From Desulfobacca acetoxidans DSM 11109 (GTDB taxonomy: Bacteria > Desulfobacterota > Desulfobaccia > Desulfobaccales > Desulfobaccaceae), in assembly GCF_000195295.1 (NCBI RefSeq), contig NC_015388.1, positions 2,418,001-2,482,000 of the forward strand: a stretch of DNA of 64,000 bases, read 5' to 3'. This document shows positions 1-64,000 of this stretch, one piece after another (position 1 is the stretch's first letter; each line of letters starts with the position of its first letter). Below the pieces are notes generated by a model. That model saw nothing but the letters and a program-made list of their open reading frames with translations, was not told the DNA's origin and did no database searches. The translations under genes and the position numbers were made by a program.

Positions 1-452
1 AAGGATGCGTCGTCTCGGACGACGTGTTCGTAATAACCGCGTTGCCAAAACTTGGTTCCCGGCGCCTGCCGCATTACGTTGATTACTTTGGTCGATTGAT
101 ATTTGTAGTAGGCTATAATTTGCCCCAACGTAGGCTGTCCTGGTGGAAATGCTTTTTGGTTGTTGTAGGGGCGGGGTAACCCCGCCCCTACGAGGACTAC
201 CACTCCATGTATATGATTCGGCATAACTACAAAGGCGTCCAATTCGATATTAGGATAATGGCGCGGTAGGTCATGCCAACAATCACTGACTATTTTACCG
301 TAATCGTTCAACTGTATTGCGCCATCCATAATCTCGCCCAGCAGACATTTTCTCTGATTGACCCAGATGGTGACAAAATACGCCCCCGCCTGAGAGTAGT
401 CATATTCCGGCAGGCGGAGAGATCGGCGTTTATTTGCTTTCGGGTCCGCCAA
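1..452 (-). CDS. REP-associated tyrosine transposase (RAYT, Y1_Tnp/HUH), partial
   Basis: The minus strand reads through without a stop to the left edge of the window. The N-terminal block ANKRRSLRLPEYDYSQAGAY, the HUH-like motif MPNHIHGVV and the later block QRGYYEHVVRDD are typical of TnpA_REP proteins, which cut and join single-stranded REP hairpins. The catalytic tyrosine helix lies beyond the edge. Family members normally begin M-A-N-K-R-R; here the expected ATG position is AAA (438-440), so the gene either starts at the TTG at 450-452 or has lost its start. A palindromic repeat (165-191) sits inside the reading frame without breaking it. The gene lies just downstream of a small antitoxin-like gene. 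Whether it is still active cannot be told from this fragment. Confidence 0.75.
   Translation of the reverse strand, partial: MADPKANKRRSLRLPEYDYSQAGAYFVTIWVNQRKCLLGEIMDGAIQLNDYGKIVSDCWHDLPRHYPNIELDAFVVMPNHIHGVVVLVGAGLPRPYNNQKAFPPGQPTLGQIIAYYKYQSTKVINVMRQAPGTKFWQRGYYEHVVRDDAS
165..191. repeat. 27-bp perfect palindrome inside the RAYT gene
   Basis: Two 12-base GC-rich arms (GTAGGGGCGGGG and its exact complement) surround a TAA centre. The repeat is read in frame on the minus strand as VGAGLPRPY, so it lengthens the transposase without a frameshift. It looks like a REP-type hairpin that landed within the protein that would mobilise such hairpins. Confidence 0.8.
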
Positions 453-507
453 TTTTTCTGTAATTTCCTTTGAAGTATCGTACTGCGCTAACGCTATCCT
501 CTTGTAC

Positions 508-744
508 CTACCTGGACCGATCTTCCCGAATCAATGGTACACTATCGGGCATGTCGCCATACTTAGCATGAAAGCGGTCACGCAGATCGTCAATGCCGTG
601 AACGACTTCCTGACGACGCCGGCGTTCGACTGCATACGCCTGCCAAAGTTCGAGCAATTGTTCAATACTTTGCAGGCCTTGCTCTTGCATCGCCAGGGTC
701 AATTTTTCATAAAGCTCCTCAGATATTGTAACTGTGCGACCCAT
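508..744 (-). CDS. small antitoxin-like protein (78 aa)
   Basis: The start MGRTVTISEELYEKLTLAMQ followed by a helical charged stretch resembles the N-terminus of ribbon-helix-helix/VapB-like antitoxins (a TVTISEELYEKL strand, then helices), which bind DNA and a partner toxin. The remainder is rich in Arg and Glu and ends IREDRSR. No PIN or other toxin gene follows: the next sequence downstream is the RAYT gene in another frame. It lies 57 bp after the HEPN-domain gene on the same strand and could be its partner, or the survivor of a toxin-antitoxin pair. The family call is tentative. Confidence 0.5.
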   Translation of the reverse strand: MGRTVTISEELYEKLTLAMQEQGLQSIEQLLELWQAYAVERRRRQEVVHGIDDLRDRFHAKYGDMPDSVPLIREDRSR

Positions 745-800
745 GGTCTAGCTCCTTGTTTGGTGATGATTGCTCCTGTCTCCTTATGCTTAAGTATAAT

Positions 801-2297
801 TCATTTCCCCAATAGATGTGGAAAATCCGGTGGCAATATCTGAAGCAATGTCTTGAGCTGTGACCTTTCCGTTGCATCCATATCCAACAACTTCAGGAGA
901 AGATCGCGCTTCGGGAATTCGATATTACCTTGACTTTGTGAAATTCCGTCCTGAATCTTCAGTAAGAACTCCAAAAACCAAACGATAGTCTGCCGGGCAA
1001 AATCCCTAGCCTCTCTGAGATGGCTTATATAAACCCGATTCTTTTGTTTATCCTTACTTTCCTTACTGTCAATCTTTCCGTGTACGAGAGCAGATCTAAA
1101 ATTGTATAACTTCTCAAAACGGCTTTGTAATTCCTTTTGTTTCTGTTCTGTTTCACCTAAAATAAATGCTATTCTTCGGGAAAGCTTTTTAGTAAGCCCA
1201 CCTCCTCTTTCTCCTAACAAAGCATCAATGGCAGTTATATGCCATAAAAGCTGTTCCAAACCCCCTGTAAAAAAAGCTTTTACCAACATATCAAAAGCAT
1301 TATTAAAGAAATGCCAACCAGATTTTTCCAAATCAAGTTTTTGTAGATTTTCGTGGGTTCGTTTGACAACTGTAATGAACGATTCTGTTTCTTGCTTATC
1401 TAGAGAAATATGGAACTCCGGACCCCATATTTCTTCTCCATTCTCTGTCACACGTTCTATTGTTTTATCTAATTTTTCGGGTGAAGGCGCTGGAAACGAT
1501 GGTTCATAAAGGATATCAGTAACTTTTAAGACAAAAGGAATATTAAATCCCATCCACCCTGTTGCCTTTTCTTCTTTTTCATCTGCAGGTCCCCCTCGCC
1601 AATAGTCTGTTTGCCAATCAAAAAGAACCAGTGGCTTGATGACAGACTCAAGTGGTTCCGGGAATGGTCGCGGAGTATATGTCATTTCTACACGAGAGTA
1701 GCTATCATCGGAGAAAATTTTCGTGTAGTCAACTTTGGTTGAGGGGATAATCTTTTTAACCTGAATAGATTGCTGGAGATAAATAAACCAATAATCCTCA
1801 ATCTGGTTTAAATCCACCGCCGCCCAGGGATAGAAAATTTCGTTGATACTGTTGCCCAATATAGAATCAAGATCATCCCTGGAAAAGCGTTTGATTTGGA
1901 AATTCCCGAAGTCGATATCATCTTGTTCGAAAGACACATATTCAAGCAGACCCAGATATGAAATTTTCTTTTTCGGGCTCTTGAATACATGAACATACTT
2001 CTCAAATTCTTCAGATGGATCGTGCAAATTTTTTTCTAAGATATAGATATAAAAACCAGATCGGCGTAATACATTTCCCACTGCGCGGCGCCAGGCAGAT
2101 TCGTTCCGGCGATTTCCGGTATGGCCGAATTCATCACGGGTTGCCAGGACCAGCTTATGAAATTCCGGGCCTTTTTCTATATCTTGAACCAAGTCACTTA
2201 TATGCCGTTTTTTGTCTGGCAAGATGGCAACACGTTGGCTTAGACTGCTAACTCTGTCAGCATATTCAATAAAGATGCTTTTAAGTTCGGCCGACAT
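801..2297 (-). CDS. large protein with C-terminal Apea-like HEPN domain
   Basis: This 498-aa protein has an unrecognised N-terminal 320 residues. The C-terminal helical part matches the Apea-like HEPN pattern: a LLWHITAIDALLGERGG segment around residue 350, a basic helix, then RSALVHG at residues 401-407. R-x4-H is the usual HEPN ribonuclease catalytic signature. HEPN proteins with this motif commonly act as RNases in abortive infection and toxin systems. The ATG at 2297 is preceded by a GAGAGG ribosome site. It follows the dual-OB-like gene by 25 bp on the same strand and is probably co-transcribed with the two DUF488 genes upstream. The RNase role is inferred from the motif; the N-terminal region may be the sensor. 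Confidence 0.7.
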   Translation of the reverse strand: MSAELKSIFIEYADRVSSLSQRVAILPDKKRHISDLVQDIEKGPEFHKLVLATRDEFGHTGNRRNESAWRRAVGNVLRRSGFYIYILEKNLHDPSEEFEKYVHVFKSPKKKISYLGLLEYVSFEQDDIDFGNFQIKRFSRDDLDSILGNSINEIFYPWAAVDLNQIEDYWFIYLQQSIQVKKIIPSTKVDYTKIFSDDSYSRVEMTYTPRPFPEPLESVIKPLVLFDWQTDYWRGGPADEKEEKATGWMGFNIPFVLKVTDILYEPSFPAPSPEKLDKTIERVTENGEEIWGPEFHISLDKQETESFITVVKRTHENLQKLDLEKSGWHFFNNAFDMLVKAFFTGGLEQLLWHITAIDALLGERGGGLTKKLSRRIAFILGETEQKQKELQSRFEKLYNFRSALVHGKIDSKESKDKQKNRVYISHLREARDFARQTIVWFLEFLLKIQDGISQSQGNIEFPKRDLLLKLLDMDATERSQLKTLLQILPPDFPHLLGK

Positions 2298-2322
2298 ACC
2301 TCTTCCTCTCTTGCAGCACCAC

Positions 2323-3063
2323 CTACCCCAACCGCCAGACCGGCTGCTCGTGGAAATGAAAATTATTAACCTGAAGCCAGTGCACCGGGGCTTGATCGGG
2401 AGCGGCGGCGAAGGCCCGGGTCAAGCCAAGGCTGAGGATCAGACCCTGGCTGGTGCGAATCTTTTGTTGGATCTCTTCAATGAGATTTACCTGCGGACTA
2501 TAGTGATCCTCGCCGTACAAGCGCAGATCAGTTACCGGGGCATCCACGTGCAGTTCCCCGTCGGTCAAGCGCAGTCGAATCCGCGGTCTTTCGGGGTGAC
2601 CGCCGAAATAGATTTCCGGCCGCTTTTTCAGGCGCAGACAGCCCAGGGAGGCCTCTCCTTGGCCAGCGGCGGTGCCACAGGAAGTTCCAAACCGCTGCAG
2701 GCTGCTACCAAAGATATCTTTCAGACTGGTTTTACTAATATTCTTGAGGATCTCCCAAAACTGCGCCGGGTCTGCCACGGCTTGGCACGTCACCTGATCG
2801 GTGTTCGTAAGACAATCTTCCACATGGGGCGGCCTCAGTCGGGGCCGGCAACGCCGAAAAGTGACGATGTTACCGATATCAAAGGGTCCTCCGTAACGGG
2901 TCAGGAATCGGGTTTTCAAACGCTCTCGCCGCAGCACCAGACGCAGGTGCTGGAGCGTTGTCAGATCAATGCCGGCCACACAGATGTAGCCCCGCTCCAT
3001 CCGGGTCAGGTGGTTGATGACCACCTGATGCCGGGTTTTCTTAAAGATCTCGAATAACCACAT
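2323..3063 (-). CDS. dual-OB-domain-like protein
   Basis: The ATG at 3061-3063 begins MWLFEIFKKTRHQVVINHLT and overlaps the end of the upstream DUF488 gene by 23 bp in another frame, a strong sign of translational coupling. The segment ERGYICVAGIDL...HLRLV resembles the opening strand of proteins annotated as dual OB-containing domain, which typically read KHGGRCVAGI...WIRPV. A second beta-rich half ends at HWLQVNNFHFHEQPVWRLG. OB folds usually bind nucleic acid or nucleotides. No catalytic residues stand out. It is the third gene of a tight minus-strand cluster with two DUF488 proteins and a HEPN protein. The family assignment comes from memory of the motif and is moderate. Confidence 0.55.
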   Translation of the reverse strand: MWLFEIFKKTRHQVVINHLTRMERGYICVAGIDLTTLQHLRLVLRRERLKTRFLTRYGGPFDIGNIVTFRRCRPRLRPPHVEDCLTNTDQVTCQAVADPAQFWEILKNISKTSLKDIFGSSLQRFGTSCGTAAGQGEASLGCLRLKKRPEIYFGGHPERPRIRLRLTDGELHVDAPVTDLRLYGEDHYSPQVNLIEEIQQKIRTSQGLILSLGLTRAFAAAPDQAPVHWLQVNNFHFHEQPVWRLG

Positions 3064-3478
3064 CGCCCCAAACCCTCTGGAGGTATTCCGCCACCAGGCG
3101 GCGGTGACAATATTCAGCCTGCGATTCGCTGCATAACAGCACCGTGGGAGTTTCAAAGAGCTGCCTGGGCAGAAACTCGGCGACCTTGCGGTCAGCCAAC
3201 AATTTCAGGAAGCGTTGTCGATATTCTTCCCAACCGATCTTTTTATGGCGATAGTCCTCCAAGATCTCCTCGGTGGGCGCCAACCTGGGTTCGTGCTGAT
3301 ACTCCGTCCCACAGAGTTCCCGTAAAAAATATTTCAAGTCATTTCGTTTGGCAAAACCGGCCAGTTGGGACTGATTGTGCAAGCGGACATCAATGAGGCA
3401 CTTGATGCCGTTTTGCTTTAAGATTTCAAAGAATTCTTCGGCACTTTTTTTGGTGAAACCGATTGTGTAGATTTCCAT
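3041..3478 (-). CDS. DUF488 family protein (second copy)
   Basis: The 145-aa protein starts MEIYTIGFTKKSAEEFFEIL and carries the family hallmarks: a YTIGF start strand, LIDVRLHNQSQLAGF, a HEPRLAPTEEILEDYR segment, and a C-terminal LLCSESQAEYCHRRLVAEYL with the conserved CHRR. An open stretch of 55 residues upstream is not DUF488-like and overlaps the previous gene, so the ATG at 3476-3478 is preferred. It overlaps the first DUF488 gene by about 60 bp and the dual-OB gene by 23 bp. DUF488 proteins have no settled biochemical role. Tandem copies with different N-terminal strands suggest a heteromer or two substrates. Confidence 0.75.
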   Translation of the reverse strand: MEIYTIGFTKKSAEEFFEILKQNGIKCLIDVRLHNQSQLAGFAKRNDLKYFLRELCGTEYQHEPRLAPTEEILEDYRHKKIGWEEYRQRFLKLLADRKVAEFLPRQLFETPTVLLCSESQAEYCHRRLVAEYLQRVWGDVVIRDL

Positions 3479-4029
3479 GGGCGCACATCCTCGGAAGCAA
3501 AAAGGCTCATCTGCCGATGCTGGGACATCGCTTCTAGAGCCATCAGTTCCGCTTCGGTTTGTACCTGCCCATCGCCGCGTATATGCAAAGTTTCTATCCC
3601 GGATTGACTCAAGACTCTGGCGATCAAGAGGCGGCGATGACAATGGGAAGGGTCTTCTTCACCGCACAGGAGAGCCAGGCGGTGGACTGCGATGGTCCGG
3701 CACAGTTGAGCAATTCCTTCCTGGAAAGCCGCTGAATCGGCCAAGCGGTCATACAGAACACGGCCATCCAAGTCGTAGAATTCAGCCCCCTCCGGGTGGC
3801 CGCCCAAGCGGTCGCCTAGAAACAGGTAGCCGATCCCCGCGGGTGGCAAAGCCTGGCTGAGAGGTCCCTTGTTGAAGTGGGGAGTATAGCGGCTATATGG
3901 ACTGGACCGGACATCCACGACAAACGTAATACTGTTGTCTAACAATAAATCCAAAAAAGCTTCCCACGAGTGGTTCGAATGCCCGATGGAAAAGATCCGG
4001 CGATTATTACTCCCGTCTACGACAGTCAT
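3418..4029 (-). CDS. DUF488 family protein (first copy)
   Basis: The 203-aa protein begins MTVVDGSNNRRIFSIGHSNH and shows the canonical DUF488 pattern: FSIGHSNHSWEAFLDLL, VVDVRSSPYSRYTPHFN, GYLFLGDRLGGHPEG and LALLCGEEDPSHCHRRLLI. The CHRR cluster near residue 135 is the most conserved part of the family. It is the first gene of the minus-strand cluster, and its last 60 bp are overlapped by the second DUF488 gene. The roughly 45-residue tail after the CHRR region is poorly conserved, so the overlap may be tolerated there. A perfect palindrome sits just upstream of its start codon. Function unknown. Confidence 0.75.
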   Translation of the reverse strand: MTVVDGSNNRRIFSIGHSNHSWEAFLDLLLDNSITFVVDVRSSPYSRYTPHFNKGPLSQALPPAGIGYLFLGDRLGGHPEGAEFYDLDGRVLYDRLADSAAFQEGIAQLCRTIAVHRLALLCGEEDPSHCHRRLLIARVLSQSGIETLHIRGDGQVQTEAELMALEAMSQHRQMSLFASEDVRPWKSTQSVSPKKVPKNSLKS

Positions 4030-4044
4030 TTCTCGTATTCCCTT

Positions 4045-4059
4045 GATTCTCAGAGAATC
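4045..4059. promoter_or_regulatory. palindromic operator candidate upstream of the DUF488 cluster
   Basis: GATTCTC-A-GAGAATC is a perfect 7-1-7 inverted repeat ending 15 bp before the ATG of the first DUF488 gene. Its position in the leader suits an operator or a translation-blocking hairpin. The antitoxin-like protein at 508-744 would be a natural candidate ligand; this is inference. A TATAGT box lies further upstream on the minus strand without a convincing -35 element. Confidence 0.45.
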
Positions 4060-4167
4060 TATTCATAACCTCGATAATAAATCGCTTTAGCTCATTCTAC
4101 TATAGCAGGCTGCCATGATAAAAAAGAGCAGGCCGCCCGAAAATCCTGCGAATCTGCCTAAACGCCT

Positions 4168-4677
4168 CTAACCCGCAGCCGCCCTAACCAGGCACACCCG
4201 ACGCCCGTCCCCCTCCCCTGCCCCTGCCCGGACCACCTGGTCCGCCAGGCGGGCCAGCAGCCGGCCGAAGTGCTGGTTGGCCACCTGCGGCGGCAGATTA
4301 GCCTGCAAAAACCAGAGCGCCGCCCGCTGTTTTACCTGGACCAAGCCGCCCATCATGGTGCGGAACAGGCGCCGCCGTTCCGCCAACGGCGTCTGCTCGT
4401 CATAGAACAGGCTGCACGGCCCTAACAGGATGACCAGAGCCCGGTCCACCTTCGCCAACTCCGCCGGCAGACCCTCCCATACCAATTGCACCAGTTGATG
4501 ACAGGTGAAAACCCGGGACACCTGCACCCGGGTCAGCACCTGATCCGGCAGCAGACCCCGTTTCCGACCTTCCCGCACCAACTGATATGGGTCAAAGCGA
4601 TTAGCGGCATCTACTACCAACACCGCCAAACCTCGGGCTACCCCCCAAGCCGCAGCGGCGGCAGTCAGGAAACGCAT
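4168..4677 (-). CDS. RecA/Rad51-like fold protein without an intact P-loop
   Basis: Residues LAVLVVDAANRFDPYQLV, LTRVQVSRVFTCHQLVQLV and ALVILLGPCSLFYDEQTPLAERRRLF follow the pattern of short RecA-superfamily proteins often encoded near lexA-type genes. The first two match a VVDxANRFD strand and a vSRaFTCyQ helix, and the last is a Walker-B-like strand. A normal Walker A (GxxxxGKT) is not visible; the corresponding position reads TFGEGMRF. The ATG at 4677 is the first sensible start. The frame stays open upstream into the G-rich repeat arm, so the 5' end may have been replaced when the S23 element inserted. It lies downstream of lexA on the same strand, suggesting a damage-response role such as an ImuA-like accessory. 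That role is inference. Confidence 0.5.
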   Translation of the reverse strand: MRFLTAAAAAWGVARGLAVLVVDAANRFDPYQLVREGRKRGLLPDQVLTRVQVSRVFTCHQLVQLVWEGLPAELAKVDRALVILLGPCSLFYDEQTPLAERRRLFRTMMGGLVQVKQRAALWFLQANLPPQVANQHFGRLLARLADQVVRAGAGEGDGRRVCLVRAAAG

Positions 4678-4695
4678 GCCCTCGCCGAAGGTAAG

Positions 4696-5142
4696 AAGGG
4701 AAGAGGGAAAAGGGATTAGGGAAAAGGGATTAGTTAAAGCCGATTCACTTTTTAAGGGAAGATAGCAGCCCATGTAGTATTCGTCCTGTTTCCGTGGCAA
4801 GTTTTAAAAGATCACTGGCTTCTTCATCATTGAGATAATTTAATTTTTGCGCGATTAAAATCTGAGTTTCAATTTCCCACAGAGATCCCCTGGCATGCCC
4901 CAAAAATTGTTTGTATTCTCCAGTTGAAGATCTCCCATAACCTTCAGCAATGTTACTCGGAATCGAAACCGCCGCCCGCCGCATTTGACTCACCAGGCCG
5001 AACATCTCGTCTCCAGGAAATGCCCGAGTACGCTGATATATCTCGACGACTAACTCCATGGCCTTCTGCCAGACAATCAGATCTCGATATGACCTTACTG
5101 CTTTTTCTTTCATTAATCCTCTTCCCTTTTCCCTCTTCCCTT
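4696..5142 (-). mobile_element. S23-encoding element with perfect 20-bp inverted ends
   Basis: The sequence AAGGGAAGAGGGAAAAGGGA at 4696-4715 recurs as its exact reverse complement at 5123-5142. The 447-bp interval between and including them contains one complete S23 four-helix-bundle gene and almost nothing else. The element separates lexA from the RecA-like gene. S23 genes are best known from intervening sequences in 23S rRNA genes, which are also bounded by complementary ends that pair into a stem. This copy is outside any rRNA. No transposase is encoded, so movement would need help in trans. Target duplication is not obvious because the arms are low-complexity. Confidence 0.6.
4745..5113 (-). 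CDS. four-helix-bundle protein, S23/23S-rRNA-IVS family
   Basis: The 122-aa protein starts MKEKAVRSYRDLIVWQKAME and contains the family signatures YRDLIVWQKAMELV, FGLVSQMRRAAVSIPSNIAEGYGR and YKQFLGHARGSLWEIETQ, matching the usual 115-125 aa S23 length. The fold is a pentameric four-helix bundle with a basic surface; its biochemical role is unsettled. A second, broken copy lies at 59143-59310. The start is ATG at 5113, preceded on the minus strand by the G-rich arm (GGGAAGAGG), which could double as its ribosome-binding site. It sits between lexA and the RecA-like gene inside paired inverted repeats, which fits a selfish or hitch-hiking element rather than part of the SOS operon. Confidence 0.9.
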   Translation of the reverse strand: MKEKAVRSYRDLIVWQKAMELVVEIYQRTRAFPGDEMFGLVSQMRRAAVSIPSNIAEGYGRSSTGEYKQFLGHARGSLWEIETQILIAQKLNYLNDEEASDLLKLATETGRILHGLLSSLKK

Positions 5143-5151
5143 CTCCCTCTC

Positions 5152-5760
5152 CTACAACGACCGATACACCCCCACCACTCTCCCTAAAATCTGCACCAAC
5201 TCCGCGGCCTCCTCAGGAGAAAAGCGCAGCGGTGCAAAATTCGGATTGTCGCCCCTCAGGACCAAGCCGCCCGCCTCTTCATAGACCCGTTTGACCGTAG
5301 CCTCCTCGTAGATCAGCACCGCGGCGATGTCGCCCCGGGCTACCCGCGGCTGTACCCGCACCATCACCAGGTCGCCGGGCAGGATGAGCGGGGCCATGCT
5401 GTCTCCGGCAACCCGCAGGAGAAAGACCTCTTCGCCCTGTACCCAGGAGCGGGGCAGTGGCAGCGTGTCTTCCACCTGTTCGCTGGCCAGCAGCGGTTGA
5501 CCGGCGGCGATCTGCCCCAAAATCGGCACTTCCACCACCGACTCCGCCTGGCGCCCGGTGAGGGCCAAACCCCGGGAGCGGCCCGGCTCCCGGTGCAGGT
5601 AGCCCTTGCGTTTCAGGGCGCTGAGGTGGTCATCGGCCGCCCGCGGCTGGATGCCGAAATGGGCCGCCACTTCACGTACCGTCGGCGGATAGCCCTGCTG
5701 CTGACAGAACTCCTCCACAAACGAGAGAACCGCCTGTTGTCGAGAGGTTAAAGTCTTCAT
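5152..5760 (-). CDS. lexA: LexA-type SOS repressor
   Basis: The 202-aa protein has an N-terminal winged helix-turn-helix (residues 1-65, TSRQQAVLSFVEEFCQQQGY...REVAAHFGI) and a C-terminal S24 self-cleaving domain. The cleavage bond is Ala86-Gly87 in ILGQIAAGQPLLA. The catalytic dyad is Ser121 (VAGDSMAPL) and Lys157 (ATVKRVY). It represses DNA-damage genes until RecA-stimulated autoproteolysis. The promoter is directly upstream with almost no leader, so translation probably starts at the 5' end of the mRNA. The HTH recognition helix (QPRAADDHLSALKRKG) differs from the enterobacterial one, so the operator is unlikely to be the E. coli SOS box. Downstream on the same strand come the S23 element and a RecA-like gene. 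Confidence 0.92.
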   Translation of the reverse strand: MKTLTSRQQAVLSFVEEFCQQQGYPPTVREVAAHFGIQPRAADDHLSALKRKGYLHREPGRSRGLALTGRQAESVVEVPILGQIAAGQPLLASEQVEDTLPLPRSWVQGEEVFLLRVAGDSMAPLILPGDLVMVRVQPRVARGDIAAVLIYEEATVKRVYEEAGGLVLRGDNPNFAPLRFSPEEAAELVQILGRVVGVYRSL

Positions 5761-5766
5761 GTGGCA

Positions 5767-5795
5767 ATAATACTATACATAAGAATACTTGTCAA
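5767..5795 (-). promoter_or_regulatory. lexA promoter with twin AGTATT half-sites
   Basis: On the minus strand a perfect TTGACA (5795-5790) is followed after 17 bp by TATTAT (5772-5767), one base from the TATAAT consensus. The -10 box ends only 6 bp before the lexA ATG, so the start codon would be at or next to the transcription start. AGTATT occurs twice (5789-5784 and 5774-5769), 15 bp apart, immediately after the -35 and overlapping the -10. This is a natural placement for an autoregulatory operator. Confidence 0.75.
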
Positions 5796-6135
5796 GTGAT
5801 TAGGCAGCAATTCTTCTTAAACCCCTGAAGCGGCTGGCCGAATTCTCTTGATCGATTTAATATACTGTTATTTATAAGATTTATAGTAACTCACGAAAAT
5901 TTCTTATCAAAAATGATTGACAAGACCGCTGCTTATTCAGTAGCCTAAAAAGGACATCTTGGCCGAGAGTGGGAAACCGCGCTTCGCCACCGGCAGCATG
6001 TCTCCTGTAGTTCTCTTGCATCCTCTGCTGCTTCAATTCAATCTCCTGGCCGGCTTCATTCGTACAAGCCATAACCTTGGTCTAAAAGCTCGGGGGACTA
6101 TTTCCCCAGAGAAATCTTATTTAAAGGAGGAGGAT
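5796..6135. other. intergenic region between lexA promoter and SH3-protein gene
   Basis: The first part is AT-rich and the rest of mixed composition. A TTGACA at about 5917 has no good partner box. I see no gene, repeat or recognisable riboswitch. A strong AAAGGAGG ribosome site at 6123-6130 serves the next gene. Confidence 0.4.
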
Positions 6136-6579
6136 ATGAAAAAAGTCTTCTGGATCGTTCTATTGCTGGTGTTTGTCGGTGTAACCGCCGGATACGCCAG
6201 GACTATGAGTATTGCCAGAGATAGGGTGAATGTGCGCACCAAACCCAGTAAACGGGCGTCCATCCTCTTTCAGGCGCCCAAAGGTTACCCCATCGTAGTA
6301 AAGAAGAAGACGAGACACTGGTTGTATTTTGAGGACTGGAATGGCAACAAGGGGTGGGTTTACCGCCCCCTGGTCTCCGCGATCCCCACGACGGTGATCC
6401 GGGTGGATACGGCAAACGTCAGGAAAGGCCCCGGTACGCGCCGGCCTCTGATCGCACAGGCCAAACAGGGGGAGATTTACCGGGTCCTGGGCGAACAAGG
6501 GGACTGGGTAAAAATCGGTTATTACTATGAAAACGAGGTGGTGGGCTGGATTTACGACGACCTGGTCTGGGGCTATTGA
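6136..6579 (+). CDS. secreted protein with two bacterial SH3 domains
   Basis: The 147-aa protein has a clear signal peptide (MKKVFWIVLLLVFVGVTAGYA) and two SH3b repeats. The first, starting at MSIARDRVNVRTKPSKRASI, ends near residue 80 with WVYRPL. The second starts at IRVDTANVRKGPGTRRPLIA and ends GWIYDDLVWGY. The xVNVRxxPS and GWVY signatures are diagnostic. Such periplasmic SH3b proteins usually bind peptidoglycan or act as enzyme adaptors. The start is fixed by an AAAGGAGGAGG ribosome site just before the ATG; the open frame upstream is not coding. It is followed by a strong terminator, so it is probably monocistronic. Confidence 0.85.
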   Translation: MKKVFWIVLLLVFVGVTAGYARTMSIARDRVNVRTKPSKRASILFQAPKGYPIVVKKKTRHWLYFEDWNGNKGWVYRPLVSAIPTTVIRVDTANVRKGPGTRRPLIAQAKQGEIYRVLGEQGDWVKIGYYYENEVVGWIYDDLVWGY

Positions 6580-6625
6580 AAACTGGTAGAGCTGTCCCTC
6601 ACAGCGGCTCCCTGGATGTAACCAT

Positions 6626-6652
6626 AAGGTCCTCTTTACGAGGACCTTTTTT
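6626..6652 (+). terminator. rho-independent terminator after the SH3 protein
   Basis: AAGGTCCTC and GAGGACCTT form a perfect 9-bp stem with a TTTAC loop, followed by a run of T residues. It lies 46 bp after the stop codon. Confidence 0.9.
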
Positions 6653-6825
6653 ATAGCAACCGACGGCATAACTGCGCCATGACCAACGGTTGGTCGAACC
6701 GGTTGATTCTACGCTTGCCATCTCTAGCGCGGCAACCTATAATGAGCGCTAGATTTTTATTGATAATCATGTGTTAAGGAAAGGGTAATCCCCCACAATT
6801 CACCGATCGTTTTTTGGAGGGAAGT

Positions 6826-7998
6826 ATGCATCATTACGGCGTTTCTCGCCGCGCCCAGGAAATTACGCCGTTTCTTGTCATGGACATCCTGGAACGGGCT
6901 CAGGAGTTGGAGCGCCAGGGGATTTCGGTAATTCATCTGGAGGTGGGCCAGCCGGACTGGGACACCCCTCAGGTGGTCAAAGAGGCGGCCTTTGCTGCTA
7001 TGCAGCGGGGAGAAACGCAGTATACCCATTCCATGGGTCTACTCGAACTGCGGCAGGCTATCTGCCAACATTATGCTGAAAAATATGGCGTGCGGCTGAC
7101 TCCGGACCGGGTCATCGTCACCTCCGGCACCTCTCCGGCCATGCTCCTGATCTTTGCCGCCCTGTTAGATCCGGGCGACGAAATCATTCTCACCGACCCG
7201 CATTACGCCTGTTATCCTAATTTTGTCCGCTTGGTGGACGCTGTCCCCCGCTATGCGCCTATCCGCGAGACAGACGGGTTTCAGGTCCACCAGGAGGACT
7301 TCGCCCGTTACCTGACGGCCAGGACCAAGGCTTTGCTGATCAACTCTCCGGCCAATCCCACGGGGACGGTGTTGACCAGAAAGCATATGGAGGAAATTGC
7401 CGGTTTAGGACCCTATGTCATCTCCGACGAGATCTACCACGGCCTGATCTACGAGGGCCGTGAGCATTCCATCCTCGAATTCACCGACCGGGCCTTTGTC
7501 ATCAACGGGTTTTCCAAGGCCTATGCCATGACCGGCTGGCGTCTGGGATATTTGATCGCCCCACCTGAGTTTATGCGGCCGTTACAGAAATTGATGCAGA
7601 ATTTCTTTATTTCAGCGAATGCCTTTGTTCAGCAGGCCGGCATCGCCGCCCTTACTTTGGCCGGGGCAGAGGTGGAACAGATGCGCCAGATCTACAGCCA
7701 GCGCCGGCGTTTTCTGGTAGACGGATTAAAGAAGCTGGGTTTTGCCATACCGGTAGAGCCGACAGGGGCTTTTTACGTCTTCGTCAATGCTGGCCACCTG
7801 TCTGGCGATTCATACCAATTAGCCTTTGATATCCTCGAGCAGGCCCACGTCGGCGTCACCCCCGGAGTCGATTTCGGCTCTAACGGTGAAGGCTTCCTGC
7901 GCTTCTCCTACGCCAACTCGCTGGACAACATCGGCGAAGCGCTTGGTCGATTGGAACAATACCTGTCAGGAAGGTACATTGAAAACACCGGCGGCTAG
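6826..7998 (+). CDS. class I/II pyridoxal-phosphate aminotransferase
   Basis: This 390-aa fold-type I aminotransferase of the aspartate/alanine aminotransferase group transfers the amino group of an amino acid to a 2-oxo acid in the cytoplasm. Visible motifs are VIHLEVGQPDWDTP, the cofactor-binding SGTSPAML, NSPANPTGTV, SDEIYHGL and the Schiff-base Lys231 in INGFSKAYAMTGWRLGYL, with the C-terminal Arg in LRFSYAN that binds the substrate carboxylate. The ATG at 6826 is preferred over a TTG 12 bp upstream because GGAGGG lies 5-10 bp before it. The gene is convergent with the YacP-like gene (13-bp gap). Substrate cannot be fixed from sequence. Confidence 0.88.
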   Translation: MHHYGVSRRAQEITPFLVMDILERAQELERQGISVIHLEVGQPDWDTPQVVKEAAFAAMQRGETQYTHSMGLLELRQAICQHYAEKYGVRLTPDRVIVTSGTSPAMLLIFAALLDPGDEIILTDPHYACYPNFVRLVDAVPRYAPIRETDGFQVHQEDFARYLTARTKALLINSPANPTGTVLTRKHMEEIAGLGPYVISDEIYHGLIYEGREHSILEFTDRAFVINGFSKAYAMTGWRLGYLIAPPEFMRPLQKLMQNFFISANAFVQQAGIAALTLAGAEVEQMRQIYSQRRRFLVDGLKKLGFAIPVEPTGAFYVFVNAGHLSGDSYQLAFDILEQAHVGVTPGVDFGSNGEGFLRFSYANSLDNIGEALGRLEQYLSGRYIENTGG

Positions 7999-8011
7999 GC
8001 CAAACCAACAA

Positions 8012-8527
8012 CTAGATTTTCTTGGCCCGCTGGCGCCAGCGCCGGTTTTTTTTCGAGGCCCGGTGCGCCGGACCTTTTTTCCTGGTGCTTCTGACAGGCC
8101 TGTCTTCTTCAAATTCAGTTGCGTCACCGCCGGAGACGGCGAGTTCCAGACGGAAATTAAATTCCTCGGCCGACATGGCGGTAGCACCCCTATGTTCGAC
8201 ATAATCCATAATCTCCCTATCCGAGGAAACGACGAGGGCCCGATGCTGCTCCTGATCGGCCAGTCTTTTGATTACCTCGTCCGCTTTCTCTCCCCGGCGG
8301 GAGAAGATGACTAAGATTCCCTGAAAGTGATCGCGGTTGGCCATGGAGTCTCCTGCCTCCCACCCATCGAAGACTACGGTGATAGCGTGTTTCTTCAAAC
8401 GTCGGTAGGCGGTCAGTTTATCCAGGAGAGCCTCCCGCCCTAAGTGCAGACCCTGGTGTTCTTGGGCCAATAGGTCCGGTGATTGTCTGATCAGGTTATA
8501 GCCGTCGATAATCAGATGCATCGCCAT
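8012..8527 (-). CDS. NYN-domain RNase, YacP-like
   Basis: The 171-aa protein starts MAMHLIIDGYNLIRQSPDL, the typical NYN/PIN-like strand with a metal-binding Asp and Asn. It continues with ITVVFDGWEAGD, VIFSRRGEKADEVI and ALVVSSDREIMDYVEHRGA, the acidic positions expected of the YacP/Rae1 group, which cut RNA, in some cases on the ribosome. The C-terminal tail from residue 145 is strongly basic (STRKKGPAHRASKKNRRWRQ) and probably contacts RNA. It is a lone gene, convergent with the aminotransferase. The fold assignment is secure; the target is unknown. Confidence 0.85.
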   Translation of the reverse strand: MAMHLIIDGYNLIRQSPDLLAQEHQGLHLGREALLDKLTAYRRLKKHAITVVFDGWEAGDSMANRDHFQGILVIFSRRGEKADEVIKRLADQEQHRALVVSSDREIMDYVEHRGATAMSAEEFNFRLELAVSGGDATEFEEDRPVRSTRKKGPAHRASKKNRRWRQRAKKI

Positions 8528-8980
8528 AATGCACTTTCCGCCTCAATACGGTTAGAAACCGGTTTATTGCGGCCATTTCTCCATCTAGAGGTATTAAAAC
8601 CCCTCTGCCCTCCGGCTGTCAACTGAACCGTCGCAGATATGACCTGGCGCGCACCTTCTCACCCCGCCTGGTGCTCAAAGGTCCTATGGATCTACTTGAG
8701 TCCGGGCAGAAAGAGAACAGAACTGCAAGATAAGTTTCCTCACAGTGCTTTATGCAGCTATCAGAACCATGACACGAATTTTGTCAAAACTCTTCATTAG
8801 TTCGAACTTGTAAGTTCAACGGTTGGAGTTTTGCCGCGACAAGGTTCTTGTGTTTTTGATAAGAATGTAATATCCTGGATATAAATGTGAATCAGTCTGT
8901 AGCCTGATGCCTTCCCCACGATGGTTGAGTGAGTCTTAAGAGAGGTTTGCAGACTGGATTTCAATAAGGAATACGGCACC
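8528..8980. other. intergenic region upstream of zinc-ribbon gene
   Basis: No gene is evident. The right half carries a plausible plus-strand promoter (8856-8885) for the zinc-ribbon protein. Nothing repeated or strongly structured was recognised in the left half. Confidence 0.4.
8856..8885 (+). promoter_or_regulatory. candidate promoter for the zinc-ribbon gene
   Basis: TTGATA (8856-8861) and TATAAA (8880-8885) are separated by 18 bp, both one or two bases from consensus, about 95 bp before the start codon. Confidence 0.4.
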
Positions 8981-9760
8981 ATGACTGTCTGCCCCAAATG
9001 CCATACAGTTCACGGCGATGAGCATAGGTTCTGTCAACGCTGCGGCAACCCCCTGGTTCCAGAGGAAAATGTTCCCCCGAACTATTGCTCCAACTGCGGC
9101 ACCCCTTATTTCCCCGGCCAACATTTCTGCACCGAGTGCGGGCAACGGATAAAAGGTACGGCCGAATCGCGGCCGCCAAGACGCCCTACCGTTCAGGACG
9201 ATCTCTTTTACCAACCCCGACCGAGCCGCAGCCGTTCACAACCGACTTTAACCAAGAAAGGTTTCCCGAAGTGGACCGTCGGTCTGGTGGGATTGATCAT
9301 AGTTGCCGGAGCCTATTTCCTCTGGCCCCAGACCTCGAACCGCACCCCCATGGTGGCGTCTCCGGGAACACCCGTTGTTTCTTCTCCACCCGTGGGACGC
9401 ATTGATACCCTACAGCGGGAAGTGGAACGTCTAGCAGAAAAAATCAGGTCTGCCCACATGAACAAGGACATGAATCTATTTATCAGTTGCTACTCTCCCT
9501 CCTATCCTGACCTGGGAAAGTTGGAACGCGAAACTTACGAGACCTGGAAGAATTTTGATTTTAGAACTGTCAGTTATAATATCTCGAATATCCGCCAATT
9601 CGGGCCTCGCCACGCCACTGCGGATCTGGTCTGGAACTTTCAACTCTATAATAATCAGACCAAGGCCTATGAACTACATCGCGCCGTCGTCAATGTGACT
9701 CTCGAAGAGATCGGCGGTATTTGGAAGATTCGAGAAAGCAAAGATATGGGTTACTCCTGA
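8981..9760 (+). CDS. membrane protein with double zinc ribbon and NTF2-like domain
   Basis: The 259-aa protein opens with two CxxC...CxxC zinc ribbons (CPKCHTVHGDEHRFCQRCG and CSNCGTPYFPGQHFCTECG, residues 1-55). A Pro/Arg-rich linker follows, then one transmembrane segment (WTVGLVGLIIVAGAYFLW, about 105-122), a Pro/Ser linker and a C-terminal domain of about 110 residues (ERLAEKIRSAHMNKDMNLFI...VTLEEIGGIWKIRES). That last domain resembles the NTF2/SnoaL-like Cin1-type ligand-binding fold. The predicted topology has the ribbons in the cytoplasm and the NTF2-like domain outside. Its stop codon overlaps the start of the SH3 lipoprotein gene, so the two are translated together and may act together in the envelope. 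Function unknown. Confidence 0.7.
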   Translation: MTVCPKCHTVHGDEHRFCQRCGNPLVPEENVPPNYCSNCGTPYFPGQHFCTECGQRIKGTAESRPPRRPTVQDDLFYQPRPSRSRSQPTLTKKGFPKWTVGLVGLIIVAGAYFLWPQTSNRTPMVASPGTPVVSSPPVGRIDTLQREVERLAEKIRSAHMNKDMNLFISCYSPSYPDLGKLERETYETWKNFDFRTVSYNISNIRQFGPRHATADLVWNFQLYNNQTKAYELHRAVVNVTLEEIGGIWKIRESKDMGYS

Positions 9761-10443
9761 TGACTCTTTCATATTCGCAGGTTCGATGTATTGCGGCCCT
9801 CGGGTGCTGCGTCTTTTTGACACCGGTGATCGGCTGTATGCAAAAAGCGGTCTGGACGCCGCCTGATGAACCCCGGCAAGCCGCTCCGCCTTCGACTCCC
9901 GCCCCGCGGGTGGAATACCAGATCCTGTATGTAACCGCCACCAGATTGAACCTGAGGGCCTGTCCGGGCATGGACTGCCCCAAGATCGCAACCCTGCAAA
10001 GGAACCAGGAGGTGGAAAAGTTGGCTGAAAGCCAGGGTTGGATTCAGGTTCGTTCCCGACAGGACGGCGTCCTGGGATGGGTGGACAGCCGCTACCTTGG
10101 TACTGCCCCGGTAGCGGAGACTCAGGCGCCTCCGGTGATAGTGGAACAGCCTGCTCCAGTCAAGCCGGTAGAGGTTAAACCCGCAGAAAAACCGGTCGAA
10201 AAAACCCTAAAGGAAAAGCCTACTCCAGAGAAACCAGCGGCGGAGAAACCGGCAATCAAGAAACCTGAAGAAGCCAAAGAGACGCCGCCCAAACCCAAGA
10301 AGGTTGCACCCGCCGAGGCCGCTGAAACAGAGCGCAAGGAACAGCCTGCACCTGTTAAAGAGACGCCAGCCGAGCCCGAACCCACTCCCACACCACCGCC
10401 AGCCCCGGCTGAACCGGCTCCCAAACGCATCAGAATTATGTAG
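9760..10443 (+). CDS. SH3-domain lipoprotein with Pro/Lys/Glu-rich tail
   Basis: The ATG at 9760 shares a base with the upstream TGA. The 227-aa product has an N-terminal signal ending in a lipobox (LTPVIGC), so it is probably a lipoprotein. An SH3b domain (residues 50-110: LYVTATRLNLRACPGMDCPK...GWVDSRYLG) follows, and then about 100 residues of low-complexity Pro/Lys/Glu/Ala sequence ending PKRIRIM. The tail resembles periplasm-spanning or peptidoglycan-associated linkers. SH3b plus lipid anchor suggests a cell-wall-binding role. Co-translation with the zinc-ribbon protein hints at a two-protein envelope unit. No terminator was found directly after it; a REP-like hairpin follows at 10506. 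Confidence 0.75.
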   Translation: MTLSYSQVRCIAALGCCVFLTPVIGCMQKAVWTPPDEPRQAAPPSTPAPRVEYQILYVTATRLNLRACPGMDCPKIATLQRNQEVEKLAESQGWIQVRSRQDGVLGWVDSRYLGTAPVAETQAPPVIVEQPAPVKPVEVKPAEKPVEKTLKEKPTPEKPAAEKPAIKKPEEAKETPPKPKKVAPAEAAETERKEQPAPVKETPAEPEPTPTPPPAPAEPAPKRIRIM

Positions 10444-10505
10444 TTTTGGCTCCTAGCTTTTGATACTAATTCAAGGTCAAATATAGAGTAATTGAGAAAA
10501 CTTTT

Positions 10506-10531
10506 GGTGGCGCAGGCATCCCGCCTGTGCC
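10506..10531. repeat. REP-like hairpin (GGTGGCACAGGC family)
   Basis: GGCGCAGGC pairs with GCCTGTGCC across a short loop, one G-U pair. Related copies are at 13508, 37192, 48519, 52736 and 60080. It lies 62 bp after a stop codon, a typical REP position. Confidence 0.7.
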
Positions 10532-10650
10532 ATATTGAACAGCCTGAAAGCCGGTTCCACCTTATTTAATCGACCTTCAAGTCGTTTGTTCTAAACTCTA
10601 ACTTTGACGTTAAATTAGTATGTTCCTTGCAGCCGAGATTATCTGATACT

Positions 10651-10686
10651 AAAAATTTAGGCGGGAGAGCCAAACGCCTCCCGCCT
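10651..10686 (-). terminator. rho-independent terminator of fabH
   Basis: Read on the minus strand, AGGCGGGAG and CTCCCGCCT form a perfect 9-bp stem with a 10-base loop, followed by AAATTTTTAG. It begins about 39 bp after the fabH stop. Confidence 0.75.
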
Positions 10687-10724
10687 GTTGATTTAATATC
10701 GCTGTCCCTTCTTCCCTGTCTGCT

Positions 10725-11711
10725 TCAGCTCAGCCACTCCAGCGCCGTCGCCGCCCACGTCACTCCGGCTCCGAAGCTGACTAAAAGCACTTTATCTCCC
10801 TTCTGGATTTTGCCCTCCAGCAAGGCTTCGTGCAAAGCAATGGGAATAGAGGCCGCCGAGGTATTGCCATAGCGGTCAACGTTGATATAGACCTTGTCCA
10901 TAGGCACCTTGGCAAACCTGGCGCCGGTTTCCAATATGCGATAATTGGCCTGATGGATAATCAAATAGTCAATGTCTTCCCGATTCATCCCAGCCTCTTG
11001 CAGAATACGTTGGATGCTTTCTTGTACGGCCCTGACGGCAAACTTGAAGATATCAGGACCGTCCATAAAGAGGTAATGAGCCGTGAGCGGCGGTTTGGGA
11101 AGAAATGGGCTATTTAAATGGCTGAATTCGTTTTCCAGGTAAAGCCGCCCATTATAACGAGACGCCACAAAAGACGCCATCAGGCGACTTCGATCCGTCG
11201 GCCCGATGACCACCGCTCCGGCGCCATCGCCAAAAAGCACACAGGTGGTGCGGTCGGTAAAGTCCAGCATCCGGGTATTGGCGTCGACACCCACCACCAG
11301 GGCATAGCCGCTATTGCCTTTTATCAGGTTTTCGGCTACATGGAGGGCATAGTTAAAACCGGAGCAGCCGGCCTGGATGTCGAAAGCGCCCAGCTTGTTG
11401 TCTAAACCGAGACTATGTTGAATCCGGATAGCAGTGGCGGGAAACATATAATTAGGGGTATTGGAGCCGACGATAATATACCGCAAGTCCTCTAAGGCGA
11501 TGCCGGCGTTCTCCAGCGCCTGCCGTGATGCCGCTTCGCCCATGGTGGCCACGTCTTCTTCCGGGGCAGCAACCCGACGCTCTTTAATGCCGGTGCGCTC
11601 CATGATCCATTTATCGGAGGTATCCACCATCTTTTCTAAATCTGCGTTGGTCAGCACCGGTTCGGGCAGATACGCCCCGGTGCCCAGAATGCCGATGGGA
11701 TCGCTGCTCAC
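10725..11711 (-). CDS. fabH: 3-oxoacyl-ACP synthase III
   Basis: The enzyme condenses acetyl-CoA (or another acyl-CoA) with malonyl-ACP to start fatty acid synthesis. The catalytic triad is present: Cys116 in DIQAGCSGFNYAL, His253 in LIIHQAN and Asn283 in RYGNTSAASIPIAL. The FabH-typical DKWIMERTGIKERR and FGDGAGAVV are also seen. The GTG at 11711 is chosen because GGAGGAGAGG lies just before it; a TTG 18 bp upstream would put the ribosome site inside the gene. Length (about 328 aa) is normal. It stands alone rather than in a fab cluster, with its own promoter and terminator. It could supply a specialised starter unit; ordinary fatty acid initiation is the default reading. Confidence 0.92.
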   Translation of the reverse strand: MSSDPIGILGTGAYLPEPVLTNADLEKMVDTSDKWIMERTGIKERRVAAPEEDVATMGEAASRQALENAGIALEDLRYIIVGSNTPNYMFPATAIRIQHSLGLDNKLGAFDIQAGCSGFNYALHVAENLIKGNSGYALVVGVDANTRMLDFTDRTTCVLFGDGAGAVVIGPTDRSRLMASFVASRYNGRLYLENEFSHLNSPFLPKPPLTAHYLFMDGPDIFKFAVRAVQESIQRILQEAGMNREDIDYLIIHQANYRILETGARFAKVPMDKVYINVDRYGNTSAASIPIALHEALLEGKIQKGDKVLLVSFGAGVTWAATALEWLS

Positions 11712-11760
11712 CGTATCCTCTCCTCCCAAAAACTGACTTCTTCCTTTCCTGAATAGGGCA

Positions 11761-11790
11761 CACTATATAGTGAGGCCGTAGAAAGTGCAA
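11761..11790 (-). promoter_or_regulatory. fabH promoter overlapping a perfect palindrome
   Basis: On the minus strand TTGCAC (11790-11785) and TATAGT (11767-11762) are 17 bp apart. The -10 box lies inside the perfect 12-bp palindrome CACTATATAGTG (11761-11772), which could be a repressor site. Confidence 0.6.
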
Positions 11791-11890
11791 CAAGAAATTG
11801 CCGCCTGCTATCGCAGGGATTACCGGAATAATTTCAATGGCGTCCCCCAAAAAGGCCGTCCGGGATTTATTATCCTTCTCAGACCCGACG

Positions 11891-11922
11891 TTGACAAATC
11901 ACCTCAGTCTGCTAAGGTGATA
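11891..11922 (+). promoter_or_regulatory. inverted repeat and -35-like box upstream of rmuC
   Basis: A perfect TTGACA (11891-11896) is followed by ATCACCT and AGGTGAT (11898-11921), a 7-bp inverted repeat. No good -10 box lies at the right distance, so the repeat rather than the promoter is the clear signal. It is about 55 bp upstream of rmuC. Confidence 0.4.
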
Positions 11923-11976
11923 CGCGAGGCAAAGGCCGATTGAGTTAGATGCCATAAGAAACCATAGGAAGGCAGC

Positions 11977-13416
11977 ATGAATCCGCTAGCCGATCTCATC
12001 TATTCACCCCTGGTGCCGCTTGCCGCCACTTTTCTCATCGGCGCCCTGCTGGGCGTCCTGTTGCACTGGTGGATCGGACGCCAGAAGATCAGGCAGGTTC
12101 AGGAGAGCATCGCGGCCCGGTATGACATCGACCTGGCCGTCATGCGCGAGCGGGTCGCAACCCTGGATAACCAATTAACCCAAGCCCAGGACAACCTCCA
12201 GCAATCCCAAGAAAAATACCAACAGCTTTGGGAGGCTAAGTCCGATCTGGAAAAGAGCCAGGCGGCCCTGGAGACCCGCATCGACGCAGAGCGGAAAAAA
12301 CATGAAGAAACCTTGCGGTTAATCGCGACGGCGCAACAGGAGCTGACAGATGCTTTTAAGGCCCTGGCGGCTGAAGCGCTCGCCAGCAATAATCAATCAT
12401 TTCTGCAGTTGGCCAAGGCCGTGTTGGAAAAATTTCACCAGCAGGCCCAAAGCGATCTCGAATCGCGCCAGAAGGCCATAGACGGCCTGGTCCTGCCGCT
12501 GAAAGAATCTTTGCAGCAGGTTGACCACAAACTGCAGAATTTGGAAAAAGAGAGACTGCAGGCTTATGCCGGCCTTTTGGAGCAGGTGAAATTGCTTTCG
12601 ACAGCTCATACCGACCTGCGGGCCGAAACCGCCAAGTTGGTCAACGCCCTGAAAACCCCTGCCGTCAGAGGTCGTTGGGGTGAGATTCAGCTACGCCGGG
12701 TGGTGGAGATCGCCGGCATGACCCCCCATGTTGATTTTGTCGAACAGGCCTCAGCCGATACGGATACCGGCAAATTGCGCCCCGATCTGATCGTTCATCT
12801 GCCAGGGAGGAAGAATATCGTCATCGATGCCAAGGCCCCGCTCCAGGCTTATTTAAACGCCGCAGAAGATCAGGCTGATGATCAGCGTCAATCGTGGATG
12901 AAACACCACGCCCGATTGATCCGGGAACATATCAGCCGACTGAGTTCGAAAAACTATTGGGAACAGTTTCATCCGACTCCCGAGTTTGTCGTGATGTTTC
13001 TGCCGGGAGAGATGTTTTTCAGCGCCGCCCTGGAGCAACAGCCCGACCTGATCGAAACCGGAATGAGCCAACGAGTCATTCCCGCTTCACCCACTACCCT
13101 GATTGCCCTGCTGCGCGCCGTGGCCTATGGCTGGCGCCAGGAGCAGCTTGCCGAGAACGCCCAAGAAATAAGCAATCTCGGCAAACAGTTGTACGAACGG
13201 CTACGGACCTTCATTGACTACCTGGACCGATTGGGAGGAGGACTCAAAACTGCGATCGATTCATATAACCGCGCCGTCGGTGCTTTTGAGAACCGCGTCC
13301 TGGTCACCGCCCGCAAATTCCCCGAACTCGGCGTACTAGCGGGAACCGAACTCGGCGTTTTAAACCCGGTGGAGAAATCGCCGCGTCAGGTCTCCGCCAG
13401 CGAGGCGGCAGAATGA
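11977..13416 (+). CDS. rmuC: DNA recombination protein RmuC
   Basis: The 479-aa protein has an N-terminal membrane anchor (LAATFLIGALLGVLLHWWIG) and a long coiled coil (about 40-210). The conserved RmuC nuclease-like core follows: KTPAVRGRWGEIQLRRVVEIAGM, DLIVHLPGRKNIVIDAKAPL and FVVMFLPGEMFFSAALEQ...VIPASPTTLIALLRAVAYGW. The core is a PD-(D/E)XK-like fold; the DAK motif supplies catalytic residues. RmuC limits inversion at short inverted repeats, which is of interest in a genome rich in palindromic repeats. The ATG has a plausible AGGAAGG ribosome site. It is transcribed alone, and its downstream neighbour is on the opposite strand. Confidence 0.92.
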   Translation: MNPLADLIYSPLVPLAATFLIGALLGVLLHWWIGRQKIRQVQESIAARYDIDLAVMRERVATLDNQLTQAQDNLQQSQEKYQQLWEAKSDLEKSQAALETRIDAERKKHEETLRLIATAQQELTDAFKALAAEALASNNQSFLQLAKAVLEKFHQQAQSDLESRQKAIDGLVLPLKESLQQVDHKLQNLEKERLQAYAGLLEQVKLLSTAHTDLRAETAKLVNALKTPAVRGRWGEIQLRRVVEIAGMTPHVDFVEQASADTDTGKLRPDLIVHLPGRKNIVIDAKAPLQAYLNAAEDQADDQRQSWMKHHARLIREHISRLSSKNYWEQFHPTPEFVVMFLPGEMFFSAALEQQPDLIETGMSQRVIPASPTTLIALLRAVAYGWRQEQLAENAQEISNLGKQLYERLRTFIDYLDRLGGGLKTAIDSYNRAVGAFENRVLVTARKFPELGVLAGTELGVLNPVEKSPRQVSASEAAE

Positions 13417-13507
13417 CCTTTCGGATTGCGTAACACTTCAGTTGTTTGGAGCAAATACAAGGTTCACCCCTGCATGCCAATATCCCTTTCCATTAAACCG
13501 GTTTATT

Positions 13508-13532
13508 GGTGGCATAGGCTTCCAGTCCGTAT
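13508..13532. repeat. decayed REP-like repeat
   Basis: GGTGGCATAGGCTTCCAG is followed by TCCGTAT instead of CCTGTGC, so only the left arm of the GGTGGCACAGGC family is preserved. Confidence 0.5.
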
Positions 13533-13544
13533 AGAGAAATAATG

Positions 13545-13580
13545 AAAAAAGGCAGGGCCGGAACCCGACCCTGCCAAAAA
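13545..13580. terminator. bidirectional terminator
   Basis: GGCAGGG and CCCTGCC pair around a GC-rich loop, flanked by six A residues on the left and five A residues on the right. It serves the minus-strand VPLPGA protein (T run on the minus strand) about 30 bp after its stop. Confidence 0.85.
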
Positions 13581-13609
13581 GAGGTATTCATGCTTCGTTG
13601 AGATTAGGC

Positions 13610-14335
13610 CTATTCACCCCGCCGCCGCCGGGCGTAGGCAACCAGACGGGCCATACCGGCACCTAAGAGCAACATGGCGCCCGGGAGGGGGACTTTGCCG
13701 TCAATGGGACCGTTGCCGCAGGTACCGGAGGCCCAAAAGAAGGTAAAGTTATCAACCGCGCCCAAGGTAATGGCAACACTGTTATCAGGATCGTTTCCGA
13801 TGCCAGTTGTCCACACAACAGGAACATTGCCAATTACGTTGCCCAACGCAATTGCAGGGACATCGACGGCTCCGGCTGCATCCAGCGAACCGCCGTATTG
13901 CAAACTTGTCTGACCGGCGAAATAAAACTGAGTATTATTATACCCATTAGTGGCCACATCATAGACGTTGGTAATCCGGTTAGCAGTCCCGTTAGTGCCG
14001 TCATCCAGACCAATGGCATAATCAAAACCAGGACCATTGTACCAAAAATCTATAAAGAGGTCGGCGGTCGCAACTGCATCAATACTCTTGTTAAATACCG
14101 GAGACCAGTTGGTGTAAATGGTCAAAACTCCACCAATAAAATCATAGCCATAGGTATTGAATGGACCAGGATTAGTACTTGAAATGGGGTCACTGGCACC
14201 GTGATGCAGTACACCGGTGTTAACAGCCCCTTTCCATTTATAAACCGGTGTATCGGTAGCAGTATAAGCCAAAGCCCCGCTGGCAACGAAGCAGACCATC
14301 AAGCCGGCGCAGAGCAGAATAAGTATTTTTTTCAT
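13610..14335 (-). CDS. secreted VPLPGA-tailed exosortase substrate
   Basis: The 241-aa protein has a signal peptide (MKKILILLCAGLMVCFVASG, cleaved near ALA-Y). The middle is rich in Thr, Asn, Gly and aromatic residues, and the C-terminal sorting tail reads VPLPGAMLLLGAGMARL followed by a basic cluster (RRRR). The tail is the VPLPA-CTERM variant of PEP-CTERM signals recognised by XrtD-type exosortases, and such an exosortase is encoded 5 kb downstream. A beta-sandwich carbohydrate-binding role is plausible from composition but not shown. AAGGAGAG before the ATG is a good ribosome site. It has its own terminator. It is probably matrix-associated and produced together with the exopolysaccharide. 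Confidence 0.85.
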   Translation of the reverse strand: MKKILILLCAGLMVCFVASGALAYTATDTPVYKWKGAVNTGVLHHGASDPISSTNPGPFNTYGYDFIGGVLTIYTNWSPVFNKSIDAVATADLFIDFWYNGPGFDYAIGLDDGTNGTANRITNVYDVATNGYNNTQFYFAGQTSLQYGGSLDAAGAVDVPAIALGNVIGNVPVVWTTGIGNDPDNSVAITLGAVDNFTFFWASGTCGNGPIDGKVPLPGAMLLLGAGMARLVAYARRRRGE

Positions 14336-14824
14336 ACAGCTCTCCTTAATTTAAATTAATTTTGGGCCAATATTTCCCTAACACTATAATATGATTATCA
14401 TACCGGATATATCACCTCCTCAATGTCCCCTCCAATCGGGAGTCTCTGGATTAAAACGGCAATACTCACAATCCTTAGCTGCATTTTCGTAGTGCAAGAA
14501 AAATGCCTATTTCTTGGACCACTCAAAGGCGGGAAAATATCCCATATTTGACCCTGCCAGAGATTTCTTTTTGGCAGCTTGGTGCTAAAAATGCGGTGAA
14601 TTATCGAGATATTTTATGAAATAAGATTTACTATCTTTTATAATCTCTTTTTTATCACCGGAATATGGGCACTTAGGTACCTATGTATATTGTTTCATAA
14701 TTTTAACACGATGTTTATATTTCTGATTTAGGCCGAATTCATTAATTATATTCATAAGTAAAAAGGGAATAGCTCCTTCCCGGCGTATGATAGAGGAGAT
14801 TTTAGCGAAAGGAGGCGTGGCTAG

Positions 14825-14935
14825 ATGTTTCAAAATGTGAACTTAAAAAACAATTATTTCTGCTGCGTCATGCGGCAAATAAGCTATATTGCTAATATTT
14901 ATAATATGATAGCATTTTGCAGGATATTGGCTTAA
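14825..14935 (+). CDS. possible small protein (36 aa)
   Basis: An ATG 9 bp after a strong AAAGGAGG ribosome site opens a 36-codon frame (MFQNVNLKNNYFCCVMRQIS... ending CRILA). It has three Cys and a hydrophobic second half. No homologue is recognised. The good ribosome site is the main support; coding is uncertain. Confidence 0.3.
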   Translation: MFQNVNLKNNYFCCVMRQISYIANIYNMIAFCRILA

Positions 14936-15079
14936 GAGTTGCATAATTAACAGCAGAATGCTCTCAGAGGCGGATCGGGGTTTTGAGGGAGGAATACAAA
15001 ATTAAACATCGGCTGCCAAGATCAAACAGACCCCGAATCGGCACAATATCCCAGGGATAAGAAGTACCATGCTTAACTC

Positions 15080-15108
15080 TTGTGGTTTGTTAAGAAATAC
15101 CTTATATT
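15080..15108 (+). promoter_or_regulatory. EPS operon promoter with inverted repeat
   Basis: TTGTGG (15080-15085) and TATATT (15103-15108) are 17 bp apart, about 63 bp upstream of the first EPS gene. CTTAAC (15072-15077) and GTTAAG (15089-15094) form an inverted repeat straddling the -35 box, a plausible regulator site. Confidence 0.55.
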
Positions 15109-15171
15109 AAAATTAAACAAGGTTTTAATTCTTGCGTTGGGGTGCAATACTTGAAGGAGTTTTGATCGTCC

Positions 15172-16908
15172 ATGAGTGAGTTTACACTGTTCTCGGCGCT
15201 GCAGGCCTGGCGGTTTCGGAAGTGGTATTTTATCCTACCTGCCCTGATTATTCCTCTGGCAGCGGTTATCCTTGCATTCCAACTGCCCCGGGTCTATGAG
15301 TCCAAGTCCACCATCCTGATTGAAGAACAACAGATACCGCCGGAGTATGTCCGCTCCACTGTCACCGGCTACGCCGACCAGCACGTCCAGGTTTTGACCC
15401 AGCAGATCTTGTCCCGAACCAAATTGTGGGAGATTGTAGAAAAATTCAACCTGTATTCCAAGGAGCGCCAAAAGGATAGTAGGGAAGATATCTTAGAGAA
15501 GATGCGCAAGGATATCATCTTCCAGACTATCAGTGCTGAGGTCCAGGACAAGAAAAAGGGCCGCGCCGCTGGCACTCAAAGTTTTACCATTGCCTTTAGT
15601 ATCGCCTATCGGGGCGAGGATCCTCTCACCGTACAGAAAGTCACCGGCACCCTGAGTTCTTTGTACCTGGAACAGAACCTCAAATTCCGGGAAGAGCAGG
15701 CACAGACGACCACCAAGTTTTTAGAGGCGGAACTCAAGGAATTAAGGGATAGAATAGACTTCCTGGGCGGCAAAATCGCCGATTTCAAAGAGAAAAATCC
15801 AGGCTCCCTGCCCGAGCTGCAGCCGTTCAACCAGACTCAGGTGGTAAACCTGGAAAACGAGGTCCGACGGCTGGATAGTGAAATCCAGAGTGCCCAGAAC
15901 CAGAAGATCTATCTGGAGGGGCTTCTCGGTACGGCACAGGTTTACCGCACGGAAACGCCGGACGCCGCTCTCAAGGACCCCCGAACCCGCTATCACACTT
16001 TAAACGAAGAATTAAAAAATCTGCGGGCCAAGTTTTCCGAGGATCATCCGGATGTCCAGCGCCTCCTCAAGGAGAAAACCCAGTTAGAGCAATTTTTAAA
16101 GATGCGCAAGAGCGGTGATATCCAAAATCAATGGAAGCTGGCCCAATTGCAGGCCGACCTGGCTGCCAAAGAAGGAAAATATTCCGAGCAGCACCCGGAT
16201 GTGAAAAAACTGAAGAATGAAATCGCCCAACTGATGGCGGAGGCCCAGAAAGGTAATCCGACGCTTTCCGATATTGACCTGGCCAATCCGGCCCAGATGA
16301 ACATCATCACGCAGAGCCAACAGCTTACCAATCAGATCAATACCCTGACGCAGCTCAGGCTGAAGCAGCAGGAAAAACTGGCCTCTTTCCGACAACGTCT
16401 GGAAGCCGCTCCTAAAATCGAACAGGAATATCTGGCCCTGCAGCGGGATTATCAAAACGCTCACGCCAAATACCACGAAGTGATGAACAAGTTAATGGAA
16501 GCCCGCATTTCCGAGGGTATGGAGCAGCATCAGAAGGGCGAAAAATTCACCATTATCGATCCGGCCTCTTATCCGGAGGAGCCGATCAAGCCGAAAAAAT
16601 TGCTAATTGCGCTGGCCGGATTGTTTTTGGGCCTGGGGTGCGGTTTGGCCTGTATGCTCGGCCGGGAAAACCTCGACACCTCGATTAAAAGCGTAGATGA
16701 GTTGGCCGGACTCACCAAAGTGCCGCCTTTAGCAATCATTGGCAATATAACCACCGTCTATGACCTGGCCCAGCAGCGTCGGCGGCGTTACCTGATTCTG
16801 ACGGCTGCCTGCCTGTCGGTTCTGGTGGCAATCCTCTGCTTTCACTTTTTTTATATGGACTTATGGATTTTGATGAGTAAATTAGAGCGGCTGGCGAATA
16901 AAATTTAA
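15172..16908 (+). CDS. polysaccharide chain-length determinant (Wzz/GumC type)
   Basis: The 578-aa inner-membrane protein has one transmembrane helix near each end (about residues 20-42: ILPALIIPLAAVILAFQLP, and about 545-565: LILTAACLSVLVAILCFHFF). A large periplasmic coiled coil lies between. The Wzz start (WRFRKWYFILPALIIPL...YESKSTILIEE) and the PxxP-containing second membrane zone (ASYPEEPIKPKKLLIALAG) fit the polysaccharide co-polymerase family. These set chain length and couple to a BY-kinase, which is the next gene 13 bp downstream. An unusual third hydrophobic stretch near 480-497 belongs to the PxxP membrane zone. An internal sequence resembling DLAAKEGKYSEQHPDVKKL occurs twice in the coiled coil, suggesting repeat expansion. 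First gene of the EPS operon. Confidence 0.88.
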   Translation: MSEFTLFSALQAWRFRKWYFILPALIIPLAAVILAFQLPRVYESKSTILIEEQQIPPEYVRSTVTGYADQHVQVLTQQILSRTKLWEIVEKFNLYSKERQKDSREDILEKMRKDIIFQTISAEVQDKKKGRAAGTQSFTIAFSIAYRGEDPLTVQKVTGTLSSLYLEQNLKFREEQAQTTTKFLEAELKELRDRIDFLGGKIADFKEKNPGSLPELQPFNQTQVVNLENEVRRLDSEIQSAQNQKIYLEGLLGTAQVYRTETPDAALKDPRTRYHTLNEELKNLRAKFSEDHPDVQRLLKEKTQLEQFLKMRKSGDIQNQWKLAQLQADLAAKEGKYSEQHPDVKKLKNEIAQLMAEAQKGNPTLSDIDLANPAQMNIITQSQQLTNQINTLTQLRLKQQEKLASFRQRLEAAPKIEQEYLALQRDYQNAHAKYHEVMNKLMEARISEGMEQHQKGEKFTIIDPASYPEEPIKPKKLLIALAGLFLGLGCGLACMLGRENLDTSIKSVDELAGLTKVPPLAIIGNITTVYDLAQQRRRRYLILTAACLSVLVAILCFHFFYMDLWILMSKLERLANKI

Positions 16909-16921
16909 GTGGAGACTACCA

Positions 16922-17839
16922 GTGAGTTTTATTGAAAAAGCAGTTGAACTGGCAAAATCATCCCGTCGGCAGGAGGAAGGCAGTCACCGGAGTGAACTTG
17001 AAAAGCTCCTGGAACAGCAGCCGCTTTCTGATCTGGAAGAGGCCCCCTATCCTGAGGAAATTAAGGATATCGCCTATTCCTTAACCAAAACCGTGCCCAT
17101 ACAGATGGAAACCATGGTCCGCAACCGCCTGATTACCGGCGGCGTCAATCCTGAAATACAACAGAGTTACAAACTGTTGCGGACCCATATCTTACAGAAA
17201 ACCCACGGTCAGAATCATAATGTCTTGATGATCACCAGTCCCATGCCGGAGGAAGGCAAGACCTTGACGGCTATCAATCTCGCCGTCAGTCTCTCCCAGG
17301 AACTTTCCCAGACAGTGTTGCTGGTAGATCTGGATATGCGATTTCCTTCCATATCCCGCTACTTCGGTTTTACGGCCGAGCGCGGCCTGGCGGATTATCT
17401 GGAGGGCAAGGCTAATATCCCCGAACTGCTGGTGCACCCCCAGGGTATCGACGGACTGGTGATCCTGCCAGCCGGGCGGCCGACGGAATGGGCGGCGGAA
17501 TTGATCCGTTCACCTCGGATGCTGCAGTTGGTACCGGAACTAAAGAATTTTTATCCCAACCGCTATGTCCTGTTCGACCTGCCGCCGATGCTGTCTTTTG
17601 CCGATGCCTTATCGTTTGCCCCCCTGGTAGACGGAATCATTTTGGTGGTAGCAGCTAGAAAAACCTCGCGGGATGATCTGAAACGCTGCCAGGAGATGCT
17701 CCAGGGGAGGCCGATTATCGGCTATGTGTTCAATAAAGCTGAAGAATTGAAGCAATCCAGTTATTACCGCTATTACCGCTCCAGCGACAGACCCAAAAGA
17801 TCCTGGTTTTTTTGGACGGGTAACGGGAAAAAGCAATAG
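16922..17839 (+). CDS. exosortase-associated tyrosine autokinase (BY-kinase)
   Basis: Starts with GTG. The 305-aa cytoplasmic protein contains the bacterial tyrosine-kinase motifs: Walker A in TSPMPEEGKTLTAINLA, Walker A' in TVLLVDLDMR, and Walker B in NRYVLFDLPP. The C-terminal tyrosine cluster is KQSSYYRYYR (near 280-290), the autophosphorylation site. It cycles phosphorylation with the adjacent Wzz-type protein to control polymer length. The separate kinase and co-polymerase polypeptides, immediately followed by the initiating transferase and exosortase, match the gene order of PEP-CTERM/EPS loci. Confidence 0.88.
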   Translation: MSFIEKAVELAKSSRRQEEGSHRSELEKLLEQQPLSDLEEAPYPEEIKDIAYSLTKTVPIQMETMVRNRLITGGVNPEIQQSYKLLRTHILQKTHGQNHNVLMITSPMPEEGKTLTAINLAVSLSQELSQTVLLVDLDMRFPSISRYFGFTAERGLADYLEGKANIPELLVHPQGIDGLVILPAGRPTEWAAELIRSPRMLQLVPELKNFYPNRYVLFDLPPMLSFADALSFAPLVDGIILVVAARKTSRDDLKRCQEMLQGRPIIGYVFNKAEELKQSSYYRYYRSSDRPKRSWFFWTGNGKKQ

Positions 17840-17911
17840 GCATAGGAATGCTAACCAAAAGGCAGGATGCGCTGCGCTTTCACGCCCGACGAATAATTTC
17901 ATAAGCTGGGG

Positions 17912-19378
17912 ATGGTTAGCGATATCGGTATGCAGAACTCTAAATGGGAAATATGTTTAGCTGTCGGAGATGTGGCTGTCTTTTTCGCCGCCATCCCGGT
18001 TCTGCTGTTATGGCATTTACATTTAGGCCAGTCGCCGCAATTTTTTCCGGCCGGCCGGAAGATAACTTTGCTCATTCTCCTGAGCGTCAATCTTTTAGTG
18101 ATCTACGTTTCCGATTTATACGACAAATATAAGGATTACCGGAATATTGAGAATATTTCCCGGATCATCTTTGCCGTTTGGGTCGGTATGGTGCTGGGCG
18201 GTCTGGCAATCCGCTTCACTAAGGACCTTTACCTCGATCCCAATTTTATCGAGTGGCATGCCCTGTGCTTTAGCGGGCTCCTGATCTTCTGGCGTTATCT
18301 GTTTTCTGCCCTGGCCCTGCCCCAGCGTTTACGGCGCCGAATGCTGATTGTCGGGGCTGGTGACTCCGGTCAACGGATTCTCAAGACAATTCAAGAGCGG
18401 CCGAACAGCGGTCTGGAACCCATCGGTTTTGTGGATGACGACCCTCAGAAAGTCGGCCAGCGCCTCAAAGGGATTGCGGTGTTAGGCACCTCCGATACTC
18501 TGACGGAGCTGATCAGGCGTTATAATATCGAAATCGTGGTGGTCGCCATCATTCGGGAAAAATCGCCGAAGCTCCTGAAAACCTTGAGCCATCTGTCGTT
18601 CAATCACTGCGAATTAGTTGATATGCCGACTATGTATGAACATTTAGCCAAGAAAATTCCCCTCGATTACATTTCTGACAACTGGCTGTTTCTGCATAGC
18701 ATTTATCGGAGCAAATACTATTACCGCCATGTCAAGCGTCTCATGGACCTGGCCCTGGCTGCCGCTGGCCTGCTTCTGGCAGCACCGCTCTTGCCCTGCA
18801 TTGCCCTGGCCATTAAGCTTGACAGCCCTGGGACAGTGTTTTTCCGGCAGCAGCGCCAGGGACAGACGGGAAAGTCGTTCAGCATTTTTAAGTTTCGGAC
18901 CATGCGGGACGCTGCACCGGATCAGGAGCCGCAGTGGGCCGTGAAGGGCGATCCCCGGATAACTCGGGTGGGCTGGTTCCTGCGCAAAGCCCGCCTGGAC
19001 GAGGTGCCACAGTTAATCAATGTCCTGAAAGGCGAAATGAGCCTGATCGGGCCCCGGGCGGAATGGGACGTATTCGCCCAGATGTCACTACAAGAAGAAA
19101 CCAGATGGCGGCCTGGGCGCCGGGCCGGCGATCCGCCGGGCTTTATGGTGCCTGCCGGTGAAGTAGAACGGGTACCGTTCTATGGATTCCGCTCGGTGGT
19201 GAAACCGGGAATCACCGGCTGGGCCCAGGTGCAGTTCCCCATGGCTGGCTCTTCCTTCGAAGACTTGCAGGAGAAGTTGGCCTATGATCTTTATTACATT
19301 AAAAATATCAGTTTATTCCTGGACCTCGCCATCCTGCTGAAAACTATCCGGATTGTCCTGATCGGGAGGGGGAAGTGA
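17912..19378 (+). CDS. initiating polyprenyl-phosphate phosphoglycosyl transferase
   Basis: The 488-aa integral membrane enzyme attaches the first sugar phosphate to undecaprenyl phosphate. The N-terminal half has several membrane segments and a CoA-binding-like Rossmann domain ([20 protein letters not shown]). The C-terminal bacterial sugar transferase domain holds the re-entrant helix ([20 protein letters not shown]), the catalytic pair in FKFRTM and [25 protein letters not shown], and GITGWAQVQ. All family landmarks are intact. The ATG at 17912 or the ATG at 17930 could be the start. Its stop overlaps the exosortase start by 4 bp. Confidence 0.9.
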
Positions 19379-21015
19379 AAAATCAGGAATTAGGGAAAAG
19401 GGAACAGGGAACAGGATGTAAAATACGTATGGTGGACACTTTTCACCAGTCCCCGGCCCTCTGGCTAACCCTGGGGCAGGTATTCATGGGTCTCGCCCTG
19501 TTATTGGCCCTCGGGTATTACCTCTGGCCCGCTCTGGTCCCCCTGGCTACCCGCATCGCCAATGACGACAATTACTCCTCAGGCTTAATCATCCCCTTAG
19601 TCATTGGCTATATTACGTATCGCAAGTGGCCGGAACTGCGCCAGCCCTGGCGGCCCTCCTGGTGGGGGCTGGCGGTCCTGACTCTCGGGTTCGGCCTGTT
19701 TTTCTTAGGCGCAGTGCTCACCATCGAATACATTTCGCAACTATCCCTGGTAGTGCTGTTGGCGGGCGTCTTGTGGCTGTTGGGCGGCTGGCAGCGGGTG
19801 AAGCAGTTGAGCTTCCCCCTCCTCCTGCTGGCCATGGTTATTCCCCTGCCCCAGTTCTTTATCAGCAAGTTGACGCTCCGGATGCAGCTGGCCTCCTCGC
19901 AACTGGCCGCTGAGATGCTCCGCCTCGCAGGATATCCGGTGGCCTTGTTCGGCAATGTCATCGACCTGGGAGACCGCCAACTACAGGTGGTAGCGGCCTG
20001 CAGCGGCCTGGGGTATCTCTTCAACGCCCTGGGGTTGGGAGTCATCTTCTGCTACTTCTTCCAACGGCAGGCCTGGAAGGTGGTTCTGCTGCTGCTCGCC
20101 ATGATCCCCTTCGCCATCGTGGGCAATGCCACCCGCCTGGCCTGCATCGGCATCTGGCCGATTTTTGAGAAAGGCTTCTGGCATGCCAGCTTCGGCCTGA
20201 GTATCTTTATTCTAGGTTTTGACTATTTAAGGGGAATCAACTGGCTCTTGAACTATGTCAGCCCGATGTCAACCAGGGAAGAGGGAAAAGGAAAAGGGGA
20301 AAAGGATGCAGACCTGATTCATGAAATGCCAATCCCAAACCCCGAGTCTACGCTTCCAGGTCCTCGGCCGCGTTTTTCATCTTATGCCTCTCTGGCTGCC
20401 GGGTTGGTACTTGTCCTGGTGATCAGCCCCTTTGCCGTCAGAGGAGTGCAAGTAACGCCGGTGCCCTTGAAACAGAGTTTTGAGCGTTTTCCCATGCAGT
20501 TAGGCCCTTGGGAGGGACGGCACGTCCACGTTGAATCCTCCATAGTGGCTGCCACCGGTGCCGACAAGGTCCTGAACGCCGATTTTACGAATCCGGCTCA
20601 AGGTCCGGTCTCCCTCTGGATCGCCTATTATGAAAATCAAAGGTCCAGGGCCTCGGTCCACTCCCCTATGACCTGCCTCATCGGCAGCGGCTGGAAGACG
20701 GCACACACGGAAGTATTTGAGTTAGCGCCAGGAAAACCGATAAACTTTTTAATCCTGGATCAGGGCGGCAACCGGATGGCAGTATATTACTGGTATTTCG
20801 AGCGGGGCCGCTGGCTGGCCAGCGACTACGGCCACAAACTGGGCATCGGTCTCGATCGGCTCCGGCTCGGCCGGGCCGACGGCGCCTTGGTGCGATTGAC
20901 CACCCCGGTAACCGGGGATGTGGGACAGGCCAAGGCCCGGTTGGATAGTTTCCTGCACCAATTACGTCCGATACTGCCAGAGTTTATAAAGGATGACAAA
21001 AGATCAGAGAAATAA
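19375..21015 (+). CDS. xrtD: exosortase fused to EpsI domain (XrtD-like)
   Basis: The 546-aa membrane enzyme is a transpeptidase-like protease that processes proteins with PEP-CTERM-type tails. Residues 30-295 are the multi-pass exosortase with the catalytic Cys209 in VVAACSGLGYLFNAL, Arg254 in GNATRLACIGIW and His270 in FWHASFGLSIF. Residues about 335-546 are an EpsI domain. The VPLPGA tails of two proteins in this window suggest specificity D. The GTG at 19375 overlaps the previous gene; the first 18 residues are encoded by a G-rich repeat, so ATG 19429 may be the ancestral start. A second G-rich repeat encodes the linker REEGKGKGEKD between the two domains. A terminator follows. Confidence 0.9.
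   Translation: MKNQELGKREQGTGCKIRMVDTFHQSPALWLTLGQVFMGLALLLALGYYLWPALVPLATRIANDDNYSSGLIIPLVIGYITYRKWPELRQPWRPSWWGLAVLTLGFGLFFLGAVLTIEYISQLSLVVLLAGVLWLLGGWQRVKQLSFPLLLLAMVIPLPQFFISKLTLRMQLASSQLAAEMLRLAGYPVALFGNVIDLGDRQLQVVAACSGLGYLFNALGLGVIFCYFFQRQAWKVVLLLLAMIPFAIVGNATRLACIGIWPIFEKGFWHASFGLSIFILGFDYLRGINWLLNYVSPMSTREEGKGKGEKDADLIHEMPIPNPESTLPGPRPRFSSYASLAAGLVLVLVISPFAVRGVQVTPVPLKQSFERFPMQLGPWEGRHVHVESSIVAATGADKVLNADFTNPAQGPVSLWIAYYENQRSRASVHSPMTCLIGSGWKTAHTEVFELAPGKPINFLILDQGGNRMAVYYWYFERGRWLASDYGHKLGIGLDRLRLGRADGALVRLTTPVTGDVGQAKARLDSFLHQLRPILPEFIKDDKRSEK
19388..19420 (+). repeat. G-rich AGGGAA repeat at the exosortase 5' end
   Basis: Three tandem units of the form AGGGAAAAGGGAACAGGGAA lie within the first codons of the gene, matching the arm sequence of the S23 element at 4696. 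A related run at about 20274-20306 encodes the linker between the exosortase and EpsI domains. Confidence 0.6.
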
Positions 21016-21022
21016 TAAATTA

Positions 21023-21052
21023 AAGCTCCGGAACTCCTGGCAGAGCTTTTTT
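21023..21052 (+). terminator. terminator after the exosortase gene
   Basis: AAGCTC and GAGCTT form a 6-bp stem with a partly paired 14-base interior, followed by six T residues. It begins 8 bp after the stop codon. Confidence 0.7.
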
Positions 21053-21057
21053 CCCTA

Positions 21058-21080
21058 GTTCCCAAGTTGTCCTTGGGAAC
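21058..21080. repeat. GTTCCCAAG hairpin
   Basis: GTTCCCAAG and CTTGGGAAC form a perfect 9-bp stem with a 5-base loop. No T run follows, so this looks like a dispersed hairpin rather than a terminator. Confidence 0.6.
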
Positions 21081-21166
21081 CCAACGTCCCGCCAGCCTTG
21101 GTCTGGTCACCTCTTTAGGAGTTGCCAGTAAATTACGTATGTTGTTTACTAGTCCGGAGATATTCC

Positions 21167-21439
21167 ATGGGCACACAATTTGTCTTGAGTGAATATATCA
21201 ACCTGTCAATGGCGCAGGCAGTCTACGACAAACTAGAAGATGGCACTTTCACCGGTCGAATTCCTTCTTGCCCTGGAGTCCTGGCATTCGGAACGACCTT
21301 GCGTCAATGTGAGGATGAATTACGCTCCACCCTGGAAGATTGGATTCTCTTAGGTCTTAAACTGGGGCATAAACTGCCGGTTATTGCAAACATCAATCTA
21401 AACCGGGAAGCCCGCCATGATTCAATGGGAGCCGTGTAA
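21167..21439 (+). CDS. hicB: HicB-type antitoxin
   Basis: The 90-aa protein starts MGTQFVLSEYINLSMAQAVY, with a GGAGA ribosome site 6 bp upstream; an earlier in-frame start is not supported. The HicB partial RNase-H-like fold is recognisable in YDKLEDGTFTGRIPSCPGVLAFGTTLRQCEDELRSTLEDWI. HicB normally neutralises the HicA mRNA interferase and represses its own operon. The downstream HicA overlaps it by 23 bp but is broken, so HicB appears to be an orphan. The pair interrupts the EPS operon between the exosortase and the epimerase. Confidence 0.85.
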   Translation: MGTQFVLSEYINLSMAQAVYDKLEDGTFTGRIPSCPGVLAFGTTLRQCEDELRSTLEDWILLGLKLGHKLPVIANINLNREARHDSMGAV

Positions 21440-21587
21440 AAGGCGAATTTTTATCCAACGATTGCGCCGCTTCGGTTTTGTGGGTCCTTTTTCCGGAACG
21501 CGGCATCAATTTAGGTATTTTATATCGTTTGCAAAAATTTTGTCCTTTATGTCTCCCTCTCCCCTCGAGGGGAGAGGGTCAGGGTGA
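21417..21587 (+). pseudogene. hicA: truncated HicA mRNA interferase
   Basis: The frame overlapping the end of hicB starts MIQWEPCKRRIFIQRLRRFG and continues FVGPFSGTRHQF, which matches the first half of HicA, including the Gly and catalytic His of the GTRHQF motif. After HQF the expected strand and tail (about 35 more residues) are missing. The frame instead runs through unrelated sequence and a 24-bp palindromic repeat (21555-21578) to a TGA at 21587. The toxin is therefore probably inactive, truncated by repeat insertion or by recombination with the epimerase 5' region. Confidence 0.75.
21555..21578. repeat. 24-bp perfect palindrome (CCCTCTCCCC family)
   Basis: CCCTCTCCCC-TC pairs with GA-GGGGAGAGGG with no mismatch, and is followed by TCAGGGTGAGGGG. 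Related sequences are at 32967-33048 (inside the heparinase gene) and 38383-38420. It overlaps the 3' end of the broken hicA and lies 12 bp before the epimerase start. Confidence 0.75.
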
Positions 21588-21590
21588 GGG

Positions 21591-22703
21591 GTGATAATAT
21601 TGGCCGATAACGGTAAAAAAATTTATGTCCTCCATATCGTGGGCGCCCGGCCCAACTTCATGAAAGCCGCGCCGGTGATGCGGGCCCTGGCTAGATACCC
21701 AGAATTATCGCAAAAGTTGGTACACACCGGCCAACACTACGATGCCAATATGTCGGAAATTTTCTTCCGGCAATTAGGCCTGCCCGCCCCCGATTTTAAT
21801 CTGGAGGTGGGCTCCGGCTCCCACGCCTGGCAAACTGCCCAGATCATGATGCGTTTTGAGGAGATCGTGCTTCAGGAACGGCCTAACCTGGTACTGGTCT
21901 ATGGCGACGTCAATTCCACCGTGGCCGCCGCCCTGGTCTGTGCCAAATTGGGGATACCGGTAGGGCACGTCGAAGCCGGGTTGCGCTCTTTTGACCGGAC
22001 TATGCCTGAGGAGATCAACCGGCTGATTACAGATCAGATAGCCGACCTGTTGTTTACCCCTTCCCAGGATGGCAATGATAATTTAATCGGGGAAGGTGTA
22101 GCGCCGGAGAAAATTCACTTGGTGGGCAATGTCATGATCGACACCCTGGTGCACCTGCTCCCCTCTGTGAATGGCCGCTGCCGCCAGGAGCTGCATCTGG
22201 AACCCAAAAAGTTTGCCCTGGTGACCCTGCACCGGCCGTCCAACGTCGACGACCGGGAGCGCTTCGCCGCCATCCTGAAAACCCTGGATACCATCAGCCG
22301 CAACCTGACCTGCGTTTTCCCGGTCCACCCCCGCACCCGGGCCCGGCTGCAGGAATGGGACCTCGCTATTCCCGATGAGAGCCGCCTTCGCCTCCTGGAG
22401 CCTCTGGGTTACCTGGATTTTTTGGGTCTGATGCAGGAGGCCGCCCTCGTGATCACCGATTCCGGGGGGATTCAGGAAGAAACGACCTTTTTGGGCATCC
22501 CCTGCCTGACCTTGAGGAAAAATACCGAAAGGCCGATAACGGTGGGGGTAGGGACGAATATATTGGTGGGAGAAGATTTGGAACACCTGGAAAATGAAAC
22601 TCAGGCTATTCTTAACGGAACCGGTAAAACGGGAGGAGTCCCCCCCCTGTGGGATGGCAAGGCGGGGGAGAGGATTGCTGAGATTGTTTGTGAATACTTA
22701 TGA
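21591..22703 (+). CDS. wecB: UDP-N-acetylglucosamine 2-epimerase (non-hydrolysing)
   Basis: The 370-aa cytoplasmic enzyme interconverts UDP-GlcNAc and UDP-ManNAc. The family blocks are intact: VGARPNFMKAAPVMRAL, KLVHTGQHYDANMSEIFF, VYGDVNSTVAAALVCAKLGI, HVEAGLRSFDRTMPEEINR, VTLHRPSNVD, FPVHPRTR and VITDSGGIQEETTFLGIPCLTLRKNTERP. Start is GTG at 21591 or TTG at 21600; the upstream region is a repeat, so the ribosome site is unclear. It follows the HicBA remnant and presumably supplies ManNAc precursors for the polymer built by the downstream glycosyltransferases. Confidence 0.92.
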   Translation: MIILADNGKKIYVLHIVGARPNFMKAAPVMRALARYPELSQKLVHTGQHYDANMSEIFFRQLGLPAPDFNLEVGSGSHAWQTAQIMMRFEEIVLQERPNLVLVYGDVNSTVAAALVCAKLGIPVGHVEAGLRSFDRTMPEEINRLITDQIADLLFTPSQDGNDNLIGEGVAPEKIHLVGNVMIDTLVHLLPSVNGRCRQELHLEPKKFALVTLHRPSNVDDRERFAAILKTLDTISRNLTCVFPVHPRTRARLQEWDLAIPDESRLRLLEPLGYLDFLGLMQEAALVITDSGGIQEETTFLGIPCLTLRKNTERPITVGVGTNILVGEDLEHLENETQAILNGTGKTGGVPPLWDGKAGERIAEIVCEYL

Positions 22704-22839
22704 AAATATCCTTCGTCCTCTATCAATAACCTAATACTTAATTCAATTACCGAGAGATGTTTTCGACCATATCGTTGATACCCATTCCTGGGCAGGCCCG
22801 AAGCCCAGAGCATTTTCGTATTGGTCACAGTTTATCGCT

Positions 22840-24159
22840 ATGCTCCACATAAATGGTTTTCGCTCGTTTAAAAATATGGCGCTAACGATCCTACCCCCTA
22901 AGGGTAGCTTTATAAGAAATGTATTTACCCTTATGACCGGGACAGTGGTGGCACAGGCTATTCCCATCATGGCTTCGCCGATCCTCACACGTCTTTATAA
23001 CCCAGAAGAATTTGGCAGTTTGGCCCTGTTTTCCGCTGTTGCTTCAATGATCGGAGTTATCGCCACCGGCCGCTATGAGCTTGCAATTATGTTGCCCCAG
23101 GAGGAAGAGGAGGCTATAAACCTGGTGGGGTTGTCCCTCGCCATCACTCTTTGTTTGAGTACCATTACTTTTTTGGTTGTCGCCGCATTTAATCGGGAAA
23201 TTGCCAATCTTTTGGGCAACCCGAACTTTTCAATTTGGCTGTTTGCCATTCCGGTTACAGTATTCTTGACCGGTTTGCAAAACACCTTTAATTATTGGTT
23301 TAACCGCAAAAAACGCTATGCCAAGCTGTCACTATGCAGAATAACCCAATCCTCGGTAAACGTGTCTGCTAATATCGGGATGGGCGTGGCAGGATGGCAG
23401 AAAAGCGGTCTCATCGGGGGGTTGTTAATTGGTCAAAGTTTCTCAACCGCTTATTTAGTTTGGCAGGCCTGGCGGAGGGATCGCAGCAAAAGCAGATTGG
23501 TAAATAAATCTTTAATGGCTAAGACTGCCAGAACTTATAAAGATTTTCCCACCATAAATTCTCTGCACGCCTTTTCTGATATGTTGCAGAACAACGGTGT
23601 TATTTTTTTACTTTCTTCTTTCTTCGGGCCATCGATCCTGGGTTTTTATTTTTTATCTGTGCGTATATTGAAGACCCCTTTGATGTTCATCGGGTCCTCT
23701 GTAGCCCAGGTATTTTATCAAAAGGCCACCGAAACATTTAACGCTGGGGGCAACCTCCAAGGCTTGGTAAAAAAAACAATGTTCTCACTAATGGCTATTG
23801 CTTTCCCGATATTTCTCCTCATTCTCTTCTTGGCCCCATATCTGTTCTCGCACATTTTTGGGAAAGAGTGGAGGGAGGCTGGATTCTACTCTCAGATTCT
23901 TGCTCCTTGGTTTTTTTTAAACTTTATTTTTTCTCCAATTACACAAATTCCCATAATTGTTAATAGACAAAAGATGGGGTTTATGATTACATCTATCGGT
24001 AATTTATTAATATTGATTTCAATTTTTTATGGAGGTTTCATTGCCAAGGATATCTATCTGGGGCTCTATCTTCTCTCAACAATTCTCTCGGTTTATATGA
24101 TCTGTTTTGCTTTCTGGTTATATAAGGCCGCCGGCCAGGTTTCCAAAATAATTCCATGA
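22840..24159 (+). CDS. polysaccharide flippase (Wzx/MOP family)
   Basis: The 439-aa protein has 12 or so membrane helices and the polysaccharide-export motifs MTGTVVAQAIPIMASPILTR, YNPEEFGSLALFSAV and IATGRYELAIMLPQ near the N-terminus. It should flip lipid-linked repeat units to the periplasm. The frame is open for another 35 codons before the ATG (reading DVFDHIVDTHSW...FIAM) with no start codon, possibly a remnant of a lost gene fused in frame. Its stop overlaps the next gene's ATG (ATGA). It follows the epimerase and is followed by an acetyltransferase. Confidence 0.88.
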   Translation: MLHINGFRSFKNMALTILPPKGSFIRNVFTLMTGTVVAQAIPIMASPILTRLYNPEEFGSLALFSAVASMIGVIATGRYELAIMLPQEEEEAINLVGLSLAITLCLSTITFLVVAAFNREIANLLGNPNFSIWLFAIPVTVFLTGLQNTFNYWFNRKKRYAKLSLCRITQSSVNVSANIGMGVAGWQKSGLIGGLLIGQSFSTAYLVWQAWRRDRSKSRLVNKSLMAKTARTYKDFPTINSLHAFSDMLQNNGVIFLLSSFFGPSILGFYFLSVRILKTPLMFIGSSVAQVFYQKATETFNAGGNLQGLVKKTMFSLMAIAFPIFLLILFLAPYLFSHIFGKEWREAGFYSQILAPWFFLNFIFSPITQIPIIVNRQKMGFMITSIGNLLILISIFYGGFIAKDIYLGLYLLSTILSVYMICFAFWLYKAAGQVSKIIP

Positions 24160-24683
24160 GAATGTTCACCGAAATTTTTAATCGTTTATACACCAATTAT
24201 TTACGGACACTAGGAGCCCAGATCGGGCGGAATACTTCAATATCTTATAAAACCGATATCTTACAGGCTTATAGGGTTACAATAGGATCGAGATGCATTA
24301 TTTACAAAGAGGTCTCAATTTATATTGGGCCGCGGGGTTCTTTGCGTATGGGGGATCAATCTCATCTTGCCCCTTACTCCTATCTCCTGATAGAGAATAA
24401 CATCCTGCGACTTGGCAATAAGGTCGCTGTCGGCCCCTTCTGTGGTTTTTTTTGCCACTCCAACTATTTTTCAGAGCCCGGAATTCCATTCTGCGACAGT
24501 TACGTGGACGGCAATATACTCATAGGTTCTAATATCTTCATAGGTGCTCAGTGCATTATCCTTCCAGATACGCATATTGAAGATAATGTAATCGTGGGTG
24601 CTAATTCTCTGGTAAAGGGAACTTTGGAGAACGGCCACCTGTACGCTGGCATACCTGTTAAGAAGATCAAGAGAATAATATAA
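24156..24683 (+). CDS. hexapeptide-repeat acyltransferase
   Basis: The 175-aa protein shows left-handed beta-helix repeats ([LIV]GxxxxI type): AQIGRNTSIS, VTIGSRCIIY, IYIGPRGSLRMGDQ, LRLGNKVAVGPFC and ILIGSNIFIGAQCIILPDTHIEDNVIVGANSLV. It closes with the usual YAGIPVKKIKRI tail of O-acetyltransferases (WbbJ/NodL type). A His in GFFCHSNYF may be catalytic. It likely acetylates a sugar of the exopolysaccharide in the cytoplasm. It is translationally coupled to the flippase. Confidence 0.85.
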   Translation: MRMFTEIFNRLYTNYLRTLGAQIGRNTSISYKTDILQAYRVTIGSRCIIYKEVSIYIGPRGSLRMGDQSHLAPYSYLLIENNILRLGNKVAVGPFCGFFCHSNYFSEPGIPFCDSYVDGNILIGSNIFIGAQCIILPDTHIEDNVIVGANSLVKGTLENGHLYAGIPVKKIKRII

Positions 24684-24689
24684 TCCGAC

Positions 24690-25943
24690 ATGATCAAGTA
24701 CTCTTTCACGTGTAATTCGTTGAAGTTAAAACATTTCGCTAAGTGGTTATATATGTTGCTTTGTTTTCCAAATCATCAAAGGTTCATCCGGCTATTTTGC
24801 GAAATCCTGGCCTCATACCTTGCTATACCTCCTGAGAGGGTTTTTCTCTTCGCCTCCGGTCGAATGGGACTATATACTCTCTTAAAATCATTAGCCTTAC
24901 AACCTGATGACGAAGTTATCGTCCCTGGGTACACTTGCGTCGTTGTGACAAATGCCATCAAATACGCCGGTTTGAAAATACGGTATATTGATATTCAGTC
25001 TGAGACCTTAAATCTCGATACCAAACTATTACTCGAAAGCATTACTCCTAAAACTAAGGTCATTGTGGTCAGTCATAATTTTGGTATTGTTTATGAAGAT
25101 ATTCCTCTTATAAAGCAAAAATTTCCACATATAATAGTGGTTGAAGATGCTGCCCATGCCCTAGGTTCCCGCTTTAAAAATGGGCGGAAAACTGGAACCG
25201 AAGGGGATGCGGCTTTTTTCAGTTTTGAATACTCCAAACCCATCACTACCGGCTTGGGAGGCGCATTGATTGTGAACAACGCCCAACTTCATCCAGCAAT
25301 CGAAGAACTGTATAATAGATTTGGCTTCCCGCCGCGATTCGCCACTGTAAAGGTACTTATCACGCTTTTCGTACAGCTGTTAACCTCATACCGCTACACA
25401 GTCTGTCTCCGTGGATTGATGATCCAGGGTATTAAACTATTAGCGCTGTTGGCAACTACTTCAAAGGCGGAAATTCAAGGAGCAATGCCCCACCACTATC
25501 CCTCCAGGTTGGCCCCCCATCTGGCACTATTAGGTTTTCTGCAAATGCAGGAGATAGAAGCCATCAGTTGCCGGAAAGCCGCCATTGCGGGTGTTTATCA
25601 CAAGATGTGTCAGGAAATATCCGGAGTCTATGATATTTATAACGCCGAATACGTCTACGTACGCTATCCGGTCATTTTTTCTGAAACGGCAGACCAGAGC
25701 CGAATCGATGAGATAGGATTTCTGGTTAAGATAAAAACAGGTATTGCTTTAGGTGAATGGTTCAATGATGTCGTGCATCCCAAAGGGAGCTATCGATACG
25801 ATTACAAAGATTATTCCTGTAAGATTGGTGAAATAATGGCTCAACGGATCATCAATTTCCCGATAAATATTCATACCACCATTGATACCCAAACAACGAG
25901 GAAGCTAATATCAATATTCAATGATTTTTTATTAACAGGATAA
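24690..25943 (+). CDS. DegT/DnrJ/EryC1/StrS-type sugar aminotransferase
   Basis: The 417-aa PLP enzyme shows the family pattern: FASGRMGLYTLLKSLALQPDDEVIVPGYTC, VVEDAAHALGSRFKNG, and the PLP lysine in AAFFSFEYSKPITTGLGGAL. These enzymes make amino sugars on nucleotide-linked 4-keto sugars, in EPS loci often for repeat-unit decoration. A basic hydrophobic insertion around 225-260 (TLFVQLLTSYRYTVCLRGLM) is larger than in typical members and may associate with the membrane. It follows the acetyltransferase closely and precedes the AT-rich block after a 283-bp gap holding nothing recognisable. Confidence 0.85.
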   Translation: MIKYSFTCNSLKLKHFAKWLYMLLCFPNHQRFIRLFCEILASYLAIPPERVFLFASGRMGLYTLLKSLALQPDDEVIVPGYTCVVVTNAIKYAGLKIRYIDIQSETLNLDTKLLLESITPKTKVIVVSHNFGIVYEDIPLIKQKFPHIIVVEDAAHALGSRFKNGRKTGTEGDAAFFSFEYSKPITTGLGGALIVNNAQLHPAIEELYNRFGFPPRFATVKVLITLFVQLLTSYRYTVCLRGLMIQGIKLLALLATTSKAEIQGAMPHHYPSRLAPHLALLGFLQMQEIEAISCRKAAIAGVYHKMCQEISGVYDIYNAEYVYVRYPVIFSETADQSRIDEIGFLVKIKTGIALGEWFNDVVHPKGSYRYDYKDYSCKIGEIMAQRIINFPINIHTTIDTQTTRKLISIFNDFLLTG

Positions 25944-26226
25944 ATTCCAATAGTCATTCTGGTCTATGATTGATTAATCCTCTCTTTGGACTCTCTTCAT
26001 GTTATTTTGCATGCCACATAATATGAATGAAATGAACGCTGCTTAGAAGATCGCCCAGCATAGATTGAGCATATTGCAATTATCCAAAGCTCTTCGATAT
26101 ATCATTGGCGCTTTTCAGCACCTTGGCATTCACTACAGGCAGGCACTACGAGTATTCATAAAGTCTCCATAATCATGGCCTGTAAAACTATTCCGATATT
26201 CCCCTTTTTTGCCGGACACAAGTTGT

Positions 26227-27138
26227 ATGAAGATAATTATTAAAGGAACACCTCATTTTGTTAGCACAATTTCAGAAGCTTTAAAAATTAATTATCCAGA
26301 ACACGAATATATTGTGATATATTCTGGAGAGACAATTAAAGAAAGAATACGTATGTTATTTAAATATATTTATAACATTATTAATGCAGATATTATTTAT
26401 ATTATATGGGGAAAATGTTATAATCGACCAGATATAAAATTAGCTTTGTTATTAAAAAAGAGGGTATATATGCATTGGATTGGCAGTGATGTAATCACTG
26501 CCAAATATAATTTTAATAAAAATTATTATAGAAATTATAATATTAATAATATTTATCACTTATGCGAAACGCCATGGATTCAACGGGAACTAAGAGAGAT
26601 TGGCATTATAGCCGATATTGTAAATTTATTCTCTTATGACCGTATTAATAATATTGATAATACACTTCCTGATCGATTTTCCATATTATCTTATGCTGCT
26701 AAGGGAAAAGAATTATTTTATGGGCTTGATAAATTAATCCGATTAGCTAAAGATTTCCCGGAGATCGAAATAAGGATTACAAATATATCGGATTATGACG
26801 ATGATTTGCCAGATAATATTAAATTATTGGGCCGGGTTCCAGACATAATACAACAATATCAGGATTGTGTTTTATATCTACGCTTGATTGAACATGATGG
26901 ACTATCTTTTTCTGTCCTTGAAGCCCTGGCACACGGCAGGTACGTAGGATACACTTATAAATTCAATAATACAATCTATATCGATAGTTATATCACATTA
27001 AGAAATGTAGTTAACAATTTATTTTTAAATTTTAAGAATAATACGTTAGCTATAAATCAAGAAGGGATTGATTTTATCAAATTGAGATTTAGTAGCAAGG
27101 TTGTATCGAAACATTTAATTGATAGATTTATGAAATAG
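26227..27138 (+). CDS. glycosyltransferase-like protein (GT4-type C-terminus)
   Basis: The ATG at 26227 is preferred over a TTG 18 bp upstream. The 303-aa AT-rich gene encodes a protein with a C-terminal Rossmann half recognisable as a glycosyltransferase: ILSYAAKGKELFYGLDKLIRLAKDFPEIEIRI, IKLLGRVPDIIQQYQDCVLYLRLIEHDGLSFSVLEALAHGRYVG. The E-x7-E type site appears as EHDGLSFSVLE. The N-terminal half is short and diverged (IIYIIWGKCYNRPDIKLALL, YMHWIGSDV). The codon use is far more AT-rich than in the preceding genes, marking the start of a likely acquired block. Confidence 0.7.
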   Translation: MKIIIKGTPHFVSTISEALKINYPEHEYIVIYSGETIKERIRMLFKYIYNIINADIIYIIWGKCYNRPDIKLALLLKKRVYMHWIGSDVITAKYNFNKNYYRNYNINNIYHLCETPWIQRELREIGIIADIVNLFSYDRINNIDNTLPDRFSILSYAAKGKELFYGLDKLIRLAKDFPEIEIRITNISDYDDDLPDNIKLLGRVPDIIQQYQDCVLYLRLIEHDGLSFSVLEALAHGRYVGYTYKFNNTIYIDSYITLRNVVNNLFLNFKNNTLAINQEGIDFIKLRFSSKVVSKHLIDRFMK

Positions 27139-27147
27139 GGAATATTA

Positions 27148-28434
27148 ATGAAAAAAGTATTAATATTATCATATTTTTTCCCACCCCGACCTGGGATGGG
27201 ATCTATGAGATTTTATGGAATTTCAAAATATTTGCCTCGGTTTGGATGGGAACCAATAATAATTACCGCTAAATTACCAAGTCATCATTCTCACGATGTG
27301 AAAGTAATTGAAACGAAATATTTTGATATAAATAAATTATTCAAATCAATATGTGGATTCGATCATAAAATGGGGATATTTGATCAATTACATGGAACGC
27401 AATATAAAAAGAAGGGAAATTGGTTCATTATAATAAATAAATTAATTAAATTATCTCAAGACATTTTAAACTTCCCGGACGAACATATCGGTTGGTATAC
27501 ATATGCACTTAAAGCTGCATCTGATCTAATTCTCAGTGATAATATAAATGCTATAATAAGTACCTCGTATCCAGTAACAGCACATTTAGTCGCAAATAAA
27601 CTCAAATCAAAATATAACATACCTTGGATCGCAGATTATCGAGACTTATGGAGTCAAAATATCTATAAGAATAAATTATTATTATTAAAATATATTGAGA
27701 CTATCTTAGAATATAATACTATTCAAAAAGCTGATTATTTGGTTACTGTTGATTCAGATGTGGGCAGATTAAAGTCGTTACATAAAGATAAAAATATATA
27801 TCATATTACAAATGGATATGATCCTGATGAATTATCTATATCTCCATTTTTTGAGTCTAATAAATTTACAATTACTTATACTGGAGGAACACTATATTAT
27901 GGGAAAAGAGATCCATCTATGCTTTTTCAAGCAATTAATGAAATGATTAACGATGATATAATAGATCGTTTGAACATTGAATTACTATTTTATTGTCCGA
28001 AAGAAATATGGCTTATAAACAAAATTAAAGAATATAATTTAAACGATATTGTTACCTTAAAGGGATATATACCAAGATCAGACGTATTAAGAGAACAGAG
28101 GAGAGCACATTTATTATTATTGATGCAATGGAATCATCCTTCTGAAAGGTCAGCTTATTCTGGTAAGTTATTTGAATACTTAGCAGCTCGGAGACCGATA
28201 ATTGCCTTTGGGCCAGGAGGAATTGTTAACAAGCTAATTTATGATACAGAAGCTGGTCATTATGTAAATAACTTAATCGAGTTAAAAAAATATATTTCAG
28301 CGTATTATAAGGAATATTTGCAGACCGGTGAAGTCAAATATAAAGGAAATCAGAATATCTATAAATATAATTACTATTCCATCGCTAAGTTATATGCCAG
28401 CTTATTAGATAATCTTATTACAACAACTGGTTAA
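27148..28434 (+). CDS. group 4 glycosyltransferase
   Basis: The 428-aa protein starts MKKVLILSYFFPPRPGMGSM, typical of GT4 enzymes that begin with a donor-site Gly-rich loop. It includes ISTSYPVTAHLVANKLK, WIADYRDLWSQN and ADYLVTVDSDVGRLKSLHK. The acceptor/donor half reads FTITYTGGTLYYGKRDPSMLF...VTLKGYIPRSDVLREQRRAHLLLLMQW, ending AYSGKLFEYLAARRPIIAFG. It probably adds one sugar of the repeat unit on the cytoplasmic membrane face. It sits 9 bp after the previous gene in the AT-rich block. Confidence 0.85.
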   Translation: MKKVLILSYFFPPRPGMGSMRFYGISKYLPRFGWEPIIITAKLPSHHSHDVKVIETKYFDINKLFKSICGFDHKMGIFDQLHGTQYKKKGNWFIIINKLIKLSQDILNFPDEHIGWYTYALKAASDLILSDNINAIISTSYPVTAHLVANKLKSKYNIPWIADYRDLWSQNIYKNKLLLLKYIETILEYNTIQKADYLVTVDSDVGRLKSLHKDKNIYHITNGYDPDELSISPFFESNKFTITYTGGTLYYGKRDPSMLFQAINEMINDDIIDRLNIELLFYCPKEIWLINKIKEYNLNDIVTLKGYIPRSDVLREQRRAHLLLLMQWNHPSERSAYSGKLFEYLAARRPIIAFGPGGIVNKLIYDTEAGHYVNNLIELKKYISAYYKEYLQTGEVKYKGNQNIYKYNYYSIAKLYASLLDNLITTTG

Positions 28435-28455
28435 CTATAATTTATTTATATTATT

Positions 28456-29634
28456 ATGGCATTATATATATTGTTAATATTTGCACTATTACGTCCTATT
28501 ACAATAGGAATTGTACAATATATACCATTTATTCTAGAATTGTTTGCCGTAACATTTTCATTGTTATTTATTATTATTATTTGTGCGAACTTAAGAAATA
28601 TTAAATATGATAATATCGATATTATTATTTTTATATATTATTTTTATTGCGGCCTGAGTATTTTGTGGGGATCCAGTTATAGAGAAGTATGTAGATTTAT
28701 TTTACCAATATTGCTTTTTTATGTAGTTAGAATCACTATCACAGATAGAAATGCTATTAAAGCTTTGTTAACGAGTTTTATTTTAGGATATAGCTTTTTA
28801 ATATTAGGAAGCACCTTTTTAATAATATCCGGTAGGTCTGAAAGCATTATAGTCTATCATTCTGGTATAGAAAGATTTCAAGGAATGGCATCAGGGCAGC
28901 ACGCACTGGCACATTCAATGTTTATTTTTTCGATTATTTATGCACTATTCAAAATATACTATATTAATATATCAAAAATCTTAGAATATATTTTATTATT
29001 ATTGCTTATTTGTTCCATTTATTGTTTGTACAAGACCTTTACTAGGACAGCTCTCTTAGGTTTAATAATATTTTGGATGATTTTATTTTTCGGTTGCAAT
29101 AAAAAATTATTTGTAAGTCTTATATTGGGCGCTCTAATTATTTCATTTTTCAATTATGAAAAAATACATCAAGTTATTTGGCAAGTAGAACCAGATATTG
29201 GACATTCCGAGAATATTGATCATGCTAGCAGTGGAAGATTAACTCTATGGAGTCATAATTTATATATTTTTTCCCAATTAACAATTGTTGAAAAGATGCT
29301 AGGAATAGGAATAGGCAACGAAGGAACACAAATAGAAGAATTACAGAATATAACTGCTTTCTCTCATAATGATTATTTAACATTATTAATGACAACCGGA
29401 ATTATTGGGTTATTGTTATATTTACTTATAATATATAATTTTATTATTCACGTAACTACATTATACTTAGAGTATAAGGTAAAATATATATTTATAAGTT
29501 TTTTTGTATCCGTTTGTATTATGAATTTTTTTAGCAATAGTTACATTAATCGATTTGAATTAGGGCAATTATTTTATTTATTTATGGGATTAGCTTATCA
29601 ACTGCAAAGCGAAAACTTCCAAAATATTAGGTAA
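28456..29634 (+). CDS. O-antigen ligase/polymerase-like membrane protein (Wzy type)
   Basis: The 392-aa AT-rich protein has about ten membrane helices. A periplasmic loop contains the Wzy/WaaL-type features: FQGMASGQHALAHSMFIFSI, FTRTALLGLIIFWM, SSGRLTLWSHNLYIF, MLGIGIGNEGTQ and FSHNDYLTLLMTTGIIGLL. The H-N-D-Y-L near the C-terminus is the family's hallmark. It should polymerise lipid-linked repeat units in the periplasm. No good ribosome site is visible. It lies among glycosyltransferase genes in the AT-rich island. Confidence 0.82.
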   Translation: MALYILLIFALLRPITIGIVQYIPFILELFAVTFSLLFIIIICANLRNIKYDNIDIIIFIYYFYCGLSILWGSSYREVCRFILPILLFYVVRITITDRNAIKALLTSFILGYSFLILGSTFLIISGRSESIIVYHSGIERFQGMASGQHALAHSMFIFSIIYALFKIYYINISKILEYILLLLLICSIYCLYKTFTRTALLGLIIFWMILFFGCNKKLFVSLILGALIISFFNYEKIHQVIWQVEPDIGHSENIDHASSGRLTLWSHNLYIFSQLTIVEKMLGIGIGNEGTQIEELQNITAFSHNDYLTLLMTTGIIGLLLYLLIIYNFIIHVTTLYLEYKVKYIFISFFVSVCIMNFFSNSYINRFELGQLFYLFMGLAYQLQSENFQNIR

Positions 29635-29863
29635 ATTATTAACGGAATAAATTCTAAATATTACAGGGTAAAATAAAATATAAATAGCTATCCTAATTAA
29701 GGCCTTATGCGATATTAAATATTATAGTTATAAAATTGTTTAATAAATTTTAGATATCCACTATAACTATATCATTATTTAAATAATATAGGTGCTATCG
29801 TTATTAATTATTTATTGATTAGATGTCAATTTTCTATAATTATACCGATACTAGGTTCGAGAT

Positions 29864-30931
29864 TTGAATAAATTAAAAAATGTGATAATGATTGGACCGT
29901 GTGCAGAAAGTCAAGGTGGTATTTCTTCACTTATTCAAAATTATATATCTTCCGGAATTATGAAGAAGTTACATATAGATTATTATCCTATTCATTTTGT
30001 AAATTCATACAGTTATAATAATCTTTTTTATTTATTGGCAATAATAAAAATATCTCTTAACATTATTAGGTATGATATATTACACGTCCATGCTTCTTCA
30101 TGGTGGAGCTATAGGAAAATATTCCCTCTATTAATATTAGGAAAATTATTAGGGAAAAAAATTATTATTCATCTGCACGGAGGAATGTTTGATATTTATT
30201 ATAAAGAGGCATATAATTTTGAAAAAAATCTTATCCGTTATGGTTTTTCTTTGGCCAATCGGGTGATTGTACTGTCCCACGAATGGATCGAAAGAATAAA
30301 AGCATTTTGTGAAACAGCGAAGATTAGAGTGATTTCTAATTGCGTAATAATTAAAAATAATAATAAATACTTGCAGAATATAAAGAGATTAGTTAAACCG
30401 CGCACGATATTATTTATGGGAGACATCGTTGCACGAAAAGGCGTATACGATCTTGTCGAAGCCATAAAATTACTTCAACCTATTGAGTCTGAAATATCTG
30501 TAATTTTATGCGGGCAAGGCGAGGTTGACAGAGTCAGAAATATTATAAAATTGGAAGGTCTTGATACTATAGTTTCTGTTCCCGGTTGGGTATCGGGTTC
30601 CAATAAGGAAAATTTATTTAATATCGCCTACCTTTTTATATTGCCTTCCTACTTTGAGGGTTTACCCATGAGTATACTAGAGGCAATGGCTACTGGAACA
30701 CCGGTAATTTCGACATCGGTGGGAGGTATTCCTGACGCAGTGGGAAATGGGATTGAAGGTATTCTGATCAAACCAGGTGATATTTTGGGATTGGCTGCGG
30801 CAATAAAAAAAATGCTGAATAACGAAGGCTTATGGGCTACCATGAGTCAAGCAGCGAAACATAAAATTTCTAAAAAATTTTCAGATAAGCGAATTACATA
30901 CCAATTAAGAAATTTATATGCTGAATTATGA
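29864..30931 (+). CDS. group 4 glycosyltransferase
   Basis: A 355-aa GT4 enzyme with the complete family pattern: MIGPCAESQGGISSLIQNYI, ILHVHASSWWSYRK, IHLHGGMFDIYYKEA, ILFMGDIVARKGVYDLVEAI, VILCGQGEVDRVRN, and FILPSYFEGLPMSILEAMATGTPVISTSVGGIPD with the E-x7-E site. The start is taken as TTG 29864; GTG 29882 or ATG 29888 are alternatives and no ribosome site decides. The gap before it (229 bp) is AT-rich with nothing recognised. Codon composition becomes less AT-rich toward the 3' end. Confidence 0.88.
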   Translation: MNKLKNVIMIGPCAESQGGISSLIQNYISSGIMKKLHIDYYPIHFVNSYSYNNLFYLLAIIKISLNIIRYDILHVHASSWWSYRKIFPLLILGKLLGKKIIIHLHGGMFDIYYKEAYNFEKNLIRYGFSLANRVIVLSHEWIERIKAFCETAKIRVISNCVIIKNNNKYLQNIKRLVKPRTILFMGDIVARKGVYDLVEAIKLLQPIESEISVILCGQGEVDRVRNIIKLEGLDTIVSVPGWVSGSNKENLFNIAYLFILPSYFEGLPMSILEAMATGTPVISTSVGGIPDAVGNGIEGILIKPGDILGLAAAIKKMLNNEGLWATMSQAAKHKISKKFSDKRITYQLRNLYAEL

Positions 30932-30950
30932 TAAGTTAGGGGCATAAATA

Positions 30951-32318
30951 ATGATTCGAAGATATGCTAACTATATTCGGAAAAACATTATCCGACTGCC
31001 TAACTTTATTAATTACTTTATTTTAAATATCAACCAAAATCCTACCATGATATATGGGATAGATTATCAACGTTACAAAAAATATTTAAATAAATCTGAC
31101 ACCACTTTCAATTCTGAATTGCATCTTCTCAACGTTGTCAATAGTGCAATCCAAACCGTTCCATATTATCGACGGCTTTATAGGGGCATGACTTTCAAAG
31201 ATATTAACCAATTCTCTAAATGCTTTGGCTTCATCGATAAAGATATAGTCATGATTAATATGAAGGATTTTATCAGCGATAAAGTTAAAATAGCAGATTA
31301 CGATTTTGGAACGACAGGCGGAACAAGCGGTAAGCCATTGCAATTGATTGCCCCAAAAACCCGTTATATAATTGAATTTGCCACCATTCATAGTATATGG
31401 GAGAGAATAGGGTATAAATTTAACGTTAGAGCTGTAATCAGAAATCATCGGCTACCAAAGAGGGTGATTTATAAAATCAATCCTTTGATGAGGGAGGTGA
31501 TATTCGATGGATTTCGGCTAAACGACAATTATTTTCAAGATGTCTATAAAACTATCCGCCGCCTTAATATCGCGTTCATCCATTGCTACCCATCTGTCGC
31601 CTACGAGTTTTCTGTGTATCTTCTCAAAAATCGTTTAGACGTATCATTTATAAAGGCCTTTTTATGCAGCTCAGAAAATATCTTCGATTATCAATTAGAC
31701 TTGGTCCAGAATAGACTTGGTATTAGATTTTTCAATTTCTATGGTCATAGTGAAAAATTAGTACTCGCAGGATTTTGCGCCAAATCGGATTTATACCACA
31801 TTGAGCCGACTTATGGTTATTTTGAGCTTGTAGACACGGAAGGAAACGGCATAAAACAAGTAGGAGATATAGGAGAGATTGTGGGGACCTCTTTTCATAA
31901 CCCAGGCATGCCATTAATTCGATATCGGACAGGAGATTTTGCAGAATATGTAGGAGATATTTGTCCAGTATGTCATCGACGTGTTCCTGTTATTAAAAAC
32001 ATTATGGGCCGCTGGCGAGGCGACCGGATATTTAACCGTGATGGCTCATTTGTCACCACAACAGCCTTGAATTTGCACGATGAACTATACTCGGTAATTT
32101 ATGGCTTGCAATATGTTCAAAAGGAAAAAGGCATACTTCAGATTTTAATTATAAAATCACCATTATATAATTCTATGCATGAGGAGATACTTTATAAACA
32201 TTATAAAGATAAACTAAATAAAGATACAAAGATTGAAATAAAATACGTTGATGAGTTAATAAAACAACCAAATGGGAAATTCCTTCTCCTCATAAGCAAA
32301 ATTTCCTCAACTAATTAA
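30951..32318 (+). CDS. CapK/PaaK-family adenylate-forming protein
   Basis: The 455-aa protein contains the adenylating P-loop-like motif DYDFGTTGGTSGKPLQL, the aromatic FYGHSEKL motif, RYRTGDF and a Cys-rich turn (ICPVCHRRVP). This matches the CapK branch of phenylacetate-CoA-ligase-like proteins found in capsule and EPS clusters. Substrate unknown; it may activate an acid for modifying the polymer. It lies 20 bp after the glycosyltransferase. Confidence 0.82.
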   Translation: MIRRYANYIRKNIIRLPNFINYFILNINQNPTMIYGIDYQRYKKYLNKSDTTFNSELHLLNVVNSAIQTVPYYRRLYRGMTFKDINQFSKCFGFIDKDIVMINMKDFISDKVKIADYDFGTTGGTSGKPLQLIAPKTRYIIEFATIHSIWERIGYKFNVRAVIRNHRLPKRVIYKINPLMREVIFDGFRLNDNYFQDVYKTIRRLNIAFIHCYPSVAYEFSVYLLKNRLDVSFIKAFLCSSENIFDYQLDLVQNRLGIRFFNFYGHSEKLVLAGFCAKSDLYHIEPTYGYFELVDTEGNGIKQVGDIGEIVGTSFHNPGMPLIRYRTGDFAEYVGDICPVCHRRVPVIKNIMGRWRGDRIFNRDGSFVTTTALNLHDELYSVIYGLQYVQKEKGILQILIIKSPLYNSMHEEILYKHYKDKLNKDTKIEIKYVDELIKQPNGKFLLLISKISSTN

Positions 32319-32492
32319 TAATAGTGATAATCTTTTTATAAATACTTAACTAATATAATGAATGTGATTTAATAAATATTATTATTCAAACTACACTCTT
32401 ATAATAAAGATATTTTATTATCTGCGTATATATTACTGCAGTACCGCAATGGCATAATTTTATATAGTATTGCCTGCAATACGGTTAACATA

Positions 32493-34556
32493 TTGAATTT
32501 ATATAGTACAATTATTGAAAAAAAACTAAATTTCTTTCTAATGCGTCTGCAAAACGCCTCGCTTCCTGAAGTAATCAATCGGATTGGAGATTTTTTGTTT
32601 ATTTTCCGGACGCGGGCCCGATTTAAAAAAAGCAAGATTTTTATTAGTGACTCTCTAATCCCATCTGCCGATGTTGATCACCTGCAGTTGCCAGAATTCC
32701 GGTATCCAGGAAACGATTCCCGCTTACAATCTCTTCTCTCTGGCGAGACCTTTACGCTCAATGGCAATAAAAGAGAGATAATCGCATTTGAAGACAGAAC
32801 CCGAGGCCGGTTTTCCTGCGACATACCTGTTTCTCAAAACAGCATAGACATCCGCATGGTCTGGGAACCGGCAAGGCTTCAGCATCTCACCATACTTTTG
32901 TTATACCTTCGAGATCATAACTACCAATCCGATTCAGGAGATTTTAGAGAGACAGCTAAAGATTTCCTCACCCCTCACCCGACTCCTTTACCCTCAGGGG
33001 AAGAGAGGAAAAGAAAGGATGAATCTCTGTGCCGGGGAGAGGGGAGAAAAAATGATAAATCTCTGAGCAATGGATATAAAACTGATTCCTTTATGCAAAA
33101 CATTGGAGAATTCGTTAGGAATTCGCTCCTGGACTGGCTTGACAAAAATCCTTTTCTCTCCGGCCCCCACTATTTCTCGGCAATGGAATGCGGCCTCAGA
33201 ATCCCGGTATTTTTTTATGCCTTGAAAATTTTAGATAATCTTGATGACTTAGAACGGCAGCGAATTCTTACTTCTATCTATCAGCATGCTTGGTGGATTT
33301 CCCGGCGTCTCTCGCTCTACTCCTCCCTGGGCAATCATACGGTCTGTGAATGTATCGGACTGGTCTTTGCCGGGGCTGTTTTCAGGTCTGCCCCCGAAGG
33401 GATAGCCTGGCTGAACCGTGGAATCGAACTCTTGCAGCAAGAGCTTTTTCATCAGATTCTGGAGGATGGTGGCCCGGCGGAACAGTCGCTGAACTATCAC
33501 CGGTTTGTCTTGGACCTCTATTGGCTGGCTGCTGACTTTCTGGAAAAGAACCGCTTATACGATTGCCCCGCTTGGAAGCCCAGATTGCTCCAGGGAGAGA
33601 CCTTTCTGCAGGCATTCTGTGATGACCAGGGAAATTTTCCGACTCTGGGCGACAGCGATGACGGTTGGGCCATAGCCCCTGGCATACGCCCGCTTAGAGG
33701 ATCACCGTTTTGCATTAAGTTGCAAAAAATACAGCCGCCAATCCAAGCAAACTCTGAGGCAATAAAAAATCAGGTGTCCTGGGAAACCTTGCCATCCTCA
33801 GGCTACACTATTATACGGGATAAATCCGGTCTTATTTTAACTTTTGATCATGGGCCTTTAGGGATGGCCCCGCTCTATGGTCATGGTCATGCTGATGCCC
33901 TTTCCATAAACCTTAGAGTCAACGGCAGGACTATACTTGTTGATCCCGGCACCTATCGATATAATGGCTTTCCGGAGTTCCGGCGGTATTTCAAAGGTAC
34001 CAGGGCTCACAATACCGTAGCCATTGATGGCCAGGATCAGGCCGCCCAACAGACGGGTTTCATCTGGAGTCACCCGTTTAGGGCACATTTGGTCCGTACC
34101 TGCCCGATTGATAAAGGTCTGATCATCGAAGGTTCCCATAATGGTTATGAAAGGCTAAAAGACCCGGTGACACATTCTAGAATAGTCTCTTTCCTGGAAG
34201 GTCGTCATCTTTTAATCCGGGACACGTTCTCTGGAACAGGAACACATTTTTTTGAACTGAATTTTCATCTCCATCCCGAAGCGATAATAGGTGCTGAGAA
34301 AGAATGGTGGGTTATTCAATATGGCGAAGCGAGGGTTTTTATGAGGCTTTTTTCAGGGGGCAGTTTTACCCTGATCAAGGGTCAGGAAATACCGCCATTA
34401 GGGTGGTTTTCCCCGGCTTATGGGACTAAGCTTAAAAGCCGCGTCTTAAATTGCACTCTGAGCGGCAGCGTCCGAAACATTCAATTTCTGACGGCTATCT
34501 GTATCGACTCCCCCGGGGAGGACGATTTCCTCCTAGAAATGGCAAATTTATTATGA
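32493..34556 (+). CDS. heparinase II/III-like polysaccharide lyase
   Basis: The 687-aa protein has an alpha-toroid N-terminal domain (about 1-370: RMVWEPARLQHLTILLLYL, YSSLGNHTVCECIGLVFAG, EDGGPAEQSLNYHRFVLDL). A C-terminal beta-sandwich follows (FDHGPLGMAPLYGHGHADALSINLRV, LVDPGTYRYNG, RRYFKGTRAHNTVAIDGQDQ). The catalytic Asn/His/Tyr candidates NHT, YHR and GHGHAD are present. In EPS loci such enzymes trim or release polymer in the periplasm. Start is TTG 32493 or ATG 32541; the latter (MRLQNASLPEVINRI) fits the family. An in-frame repeat inserts about 28 residues near position 160. Its stop overlaps the next gene. Confidence 0.85.
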   Translation: MNLYSTIIEKKLNFFLMRLQNASLPEVINRIGDFLFIFRTRARFKKSKIFISDSLIPSADVDHLQLPEFRYPGNDSRLQSLLSGETFTLNGNKREIIAFEDRTRGRFSCDIPVSQNSIDIRMVWEPARLQHLTILLLYLRDHNYQSDSGDFRETAKDFLTPHPTPLPSGEERKRKDESLCRGEGRKNDKSLSNGYKTDSFMQNIGEFVRNSLLDWLDKNPFLSGPHYFSAMECGLRIPVFFYALKILDNLDDLERQRILTSIYQHAWWISRRLSLYSSLGNHTVCECIGLVFAGAVFRSAPEGIAWLNRGIELLQQELFHQILEDGGPAEQSLNYHRFVLDLYWLAADFLEKNRLYDCPAWKPRLLQGETFLQAFCDDQGNFPTLGDSDDGWAIAPGIRPLRGSPFCIKLQKIQPPIQANSEAIKNQVSWETLPSSGYTIIRDKSGLILTFDHGPLGMAPLYGHGHADALSINLRVNGRTILVDPGTYRYNGFPEFRRYFKGTRAHNTVAIDGQDQAAQQTGFIWSHPFRAHLVRTCPIDKGLIIEGSHNGYERLKDPVTHSRIVSFLEGRHLLIRDTFSGTGTHFFELNFHLHPEAIIGAEKEWWVIQYGEARVFMRLFSGGSFTLIKGQEIPPLGWFSPAYGTKLKSRVLNCTLSGSVRNIQFLTAICIDSPGEDDFLLEMANLL
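32967..33048 (+). repeat. dispersed palindromic repeat inserted in the heparinase gene
   Basis: The stretch from CTCACCCCTCACCC to GGGGAGAGGGGAGA is related to the palindrome at 21555. It is translated in frame as LTPHPTPLPSGEERKR... and falls in a region lacking family conservation, so it is an insertion tolerated by the protein. Confidence 0.65.
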
Positions 34557-35314
34557 CTAAACGCCTAAAAATTCTTGATATCTGGGTTGATGCGATAACT
34601 AAGCCGGAGGCAATGCAAAAGGTGGCTGATATTTTGAAAAACGGCCAAAGACCGCATGCTATCTTTGCCGCCAATCCGGAAAAGAACTTCTCTGTTCCCA
34701 AGGACCCGGAATTACATAAGATATTCGAACAGGCCGATATTCTCCTCCCTGATGGTATCGGCATGGTGTGGGCAGCCAGAACGCTGTATGGGGCCAACCT
34801 AGACCGCATTCCCGGAGCCGAATTTTTCGAGGATATCTGTGCGTTGGCCGCGCAAGGAGGGTATAAGGTTTTTATCTATGGCTCAACTGAAGAAGTCAAC
34901 CGACAGTCAGCGGAAATTTTACAAGCTCGCTTTCCGGGTCTGTTGATTGCCGGAAGAGCACATGGCTATTTAGGCATAAAAGACATGCCCGCCCTCATCA
35001 AACACATCAATAGTTCACAGGCTGAAATTCTTTTCATAGCCCTGGGTTCCCCCAAACAGGAGAAATGGTTTGGAGCTCATAAAGACTCTCTCCGCTCTGT
35101 TAAGATCGTCCAGGGAATTGGCGGCACCCTTGACACTATAGTAGGTAAGGTCCGAAGGGCTCCTGAGATTTGGCGTCGGGTTTATGCCGAATGGTTGTAT
35201 CGTCTCCTCAAAGAGCCGAAGCGCTTAAAAAGACAGAAGGTCCTGCCCCTTTTTATGGTAGGAGTTTTACATAAAAAATTTAAACAAGTTATTTGCAGTT
35301 TGGGCGGGTCATAG
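34553..35314 (+). CDS. WecG/TagA/CpsF-family glycosyltransferase (GT26)
   Basis: The 253-aa protein starts MTKRLKILDIWVDAITKPEA, with the ATG overlapping the previous TGA. GT26 landmarks: FAANPEKNFSVPKDPELH, ILLPDGIGMVWAARTLYG, RIPGAEFFEDIC, KVFIYGSTEEVN, GYLGIKD, EILFIALGSPKQEKWF and VQGIGGTLDTIVGKVRRAPEIWRRVYAEWLYRLLKEPKR. It transfers ManNAc-type or related sugars from UDP to a lipid-linked acceptor, in keeping with the UDP-GlcNAc 2-epimerase upstream. It is the last plus-strand gene of the EPS locus. Confidence 0.92.
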   Translation: MTKRLKILDIWVDAITKPEAMQKVADILKNGQRPHAIFAANPEKNFSVPKDPELHKIFEQADILLPDGIGMVWAARTLYGANLDRIPGAEFFEDICALAAQGGYKVFIYGSTEEVNRQSAEILQARFPGLLIAGRAHGYLGIKDMPALIKHINSSQAEILFIALGSPKQEKWFGAHKDSLRSVKIVQGIGGTLDTIVGKVRRAPEIWRRVYAEWLYRLLKEPKRLKRQKVLPLFMVGVLHKKFKQVICSLGGS

Positions 35315-35323
35315 ACCCGCCCA
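35301..35323 (+). terminator. hairpin at end of EPS operon
   Basis: TGGGCGGGT and ACCCGCCCA form a perfect 9-bp stem; the TAG stop codon lies in its loop. Only a weak T run follows, so termination strength is uncertain. Confidence 0.5.
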
Positions 35324-35379
35324 TTAATAATACATAGCTAATTTTGCTGAAAACTTATTACTGCCTGAGCACTTGTGCA

Positions 35380-37083
35380 CTATTTTTGTTTATAATTTGA
35401 TCCGCCTACAGTTCGAGGACTAATCACTCCGCCAGTCTTATAATATTCTATTGCCCCTATGCTGGGGGGATTGCGCCATTTGTTGCCCTGAAAATCTGTG
35501 ATTAGCCCTACAGGACAGCCTTTCCCGATGCAAGGAGATATTGTTTGTAATCTATAATCTGTAGCTTTAGAGCCGCCAGCGTTGATAAATTGCGGATTAG
35601 CCACCATACTATGTTTTTCAAAACCAAGCGCCTGCATCTGGGCCAAGGTTTTCTGACCAGAAGGCAACCAAAATAAACCATCTGTATCCCAACAGTTATA
35701 ATCTAATATTAACTGATTTGTATAACTCGCAATTCCAATAGCTGCTACTGATCCATAGTTCGCAATGATGTTATTGCGTATAGTCCAATAATGATTTGAG
35801 CCACTGATAAAACCTAAATATATTGGATAAGTATCATCACATCCAAAAATAACATTGTTTTCAATATAGTTCATTTCCGAACTATTTAATCCCTGCCTTA
35901 GATAAAATCCATAGCTGCCGCCAAGTGCACCTTTCTTCCCTGTATTTATAATAACATTGGAATACACACGATTATTATCTAAAGCATAATTTCCATCTCC
36001 TTCCATCTGGATAGCTCGCGCAATGGTATTATAAATAAAGTTATTACGAATAGTATTATTTGAAGCAGCGTAGCCATCATTGGCATAAAGAAAAATAGCT
36101 TTCTGAAAACCTCCCTTTACAATATTTGACTCAATTAAACAATTAACTGGATTTTGTAGTCCAAACGCCTCTTCGTCTTGCCATGCCCCATTACGGGCCC
36201 ATCTATCTATGCCATCTATAGTGCCTCCATCTTCAACTATATTATTTCTTATAATATAATTATCATTTGAAGTTCCATATAAATGATTTGCTGCTTGACA
36301 ACGATAATAGTAATTATTTTCTAAAGTAAGATTAGAATTGGTGATTTCACCGCCCATTGACATATAAATGCCACACATAGAATAATTAAATACACAATTA
36401 CGGATAGTAAGGTAACTTGTATTAACAGAAGGATTACTATTAATAATACAATATTCGCCATTTCTAATGGTTAGACCACTAATAATTATATATGATCTGT
36501 TAGTTAAATCTATCAATCCGCGAATCTGATTTTTTGCGTATGAAACAATATGATCACTTGGCATACCTGAAGTGGGTTTATAATAGACCTTACGAAATTC
36601 AGACGAATTATAATACCAGTTTCCATCAGAGCAGGTTGAATTGCTTGCAATTTTTAAGGGCAAACCGTCTTCGTAAACATGATTAACATAGGAATCCACA
36701 GGGTCAGAATAATATACCCCAGGTGTGCCGGTTCCGTCCCAGGAGGTTATGCGCCTCCCCGCATCTATTAATGGCGACTCCCCATCGGCAGCAGCATAGG
36801 TTATACATCCGCCCGCTTCTGATCCACTTGAGGGAGGAATAATTTGAGAAATAATACTCCCACCCTGCTCGCTTATTTTGATTATATCGCCAGGAGAAAA
36901 CTTCGCTCCATTATGCACCGCCACACTCATACACTTCGACTTATCCGAAGGTGGTCCTGTTGCTGCTTCTTTATTTGGCGCCGTGCCATCGGCCCGCATA
37001 TAGTAAGTGGCGGCTTGTGAGCCATGTACCCAGCACAGACTAAGCATGATTACCATGAAAATAGTTTTAATGGACTTCATCAT
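35380..37083 (-). CDS. secreted right-handed parallel beta-helix protein
   Basis: A 567-aa protein with a signal peptide (SIKTIFMVIMLSLCWVHGSQA, cleaved before ATYYMRADG). A long run of coil repeats follows (YIIISGLTIRNGEYCI, YLTIRNCVFNYSMCGIYM, YIIRNNIVEDGG, CLIESNIVKGGFQKAIFLY, NTIRNNFIYNTIARAIQM), typical of pectin-lyase-like folds that bind or cut polysaccharide. The C-terminal DYRLQTISPCIGKG segment also recurs in this family. The GGAGGAAAG ribosome site fixes the start at the paired ATGs (37083/37080); the open frame upstream is a dispersed repeat. It is convergent with the EPS operon, so it is probably a depolymerase or matrix protein for this polymer; that role is inferred. Confidence 0.8.
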   Translation of the reverse strand: MMKSIKTIFMVIMLSLCWVHGSQAATYYMRADGTAPNKEAATGPPSDKSKCMSVAVHNGAKFSPGDIIKISEQGGSIISQIIPPSSGSEAGGCITYAAADGESPLIDAGRRITSWDGTGTPGVYYSDPVDSYVNHVYEDGLPLKIASNSTCSDGNWYYNSSEFRKVYYKPTSGMPSDHIVSYAKNQIRGLIDLTNRSYIIISGLTIRNGEYCIINSNPSVNTSYLTIRNCVFNYSMCGIYMSMGGEITNSNLTLENNYYYRCQAANHLYGTSNDNYIIRNNIVEDGGTIDGIDRWARNGAWQDEEAFGLQNPVNCLIESNIVKGGFQKAIFLYANDGYAASNNTIRNNFIYNTIARAIQMEGDGNYALDNNRVYSNVIINTGKKGALGGSYGFYLRQGLNSSEMNYIENNVIFGCDDTYPIYLGFISGSNHYWTIRNNIIANYGSVAAIGIASYTNQLILDYNCWDTDGLFWLPSGQKTLAQMQALGFEKHSMVANPQFINAGGSKATDYRLQTISPCIGKGCPVGLITDFQGNKWRNPPSIGAIEYYKTGGVISPRTVGGSNYKQK

Positions 37084-37191
37084 CTTTCCTCCATCTATAA
37101 TAAACGAATCTGGATAATACAGTCTCTGGTCTCCGAATAATGGTCTCTGGTTTCTTGTTTCCGGTTTCTGGATGATTTTCATGACCTGCAA

Positions 37192-37246
37192 GCCACCCAC
37201 GAACCAAATATTATTTGCCGGTAGCACAGGTTTTCAATTTTGTGCA
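37192..37246 (+). repeat. REP-like element (GCCACCCAC...GGTAGCACAGG)
   Basis: About 55 bp nearly identical in layout to 60080-60135: GCCACCCAC, a variable middle, GCCGGTRGCACAGG, then a loop and TGTGCA. The right arm has diverged. Confidence 0.65.
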
Positions 37247-37330
37247 AAAGTTGATTTCCCTGTAGCTCATTCGAAGCCCCATTGAAAGGCACAAATCTTC
37301 AAGTCTTTGCTTATTAGGGGCTACTCATGA

Positions 37331-37357
37331 CGCAGACCTGGAGGTCTGCGCTACCGA
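37331..37357. repeat. GCAGACCT hairpin followed by GCTACCGA
   Basis: CGCAGACCTGGAGGTCTGCG is a near-perfect palindrome. On the minus strand it follows TCGGTAGC, so it matches the GGTAGC-led REP layout with a different stem. Confidence 0.6.
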
Positions 37358-37431
37358 TCTTCTGGCATAACAACCGCTGCATGGCCAAACGATATGATTC
37401 CCTAGCCCATTTTGTAAGCACTCCCCGCACC

Positions 37432-38325
37432 TCAAGTCAACCACGGCACCACCAACACTTCCGCCGTGCCTTTCCAAATGTTGGTCTTTGTCCCCTCTCC
37501 CGTTACGCCTAAATAATCGCCGTTCAGGAGCTCTTTGGCGTTTGATTCCAGGCAAGGCGGAACCACCAATAATGATGGCATAATTCCTAAAGGGACGCCC
37601 TCATCGTTTTTCAGGGTTTGCATGGCACGACGCGCCGCCTCATAATTGGTGTCGTTCAGCGTGTCGTGGCTGGCGTAGGCCAACTGCCAGAGGCCGTAGC
37701 CGGCCGCGCCGCGGTAGTCGACGCCAAAGCGGAACTTTCGGCGCATAAAGACATGACTATTACCCGGGCGGTCCAGACTTACCAAGTTCGGCAGAGTGCG
37801 TTGTTGAAAAATAAAAGGTCTTATACTTCTCGACGTATCCAGCAGATACCAGGCCGTACTGGAGCCGCCGCCATAATTGCTCTGCGTTCCCTCTGGCCCG
37901 CCGGGATGGTCGGTAGCAAAGAAGTTCTTGCCATCATAGCAGGGCGTAGTATGACCGTTGGCCAGCAGAGTAGCTATCAGCAGATCGGGATGTTGTTTGG
38001 CGGCCCGGCCCAGCTCGGAGATAACCGGGTTGTAAATCCCGATGGTATCATCCTCCATGTCATTGCGATCGAGTTCAACGGTCGCCTCATAATCTTTATT
38101 CTCAATCTGGAAATGAGCCGCCGCCAGATTACGGACCTGCCGGTCGCCGATCCACTCCCGGAGCATCGGGAATTGCAGCATAAATTTGTAATCGTTCCCC
38201 CTGCCCTTTGAGGTGACAGTCATGGCAACCCGGTTATAAAAACTCGCTGCCCCCTGAAAAGTCTCATTAAAAATGGCATTCAAGGCGACGTAGATGTTGT
38301 CTAAATTTGATTGATTAATGATCAT
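37432..38325 (-). CDS. Mu gpT-like major capsid protein
   Basis: The 297-aa protein follows the Mu major-head-subunit pattern: IYVALNAIFNETFQGA, AMTVTSKGRGNDYKFML, FPMLREWIGDRQVRNLAAAHF, IENKDYEATVELDRNDMEDD, HPDLLIATLLANGHTTPCYDGKNFFATDHPG and LLVVPPCLESNAKELLNG. The fold is HK97-like. Length is near the family's 300 aa. The gene is intact. It follows a scaffold-like gene and a repeat-containing structural gene on the same strand, in the order found in Mu-like head modules. No portal, terminase, tail or integrase gene is nearby, so it is a domesticated or remnant head module. Confidence 0.85.
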   Translation of the reverse strand: MIINQSNLDNIYVALNAIFNETFQGAASFYNRVAMTVTSKGRGNDYKFMLQFPMLREWIGDRQVRNLAAAHFQIENKDYEATVELDRNDMEDDTIGIYNPVISELGRAAKQHPDLLIATLLANGHTTPCYDGKNFFATDHPGGPEGTQSNYGGGSSTAWYLLDTSRSIRPFIFQQRTLPNLVSLDRPGNSHVFMRRKFRFGVDYRGAAGYGLWQLAYASHDTLNDTNYEAARRAMQTLKNDEGVPLGIMPSLLVVPPCLESNAKELLNGDYLGVTGEGTKTNIWKGTAEVLVVPWLT

Positions 38326-38664
38326 GGAAAATCTGTTTGACCTCCTTGTTTCTTATTATTCGCAGATGCACAATGTTGTTTCTTTCACCCCTCACCCTGA
38401 ACCTCGAGGGGACACTAAGGACCAGCATTTCTATAAAACGTAAAGGTAGCACATCACCCTCACCTGGTGGACCGCCCACTTTTACTCTTCCCTGTTCCTT
38501 TTTCCCTGTTCCCTCTTGTCACAGACGCCCCCATTTAGGTAGACCCTCACTTTTCCCCTTTCCCCATTTGGGGAAAGGAGAAATGAGGGGGGGGAGAAGG
38601 AAGGAAGAAGAAGAAAGCATGACCATAAAACCCTTTTCAATCGTTACAAATCAAATTTTTCGGA
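38326..38664. other. intergenic region with G/C-rich repeat arms
   Basis: Holds a CCCTCACCC-type repeat (about 38383-38420), CCCTGTTCC-type runs matching the complement of the AGGGAA arms (38488-38516), and a long imperfect palindrome at 38545-38590 whose core is CCTTTCCCC-ATTT-GGGGAAAGG. No gene is seen. Confidence 0.6.
38545..38590. repeat. long imperfect palindrome
   Basis: The core CCTTTCCCC/GGGGAAAGG (38557-38578) is perfect, and the outer arms CCCTCACTT and AAATGAGGG extend it. The same C-rich repeat vocabulary appears at 21555 and 32967. Confidence 0.7.
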
Positions 38665-39186
38665 TCATAATGCCAAAGATTCTTTTGAAATTTTGAACTG
38701 TTCCGGGGTAACACGCAATAATTTGGCAATGGCCAGTTCGGCAGTGCTCAGGCCAGGTTCAGTTTTGCCGACATACCCGTTCTGGTCGTGGAGATTTTTG
38801 TCCACCGGCCCGATTATAGGCGCTCCGGCTATATACGTCTCGAATCCGAGAGGATTAGTCTCTGCAAACTGCTGAGCCCAACTTCGCTCGGAAGGGAGAA
38901 TCTTACCGGCTTTAAGAGCCTGTTCTACCGCCTCTCTGGCTTTATCTGAAGCTCGTTCAGCCTTGAGCCGGTCTATTTCACCCTGGAGTCGGACTACAGT
39001 ATTTTCGGAGTTTTTCAGCCCCAGCACCGCGATTTTGATTTTGGCGGCATTGGCTTCGACACCCAGGAGCTTGCTCATATCCTCCATGAATCCAAGTGCA
39101 TATCGGATGGATTTCACTCTGGTAATAATCTCCTCGTCATTGGTATCGGCCTCAAGTCCAAGAACTTCAATGAGTTTTTCCTTCAT
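38665..39186 (-). CDS. Mu-like protease/scaffold protein, scaffold half only
   Basis: The 173-aa protein resembles the C-terminal scaffold part of Mu I-like head-maturation proteases: a coiled-coil stretch (SENTVVRLQGEIDRLKAERA) followed by AREAVEQALKAGKILPSERSW and FAETNPLGFETYIAGAPIIGP, ending LSTAELAIAKLLRVTPEQF. The protease half (about 180 aa) is absent upstream. In phage Mu the scaffold is also made as a separate internal product. It would guide assembly of the gpT-like capsid 340 bp downstream. Intact frame; otherwise isolated from phage genes. Confidence 0.75.
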   Translation of the reverse strand: MKEKLIEVLGLEADTNDEEIITRVKSIRYALGFMEDMSKLLGVEANAAKIKIAVLGLKNSENTVVRLQGEIDRLKAERASDKAREAVEQALKAGKILPSERSWAQQFAETNPLGFETYIAGAPIIGPVDKNLHDQNGYVGKTEPGLSTAELAIAKLLRVTPEQFKISKESLAL

Positions 39187-39284
39187 GCGACCCAGTTCCT
39201 TTTTTTCTTTTTATCAGAAATTTCAATACCGCGTTAATTGCAATGTAGCACAGGCCCACTCGCCGTGTCCCGCCAGCATTCCTT

Positions 39285-40280
39285 TTACGCCACCTCTACC
39301 AACAACAGATTCGGCTCAAAATCGATCTGGGTAGCGCTTTTGGCAATACCCACAATCTGCAACTGTTCCCCACTCGCCGAAGGAATTGTTTGAGTCAGAG
39401 ACCCGGCAGTGCTTCCGGCATAGACAAACCCGCCCACCGTGGCGAAGGCCCATTTGCTGTTGGTCACCTGACCCCGGCGGATAAAGCTGCCCGATTGATT
39501 GGCGGTGAAAGCGGCGCTGGCCAGGACCAGACCCGGCATGGTGGCTACCGACCCGGAGGCGGCCTTCCAGTATTTCCCATCCGCCTTGAGGTAGCAAAGG
39601 TCGTAGGCCGCCAGGGCCTCGCCGGCCACCCCTTTAACCACCTGCGGGTCAGTAGTGCCACCGGCTGCTGCAATGGTGACGTTCACAGTCTCATTGGCCG
39701 CACTATCTGCCGCCGTCAGGGTAACATTACTACCGGCAATGAAATTAACCGACCGTCTGGCAGCGATGGCAGTACCGTTGGCCTTGACCTGAACCCGGGC
39801 ATTGGCGTCCAGGTTGCCGGTGAGGGCATCAGCGCCGCCAACCTGGTGCCGGGCTGCATGGGCGGAGACATCCACCCCGTCAACCGAACCGGTAACTGTT
39901 AGATTGCCGTTGACCGTAAGGCCGGCAAAGGCGGGGGCGTTGGCCGTGCCCAGGTTTTGATTGATCACATCTAGGTTGGCCCTGTTCGTGTGAGTATGAT
40001 GGACAACGGCATCGGCGGCATGGACCGAGACATCCAGTCCGTCGACCTTACCGGTAACCTTGATATCGCCATTGATGGTCAGGCCTTTAAATTCCGGAGA
40101 ACCTGAAGTGCCGACATTTTGATTGACCAAGTTCAGGTTGGCGAGATTGCCATGAGTGTGATGAATACTAACATTGGCCGCATGTTCCGAAATATCCACG
40201 CCATCAACCTTGCCGGTAACGTTGATATTACCCTCAACGTCCAGATCAACAAACGTATACTCCTTGACTACTGTACCCAT
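39285..40280 (-). CDS. phage structural-like protein with triple repeats
   Basis: The ATG at 40280 has an AAGGAGA ribosome site; an earlier ATG at 40343 lacks one. The 331-aa product carries three repeats of about 50 residues, each with VTGKVDGVDxSxHAA, an HHTH or HQVGG segment and NxNVGTxxxPxFxGLT. A C-terminal domain follows (VKGVAGEALAAYDLCYLKAD...GFVYAGSTAGSLTQT...QIVGIAKSATQIDFEP) resembling capsid decoration or fibre-end domains. The repeats look like a beta-solenoid stem. Situated first in the gene trio with scaffold and capsid, it is probably a head decoration or surface fibre protein. Confidence 0.65.
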   Translation of the reverse strand: MGTVVKEYTFVDLDVEGNINVTGKVDGVDISEHAANVSIHHTHGNLANLNLVNQNVGTSGSPEFKGLTINGDIKVTGKVDGLDVSVHAADAVVHHTHTNRANLDVINQNLGTANAPAFAGLTVNGNLTVTGSVDGVDVSAHAARHQVGGADALTGNLDANARVQVKANGTAIAARRSVNFIAGSNVTLTAADSAANETVNVTIAAAGGTTDPQVVKGVAGEALAAYDLCYLKADGKYWKAASGSVATMPGLVLASAAFTANQSGSFIRRGQVTNSKWAFATVGGFVYAGSTAGSLTQTIPSASGEQLQIVGIAKSATQIDFEPNLLLVEVA

Positions 40281-40597
40281 AGAGCCAATCTCCTTTTCAA
40301 AGTGTGCTTCATACCCCGAATTCTCCATAAATTCATTTTCCATGAATTTTTCTGAAGGGATACCAGAGAAAAGAAAATTTAGCTAAAACACCTGGATCAT
40401 TTGTCACAAAAGACAATTGATATCCAACCGCAGGGGGATATATGGTGATGTTACAATAACACGCTCAGCAGCAGGATACAGTGAGTGGCACTACGAGGCT
40501 TGCATATTGATAGATTTTTCCCGCCAGGATGCGGGTTTTAGGAAGGTAGTCAAACAACAAAATTCTTAAAGGTAAACCGTGTATTCATCTCCGATGT
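40281..40597. other. intergenic region
   Basis: No gene. A hairpin CCCGC-CAGGAT-GCGGG (40520-40535) followed by TTTT on the plus strand is the only structure noted. Confidence 0.4.
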
Positions 40598-41791
40598 TCA
40601 TCGCAATTGCCAGACCCTCCGGGGAGACCGGGTGAGCCACTCCACGCCGGCAGCGGTGATCCGACCGGTATCCTCAAAACCTACCATGCCGATTTCTGGC
40701 AGGAAGAACTTCGGCTCGAAGGCAATTACCATATCGGCGGCCAGCGGAAAAGGAAATTTTGCAGTAATCAGGGGATATTCGTCCAGTTCCAGGCCGACGC
40801 CATGCCCTAGAAAGAATACTCGGTCACGGCCCACGCCCATAAAATAATCCTCTAAACCGGCGGCCTTGACCTCCCCCCGGAGGCGCTGGTAAATCTCTCC
40901 GGGAAGTGAGCCAACCTGGGCTTCGACCTCATACAGCTCAAATAACCTTTCTACCAACTCCAGGGCTTTACAGGCCGCCTCCGGCAGATCTCCCAAGACA
41001 TAGAGGCGCGTCTCATCGGCGATATAGCCATTGACGCAGGCGGCCAGGTCAACGCTGATGGGTTCGCCGACCGCCAGCCGCTTGGTACCAGCCCCTTGAG
41101 GAAAGCCATGGCTAAACCCGGTGCCGCCGCTGGGCGTCTCCACATACGCCGCCTGGATACCGGCTGCCCCGGAAAGCACGTGGCCAAAAAACATCTCAAG
41201 ATTCCAGGTCCGGGTACGCACCAGTCCCTGGTGTCCCGCCAGCCGCAGGTGGTATTCCAAAGCTGCCGACAGCTCCAGTTCGCTAAGACCTGGCCTGATC
41301 AGTCGGGCGGCTTCTTCCAATGTCTCATCCAGAATCGCCGCCGCCCGGCGGATCTGAGCTATTTCGTAAGCGCTTTTGATCATGCGCTGCTTGCGAATCA
41401 TCATCGTTAAATCGACGATAGACCGCTGGGGAAATAACTCCTCGTGCAATCGGCGATACAACAATGCCGGCATGACATCCAACTCCGCGCCGATAGCGCC
41501 GTTGTGACCCAGGCCAACCTGGCCTAAAATCCGAGGGACATCTCTGATATCCCGGTAGAAGGCCACCGGAAAAGGCAGGTCAAGTTCCTGGAGGCGCTGC
41601 TGCGGTCGGCGCACTAATAGGAGTGGGTCACCCGCTGGCCCCAGGGCCAAAAAGCCGTCGACAATCACGCTGCTGTAATAGTACAGATCGGCAGCCTGGC
41701 GAATAAGTGCTAATTCAATCTCGGCGTCGGCCAGCATTTCTTGCAAGTCTGCCTGACGCTGGAGTATTTCCGCAACCGGAACCGGTTCCAT
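40598..41791 (-). CDS. M24 family metallopeptidase (Xaa-Pro dipeptidase type)
   Basis: The 397-aa cytoplasmic enzyme has a creatinase-like N-terminal domain (1-165) and a pita-bread catalytic domain. The metal ligands are all visible: Asp in ISVDLAACVNGYIADETR (two Asp), His in FFLGHGVGLELDEYP, Glu in MVIAFEPKFF and Glu in VGFEDTGRI. It removes residues next to proline or acts on related dipeptides. It is last in a minus-strand run after lutC, separated by a small inverted-repeat element. A distinct substrate cannot be excluded. Confidence 0.88.
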   Translation of the reverse strand: MEPVPVAEILQRQADLQEMLADAEIELALIRQAADLYYYSSVIVDGFLALGPAGDPLLLVRRPQQRLQELDLPFPVAFYRDIRDVPRILGQVGLGHNGAIGAELDVMPALLYRRLHEELFPQRSIVDLTMMIRKQRMIKSAYEIAQIRRAAAILDETLEEAARLIRPGLSELELSAALEYHLRLAGHQGLVRTRTWNLEMFFGHVLSGAAGIQAAYVETPSGGTGFSHGFPQGAGTKRLAVGEPISVDLAACVNGYIADETRLYVLGDLPEAACKALELVERLFELYEVEAQVGSLPGEIYQRLRGEVKAAGLEDYFMGVGRDRVFFLGHGVGLELDEYPLITAKFPFPLAADMVIAFEPKFFLPEIGMVGFEDTGRITAAGVEWLTRSPRRVWQLR

Positions 41792-41804
41792 ACGACCCCC
41801 TTAT

Positions 41805-41921
41805 AAAGACAGGGAAGAGGGATTTTATAACAGTGATTAGTTAGCAGTAATAAATCCTGCTACCCTATCCTCATCTCCCTATCTTTTATTCCCTCATCCC
41901 TCATCCCTTTTCCCTGTCTTT
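41805..41921. mobile_element. short inverted-repeat element with AGGGAA arms (MITE-like)
   Basis: AAAGACAGGGAAGAGGGAT (41805-41823) and, inverted, AAAGACAGGGAAAAGGGAT (41921-41903) match in 18 of 19 bases and enclose 79 bp without a gene. The arms share the AGGGAARAGGGA core with the S23 element at 4696-5142. The left arm lies just upstream of the M24 peptidase gene and the right arm supplies the last codons and stop of lutC. Confidence 0.6.
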
Positions 41922-42476
41922 TATAGGCATTTTCTCCTCAATGCCACCCTCATAATAGACAATGACTATAAGTTCACCGGCCCCCTGGGCTCCCAGGACC
42001 AAAACTTTCTCAATATCTGCAGTGCGGCTGGGTCCGGTAAGCCAGCTTACCAGCCCCGAAGGTTCTTGACCGGTCAAAGCCAGGGCTTCGGACATGGTCA
42101 GACAGGCTTTGTCGGCCGGAACTATGACATAGTGACGGCGGGGACACAAGGACAGACGAAACGCCTCCGGAACCCTGCTGCCGACAAGCACCGTCCCGGT
42201 TTCAGGAATAGCTCCCAGACCGACGGTGACGACGGTATCGACCTGAAGCGGTGCTTTAGGATCAATGTCGAATCCTGACAAAAAGTGGACGTGAACCTGT
42301 TGCGCAGAGGTAAGCTGCTCATAAGCTGCCCGCAGCCAGGGGTGATCTTCCAGTGCGAGATTGTTGCCGGTGTTAGATAAGATAACCTGGGCCAGCTCCG
42401 CCACGCCGCACACGCGGGCCAACTCTGCCCGGTTCTCTTCAAGACGTTGGCGTAAAAGTTCTGCTAACACAGGCAT
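41901..42476 (-). CDS. lutC: LUD-domain lactate utilisation protein LutC
   Basis: The ATG at 42476 begins MPVLAELLRQRLEENRAELA, preceded by a G-rich ribosome site; upstream codons are in the spacer after lutB. The 191-aa protein has the LUD core: VHVHFLSGFDIDPKAPLQVDTVVTVGLGAIPETGTVLVGS, and HYVIVPADKACLTMSEAL, SRTADIEKVLVLGAQGAGELIVIVY near the end. LutC works with LutB and usually LutA in L-lactate oxidation; LutA is not here. Its last ten residues (KMPIKDREKG) are encoded by a repeat arm, so the original C-terminus has been replaced. Confidence 0.88.
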   Translation of the reverse strand: MPVLAELLRQRLEENRAELARVCGVAELAQVILSNTGNNLALEDHPWLRAAYEQLTSAQQVHVHFLSGFDIDPKAPLQVDTVVTVGLGAIPETGTVLVGSRVPEAFRLSLCPRRHYVIVPADKACLTMSEALALTGQEPSGLVSWLTGPSRTADIEKVLVLGAQGAGELIVIVYYEGGIEEKMPIKDREKG

Positions 42477-42495
42477 CCCCCCAGAAAGCAAGAAA

Positions 42496-43863
42496 TTAAG
42501 GAAAAGTTCGCCGTTTTGGAAATTGCGATTCGAAGAAAGACTCTTCGGCCGGCATCGGCAGACGCCGGTTTTCCCCCCACCAGCGACCGCCTGGACCATC
42601 GGGGAGTAGTCGTGCCAGGAACCTCCAGAGCGGCGTCAGGAAACGATACAGCCGGGGGTGTTCTAAAACCGAACTGCTTCCCCTCGTCATAACCTTCAGC
42701 GCTGGGTGCAAACGGCTCTCGGTCCGCCGGCGGCAGATCTGTTCGGCCAGGGGGATGCCGACCGGACAGATCTGGCTACAGGCCCCGCATTGGGTACATA
42801 AATCGGTCAGGTCGACGCCACTCCCCAGAAACGGCGCCAATAGAATGCCGATGGCGCCGGGATATACCTGGCCATAGAGGTGGCCGCCGCCTAACTGGAA
42901 TATCGGACAGACATTCAAACAGGCACCACAGCGCAGACAGAAGAGGGCTTCCCGGTAGAGCGGATCGGCCGCCAGCCTCCGACGGCCGTTATCTAACAGG
43001 ATGAGGTAAAAGGCCTGTCGACCTCCGGGCTGAGGCTTCATACCCCTGATGAAATTGACGTAGGCGGTGAGCCGTTGGCCGGTGGCGCTCACCGGCAGCA
43101 GCCGCAGCAGCACCTCCAAGTCGGCCAGCGTCGGAATGATCTTTTCCAACCCCATCAAAGCCACGTGTACCGGCGGAGCGGTAGCCGTCAGGCGCAGGTT
43201 GCCCTCATTCTCCAGCGTTATTAGGTGGCCGCTGGCCGCCGCGGCAAAATTGACCCCGGTGATCCCCATCTGGGCTTCCCAGTAGCGGGGCCGTAAAAAC
43301 TTTGCCCCCTGCCGGGAAAGAACTACCGGATCATTGTGGCGGGGCAGATCCAAATGCGTTGAGAAAAGGTCGGCAATATCGTCCCGGTTCAGATGCATGG
43401 CCGGGGCGGTCAGGTGGGAAGGAGTCTGACCGGCCAATTGAACGATAAACTCACCTAAATCCGTTTCGGTCACCCGACAGTTAGCCGCCTCTAACGCCGG
43501 ATTGAGGCTGATCTCCTCACTGGTCATGGATTTGGATTTAACGAGAAGCCGGACCTGATGTCTCCCAACCAGCTCCGTAATCAGGCGGCAGGCGGTGCGG
43601 CTGTCAGGTGCTTCCAAGACCTGACCGCCCCATCCTTCCACCTGGCGCCGGAGTTGATCGAGATAATCACTGAGATGAGTCACTACCTCGCTTTTAATAG
43701 CCTTGGCCTGTTTCCGCCAAGCCTCCCAGTGAGGGTAGGTCTCCACCAGCCGGGCTCGGGCCGCCAGGGCTCGTTGGACCGCCAGCCTGATAGCAGGCAC
43801 CTCCAGGGTTGTTATCTCTGGAGGATGATTGCGAAAAGTTTTTTGCACCTGTCTGGCAAACAC
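42496..43863 (-). CDS. lutB: LUD-domain iron-sulfur protein LutB
   Basis: The 455-aa protein starts with GTG directly after the preceding stop codon. An N-terminal LUD domain (VRLLVKSKSMTSEEISLNPAL, GVNFAAAASGHLITLENEGN) is followed by two 4Fe-4S motifs (CLRCGACLNVCPIFQLGG near 305 and CTQCGACSQICPVGIPL near 355) and a C-terminal helical tail. It is an electron-transfer subunit of L-lactate oxidation; in sulfate reducers it may feed electrons to the membrane. It is followed 19 bp later by lutC. Confidence 0.9.
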   Translation of the reverse strand: MFARQVQKTFRNHPPEITTLEVPAIRLAVQRALAARARLVETYPHWEAWRKQAKAIKSEVVTHLSDYLDQLRRQVEGWGGQVLEAPDSRTACRLITELVGRHQVRLLVKSKSMTSEEISLNPALEAANCRVTETDLGEFIVQLAGQTPSHLTAPAMHLNRDDIADLFSTHLDLPRHNDPVVLSRQGAKFLRPRYWEAQMGITGVNFAAAASGHLITLENEGNLRLTATAPPVHVALMGLEKIIPTLADLEVLLRLLPVSATGQRLTAYVNFIRGMKPQPGGRQAFYLILLDNGRRRLAADPLYREALFCLRCGACLNVCPIFQLGGGHLYGQVYPGAIGILLAPFLGSGVDLTDLCTQCGACSQICPVGIPLAEQICRRRTESRLHPALKVMTRGSSSVLEHPRLYRFLTPLWRFLARLLPDGPGGRWWGENRRLPMPAEESFFESQFPKRRTFP

Positions 43864-44586
43864 CTAGGCATCTGAGCGCGTGGGCGCCTCGCTCCAGGCG
43901 GAATGATACAGCTTTTCGGGGTCCTTGAGAGCCATCTGGAGGAAGGCATCAATCTGTTCCTTGATCCAGGCGTGGTCTCCCAATTGTTGAATCACCGGCG
44001 CCAGGACCTCTTTTAACTCCGGAGGCAGCGATTCGCTCTCTTTTAACCTGGCGTTGAGAAAATTAATCAAGGTCTGGGTAGCGACCACTTCGGTGGCAAT
44101 GCCGCGCTCCATTAAGACGTGTTTAATATCTGTGGGTATTTGGCGGGAGATGACGCCCTGCAGGAAGTTGCCTGGCGAATAGCCGCTTGCCAAGGCCTCA
44201 AAGATATAGCGGAAATAAATGAATTTCTTGCCCAGACGCCAGACCTCATCCAACAACGGCCTGCTGGTCAGATCCTGACTGTAAGCCGCCAGGGCCTGGC
44301 GATACTTCTCCTCCCGGCGATCCAGTAAAAGGGTGTAGACCATGATCAGATTGAGGCAGAACATGCCCACAATGCTGGTCCGCCGCAAGGCTTCGGGAAT
44401 CTCGCTGGCATAATTGTAGACAAAGTAGAAAAATAAGACGAGCATGATAATGATGCGCAGCCAACTCAACCCCGATTTCAGCAGATGCATCTGGCGGCGC
44501 TGCAGAATATAGAGGCCGAGCAGAACGATAAAAATAAGCGGCTGAGTGAGACCGGTGAGCAGATAATTCCATAAAAAATCAGCCAT
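43864..44586 (-). CDS. membrane protein of unknown function
   Basis: The ATG at 44586 (MADFLWNYLLTGLTQPLIFI) has an AAGGAGAAG ribosome site. The 240-aa protein has three membrane helices in the first 90 residues (LIFIVLLGLYILQ, LRIIIMLVLFFYFVYNYA, TSIVGMFCLNLIMVYTLLL). The soluble helical C-terminal part is about 150 aa and contains SRQIPTDIKHVLMERGIATEVVATQ. I do not recognise a family. It lies between ppiD and lutB, with 11 bp and 0 bp gaps, so it is in the same operon and may tether the Lut proteins or act in envelope folding. Confidence 0.6.
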   Translation of the reverse strand: MADFLWNYLLTGLTQPLIFIVLLGLYILQRRQMHLLKSGLSWLRIIIMLVLFFYFVYNYASEIPEALRRTSIVGMFCLNLIMVYTLLLDRREEKYRQALAAYSQDLTSRPLLDEVWRLGKKFIYFRYIFEALASGYSPGNFLQGVISRQIPTDIKHVLMERGIATEVVATQTLINFLNARLKESESLPPELKEVLAPVIQQLGDHAWIKEQIDAFLQMALKDPEKLYHSAWSEAPTRSDA

Positions 44587-44597
44587 GTCGCTTCTCC

Positions 44598-46487
44598 TTA
44601 GGAAGGTATCTCGTAGACTTTGATTTTTGCCCGCTGCCGCTCTGACGCCAGCCACTGGGAAAATACCATCTGACGCTTCAAGTCCATGAGGCCTTTAGAT
44701 AACTCCTCCCGAGCCAGGGCAAATTGTTCTCGGGAGGGCTGGCGCCGTTCCTTGAAGACCAGAAGATAGTTCTCTCCCCCCCAGCTTACGAGATCAACGT
44801 GGTGGGGCGGCGTCGCTGCTAAAGAAAATGCTGCCGTCGCCAATTCTCTTACCTGGCCCTGGCCTGGCATACCCTGTGAACGGGTAAAAAAACCGCTGTC
44901 TTTGAGGGGAACTCCCTTCTGGGCTGCTACCTTCGCCAGACTCTCGCCTTTTTGGAGACGGCTTAAGATCGACTCGGCCTCTTCGGCCGCCGCCAGGCGG
45001 GCTTTTTCCAGACGGACGGCCTCAGCCACCCGGTCTTTAATCTGGGCCAGTGGTGGGAGCAGGCTGTCCTGATGGTCCATAACCTGCAACAACGCCACAC
45101 CGTCGGCCAAATTTAACGGTTTGCTGATCTCCTGAGGTTTCAATCCTATGGCCATCTGGGAAAAGGCCGGCTGCTGGCCCAAACCGGGAATGGCGTCTTT
45201 CGAGGTCAACCAGCCGGTCTCCTGCACCTTAATATGCCTAGCCGCAGCCGCCTCGGCAAAGGAGGCATTGAGCATCTCGGCCCGCAGTCCTTCCGCCTGC
45301 CGGTGGGCGAGCTTTTTTGCTTCCTCCGCCCGCCAGGATTTTTCCACCTGAGCCTGCACCTCAGCCAAGGGTGGGGTTTTACGTTCCAGAATGTCGTTTA
45401 CTTTTATCAGGTAATAACCTCTGGGAGTCTTAGCCATGCCGATGCCGCCCTTCTTGAGATGAAAGGCGACGGCTTCCCATTCCGGGATATTCTGGCCGCG
45501 TTTGACCAAACCCAGTTCCCCTGCCTGTATCCGCCCCTCGGCTTCCGGGGAATATTTTTTCTGCAACTGTTCGAAACTCTCTCCCGCCCTGGCCCGTTGG
45601 AGCAGTTTTTCGGCCAATAGCCGGAAACGCTGCTGCTCCGCAGTGCCGGCTTTCGAAGGAGGTTCAAGAAATAATTGGCTGACGCGAATTGTCTGAGGCC
45701 GGGAATAGTCCTCCAAATGGTCGTAATAATACGTTTCAATCTTTTCCCGGTCAGCCTTGATCTGTCCATCGAAATCGTTAAATTTAAAAAAGATATAACG
45801 CACCTTAACTTTTTCAGGCTCCCGAAACGTCTCCGGGTGTGATTCGTAATACTGCTGCATTTCGGCGGCGCCAGCCTGTTGCTCCTTTAAAAACTGAGAG
45901 GGACCAAGCACGACGTACTCTACCCGCACCGTCTCCTGCTGCAGCCGATAGGCCTCCTGGAGATCGGCCTCGGATATCTTGGCGAACGAGGTGATGAAGT
46001 GCACCATTTTTTGTACCAGCAGTTGTTGCCGCTCCTGTTCTTCATACTCTGAAGCCGGTAAACGTCTCCGGGCCAGCAATTGGTGATACCGCTTCTCATT
46101 AAAGCCCCGCTCGTCGGCAAAGGCGGGGTTTCGCCGAATGTAGTCCCGCAGTTCGGCATCGGTGACGTTGAGCCCCAGGCGGTTGCTGGCCTGTTTGATC
46201 AGAAGTTCATCGATCATCTGACCCAAGGCCTGTTCCCGCAGGCGCAGGGTCTTGGCAACCTCCTCGTTAGACTCGCCCCCCATCTGTTCCTGATAGTTTC
46301 GCACGAGGTTCTGGTAGGCTTTATAGTATTCGGGGAGATAAATCTTGGCGCCATCGACCTCGGCCACTTCCTGAAATTGGGCAGAACGGAAGCTGCCAAT
46401 GCCCCACAGGACAAAAACGACGACGATAGCTCCAATGATGCCAGTGACAAACCAGGAACTGGCGTGTTTTCGCATGAAATCAAGCAC
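44598..46487 (-). CDS. ppiD: periplasmic peptidyl-prolyl isomerase/chaperone PpiD
   Basis: Starts at GTG with the PpiD-typical MLDFMRKHASSWFVTGIIGA and a single N-terminal membrane helix (IIGAIVVVFVLWGIG). The 629-aa periplasmic part has a SurA-like N-terminal chaperone domain (about 40-230), a parvulin domain (about 260-360: RVSQLFLEPP...ELGLVKRGQNIPEWEAVAF...GYYLIKV) and a second diverged parvulin-like region near the end. It assists folding of exported proteins at the Sec translocon. It is 3 bp downstream of cpoB. Confidence 0.9.
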   Translation of the reverse strand: MLDFMRKHASSWFVTGIIGAIVVVFVLWGIGSFRSAQFQEVAEVDGAKIYLPEYYKAYQNLVRNYQEQMGGESNEEVAKTLRLREQALGQMIDELLIKQASNRLGLNVTDAELRDYIRRNPAFADERGFNEKRYHQLLARRRLPASEYEEQERQQLLVQKMVHFITSFAKISEADLQEAYRLQQETVRVEYVVLGPSQFLKEQQAGAAEMQQYYESHPETFREPEKVKVRYIFFKFNDFDGQIKADREKIETYYYDHLEDYSRPQTIRVSQLFLEPPSKAGTAEQQRFRLLAEKLLQRARAGESFEQLQKKYSPEAEGRIQAGELGLVKRGQNIPEWEAVAFHLKKGGIGMAKTPRGYYLIKVNDILERKTPPLAEVQAQVEKSWRAEEAKKLAHRQAEGLRAEMLNASFAEAAAARHIKVQETGWLTSKDAIPGLGQQPAFSQMAIGLKPQEISKPLNLADGVALLQVMDHQDSLLPPLAQIKDRVAEAVRLEKARLAAAEEAESILSRLQKGESLAKVAAQKGVPLKDSGFFTRSQGMPGQGQVRELATAAFSLAATPPHHVDLVSWGGENYLLVFKERRQPSREQFALAREELSKGLMDLKRQMVFSQWLASERQRAKIKVYEIPS

Positions 46488-46490
46488 GGA

Positions 46491-47447
46491 TTATTTTCCT
46501 TTTTTCTTATCGGATACTGCTGCCCCGCTGCCCCGCAGCTTGCGGGCCTGGACCGCCTCAGGACTCTGCGGATAGTCGGCGATGAGCTTTTCCAAGATGA
46601 GGTTATGAACTTTAGATTTTCCCTGGGCTTTAAAGGCATAAGCCTGCTTTAGGAGCGATGCCGGCGCCAGCGTGCTCTTGGGATAGCCTTCCAACAGCTT
46701 GTTGAATTCAACGATGGCCTCATCGTGATGCTTTTCCTGATAGAGACTATCGGCTAAGTAGTAGCGAGCCTCAATCGCTTTTTCGCCTTTCGGATGCTCC
46801 TCTAGATAGCGTTGGAATTTTTCTCGAGCCGGCCCATAGGATTTCTGTTTATACAAAGTTAACCCCTCAGCAAAAGGATCGCTCCCCACCTTTGCCGGGG
46901 CCGCCGGTGGTGCCTTCTTGGCGGTTGGCGCTGCTTCCCCCGCCTCCCGGTTGCCTGACATAGCCACCGGGACGGCGGCTACGGCTTGAGGAGGACGTTG
47001 GCCCTCTACTTGCGCCAGCCGCTCTTGGGTTGCCGCCAGTTCCCTCTCCAAACCTGATAATTTCTCCTGCATCTGCGCCTGTTGCGGGTTGCCGGATTTG
47101 ATCAGTTGGCTCAATTGATGTTCCTGTTCCGCCAACTTTCCCTCCAGCACCTGTACCCTGGTCCGGATAACCTCGAACTGACTGGCGAGTTCCGCCAATC
47201 TGGCATCAATCGGATTTGAACTGCCCGGATTAGACGTCGGACGGATGATCGGCTGCGCCTTGGGCTCCGGATCTGGCAGCGGTTGGGGCGGAGGCTCATA
47301 ACTTGACTCCGCCATACTTTCCTGAAGCGGCGCCTTCTTTAAAAAAGGAACGTCCGCACAACCGGTGCATACCATCCCGCTTACCAAGAGCAGACCCAGG
47401 AGTCGCCAGCAGGCTTCAAAGGAATATATCTGCAACATTCTTCCCAT
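46491..47447 (-). CDS. cpoB: Tol-Pal system protein CpoB/YbgF
   Basis: A 318-aa lipoprotein-like product: signal peptide with lipobox VCTGC near residue 29, a Pro-rich linker, a coiled coil (about 80-150: LAELASQFEVIRTRVQVLEG) and a C-terminal TPR domain (AEGLTLYKQKSYGPAREKFQRYLEEHPKGEKAIEARYYL; AIVEFNKLLEGYPKSTLAPASLL; LIADYPQSPEAVQARKL). This is the YbgF architecture. It usually lies next to pal and links outer-membrane constriction to peptidoglycan synthesis. The lipid anchor is a variant, since E. coli CpoB is periplasmic. It lies 82 bp after pal. Confidence 0.87.
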   Translation of the reverse strand: MGRMLQIYSFEACWRLLGLLLVSGMVCTGCADVPFLKKAPLQESMAESSYEPPPQPLPDPEPKAQPIIRPTSNPGSSNPIDARLAELASQFEVIRTRVQVLEGKLAEQEHQLSQLIKSGNPQQAQMQEKLSGLERELAATQERLAQVEGQRPPQAVAAVPVAMSGNREAGEAAPTAKKAPPAAPAKVGSDPFAEGLTLYKQKSYGPAREKFQRYLEEHPKGEKAIEARYYLADSLYQEKHHDEAIVEFNKLLEGYPKSTLAPASLLKQAYAFKAQGKSKVHNLILEKLIADYPQSPEAVQARKLRGSGAAVSDKKKGK

Positions 47448-47529
47448 CTTTGATCAGGAACACTCACATCTTGAGATCACCACGAGGCCAACGTTGCCGA
47501 CCTAACAAAAAATGCCCTTATTCGACCGC

Positions 47530-48105
47530 TCATGGTTCATTAAGACCCCCGATAACCAGGTGACCCCGCCGGTTTCTGGCATGAGCCTCTTCAGTGTCTC
47601 CATGAGCGACCGGCTGCTCTTTGCCATAGCTAATGGTAGACAGACGATTGCCGGCAATTCCCAAATCCTGGAGATATGACTTGGCACTGTCGGCCCGCTT
47701 CTGGCCTAAACCGAGATTATAATCACTACTACCTCGAATGTCGCAATGACCCTCTATGGTTATCTGTATTTCCGGATGTTTCTGGAGAAAAGATGCCTTC
47801 TTCTGCAATAGGCTGCGTGACTCTGAAGTCAGGGTGAATTGGTCATACTCGAAAAAAACGTCTTCACTCTCGAAGGCGATACCCTCTGGACCATAGGCCT
47901 GAGCCCGAGCGCTCACTCCTTTCCGGCTACGCCCCAGGCGCTCTCCCCCTGCACCCAAGGATTCCTCTTGTATCTGCCCCGGTTCTGTTGTGGTCTCATC
48001 CGGCCCGGCCGTGGTTACGACTTTCTTCTTGGCGCACCCGGTCAACATCAGAGCCGGTATGAGACAGAGCAAAAGAACCCAGGCGATCCTACCACTTCTC
48101 ATCAT
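47530..48105 (-). CDS. pal: peptidoglycan-associated lipoprotein Pal
   Basis: The ATG pair at 48105/48102 has a GGGAGGAAAGG ribosome site. The product (about 190 aa) has a lipobox (LMLTGC), a flexible linker, and an OmpA-type peptidoglycan-binding domain (VFFEYDQFTLTSESRSLLQKK, ITIEGHCDIRGSSDYNLGLG, QKRADSAKSYL, SYGKEQPV, ARNRRGHLVI). It anchors the outer membrane to peptidoglycan. First gene of the minus-strand run pal-cpoB-ppiD-orf-lutB-lutC; TolA/TolB are not in the window. Confidence 0.9.
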   Translation of the reverse strand: MMRSGRIAWVLLLCLIPALMLTGCAKKKVVTTAGPDETTTEPGQIQEESLGAGGERLGRSRKGVSARAQAYGPEGIAFESEDVFFEYDQFTLTSESRSLLQKKASFLQKHPEIQITIEGHCDIRGSSDYNLGLGQKRADSAKSYLQDLGIAGNRLSTISYGKEQPVAHGDTEEAHARNRRGHLVIGGLNEP

Positions 48106-48260
48106 CCTTTCCTCCCGCAAGGTTCAAGGTTCAAAATTCGATGGACGTACACGGCCTGAAACGTATCTAAAGAACCAACATGATAATTTTTCACAATTTC
48201 CGGCAATCTGGAATCGCCGCTTAAACGGCAGTCGATAAAAGCTTCGATCAGCTTCTTTCT

Positions 48261-48290
48261 GAACTTCTCCGGTAGAACCGGAGTGAGTTC
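48261..48290. repeat. hairpin upstream of pal
   Basis: CTCCGGT-AGA-ACCGGAG is a perfect 7-bp stem extended by outer arms GAACT/AGTTC. No T run follows directly, so its role is unclear. Confidence 0.6.
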
Positions 48291-48518
48291 AAGTGCTTGT
48301 TTTTGCTAAAAGCTTATACGAATAGTCGAACACTGGTATATTATCTTATTTGACCGGCCCCAGTAAATCAAGTCTGAAAAGGAAATACCTGGAAACCTTG
48401 GCTAAGGTTCACGAGGAATCATTATCCATCAGCTCGTTAGGGTGTGAAACCTGAATAACTCGTTTTTCATAAAAATTATCATGTCCTGAGGAACACAACG
48501 AAGCATGAAAGAATAATT

Positions 48519-48545
48519 GGTGGCATAGGCCTCCCTGGCCTGTGC
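48519..48545. repeat. REP-like hairpin
   Basis: GGTGGCATAGGCCTCCCTGG followed by CCTGTGC: GGCATAGGC and GCCTGTGC form the stem. It belongs to the same family as 10506 and 60080. Confidence 0.65.
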
Positions 48546-48724
48546 ATCAGCGTGCCGGCTGCAAAGCCTGCACCACCTTCTTTCATATAAGTTCCCATGT
48601 TCTGCCGAACACAACGAAGCATAAAAACAGAATCGTGGCGGCTGCTCACAATAATTTTTTTGCTGCTCACGGCTCACGGCTCACTGTTTTTATACAAGCT
48701 TCTGGGTCGAAAAAGGAATTTCGC

Positions 48725-48753
48725 TTGACAACCAGAATTCTTCTGGTTATAAA
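48725..48753 (+). promoter_or_regulatory. tRNA promoter with palindromic spacer
   Basis: TTGACA (48725-48730) and TATAAA (48748-48753) are 17 bp apart, 11 bp before the mature tRNA-Gly start. The spacer is a perfect palindrome, AACCAGAA-TTC-TTCTGGTT (48730-48748). Confidence 0.8.
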
Positions 48754-48763
48754 AATCCAGCGA

Positions 48764-48838
<75 letters not shown>

Positions 48839-48855
48839 TTTTTTTCCTCCTTAAT

Positions 48856-48930
48856 GGCGGCATAGCCAAGTGGTAAGGCAGCGGTCTGCAAAACCGTTAT
48901 ACTCCGGTTCGAATCCGGATGCCGCCTCCA
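48856..48930 (+). tRNA. tRNA-Cys (GCA)
   Basis: Acceptor GGCGGCA/TGCCGCC, anticodon GCA in GTCTGCAAAAC, T-loop GGTTCGAATCC, discriminator T and encoded CCA. It is 17 bp after tRNA-Gly and probably shares its promoter. Confidence 0.96.
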
Positions 48931-49141
48931 GCCACCCTCTGAATGTTGTTTATTAAATAGTCTCACACTCCCTTACGATTATAGCCTCCGAACCATCCCC
49001 GTAGGAGAATTTGTTTTTCTCATATTTAATTGAGAAATTAAAGGAGTAAAGGAAACCTTCTGAGCAAGCCATGTTGGGTACGTCCCTTCTCTCCAGACTG
49101 TGACCCAGGATAACGGTTCGGTGAACATGGCCATAATCATG

Positions 49142-49171
49142 AAAAAAGCAGGATTATCTCTAACCCTGCTT
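49142..49171 (-). terminator. terminator of the second VPLPGA protein
   Basis: On the minus strand AAGCAGG and CCTGCTT form a 7-bp stem followed by six T residues, about 25 bp after the stop codon. Confidence 0.8.
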
Positions 49172-49195
49172 CAAAAATTATCTCGATCGCGCAAG

Positions 49196-50113
49196 CTAAT
49201 TCCTGTCTGCCAGCTTCCTACGGCTATAGAGGGCGAAACGACCCAGGCCGGCACCTAAGAGGAGGACAGCCCCAGGGAGGGGGACGTGGTTAATATCATC
49301 GGGATCAAATGGACTATAATTGGGATAATATTCCGGTCTATCAGTGGCCAGGACAAGATAATAACCGTTTAACCCCGGATAATCTATATTAAATACTATA
49401 TCCCCGTAATCATTCCGATCAAATTGACCCAATTGAAATACATCCGCATCAAGATCGATCAACCTCTCTCCCTCAAGAGAAGCGTAATCCCATCTAAAAT
49501 TATTATTCAGATATCTATACGCTATATCTCCATTATTATTAATTGAAACATTGCCGAGGTTGTGATCAAATTCTAAAAGTTGCCCCGCTACCGACGAAAA
49601 TAGTTTATAGGAAAAATCATAATCTCTATAGGCACAAACAATTTCTCCGCCATCGTTCATGTCTACTGAGATAAAATCTGCGTCATAGGAAAGGAGCTGC
49701 ATAAGTATCCCGCGCTCATTGGAGTACAGTGTGCGCGGATATGCTTGACCCCATGCCCATGCAATTTCACCATGATTGTTTATTGCTGGAGATGTATCTC
49801 CATATGCAATTTCACCTCGCTCGGTGGAGTATATAGTCCAAGGCCCTGTACCCGACGGCCTCGAATCTGCATACACAATTTCACCTAAGTCATTAAGATT
49901 AGGTTGGATAGGATGTATCCCATGATTCGGAATCGTTCCCCTCACGCTGGAAACAATACTGCCACTGCTCGTTGTGTAGACAATTTCACCATAATTGTTA
50001 ATGCGCGGATTATATCCCTCCACTCCTACCGACAAATAAGTGAGTGCAGAGGCTGAAACTGAATTTAACACGAAGGCAAGCATCGCAATAATTAATAGAA
50101 CGTAAGCTCTCAT
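49196..50113 (-). CDS. secreted VPLPGA-tailed repeat protein (exosortase substrate)
   Basis: The 305-aa protein has a signal peptide (MRAYVLLIIAMLAFVLNSVS, cleaved near ASA). It carries six or more repeats of about 35-45 residues, each with an N-x-x-G-E/D-I-[VA]-[YWF]-A core: NNYGEIVY, NDLGEIVYA, NNHGEIAWA, NDGGEIVCA, NNNGDIAYR, NDYGDIVFN. The exosortase tail is VPLPGAVLLLGAGLGRFALY followed by SRRK. The repeats suggest a beta-propeller-like or beta-solenoid surface protein. It should be processed by the XrtD-type exosortase of the EPS locus. A structured leader with a terminator precedes it, so expression is probably ligand-controlled. Confidence 0.85.
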   Translation of the reverse strand: MRAYVLLIIAMLAFVLNSVSASALTYLSVGVEGYNPRINNYGEIVYTTSSGSIVSSVRGTIPNHGIHPIQPNLNDLGEIVYADSRPSGTGPWTIYSTERGEIAYGDTSPAINNHGEIAWAWGQAYPRTLYSNERGILMQLLSYDADFISVDMNDGGEIVCAYRDYDFSYKLFSSVAGQLLEFDHNLGNVSINNNGDIAYRYLNNNFRWDYASLEGERLIDLDADVFQLGQFDRNDYGDIVFNIDYPGLNGYYLVLATDRPEYYPNYSPFDPDDINHVPLPGAVLLLGAGLGRFALYSRRKLADRN

Positions 50114-50143
50114 CGATATTATCCCCCATCATGAACTATCCTT

Positions 50144-50265
50144 AAAAATAGTAAAGCCGAGCTACCTTTTCAGGCAACCCGGCTCTCTTTTCTTCCATGT
50201 TAGACCCGCGGCTCTCCGCTTCACGTCCTTGTAGACGTCTCTTTCGGCCGATTTTACACTATTTC
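50144..50265 (-). promoter_or_regulatory. GEMM-like (cyclic-di-GMP-I-like) leader with terminator
   Basis: On the minus strand the leader has CGGCCGAAAGAG, a small ACGTC/GACGT hairpin, then AGCGGAGAGCCGCGGGTCTA and, about 18 bases later, AGCCGGGTTGCC. The spacing and the last two blocks resemble class I cyclic-di-GMP aptamers of deltaproteobacteria (GACGCAAAGCCACGGGTCTA ... AGCCGGGTTGCC). AGCCGGGTTGCCT then pairs with AGGTAGCTCGGCT (50184-50155) and a U-rich tail follows, so the aptamer's 3' strand doubles as a terminator stem 31 bp before the start codon of the VPLPGA protein. The conserved GCAAA is changed, so ligand identity is uncertain. Confidence 0.5.
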
Positions 50266-50441
50266 AAATTCACCTGTCAAATTGAATCTTACTTTAATAT
50301 TTTAACCCCTTCTATAATTCATGGAAATTGATTGTCAATATGAGGTCACGGGCATGAATCGCAAGTAAGGAGCGAGCCATTACCCCGTGCTTTTTATTCT
50401 GTTGATAATCTATTTACAATCCCCTTTTCCCCTGCATTCCT

Positions 50442-51668
50442 TTAGCCGTATCGCAAGGTGTCCATGGGATGGAGCCGGGCGGCCTGGCGAGCCGGGACGA
50501 AGCCGAAGCAGACACCTACCGCCATAGAGATCAACAGAGCCGTTAGGGCCGGTACCAGGGAAAAGTGGATCGGCCAGCCTGAAAGACGGCCGATGAACTG
50601 AGCCAGGGTCGCCCCCAGAACCACCCCCACAAACCCGCCGCTGACGCTCAAGACCACGGCCTCCATTAAAAACTGCAACATAATATCCCATGGATCAGCC
50701 CCTACTGCCATCCGCAGACCGATCTCGGCGGTGCGTTCCTTTACGGAAACTAACATAATATTCATGATACCGATGCCGCCTACCAACAGCGATATGAGAG
50801 CTACGCCCCACAATAGCCAAGTCATGGTTGTGATGGCTATTTCCCAGGTTTTTAAGATTTCGGTCAGGTTGCGGATGGAGAAATCTTTTTCGAATCCAGG
50901 TCGGATACGGTGACGTTGAGTGAGCAGATTGTCAATTTTTGACTGGGCTGTGTCGAGCTTGGTGGGATCGGCGACTGATACCAGGACAAACTTCACCACT
51001 CCTGGCAGGGCCGTCCCGAACAGAGATTTCTGTGTCGTTTCCAGGGGTGCCAATACCATATCGTCCTGATCGCGACCGTCGGGGGTGCGACCCTTGGGAG
51101 CCATTATCCCTATCAGAACAAAGGGGATATTGTTAATGCGCAAGGTCTGACCGATGGGGTTCTTGCCACGGCAAAGATTCTGGGCCACCGTATACCCTAA
51201 AACGCAGACTTTAGCCCCTCGATGACATTCAGAGGCGTTAAAAAAACGTCCAGCCACCAAGTCAACGTTTCTCAATTGGGCAAATTCCGAAGTAGTTCCT
51301 AATATCATGGTGGACCAGTTCAAAGGGCTGAAAACCACCTGCGCCACCTCTCCCCAGACCGGCACGGCATGCTCGACCTCCGGGATTTCTTTACCGATAG
51401 CCTGAACATCCCCCATGGTCAAAGAAGGGGCTGTCCCCATGGCCATCCGCCAGCCGCCTTTACTGGTGGCCCCTGATATTATCATGAGCAGCCCAGCGCC
51501 GGCTCCGGAAATCTGCTGGGCTACCACCATGCGGGCGCCGGCTCCCAGACCCCAGACAAGAACTACGGCGCTAACGCCGATCACGACCCCTAGTACCGTC
51601 AGGAAGCTGCGCAATTTATGTATCCAGAGCGACACCGCCGCAGTTCTCAGACACTTACCGAATCTCAT
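50442..51668 (-). CDS. MacB-type ABC transporter permease
   Basis: The 408-aa protein has a first membrane helix (SFLTVLGVVIGVSAVVLVWGL), a periplasmic MacB domain (about 45-270) and three C-terminal helices forming an FtsX domain (LLWGVALISLLVGGIGIMNIMLVSV, KERTAEIGLRMAVGA, VLSVSGGFVGVVLGATLAQFIG). It works mechanically with an ATPase and a MacA-type adaptor to push substrates through TolC. Here the ATPase is a separate gene and a CPBP-like gene lies between. Confidence 0.88.
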   Translation of the reverse strand: MRFGKCLRTAAVSLWIHKLRSFLTVLGVVIGVSAVVLVWGLGAGARMVVAQQISGAGAGLLMIISGATSKGGWRMAMGTAPSLTMGDVQAIGKEIPEVEHAVPVWGEVAQVVFSPLNWSTMILGTTSEFAQLRNVDLVAGRFFNASECHRGAKVCVLGYTVAQNLCRGKNPIGQTLRINNIPFVLIGIMAPKGRTPDGRDQDDMVLAPLETTQKSLFGTALPGVVKFVLVSVADPTKLDTAQSKIDNLLTQRHRIRPGFEKDFSIRNLTEILKTWEIAITTMTWLLWGVALISLLVGGIGIMNIMLVSVKERTAEIGLRMAVGADPWDIMLQFLMEAVVLSVSGGFVGVVLGATLAQFIGRLSGWPIHFSLVPALTALLISMAVGVCFGFVPARQAARLHPMDTLRYG

Positions 51669-51737
51669 ATCCCTTTTCTTCGGCTCGAGACCAAAGGCAG
51701 TCTTAAAAAGACGCCCGCTGGGTTTATATATCCGTAA

Positions 51738-52649
51738 TTAAAAGCCGCCATTAATGAGAGGTTCCATAAAAGGAAAGACTAATCGATAAAAACTCTTATA
51801 ACCTGAATAATACAAGGAACCTACGATAATGTTCACCTTCACCACCAGATGTAAAATGGTTCCCATAAGAGCATGCCCCAAAGCCGCGACCGCTAGATTG
51901 GGGAATTGCGCAAAGACCCGGCCCCAAACCAGACCCATTATCAAGGTTAGGATCATCAATGGTGGATTGGGGAGATGATAGAGCGAAAAGAGGAGAGCAT
52001 TAGCGACAACTGCCAGCATCCCCACTCTATCTAGCCCCCTTGCCGCTGCTTGGCCGATTACATTGTTTTTTCGAAAAACAGGTGCCGCCGCAGTCGCATA
52101 CCCGAATACCGCCTGCCAGCGCCGGAGAAAAAAACCGAAGAAAAGGGCGTCCTGGGCCAGAGCGGAGAGGAGATAGAGAATAAACCTAATTGCCAGGGAA
52201 TATCCATTGAGACGAAAGGCCGAGCTTGGATTAAGAAGATAGCCGGCCAGGAGGAGACCGGCAATTCCCACAATAGTCCAAGCCCCAAAGTTTTGCAGAG
52301 CCGGTATGAAGTTATCCTTCTTGAACAAAAATCCCGGAGCCGGCCCCAGACCTCGGGCAGCTAAAGAATCATGGTGAATGAGAACCGGTGAGATATAGAG
52401 GACATAAAAAACGGCCATAAGGATGACGAGAATGGGAAAGAGTCCGAGACCCTGCGAGGGAACGTCGGCCGCCACCTGCCACACCACCCAGAAATATACC
52501 ATTGAAATAACAGCAATCTCACCACAATGGAAAATTCTTGTCTGTGCCCCTCTTCTGATTGTCTCCGGCGTCAGCGGCAGCCTGCGAGCAGCTACCAATC
52601 CATTGCGGACCAGAGCCAAGGCTTTATTATCGCGATTATTGTGGTTCAT
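51738..52649 (-). CDS. CPBP-like membrane protein with altered catalytic motif
   Basis: Start at ATG 52649 (MNHNNRDNKALALVRNGLVA); the open frame upstream runs through a repeat. The 303-aa protein has seven or eight membrane helices and the CPBP/Abi layout: AQDALFFGFFLRRW, FSLYHLPNPPLMILT and ALGHALMGTILH. The usual EExxxR catalytic pair reads QD here, so the protease-type metal or base Glu is missing although the two His motifs remain. It may bind rather than cut prenylated or lipid substrates. It is inserted in the efflux operon between the ATPase and permease. Confidence 0.65.
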   Translation of the reverse strand: MNHNNRDNKALALVRNGLVAARRLPLTPETIRRGAQTRIFHCGEIAVISMVYFWVVWQVAADVPSQGLGLFPILVILMAVFYVLYISPVLIHHDSLAARGLGPAPGFLFKKDNFIPALQNFGAWTIVGIAGLLLAGYLLNPSSAFRLNGYSLAIRFILYLLSALAQDALFFGFFLRRWQAVFGYATAAAPVFRKNNVIGQAAARGLDRVGMLAVVANALLFSLYHLPNPPLMILTLIMGLVWGRVFAQFPNLAVAALGHALMGTILHLVVKVNIIVGSLYYSGYKSFYRLVFPFMEPLINGGF

Positions 52650-52735
52650 ATTATCAAGGAAATACAGTGGTCGGGGGTCGGTTGCCCAGGGTGGGAAAGC
52701 GCCGTGCATCCCGCCGCAATCGGATAATGATTGAT

Positions 52736-52761
52736 GCACAGGCTGAAAATCTGGGCTACCG
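52736..52761 (-). repeat. REP-like element, minus orientation
   Basis: On the minus strand: CGGTAGCCCAGATTTTCAGC then CTGTGC, matching the GGTAGCACAGG...CTGTGC pattern of the copies at 37192 and 60080. Confidence 0.55.
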
Positions 52762-52809
52762 ATAACCTCTTTTCATGGTTCGCGGCTGTCTTACAGCTCA
52801 TGAAAATCA

Positions 52810-53484
52810 TCAGGATTCCGAGATGATGAAGCCGTCTCGCAAAACAATCCGCCGATCGGCAAATGCTGCCATCTCCAGATCATGGGTCACCATTACTATG
52901 CTCAATCCCTGACTCTGGTTCAACTGGATGAGCAATTTCATAATCTGGAAGCCGGTTTCGCGGTCTAGATTGCCGGTCGGCTCATCCGCCAGCAGCAACT
53001 CGGGATTGTTTACTAAAGCCCTGGCCAGAGAAACCCGCTGCTGCTGCCCGCCAGACAACTGTTGAGGCAGATGGTGGGCGCGGTCGGCAAGGCCTACTTT
53101 CGCCAAAGCGGCGCCCGCCATCTCTCGTTCACTTTTGCCATTCGTGTCGGCATACATCAGCGGCAGCGCCACATTGTCCAGCGCCGTAAAACGCGGCAGC
53201 ATAAAAAATGATTGAAAAACCATGCCGATCTTTTTGTTCCTGATTTTGGCCAGACTTTTGGCCGATAGGTTTGATATCATCTGTCCGGCAAGATAGTATT
53301 CTCCGGCAGTGGGTTGATCCATACAACCCAAAATATGCAGGAGGGTGGATTTTCCTGAACCCGAAGGCCCCATAACAGCTAAAAATTCACCTGGGGGCAC
53401 ACCCAAAGAAATACCTTGCAAGGCGTATATCTGATAAGCGCCCGGACGATAAATCTTGGTTATGTTATGAAGGGTGATGAGCAC
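52810..53484 (-). CDS. MacB/LolD-type ABC transporter ATPase
   Basis: The 224-aa protein has all the ABC motifs: Walker [11 protein letters not shown]-loop in VFQSFFML, signature [15 protein letters not shown], Walker [13 protein letters not shown] and switch His in MVTHDLEM. The best match is to the MacB/LolD/FtsE group. It energises the permease encoded downstream, with MacA-type adaptor upstream. Confidence 0.92.
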
Positions 53485-53539
53485 CGGTATCTGATAGTAG
53501 TTTCAAATTCCAAGTTTTGAATTTCGAGATCAGTAATAT

Positions 53540-54757
53540 CTAATAAAATAAACTTCGTAAACCCATGCCTCCCCCTCGGGTGCCGGAGACCTGGTCAATA
53601 ATTACCAGGTCACCTTCCTGCAGAGGACTATTTTTAAGTTCGGTCCAGAGACCGTTACTGATACCACAGCTTGCCAATACAGGCCTTGGCACTTCATTCG
53701 CCTCAAGACGCCAGACCACATGTCTGCCCGCAGCTTCCGGAGCCGTGTGGCCACGCGGCTGAAATCGCAAAGCGGCATTCGGTACTGCCAAAACCCCGGT
53801 TCTTGCATCTGTCAATATGGTGACGGTAGCTATCATCCCCGGTTTCAATAACAGATCCGGATTCGGGGTCTGGATCAGAACGGTATAGGTAACTACATTC
53901 TGGGTAGTTTGGGGGGCTAATCGCACCTGATCGATCTTTCCGGAAAAGACCTTATCAGTATAGGCATCCACGGTAAAGGTTGCTGCCTGCCCTACCTTAA
54001 TATCTCCTACTTCCGCCCCATCAACGGCTGCCTCCACCTGCATCTGAGTCAAATCCTGGGCAATAGTAAAAAGCGTCGGGGTTTGAAAAGACGCCACTAC
54101 AGTCCGGCCGACCTCGACATTACGGGAAATGACGATGCCGTTTACCGGTGAAGTAATATTAGTGTACCCCAGATTGGTTTCCGCCTCGGTCAATTGGGCG
54201 GCTGCCTGGGAAGCCCGCGCCTGGGCAGCCCGAAATTCCGCCTGGGCTGTCTCATACAGAGCCCGATTGTTGTCCAGATCCAACTCCGACACCAGGCGTT
54301 GACGCCAGAGGCTTTCATAACGTTTAAATTGTGACGTGGCCAGGGAAAGATTGGTTTTAGCCTTTTCGACTTCCGCCCGAGCAAGCTCCAGCGCCGATCT
54401 GCACTGGTCCACCTTGGCTTCGAAGACCCTGGGATCAATCCGGGCAATCACCTTGCCACGCCTAACCTCAGAATTGTAGTCTACCAGAATCTCTTTGATG
54501 ATCCCTGAGACCTGAGCCCCTACCAGGACAGTCTCTATCGGGTTGATGGCACCACTGGCTACAACACTCTGCTGCAGATCCATCCGCGTGATCGGCTTGG
54601 TGACATAGCGATCTGACTCAGTCGCAAAATTACACCCTGGCAGAATCAGATTAATTATAAGAAAACCGGCCCATATGAGGCAGTTCAAGCGAACTGGCCC
54701 CTGACCCGGGATTATTGCCTCACTACTTCCACTGCTCTTATCCCTTCGGATTGTCAT
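53540..54757 (-). CDS. MacA-type membrane fusion lipoprotein
   Basis: The ATG at 54757 is preferred; an earlier in-frame start at 54862 would add 35 unlikely residues. The 405-aa protein has a lipobox (LILPGC), a lipoyl/biotin-like strand (VGAQVSGIIKEILVDYNSEVRRGKVIARI), an alpha hairpin (about 125-190), and beta-barrel and membrane-proximal domains (YTNITSPVNGIVISRNVEVG, VRLAPQTTQNVVTYTVLIQT, GMIATVTI). It bridges the inner-membrane MacB complex to the TolC channel, which is encoded divergently next door. Confidence 0.88.
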   Translation of the reverse strand: MTIRRDKSSGSSEAIIPGQGPVRLNCLIWAGFLIINLILPGCNFATESDRYVTKPITRMDLQQSVVASGAINPIETVLVGAQVSGIIKEILVDYNSEVRRGKVIARIDPRVFEAKVDQCRSALELARAEVEKAKTNLSLATSQFKRYESLWRQRLVSELDLDNNRALYETAQAEFRAAQARASQAAAQLTEAETNLGYTNITSPVNGIVISRNVEVGRTVVASFQTPTLFTIAQDLTQMQVEAAVDGAEVGDIKVGQAATFTVDAYTDKVFSGKIDQVRLAPQTTQNVVTYTVLIQTPNPDLLLKPGMIATVTILTDARTGVLAVPNAALRFQPRGHTAPEAAGRHVVWRLEANEVPRPVLASCGISNGLWTELKNSPLQEGDLVIIDQVSGTRGGGMGLRSLFY

Positions 54758-55477
54758 AGCTATATCCAAGACTTCTGACCTATCTTTATTCCTTGAGAGA
54801 CCTTTTCCAAAATCCCAACCGGATAATCCATGAGCCACGGCTGGCACTTCAGTACGCCACAACCTTCCCGACTACGAGAGGCATCTGATTCATTAATGTT
54901 TTAAATGTTTCTAAAACAAGGCGGGGTTATTTTTCAAGAATGTTCCGTTTTCAGCTAACATGGTAAATTAATTACGAATTTACTATTCTGAAAGCTTGGA
55001 TTGTTTACCCTTTCATATTAAATGCCGATTTTTTAGCTGTCAACGAGAAATCGCCTGGCACGTATCCAGGATCAACGCGCGGCTGAGGAAACAATTGAAA
55101 ATTTTCTGATAACCTGTCATACTATGAAAAACTTTGCCAGATTAAGGCCAACTATTAATATTTACATGTAATAAACGCAACTTGCATTAAATTTCAAACA
55201 CCGTTAGAGGTGCTTGGCGGTTGATAAGCCTTCTCCATTTAACCTGATGGATTGGCGCCAGGCGCCACACCCATGATAAAAGGCTTGACTCTCAATATAA
55301 AGCAAGTATCTTAAGTAAGATAGACAAATAAGACCTTCAATCAAGATATCCATTTCAAGAGTCCAAAAATTCTTTGATCTTTGGAAAAATATGGTGCTGC
55401 CATAGTCTTTAGTGGTATCTTACAGTTATTTTTTTTCCTTTAAAGGTTGATGGGCCTGTTCCTAAGGTTAAACCTCA
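54758..55477. other. AT-rich divergent promoter region between MacA-type and TolC-type genes
   Basis: Over 700 bp with no recognised gene. It contains the perfect inverted repeat TGGCGCC-A-GGCGCCA (55253-55267) and a TTGACT (55285-55290) followed 16 bp later by TATCTT that could start transcription toward tolC. Confidence 0.5.
55253..55267. promoter_or_regulatory. TGGCGCCAGGCGCCA palindrome
   Basis: A perfect 7-1-7 GC-rich palindrome in an otherwise AT-rich region between divergent efflux genes, about 18 bp upstream of a candidate -35 box. Possible repressor site. Confidence 0.45.
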
Positions 55478-56857
55478 TTGCCTGTAGACTTATCGGATTT
55501 TTCTTTGCCAAACATTAAAGTGTATCGTGGGGGTATCTTGCAGTTCGTTCTTTCTGTCTTTATCACCTTGACCGCTCTGTTTATTGCCATTCCCGGGCTG
55601 GCACAACCGCAGGCGACCGGGCAGATGCTGTCTCTAGATGAAGCGATCAACGTGGCTCTGAAAAACCATCCGGCCATCGTCGAATACAAAGAGCGGTCTC
55701 TGGCAGCTAAATCGCAGATCGGGGTTTCGCGGGCTAATCTGTTACCTCAGGCAACGCATTCGACGTCATATTATTATGGTAATTCGGTACCTTCGACCGG
55801 AATTAATCTTCCTTCCGGAGGGCCTGCTTTCGCCTCTTCGAGTGGCGTTATCAGCGATTATGTGGTGCATCGCAATACTGTAAACCAACTGCTCTATGAT
55901 TTTGGCAAAACCTTGGGTCAGATCGGCCAGTCGAAGGCCCAATATGAAGTCTCAAAAATGGATCTGGCGAATACCCGTCAGCAGGTGGTGTTAGATGCCA
56001 AGAACGCTTTTTATGGCTATCTGGCGGCTCAACGAGCCGTGAAGGTAAGTGAGGAAAACGTCCGCCTGAATGAAGACCTGGTGCGACAAGCGAAAGGTTT
56101 TTATCAGGTGGGGGTCAAGGCCAAGATCGACGTTACCACTGCCGAAGCTAATTTATATAATGCCCAGGCTGATCTAATCACCGCCCGCAATACTTTTCAA
56201 ATCAGCCAGGTGAGTTTAATGACCGCTTTAGGTCTCAAATCCTGGCCTTATGCCGGACTGACTTTTCAGTTAGACACCCAACCCAAACTCATAGACCTTA
56301 ACGAAGCGAAAGACAAGGCCTTCAGCTCCCGACCCGAGTATCTGAAAAATCAGTTCCAGCAGAAAGCTGACCAGGAGGCGCTGCGTTCCGCCAAGGCCGG
56401 ATATTTTCCAACCCTTACCTCCCAGGGTGTCCAGAATACCCAGGGAAAGGCGTATGGCGGAATGCGCGACACCTGGTCCGTTTCGGTCCAGATGAATTTC
56501 CCTCTGTTTGAAGGTCTCGCCACCACCTACGCGGTCCGCCAAGCCAAGGCCAGTCTTAGGGCTACGGAATCCAATACCGAAGTCCTGCGCCAGGATATTA
56601 ACAAGCAGGTGGAACAGAGCTATTTAGATGTCGGGGCTGCGGCTGAAAGGATCCGCTCAACTGAAAAGGCCAAACAGGCTGCCCGTGAGAATTGGGACCT
56701 GGCGCAGGGCCGGTATAAGGCTGGCGTCGGTTCTATCATTGAGGTCACTGATGCCCAGGTTAAGTTTTTTCAAGCTGAACTGAACTATATCCGATCCGTC
56801 TATGACCTCAAGACCGCTGAAGCCGGGTTGGAAAGGGCTATCGGAAAAGCGTATTAA
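55478..56857 (+). CDS. tolC: TolC-family outer-membrane efflux protein
   Basis: The protein has a signal peptide (LQFVLSVFITLTALFIAIPGLA) and the TolC repeat architecture: two coiled-coil alpha-barrel halves with beta-barrel strands. The first half (about 50-245) includes SLDEAINVALKNHPAI and QVVLDAKNAFYGYLAAQ. The second half (about 250-455) includes AKDKAFSSRPEYL and YKAGVGSIIEVTDAQ. It is the exit duct for the MacAB-type pump encoded on the opposite strand. The start is uncertain: TTG 55478 or GTG 55520 (VYRGGILQF). Confidence 0.88.
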   Translation: MPVDLSDFSLPNIKVYRGGILQFVLSVFITLTALFIAIPGLAQPQATGQMLSLDEAINVALKNHPAIVEYKERSLAAKSQIGVSRANLLPQATHSTSYYYGNSVPSTGINLPSGGPAFASSSGVISDYVVHRNTVNQLLYDFGKTLGQIGQSKAQYEVSKMDLANTRQQVVLDAKNAFYGYLAAQRAVKVSEENVRLNEDLVRQAKGFYQVGVKAKIDVTTAEANLYNAQADLITARNTFQISQVSLMTALGLKSWPYAGLTFQLDTQPKLIDLNEAKDKAFSSRPEYLKNQFQQKADQEALRSAKAGYFPTLTSQGVQNTQGKAYGGMRDTWSVSVQMNFPLFEGLATTYAVRQAKASLRATESNTEVLRQDINKQVEQSYLDVGAAAERIRSTEKAKQAARENWDLAQGRYKAGVGSIIEVTDAQVKFFQAELNYIRSVYDLKTAEAGLERAIGKAY

Positions 56858-56917
56858 ACCGGGATCAGGGAATCGGAAAACAATCGATTGTTTTTTTAGG
56901 AATTCCTAAAGATCCGG

Positions 56918-57538
56918 TTACCACAAACCTTCGGCGGCCAGTTGTTGCTGCAAAACGGCTGGGAAAGTGAATTGCCGGGCCCGGATGCCATGTTCTTGAG
57001 CAGCTTTGACAAAAAGCGGTTTATCATCGATAAAGATGATCTGCTCCGGTGCCAGCCCTGACTGCTGAATCAGAGTCTGATAGATGCCCGGTTCCGGTTT
57101 TCGGCTTCCCACCTGATACGACAGAATAAAGCGGGAGCAATGACGCACGATGGGATAGTTGGCGACAATATGCTCAAAATGCAAAGGATTGGTGTTAGAC
57201 AGGAGGTACAGGGGGAATCTTTCCTTTAGTCTGGACACTACCGCTTCCATTCCTGGCATCGGGTCGAATAAATCATTCCACCACCGGACGAAGAGCTCAA
57301 ACGTCAGAGACAGACGGAAATATGCTGCAATCTGCTGGAAGAATTCTTCTGAGGTAATCTTGCCGGTGTCGTAGGATGGCTCCAGCGGACTATTAAAAAC
57401 GTAGTCAAACACGTGCTGGGCTTCTGCCTGTACGAGTTTGGCCAACCGCTGGCAGAATCGCCCATGATCAACTCTCACCAATACATTACCTAGATCAAAG
57501 GTGATGAGTTTAATCTTTGAGGGTCCGAGGGTGATCAT
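56918..57538 (-). CDS. HAD-superfamily hydrolase
   Basis: The ATG at 57538 has a GGAGG ribosome site. The 206-aa protein shows HAD motifs: I ITFDLGNVLVRVD (variant with Asp and Asn, as in haloacid dehalogenase/epoxide hydrolase-type members), II YLLSNTNPLHF, III SRKPEPGIYQTLI and IV IIFIDDKPLFVKAA. The cap is helical (residues 20-85). The motif I second Asp is replaced by Asn, seen in the FIGB/YihX-like subgroup of sugar-phosphate phosphatases. Substrate unknown. It stands between tolC and a small membrane-protein group. Confidence 0.82.
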   Translation of the reverse strand: MITLGPSKIKLITFDLGNVLVRVDHGRFCQRLAKLVQAEAQHVFDYVFNSPLEPSYDTGKITSEEFFQQIAAYFRLSLTFELFVRWWNDLFDPMPGMEAVVSRLKERFPLYLLSNTNPLHFEHIVANYPIVRHCSRFILSYQVGSRKPEPGIYQTLIQQSGLAPEQIIFIDDKPLFVKAAQEHGIRARQFTFPAVLQQQLAAEGLW

Positions 57539-57660
57539 AGCCGGTTCCTCCCTTAAGGCGTTGACAGATTGTTTTTTATCGCTAAATTTCATACATGTAA
57601 AGAGTTGAATGGCAAAGCGGCCTGGTTTTAAGGAGCGTGCCAATTCTGAAAGGAGGAGTC

Positions 57661-58080
57661 ATGGCCAGAAGCGCAGGCTGGACTTTTATCTGGGCTTTAT
57701 TAATCGGGATTATCGGTGCCAGCATCTTCTTAATTTACGGTCCCTATCTGGATCAGGAAATCAATCGCCGGGTCACTAAGGCCCTGCAAAATCAAGATTT
57801 TAATCTACAGGTAGCCAAAGGTTCGGAGACAGACCTGAAAGGAGCCCCTTCTCGAGCTCTGGGCACCCGGTTCCAATTAGTTGCAGAAGGCGGAAAGACC
57901 TTTATGGCCGACCTTCAAACCGGACGGGTCTGGCGTTATTTTCATTACGGCAAAGCCGAAGGCTGGTCCAAGGACGTTGAAGGTTTTGCCCCGCTACCTT
58001 TCTTTCAGGGAAGCAAAAAGTTCTTTACCGCATCCGAGGCGGTCAGCGTACCCGAAGGAAGCGAAACGAAACCGCAATAA
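57661..58080 (+). CDS. small membrane-anchored protein, unknown
   Basis: Start ATG 57661 with a perfect AGGAGG site (57651-57656). The 139-aa protein has an N-terminal membrane helix (WTFIWALLIGIIGASIFLIYG) and a soluble part of about 110 aa (LGTRFQLVAEGGKTFMADLQ, GRVWRYFHYGKAEGWSKDVE). The latter resembles short periplasmic or cytosolic beta-sheet domains without a known family. It begins a plus-strand run with the rhodanese and MauE-like genes. Confidence 0.6.
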   Translation: MARSAGWTFIWALLIGIIGASIFLIYGPYLDQEINRRVTKALQNQDFNLQVAKGSETDLKGAPSRALGTRFQLVAEGGKTFMADLQTGRVWRYFHYGKAEGWSKDVEGFAPLPFFQGSKKFFTASEAVSVPEGSETKPQ

Positions 58081-58095
58081 AGGGGTCTTCTATCG

Positions 58096-58605
58096 GTGCG
58101 GCGGACTTATGTGGCTCAGGACCTGATGTGGTCCCTGTTCTTCTGCAGCCTGGCCCTAATCTTGGGTCTTATCTGGCATTGGCCCATGATCTATCAAGGT
58201 CTTCAGGGCCGGTTGATTTACACTCTGCAACAATTGGAACAACAGGAAGCTGCGCGGCGTCTGGAGGGGGTGCGCACCTTTAACTTGGAACAGGCTTTTG
58301 TACGTCATCAGCAGGGACAAACGCTGTTTCTCGACGCCCGGCCATACCAGGAATATCAGGAGTTGCACATCGAAGGCGCTCTTAACCTCACTCCGGCACA
58401 GGTGGAATCTAACCAGGTTCCTCAGTTTCTACGAGATGTGAACCGCCAACAACCCGTCATAGTGTATTGCGGCAATGAGGACTGCCACGCCAGCCTGCAG
58501 GTGGCGGAATGGTTGCAGAGTCTCGGCTTCTCTCGCGTCGCGGTCTTCCTGAGCGGTTTCAGGGCCTGGGATCAGGCCGGTTATCCTGTCGATGTCTCCC
58601 GCTAA
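58096..58605 (+). CDS. membrane-anchored rhodanese-like sulfurtransferase
   Basis: Starts at GTG. The 169-aa protein has an N-terminal membrane helix (LMWSLFFCSLALILGLIWHW) and a single rhodanese domain: TLFLDARPYQEYQELHIEGALNL, and the catalytic loop PVIVYCGNEDCHASLQVAEWL with the active Cys in VIVYCG. Rhodanese domains carry persulfide sulfur. It overlaps the MauE-like gene by 14 bp, so the pair is probably coupled in thiol or sulfur chemistry at the membrane. Confidence 0.85.
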   Translation: MRRTYVAQDLMWSLFFCSLALILGLIWHWPMIYQGLQGRLIYTLQQLEQQEAARRLEGVRTFNLEQAFVRHQQGQTLFLDARPYQEYQELHIEGALNLTPAQVESNQVPQFLRDVNRQQPVIVYCGNEDCHASLQVAEWLQSLGFSRVAVFLSGFRAWDQAGYPVDVSR

Positions 58606-59008
58606 ACATTGGCTGGCATGGCTGCTCCGCCTGACTTTGGGCGGCGTCTTTTTTTATGCGGGACTGATCAAAATCTGGCAGCCTTTTCAGTATGCCGCTG
58701 CTATTGAGGCCTATCAACTCCTTCCACAATTCCTTCTTGCTCTGGCCGCCGCCGTTATTCCCTGGATTGAGGTAGTATGCGCCAGCAGTCTGGTCCTATA
58801 TTTCAAACCCCGCAGCGCCCTCCTCACTCTCATATCCCTGCTGGGTATCTTTCTCATCATTATGCTCTTCACCATGGCTCGCGGTCTGGATATCGACTGC
58901 GGTTGCGGGCTGCTGGCCAACCGCCGGGTTGGCTGGCTGGTGCTGCTTGAAGACAGCATGCTGCTCCTGGCGGCCGCCTGGCTGTATCGAGTGCTGAGTC
59001 CTGAGTAA
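58592..59008 (+). CDS. MauE/DoxX-like redox-associated membrane protein
   Basis: The 138-aa protein has four membrane helices and the family motif set: WLLRLTLGGVFFYAGLIKIWQPF at the start, an internal AIPWIEVVCASSLV and GLDIDCGCGLLANRRVG. The DCGC-type pair is characteristic of MauE proteins that support disulfide formation or transport. It overlaps the rhodanese gene. Substrate not known. Confidence 0.85.
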   Translation: MSPAKHWLAWLLRLTLGGVFFYAGLIKIWQPFQYAAAIEAYQLLPQFLLALAAAVIPWIEVVCASSLVLYFKPRSALLTLISLLGIFLIIMLFTMARGLDIDCGCGLLANRRVGWLVLLEDSMLLLAAAWLYRVLSPE

Positions 59009-59142
59009 AAAAACCTTGGGAATACCTTGCAGCACCAGGATCTTCCTGCAATCATGGCATTCTTCTTCCAATATGCTATAATAGAGAAAATTTATGATTC
59101 TGCTTTTTGCTTATTCTGCCGGGTATATGGCAAGCTAGGAAT

Positions 59143-59310
59143 AAAATATCAAGATTTGAAGATCTCATTGTCTGGCAAAAAGCGCCTCAGTGGACCAAAA
59201 CATCTCTTGCGTCAGTCAATAGGATCTCTTCGGGACAGATTACGGGTTACGCAATCAGATGCAGCAGGCTTGTGTGTCCATAAGGTCCAATATCGCAGTG
59301 GGACAGAATG
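59143..59310 (+). pseudogene. broken S23/four-helix-bundle gene
   Basis: One frame reads KISRFEDLIVWQKA (from 59143) and then loses similarity. From 59241 a different frame reads YGLRNQMQQACVSIRSNIAVGQN, the matching middle of an S23 protein (compare FGLVSQMRRAAVSIPSNIAEGY in the intact copy at 4745). The start codon is lost, the frame shifts in between, and the second half after QN is missing. It lies in a 342-bp gap that holds nothing else recognisable. Confidence 0.75.
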
Positions 59311-59350
59311 ATACATCAGGCCTGCCTTTACTCAGGATTCAGGGCTCAAG

Positions 59351-60031
59351 ATGAGCAAATGGTTCGAACTCCACGATCCGGTGGAGAGAAAATATATCTT
59401 TAACAGCTTCCTGGTCTTTGTGGGCCTGGTGGAAGTTATCATTCTGGCGGCTACTATCGTCTGGCAGATTGATGAAGGGTGGTTTGGCGGCGAGGTTAGG
59501 ATCATCCCCTTTCCTTGGAAAGAATATCTGCTGGCATCCTCTATGGCGCCGGTGGTCATGTTGCTGGTTTTCGGCATCATCGTCAGGGGATTTGATCTCC
59601 TCAATCCTTCATTGAAAGGCAGCGGCGAAGACGAAAAGAAATTCTGGCACCGCCTTCGTCACAAGTTTTCGCTGATTAGCTATATCATAGGTCTTTCCCT
59701 GCTGGCTGCCTTTTTCTATGCCATTTACCAACCCGAAAAGGTATTGCGCTATCTCAAAGCGCTGTTCTCGGCCCTGGGGCTTTGGGGCGCCTACGTGGTC
59801 ATCGGTATCATTGCCCTGAGCATGCTCTATTTTCCCATCAGTCTGCTCCTACGCTACCGGCTGGCCAAGAAGGCAATGGAATATCAGTATCTCCTTGCCT
59901 TGGCGGAGCGTCATGGAGTTGTCTTTGACAAAGATACCGGCACATTAATACCTACCCAGGTTAATCCCGAAAGGGCTCTGCCGCCGGTTTCAGAGGATGC
60001 AGAAGACATGCCCCCGACACGCCGAGAGTGA
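59351..60031 (+). CDS. four-helix membrane protein, unknown
   Basis: The 226-aa protein has four predicted helices (FNSFLVFVGLVEVIILAATIV, SSMAPVVMLLVFGIIVRGF, SLISYIIGLSLLAAFFYAIY, GAYVVIGIIALSMLYFPISL). An acidic segment (KGSGEDEKKFWHRLR) lies between pairs, and the soluble C-terminal tail of about 45 aa ends MPPTRRE. No family recognised. It is separated from the MauE-like gene by the broken S23 gene. Confidence 0.6.
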   Translation: MSKWFELHDPVERKYIFNSFLVFVGLVEVIILAATIVWQIDEGWFGGEVRIIPFPWKEYLLASSMAPVVMLLVFGIIVRGFDLLNPSLKGSGEDEKKFWHRLRHKFSLISYIIGLSLLAAFFYAIYQPEKVLRYLKALFSALGLWGAYVVIGIIALSMLYFPISLLLRYRLAKKAMEYQYLLALAERHGVVFDKDTGTLIPTQVNPERALPPVSEDAEDMPPTRRE

Positions 60032-60079
60032 TGATATACTGGCGTTTCTCCTTTAGATACTCATTGCCATTACCTCTTG

Positions 60080-60135
60080 GCCACCCACAAACCATGAAAA
60101 TCATCTGCCGGTGGCACAGGCTTTCAGCCTGTGCA
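60080..60135. repeat. REP-like element, best-preserved copy
   Basis: GCCACCCAC, a short spacer, then GCCGGTGGCACAGG-CTTTCAG-CCTGTGCA with complementary GCACAGGC/GCCTGTGC arms. It lies 49 bp after a stop codon. Confidence 0.75.
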
Positions 60136-60194
60136 GAATTTTTTTCTTATTAACTCGGAACTCGAAACTCCTTTCTGACTAATCCCGTTTCCCT

Positions 60195-63100
60195 TTATCT
60201 CTTTTTCAGCCAGCCCCACCTGATGAGCGCCAGGAAGACCAAAAAACCTGCGATAAACAGATAGGGAATGGGTGCGGCGGAAAACCCCGAGCGGTTTGTC
60301 TCCTGTACTTCGTAGCCTTCCACCTTTTGGTGGTCGCCCTGGGTAGAGACCTGACCTTCTTGGGGCGGCGCATCCGCGGGCGGTTTTTTTCCCTCCGGAG
60401 CCGCCGGGGCGCTTACAGCCTTTGCTCCTGACGGCGGATTTTTGACCATATCCAGGGCCTGCTTAAATTCTTTCGCCTGATTCTCCAGTCCGGGCACCGA
60501 CATCAGCACCGAAGCAGTGAATTCCGTCAACAAAGGGTTGTTACAGGTATGATCACAACACGCGAGCCCCACTTCTTTGGTGCTCTCGGCATATTCCCGG
60601 GAGAGAGTTTCAATGACCTGTCTGTCTGGCTTCCAGTATCCTTTTCTTACCGTCTCCAGCATTCGAGCTACTAATGATTGATAGGCAAACAGATTCCGGG
60701 AATTTCGGAACATTTCTTTGATATTTAGACCGTTTTTATCCAACACATAGGTCTCGTACATTTCGTTCCATTTGGCAGCGTCTACGGTTTCGGGAACCGT
60801 TACCTGCCAGCCCCAGAGATGCTCGACGACCTTGTCAATAAACCTGCTGCCGGCATACCCTTCCTGCATCATGCCCTTAATCCACTCGGGATTAAGATAT
60901 CTCGACCGCATCTCCCGGCCCATGGCCTTTTCGAGAGTTTCTTGCTTGGGAAGCCTGGGATTGGTCATGTTGGTGACATAGACCTCCGGGGTCTTGCCGT
61001 CCAGGGTGCGGATGGTCATGGCCGTACCGCCCAGATACTGGAAAAAATCATCATTGTCTAGAGTAGCATAGACGTTGCCGGAACGGCTGTGCACCGCCAC
61101 TTTGGTGCCGGACAGGGTAGACTTTAGCAAGGACAGACTCAAGTCCTCTTTATCCTTGCCGTTTTTCCCGGAGTTCTGGATCTTATCCCCCCAGAATCCT
61201 TGGCCATATACATAGCTCAGCCGCCGGAGATAGACCTCCGCCACCTCCTGCTCCCGTTCCCAGGTATTGGATTGCGGTATCACTTTATCCAGGTTGGTAC
61301 CATAAGCGCCGGGTGGTTCCGTGAAGATTCGGACGGTAGCCAGTCGTTCCGCCTGGTCTTTGGCCACGCCTTTTTCCAAGAGCATTTGTCGGATACGCAA
61401 GTAATTGGTTCGGAGAACGTTGTCCGCTTCATCCTGCTGTTTGGCCAGGGTCACAGCTTTATCCAGCCAGTCCATGAGATTAGGAAACAGATCCCGATAA
61501 AGCCCCGAGGGAATTATGGTCACGTCTGCCCTCGGCCGGCCCAGCTCTTTTCTGGATATGACTTCCAGGCCGATGACCCGGCCCCGTTCATCCCATCTGG
61601 GCTTGATCCCCAGGAGATACATAATCTGTGAATCCATTACCCCTTCATGCCGAATGGTCTCGGTCGACCACAGGTTGAAAGTGAGTTTGTCAGGGTATTG
61701 TCCGTGTTTGGCCTTATAAATGTCGATGAGTTCCCGGGCCAATTTTACTCCCAGCTCATAACTCGCCTTGGGGGGAATCCGCGTCGGATCAAAGGCATAA
61801 AAATTATTGCCGGTAGGAAGGGAATCAGGATTTCGGAGGGGGTCGTTCCCCCGGCCGGCCGGGATGTATTGGCCAGAGAGGCCCGCGAGAAAGGAATCGA
61901 GTTCACGGGGGCCGGACCGGTTTATCCGGTCTTCCAGTTCCGCCAGTTTTTTAGTTCTTTCCTCTGGAAGCAGACCGCTATCAAGAGAAAGGATCGCTTC
62001 GGCCATGTTTTTTCGGCGTGCCGCCTCCGGTGATTTCCCAAAGGTATGCAGCCCGAAGGGGGTCTGTTTCTCACCAATTTCTTTGATATAATGTTCAACT
62101 TCTTCTATCTCGTCCTCGGTCTTGATCTCCTCCATCTTGAGATCGGTCAGCAAACCGATTTTCTTGGCCAGGGCATTGATCTCTTTCAGTTTGGCCTCGG
62201 CCAGAGGGACGCTTTTTCCCTTGGCAACACCATAATCGTTCAGGAAGGCGACAAGTTCCTTGAGTTCTCTGTTTAAGCCGGCCTTATCAAAAGGCGGAGT
62301 CATATGGTCGATGATGACCCCCATCCCGCGGCGCTTAGCCTGTAGACCTTCACCCACATTATCGACGATATACGGATAGATATTAGGCAGATCCTGGATC
62401 AAGGCCTCCGGCGCATCTGCTCCAGTAAAGCCTACCTCCTTGCCCGGCAGCCATTCGTGAGTGCCGTGCGTCCCGATATGGGCTACGGCATCGGCCTGAA
62501 AGCCGTTTTTCAGCCAGAGGAAAAAGGCAACATACTGATGATGGGGTGGGATAGTCAGGTCGTGATAGAGTTTCTTGACATCCTGCTCCCACCCACGCGA
62601 CGGTTGCGGGGCAAACAGGATATTGCCGTATCTCACCGCCGGAATAACCAGATATTTCCTGCCCGCCGCATCCGACCAGATCATGATAGTGCTCTGTTCC
62701 ACCGGCCCCCAACTCTTGACAACGGAAGATCTCAGGCCTTCCGGCAGTTTTTCGAACCACTTTTTATAGGTATCCAGAGGAATCAATACCGGTTCATTTC
62801 CATGGCCGACCGGCGGGGAGGTTGGGTCCGCCATCTCCTTCCCCCGCCGTCCCAGTCTATCGAGTTCACCCGGGGCATAGTTGCCGATATTGCGGCCATA
62901 ATTATGAATCTCTTCGAATAATAATTCCTTGCTTAGCCCCGGTCTCTGCCCCTCAACCTCCGACCCGCCGACGTCATAACCGGCGGACCTCAGCTTCAGC
63001 AGAATTTCCCACAAACTATCCGGCAATACCTTCAGATAGGAGGCGCCGATATTCTGTTTACCTGGTGGATAGTTGTAATAGACTATGGCGATCCTCTTAT

Positions 63101-64000
63101 CTTTATTGGGTTTATCCTGAAGATTGACCCAAGCCTTGACTCTAGCGGTAAGCCGCGCAATACGTTCCGGTATTGGGTTTTCCTCCAGATACTCAAACCC
63201 GGTGCTCTTATCTATCCGCTTCTCTTTGGAAGCGATCACCGTCGGTTGAATAATCCCGGCCATCTCCGGGTTGGCTATCTGGAAGGCGCGCTCAAAGATA
63301 TCCAGGCCGACGGCGGACTGCTCCCACTCCTGTCGACTGCGGCCATAGAGGGAAATAGCATCGATCAAGGGGATATTAAGCCTGGTCAACAGCGGAATCA
63401 TAATTTGCGGGTTGATGCCGATCTTCATCCCCTGGGCTATCACCAGCCGCACCCGGCTTTTTAAGGGGCTGCCGCCTGGGGCAAAGAACTTCGCCATCAC
63501 CTCTTCCAGCGGTCGGCCATAGATCGGCAGGACATTAAAACCGGCCTCCTCCAGGCTGCGGATGACGGCATGCAGGGGCTTGGCCTGACCTCCATCAATC
63601 GAATTTTTATAAAAAACCACCCCGATCCAGGGACGGCCATCCCGGTAGGCATAGGCCTTTTTATAGGCCTCAAAATCGGCAAAGACCTTGCGGGTTCTGT
63701 ATTCATAGATACCACTTTCGGGATTTTGCACCACCTCATCCCGGAAAGAGACCTCAAAACCAAGTTCCTGTTTAAGGCTGTAGAGAATAAGATTCTTAAT
63801 ATTTTCCAGGCCACCTTGGGAAAAATAGGCCACCATCTTCTTATCGGCCCTGATCCCCATCTTTTTCTGGTCATCGTCATAGGTGCCGCCGCCGACGTAA
63901 TAGACCTTGATTCCCTTTTTTATAGCTGCTTCCAGTTCTGGTTTCACCGCCTCGATGAGGTTGTGTCCCATGATCCAGACTAAGATCAGACGGGATTCTT
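60195..64000 (-). CDS. cobN: CobN-like cobalt/magnesium chelatase with membrane anchor, 5' partial
   Basis: The minus-strand frame stays open to the right edge (ESRLILVWIMGHNLIEAV...), so the N-terminus is outside. The 1,268 visible residues include the CobN/BchH core: GRPWIGVVFYKNS, RLVIAQGMKIGINPQIMIPLL, HIGTHGTHEWLPGKEVGFTGADAPE, FNLWSTETIRHEGVMDSQIMYLLG, SGLYRDLFPNLMDWLDKAV and ACCDHTCNNPLLTEF. The C-terminal end departs from soluble CobN: a Pro/Ala/Lys-rich linker leads to one membrane helix (AAPIPYLFIAGFLVFLALIR) and WGWLKKR. It inserts a metal into a tetrapyrrole ring, probably Co for B12, with ATPase partners not seen here. Confidence 0.88.
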   Translation of the reverse strand, partial: ESRLILVWIMGHNLIEAVKPELEAAIKKGIKVYYVGGGTYDDDQKKMGIRADKKMVAYFSQGGLENIKNLILYSLKQELGFEVSFRDEVVQNPESGIYEYRTRKVFADFEAYKKAYAYRDGRPWIGVVFYKNSIDGGQAKPLHAVIRSLEEAGFNVLPIYGRPLEEVMAKFFAPGGSPLKSRVRLVIAQGMKIGINPQIMIPLLTRLNIPLIDAISLYGRSRQEWEQSAVGLDIFERAFQIANPEMAGIIQPTVIASKEKRIDKSTGFEYLEENPIPERIARLTARVKAWVNLQDKPNKDKRIAIVYYNYPPGKQNIGASYLKVLPDSLWEILLKLRSAGYDVGGSEVEGQRPGLSKELLFEEIHNYGRNIGNYAPGELDRLGRRGKEMADPTSPPVGHGNEPVLIPLDTYKKWFEKLPEGLRSSVVKSWGPVEQSTIMIWSDAAGRKYLVIPAVRYGNILFAPQPSRGWEQDVKKLYHDLTIPPHHQYVAFFLWLKNGFQADAVAHIGTHGTHEWLPGKEVGFTGADAPEALIQDLPNIYPYIVDNVGEGLQAKRRGMGVIIDHMTPPFDKAGLNRELKELVAFLNDYGVAKGKSVPLAEAKLKEINALAKKIGLLTDLKMEEIKTEDEIEEVEHYIKEIGEKQTPFGLHTFGKSPEAARRKNMAEAILSLDSGLLPEERTKKLAELEDRINRSGPRELDSFLAGLSGQYIPAGRGNDPLRNPDSLPTGNNFYAFDPTRIPPKASYELGVKLARELIDIYKAKHGQYPDKLTFNLWSTETIRHEGVMDSQIMYLLGIKPRWDERGRVIGLEVISRKELGRPRADVTIIPSGLYRDLFPNLMDWLDKAVTLAKQQDEADNVLRTNYLRIRQMLLEKGVAKDQAERLATVRIFTEPPGAYGTNLDKVIPQSNTWEREQEVAEVYLRRLSYVYGQGFWGDKIQNSGKNGKDKEDLSLSLLKSTLSGTKVAVHSRSGNVYATLDNDDFFQYLGGTAMTIRTLDGKTPEVYVTNMTNPRLPKQETLEKAMGREMRSRYLNPEWIKGMMQEGYAGSRFIDKVVEHLWGWQVTVPETVDAAKWNEMYETYVLDKNGLNIKEMFRNSRNLFAYQSLVARMLETVRKGYWKPDRQVIETLSREYAESTKEVGLACCDHTCNNPLLTEFTASVLMSVPGLENQAKEFKQALDMVKNPPSGAKAVSAPAAPEGKKPPADAPPQEGQVSTQGDHQKVEGYEVQETNRSGFSAAPIPYLFIAGFLVFLALIRWGWLKKR

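What the first reader, a model, noticed from the sequence alone, without database searches (positions are those of the whole stretch)
4696..5142. Free-standing S23 gene bounded by perfect 20-bp inverted repeats
The ends AAGGGAAGAGGGAAAAGGGA are exact complements and enclose one S23 gene only, between lexA and another gene. S23 genes are known from 23S rRNA intervening sequences whose ends pair. This suggests that the same kind of element also moves in ordinary intergenic DNA. The arm motif is shared with other sites in the window, and a dead S23 copy is present 54 kb away.
Basis: partly seen in the sequence, partly recalled or inferred. Interest (0 to 1): 0.75.

Follow-up and report, generated by a model that had tools for sequence, protein, structure and literature searches.

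The report
Mobile S23 element with heptad-array ends
The small S23 gene between lexA and the next gene is one copy of a very widespread bacterial mobile element: a single gene between two mirror-image runs of 7-letter DNA repeats, which jumps to sites just behind other genes and probably accounts for many of the unexplained 7-letter repeats scattered through bacterial genomes.

Summary
The window (Desulfobacca acetoxidans) has an S23/four-helix-bundle gene (4745-5113, minus) between two inverted arrays of the heptad AGGGAAN, wedged between the lexA stop codon and the next gene. Of 190 non-redundant S23 genes from many phyla, 63% have paired inverted arms (73% if arms may overlap gene ends), against 2-3% for shuffled partners or other ORFs. 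The arms have a 7-nt period, the motif differs from gene to gene (76 distinct heptads in 100), and the two arms of one element match each other in register. Array length peaks at 31 nt, which is five RG[CGT] triplets spaced 7 nt; the solved S23 homologues were deposited with five chains. Empty sites lacking gene and both arms exist outside the genus at lexA and at several sites on cyanobacterial plasmids, two with 5-bp target duplications. Three elements at unrelated sites are 78-82% identical from arm to arm and then diverge. Insertions sit at stop codons. So S23 IVS-like elements do move in ordinary DNA. Mobility is shown by comparison; that the S23 pentamer binds the five-heptad arm is inferred; the enzyme that moves it is unknown.

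The parts
4745..5113 (-). S23 / four-helix-bundle protein gene, 122 aa, the only gene of the element
   Evidence: PF05635 E 3e-40, TIGR02436, NF008911; purifying selection, pN/pS 0.26-0.35 among the four lexA-linked orthologues
5114..5151 (-). Upstream arm: five heptads on the sense strand, AGGGAGA AGGGAAG AGGGAAA AGGGAAG AGGATTA, between the lexA stop and the S23 start codon
   Evidence: Read; TRF period 7 at 5118-5150; run of five RGB triplets
4694..4738 (+). Downstream arm: AGGGAAG AGGGAAA AGGGATT AGGGAAA AGGGATT AG, inverse complement of the upstream arm
   Evidence: 22 nt perfect pairing, 27 nt at 93%; TRF 4696-4733
5152..5760 (-). lexA; its TAG stop (5152-5154) abuts the element. The encoded LexA ends at ...VYRSL; relatives without the element end at varied points, several with a few residues more
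   Evidence: PF00717/PF01726; junction compared in 11 genomes
4168..4692 (-). Conserved ORF downstream (RecA/ImuA-like by recollection; no Pfam match), directly after lexA in genomes without the element; its homologous reading resumes just outside the downstream arm
58996..59340 (.). Decayed second S23 element: gene remnant 59196-59318 with paired ends GAGTCCTGAGTAAA / TTTACTCAGGATTC

Best explanation
This is a short (about 450-490 bp) mobile element with one gene, S23, between two inverted arrays of a heptanucleotide. SHOWN by comparison: the arms belong to the element (empty alleles lack them; homology between copies at different sites stops at their outer edges). It inserts at the 3' ends of genes, mostly in the orientation of the gene before it, with a 5-bp duplication at two sites. 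The heptad letters differ between elements, but the arms of one element stay matched in register, and the motif tracks the S23 protein lineage across unrelated sites. The array format is most often about five repeats (31 nt), with an RG[CGT] triplet in each heptad, on the strand running 5' to 3' towards the gene in both arms. INFERRED: the S23 ring, a pentamer, binds one arm by docking one triplet per subunit (as the TRAP ring docks its triplet repeats), which fixes the count at five and the spacing at 7 while the linkers drift; the linkers must still match the other arm because the two arms pair, as a hairpin in single-stranded DNA or in RNA. The bound hairpin is the form that is moved, or the form that makes an insertion harmless inside a transcript, as in 23S IVS processing. 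Cutting and joining are probably supplied in trans. My probabilities: mobile unit bounded by the arms 0.95; S23 binds the arm 0.5; pentamer-to-five-heptad match is causal 0.4; mobilised by a host or other element's enzyme rather than by S23 itself 0.7.
For: Paired arms in 63% of 190 non-redundant S23 genes vs 1.9% shuffled partners, 2.4% other ORFs, 11% same-strand orientation; 73% vs 2.7% when arms may overlap gene ends; replicated in fresh sets, 67% of 33 and 60% of 10. Period 7: autocorrelation 0.73 at lag 7, 0.69 at 14, at most 0.35 at other lags up to 15. Consensus G-B-N-N-W-H-R with 76 distinct heptads in 100. In-register identity of variant heptads (83 vs 6; heptad-permutation 70 vs 13). 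RGB runs at 7-nt spacing peak at 5 on the expected strand only (50 of 190 vs 10 with six; downstream 47 vs 11) and at no other spacing. Array length mode 31 nt, also in fresh loci. Solved homologues 2gsc and 2rld have five chains each. Filled/empty pairs: lexA site, plasmid sites, duplications GTAAT and TTCTA. Elements L272, L274, L257: 78-82% identity over 416-419 bp arm to arm, flanks unrelated. Stop codon within 15 nt of the outer arm in 60% vs 4% random and 13% other ORFs. Heptad similarity follows protein similarity for pairs at different sites (5.23 of 7 vs 3.73 expected, largest of 5000 permutations 4.30).
Against: About a quarter of S23 genes show no paired arms by this test. The RGB triplet was chosen after looking at the data; in the fresh set the count of exactly five is weaker (16 of five, 5 of six, 9 of four), though the 31-nt length repeats. 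No binding data exist here. Five chains in a crystal entry is not proof of a pentamer in solution. Target duplications are clear at only two sites; at sites 1 and 3 the junctions are altered. No two near-identical copies at clearly different sites in one genome were found that would show recent transposition (the near-identical CRISPR-embedded copies may have spread with the arrays).
Confidence: 0.78

Rival explanations
1. The arms act only in RNA: the element is silent because its transcript folds into a hairpin that RNase III removes or that insulates the operon, and S23 bound to the 5' arm near its own start codon represses its translation. Mobility is rare and incidental.
For: The element RNA folds better than shuffles with arms paired (-150.8 vs -130.4 kcal/mol, z -3.35). 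60% sit within 15 nt of an upstream same-strand stop, so they are probably co-transcribed. The upstream array ends close to the start codon (median 34.5 nt). RNase III excision is shown for a 23S IVS (PMC4990558).
Against: Autoregulation needs no matching downstream arm. Both arms carry the five-triplet format on the inward-running strand, which looks like symmetric ends of DNA. Empty and filled sites and homology cut-offs show repeated movement.
Confidence: 0.35
2. A RAYT/IS200-type (HUH, Y1) transposase of the host moves the hairpin ends in trans, and S23 only protects or presents them.
For: Y1_Tnp copy number correlates with S23 copy number over 40 genomes (rho 0.42, partial on genome size 0.40); REPINs and RAYTs are a precedent for hairpin elements moved in trans (PMC3116915, title and abstract; the rest recollection). 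S23-less hairpins with the same arms exist (L243, L244; the 180-bp element in L279).
Against: G003 and G032 have 5 S23 matches each and no Y1 match. The correlation is modest, over related genomes, and may reflect general mobile-element load. IS200/IS605 elements make no target duplication (recollection), whereas 5-bp duplications are seen at two sites.
Confidence: 0.2
3. A reverse transcriptase in trans (group II intron or DGR type) copies the element RNA; S23 is a cousin of the DGR protein Avd and has the same job.
For: S23 matches bAvd weakly (28 bits, cut-off 40) and NF033474 (25 bits, cut-off 80).
Against: No relation of RT and S23 counts (rho 0.02); 12 of 40 genomes have three or more S23 matches and no RT match, e.g. 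G016, G017, G038.
Confidence: 0.1
4. S23 is itself the transposase or recombinase.
For: It is the only gene; it is conserved with invariant polar residues (Q43, R46, S50, N54, E57, S77, E80) and under purifying selection.
Against: The fold is a plain four-helix bundle with no known catalytic motif (recollection of the family); its DGR relative Avd is an accessory protein.
Confidence: 0.15
5. The heptad arms are ordinary slippage-prone microsatellites next to S23 by chance.
For: Heptamer repeats are known as abundant in some bacteria (PMC4692102, PMC4679880).
Against: Arrays are roughly 15 times denser near S23 than elsewhere (187 arrays in about 76 kb vs 59 in about 390 kb, my estimate of the bases); inverted, in register, 31-nt mode, absent from empty sites.
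Confidence: 0.02

Closest known systems
23S rRNA intervening sequence (IVS) with S23p ORF, e.g. Coxiella burnetii (PMC4990558)
   Same: S23 ORF; about 430 nt; complementary ends (28-bp stem); three tandem heptamers (GACAGAT) just upstream of the ORF, reported there without explanation; transposition origin proposed earlier, as cited there
   Different: Located in intergenic DNA of protein operons, not in 23S rRNA; heptads in both arms with a 31-nt format; empty sites, boundaries and target duplications; present across phyla
REP/REPIN sequences and their RAYT transposases
   Same: A gene flanked by inverted hairpin-forming repeats, plus dispersed gene-less copies of the same repeats in the genome
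   Different: The gene is a four-helix bundle, not an HUH transposase; ends are heptad arrays whose motif changes from element to element
Cyanobacterial STRR and other bacterial heptamer repeats (GGGAATC in Xanthomonas, GGGGATT in Nostoc, TAACTGA in Beggiatoaceae)
   Same: 7-nt tandem arrays, intergenic, few copies; the published motifs fit or nearly fit the heptad grammar found here
   Different: None of the texts read tied them to S23; solo arrays here share the 31-nt format, which suggests they are ends or relics of S23-type elements
DGR accessory protein Avd (bAvd)
   Same: Related four-helix-bundle protein; pentameric barrel (recollection)
   Different: No reverse transcriptase, template or variable repeat in the element; bAvd score below cut-off
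TRAP (trp RNA-binding attenuation protein)
   Same: Functional analogy only (recollection): ring protein reading evenly spaced triplets, number of triplets equal to number of subunits
   Different: Unrelated protein; 5 subunits and 7-nt spacing here; binding not tested

Membership tests
PF05635 / TIGR02436 S23 protein family | Profile match above curated cut-off over the full length | tested here: met
   137 bits vs 33.8 (Pfam); 128.8 vs 24 (TIGR02436)
23S rRNA intervening sequence | Lies inside a 23S rRNA gene | tested here: not met
   Between lexA and a conserved ORF; the 23S genes lie at 3.13 and 3.14 Mb, away from every S23 hit
23S rRNA intervening sequence | Complementary ends and S23 ORF | tested here: met
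23S rRNA intervening sequence | Excised from the transcript by RNase III | not testable with these tools
   needs RNA work
Mobile element with inverted ends | Empty sites lacking gene and both arms | tested here: met
   lexA site and plasmid sites 1, 2, 3, A and B
Mobile element with inverted ends | Target-site duplication | tested here: inconclusive
   5 bp at two sites (GTAAT, TTCTA); junctions altered at others
Insertion sequence or RAYT | Encodes a transposase | tested here: not met
   only gene is S23
Diversity-generating retroelement | Reverse transcriptase with template and variable repeats | tested here: not met
   none in the element; RT absent from many S23-rich genomes
Heptamer tandem repeats (STRR) | Tandem 7-nt units in intergenic DNA | tested here: met

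The most novel reading that the evidence does not exclude
A whole class of mobile elements whose one gene makes a non-catalytic pentameric ring that reads five evenly spaced triplets in its own ends (5 x RGB at 7-nt spacing), leaving four linker letters per heptad free to drift as long as both arms drift together. The class spread across bacteria and their plasmids and left the solo heptamer arrays long known as unexplained STRRs. The 23S rRNA intervening sequences would be the special case of such an element in a ribosomal gene.
Probability: 0.45. Interest if true: 0.93.

Novelty: new variant of a known kind. Interest (0 to 1): 0.86.

Why it matters
It gives a context for one of the commonest 'four helix bundle protein' families of unknown function and for heptanucleotide repeats noticed in bacteria for decades, and it turns the old question of whether 23S intervening sequences are mobile into one that can be tested at ordinary loci with filled and empty alleles. 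If the five-triplet reading is right, it would be a simple recognition code between a protein ring and a drifting sequence. Practically, S23 next to CRISPR genes (noted as an association in PMC10910872) may be insertion of such elements rather than a CRISPR function.

Tried and rejected
Reverse transcriptase in trans: no correlation and many RT-free hosts. Chance microsatellites: rejected by controls. Arms as pre-existing hairpins into which S23 inserts: rejected, since empty alleles lack the arms. Search for S23 in the phage-record collection found none; IMG/VR contigs do hold it. A first same-site filter for the protein/heptad test was too loose and was replaced. Calothrix plasmids L253/L254 looked like two insertions but share a backbone. 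Rfam found no known RNA above threshold in the S23-less 180-bp element. Own-genome elements L002 and L003 have heptads on one side only. Paper searches found no account linking S23 genes generally to heptads or to mobility outside rRNA; only open-licence papers were searchable.

Full report
What is in the window. The window is bases 2418001-2482000 of a 3,282,536-bp single-contig genome; Desulfobacca acetoxidans DSM 11109 has exactly that length (PMC3156406). The S23 gene at 4745-5113 (minus) matches PF05635 with E 3e-40 and TIGR02436. The true unit is a heptad, AGGGAAN. The arms pair perfectly over 22 nt.

Not one case but a rule. PF05635 gives 20 matches in the same genome. Those read here have heptad flanks too, with other motifs: GAGCCGN on both sides at 1.932 Mb, GGACTGA on both sides of copies lying inside CRISPR arrays, and GAGTCCT on the decayed copy in the window; two others have heptads on one side only. 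I then collected S23 genes from 36 of 40 related genomes, 80 loci from a species-wide collection covering Acidobacteria, Planctomycetes, Bacteroidetes, Proteobacteria, Clostridia, Chloroflexi and an archaeal MAG, and 32 viral-contig loci. In 190 non-redundant genes, the 150 bp before the gene aligned with the reverse complement of the 150 bp behind it with score 14 or more in 63%; controls: upstream of one gene with downstream of another 1.9%, same-strand comparison 11%, other ORFs of the same loci 2.4%. Allowing the arms to overlap the gene ends gives 73% vs 2.7%. Fresh loci not used for discovery gave 67% of 33 (shuffled 1.3%) and 60% of 10 (shuffled 13%, because several of these share a motif).

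Form of the arms. Within arms, letters recur at lag 7 in 73% and at lag 14 in 69%; other lags up to 15 give 20-35%. Of 116 upstream arms long enough to test, 100 have best period 7 and 13 have 8. The aligned heptads give G, then not A, N, N, A/T, not G, A/G; 76 distinct heptads occur in 100 elements, and the fit beats letter-shuffled heptads. Upstream arms are G-rich on the sense strand (105 vs 10). Variant heptads are in the same order in both arms: in-register better than shifted in 83 vs 6 (the alignment itself favours register), and better than permuted heptad order in 70 vs 13. So the arms are copies of each other, not two independent arrays of a motif. Among the four lexA-linked orthologues, the Desulfobacca element has changed its heptad in both arms (own-arm score 22 vs 7-14 with the others), while the other three remain similar to each other.

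The number five. Runs of RG[CGT] triplets spaced 7 nt, counted on the sense strand upstream, have lengths 4:33, 5:50, 6:10, 7:5; downstream on the antisense strand 4:33, 5:47, 6:11, 7:5. The opposite strands and all other spacings from 4 to 12 show no such peak. The peak is present in each of three subsets (23 vs 3, 16 vs 5, 11 vs 2 for five against six upstream). Independently of the triplet, the length of period-7 arrays near S23 has its mode at 30-32 nt (59 of 187), with 31 nt the single commonest value, the span of five triplets at 7-nt spacing (4 x 7 + 3); solo arrays away from S23 in the same loci show the same mode, and so do fresh loci (9 of 54 at 31 nt). The count of exactly five is weaker in the fresh loci (16 of five, 5 of six, 9 of four). 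The two S23 structures in the PDB, 2gsc and 2rld, have five chains each. I infer one triplet per subunit.

It moves. At lexA, the three other genomes of the genus carry the element; outside the genus, G004 and G010 pass straight from lexA to the next gene. In cyanobacterial plasmids: TraM-gene site (L258, L269 filled; L261-L263 without); T. variabilis site (L257, L270 filled; L264, L265 empty at 97.6% identity), where the empty AAAGTAATTAACAAAT becomes AAAGTAAT [element] GTAATTAACAAAT, a 5-bp duplication; Calothrix site (L253, L254 filled; L267, L268 empty); Nostoc site A (L272 filled, L273 and L276 empty) with TTCTA duplicated; Aulosira site B (L274 filled, L275 and L277 empty). The elements of L272, L274 and L257, in three unrelated contexts, are 78-82% identical over 416-419 bp, arm to arm. 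The S23 gene in L279 is itself split by a 180-bp S23-less element with the same arms, found at 101 places in 43 plasmids.

Where it lands. The outer edge of the upstream arm lies within 15 nt of a same-strand upstream stop codon in 60% of elements (random positions 4%; comparable points before other ORFs 13%), and the downstream edge lies within 15 nt of a convergent stop in 30%. At lexA the stop codon abuts the arm. Selection against disruptive insertions may add to a true target preference; the data do not separate these.

The arms belong to the gene lineage. For pairs of S23 proteins at least 60% identical but at different sites, heptads agree at 5.23 of 7 positions, against 3.73 by permutation (largest of 5000: 4.30). 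Hence the motif travels with the gene and then drifts.

How it may work. S23 is related to the DGR protein Avd, but RT genes do not follow S23 across genomes (rho 0.02; 12 of 40 genomes have at least three S23 matches and no RT match), while HUH/Y1 transposases do so modestly (rho 0.42) with exceptions. My reading is that the S23 ring holds the hairpin ends and a host or foreign enzyme cuts and joins. The RNA reading, silencing of the insertion by hairpin processing as in 23S IVS, is compatible and may hold at the same time.

What is known. The Coxiella IVS paper (PMC4990558) reports three tandem heptamers before the S23p ORF, a 28-bp stem and RNase III excision, and cites earlier suggestions of transposition. 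Heptamer repeats of Xanthomonas, Nostoc and Beggiatoaceae are described without a link to S23 in the passages read. A CRISPR survey lists the S23 protein among adaptation-module associations (PMC10910872); in this genome S23 elements lie both beside cas genes and inside arrays. I found no account of the general element; the library holds open-licence papers only.

Limits. Genes from related genomes are not independent, though near-duplicates were removed. The triplet was chosen after seeing the data. Loci come partly from draft genomes that often lack rRNA, so the share of S23 genes in 23S rRNA is not measured by their absence here.

Noticed in passing
L021, L022, L023 (genome 3.065, 3.085 and 1.935 Mb): S23 elements with GGACTGA arms lie inside CRISPR arrays and have been amplified in tandem together with partial CRISPR repeats (periods 215 and 480 bp); several copies carry stop codons.
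   Followed up: partly
genome-wide, e.g. 1260362-1260729, 1509658-1509797; window 48665-48684: GAGCCGT heptad arrays are dispersed widely (228 matches vs 17 for the reversed pattern, up to 2 mismatches), often as same-orientation copies spaced about 114 bp; one S23 gene at 1.932 Mb has arms of this motif.
   Followed up: partly
L279:778-960 (Nostoc plasmid pNPM1): A 180-bp S23-less element with heptad arms and a strongly folding core (z -8.7) interrupts an S23 gene; 101 places in 43 plasmids; no Rfam family.
   Followed up: partly
L243 and L244 (genome 1.891 and 0.437 Mb): Short hairpins made of inverted AGGGAAN arrays without S23, one directly behind a stop codon: MITE-like relatives of the window element.
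   Followed up: partly
window 19391-19415, 20274-20305, 37141-37171, 38488-38515, 41890-41909: Solo heptad arrays (AGGGAAN, and a GTTTCTG-type array at 37141) with no S23 gene seen next to them.
   Followed up: no
L206, L107 and others: A minority of S23 genes (13 of 116 upstream arms) have arms with best period 8, and L107 looks like 10 by eye; whether their S23 proteins differ in geometry is unknown.
   Followed up: no
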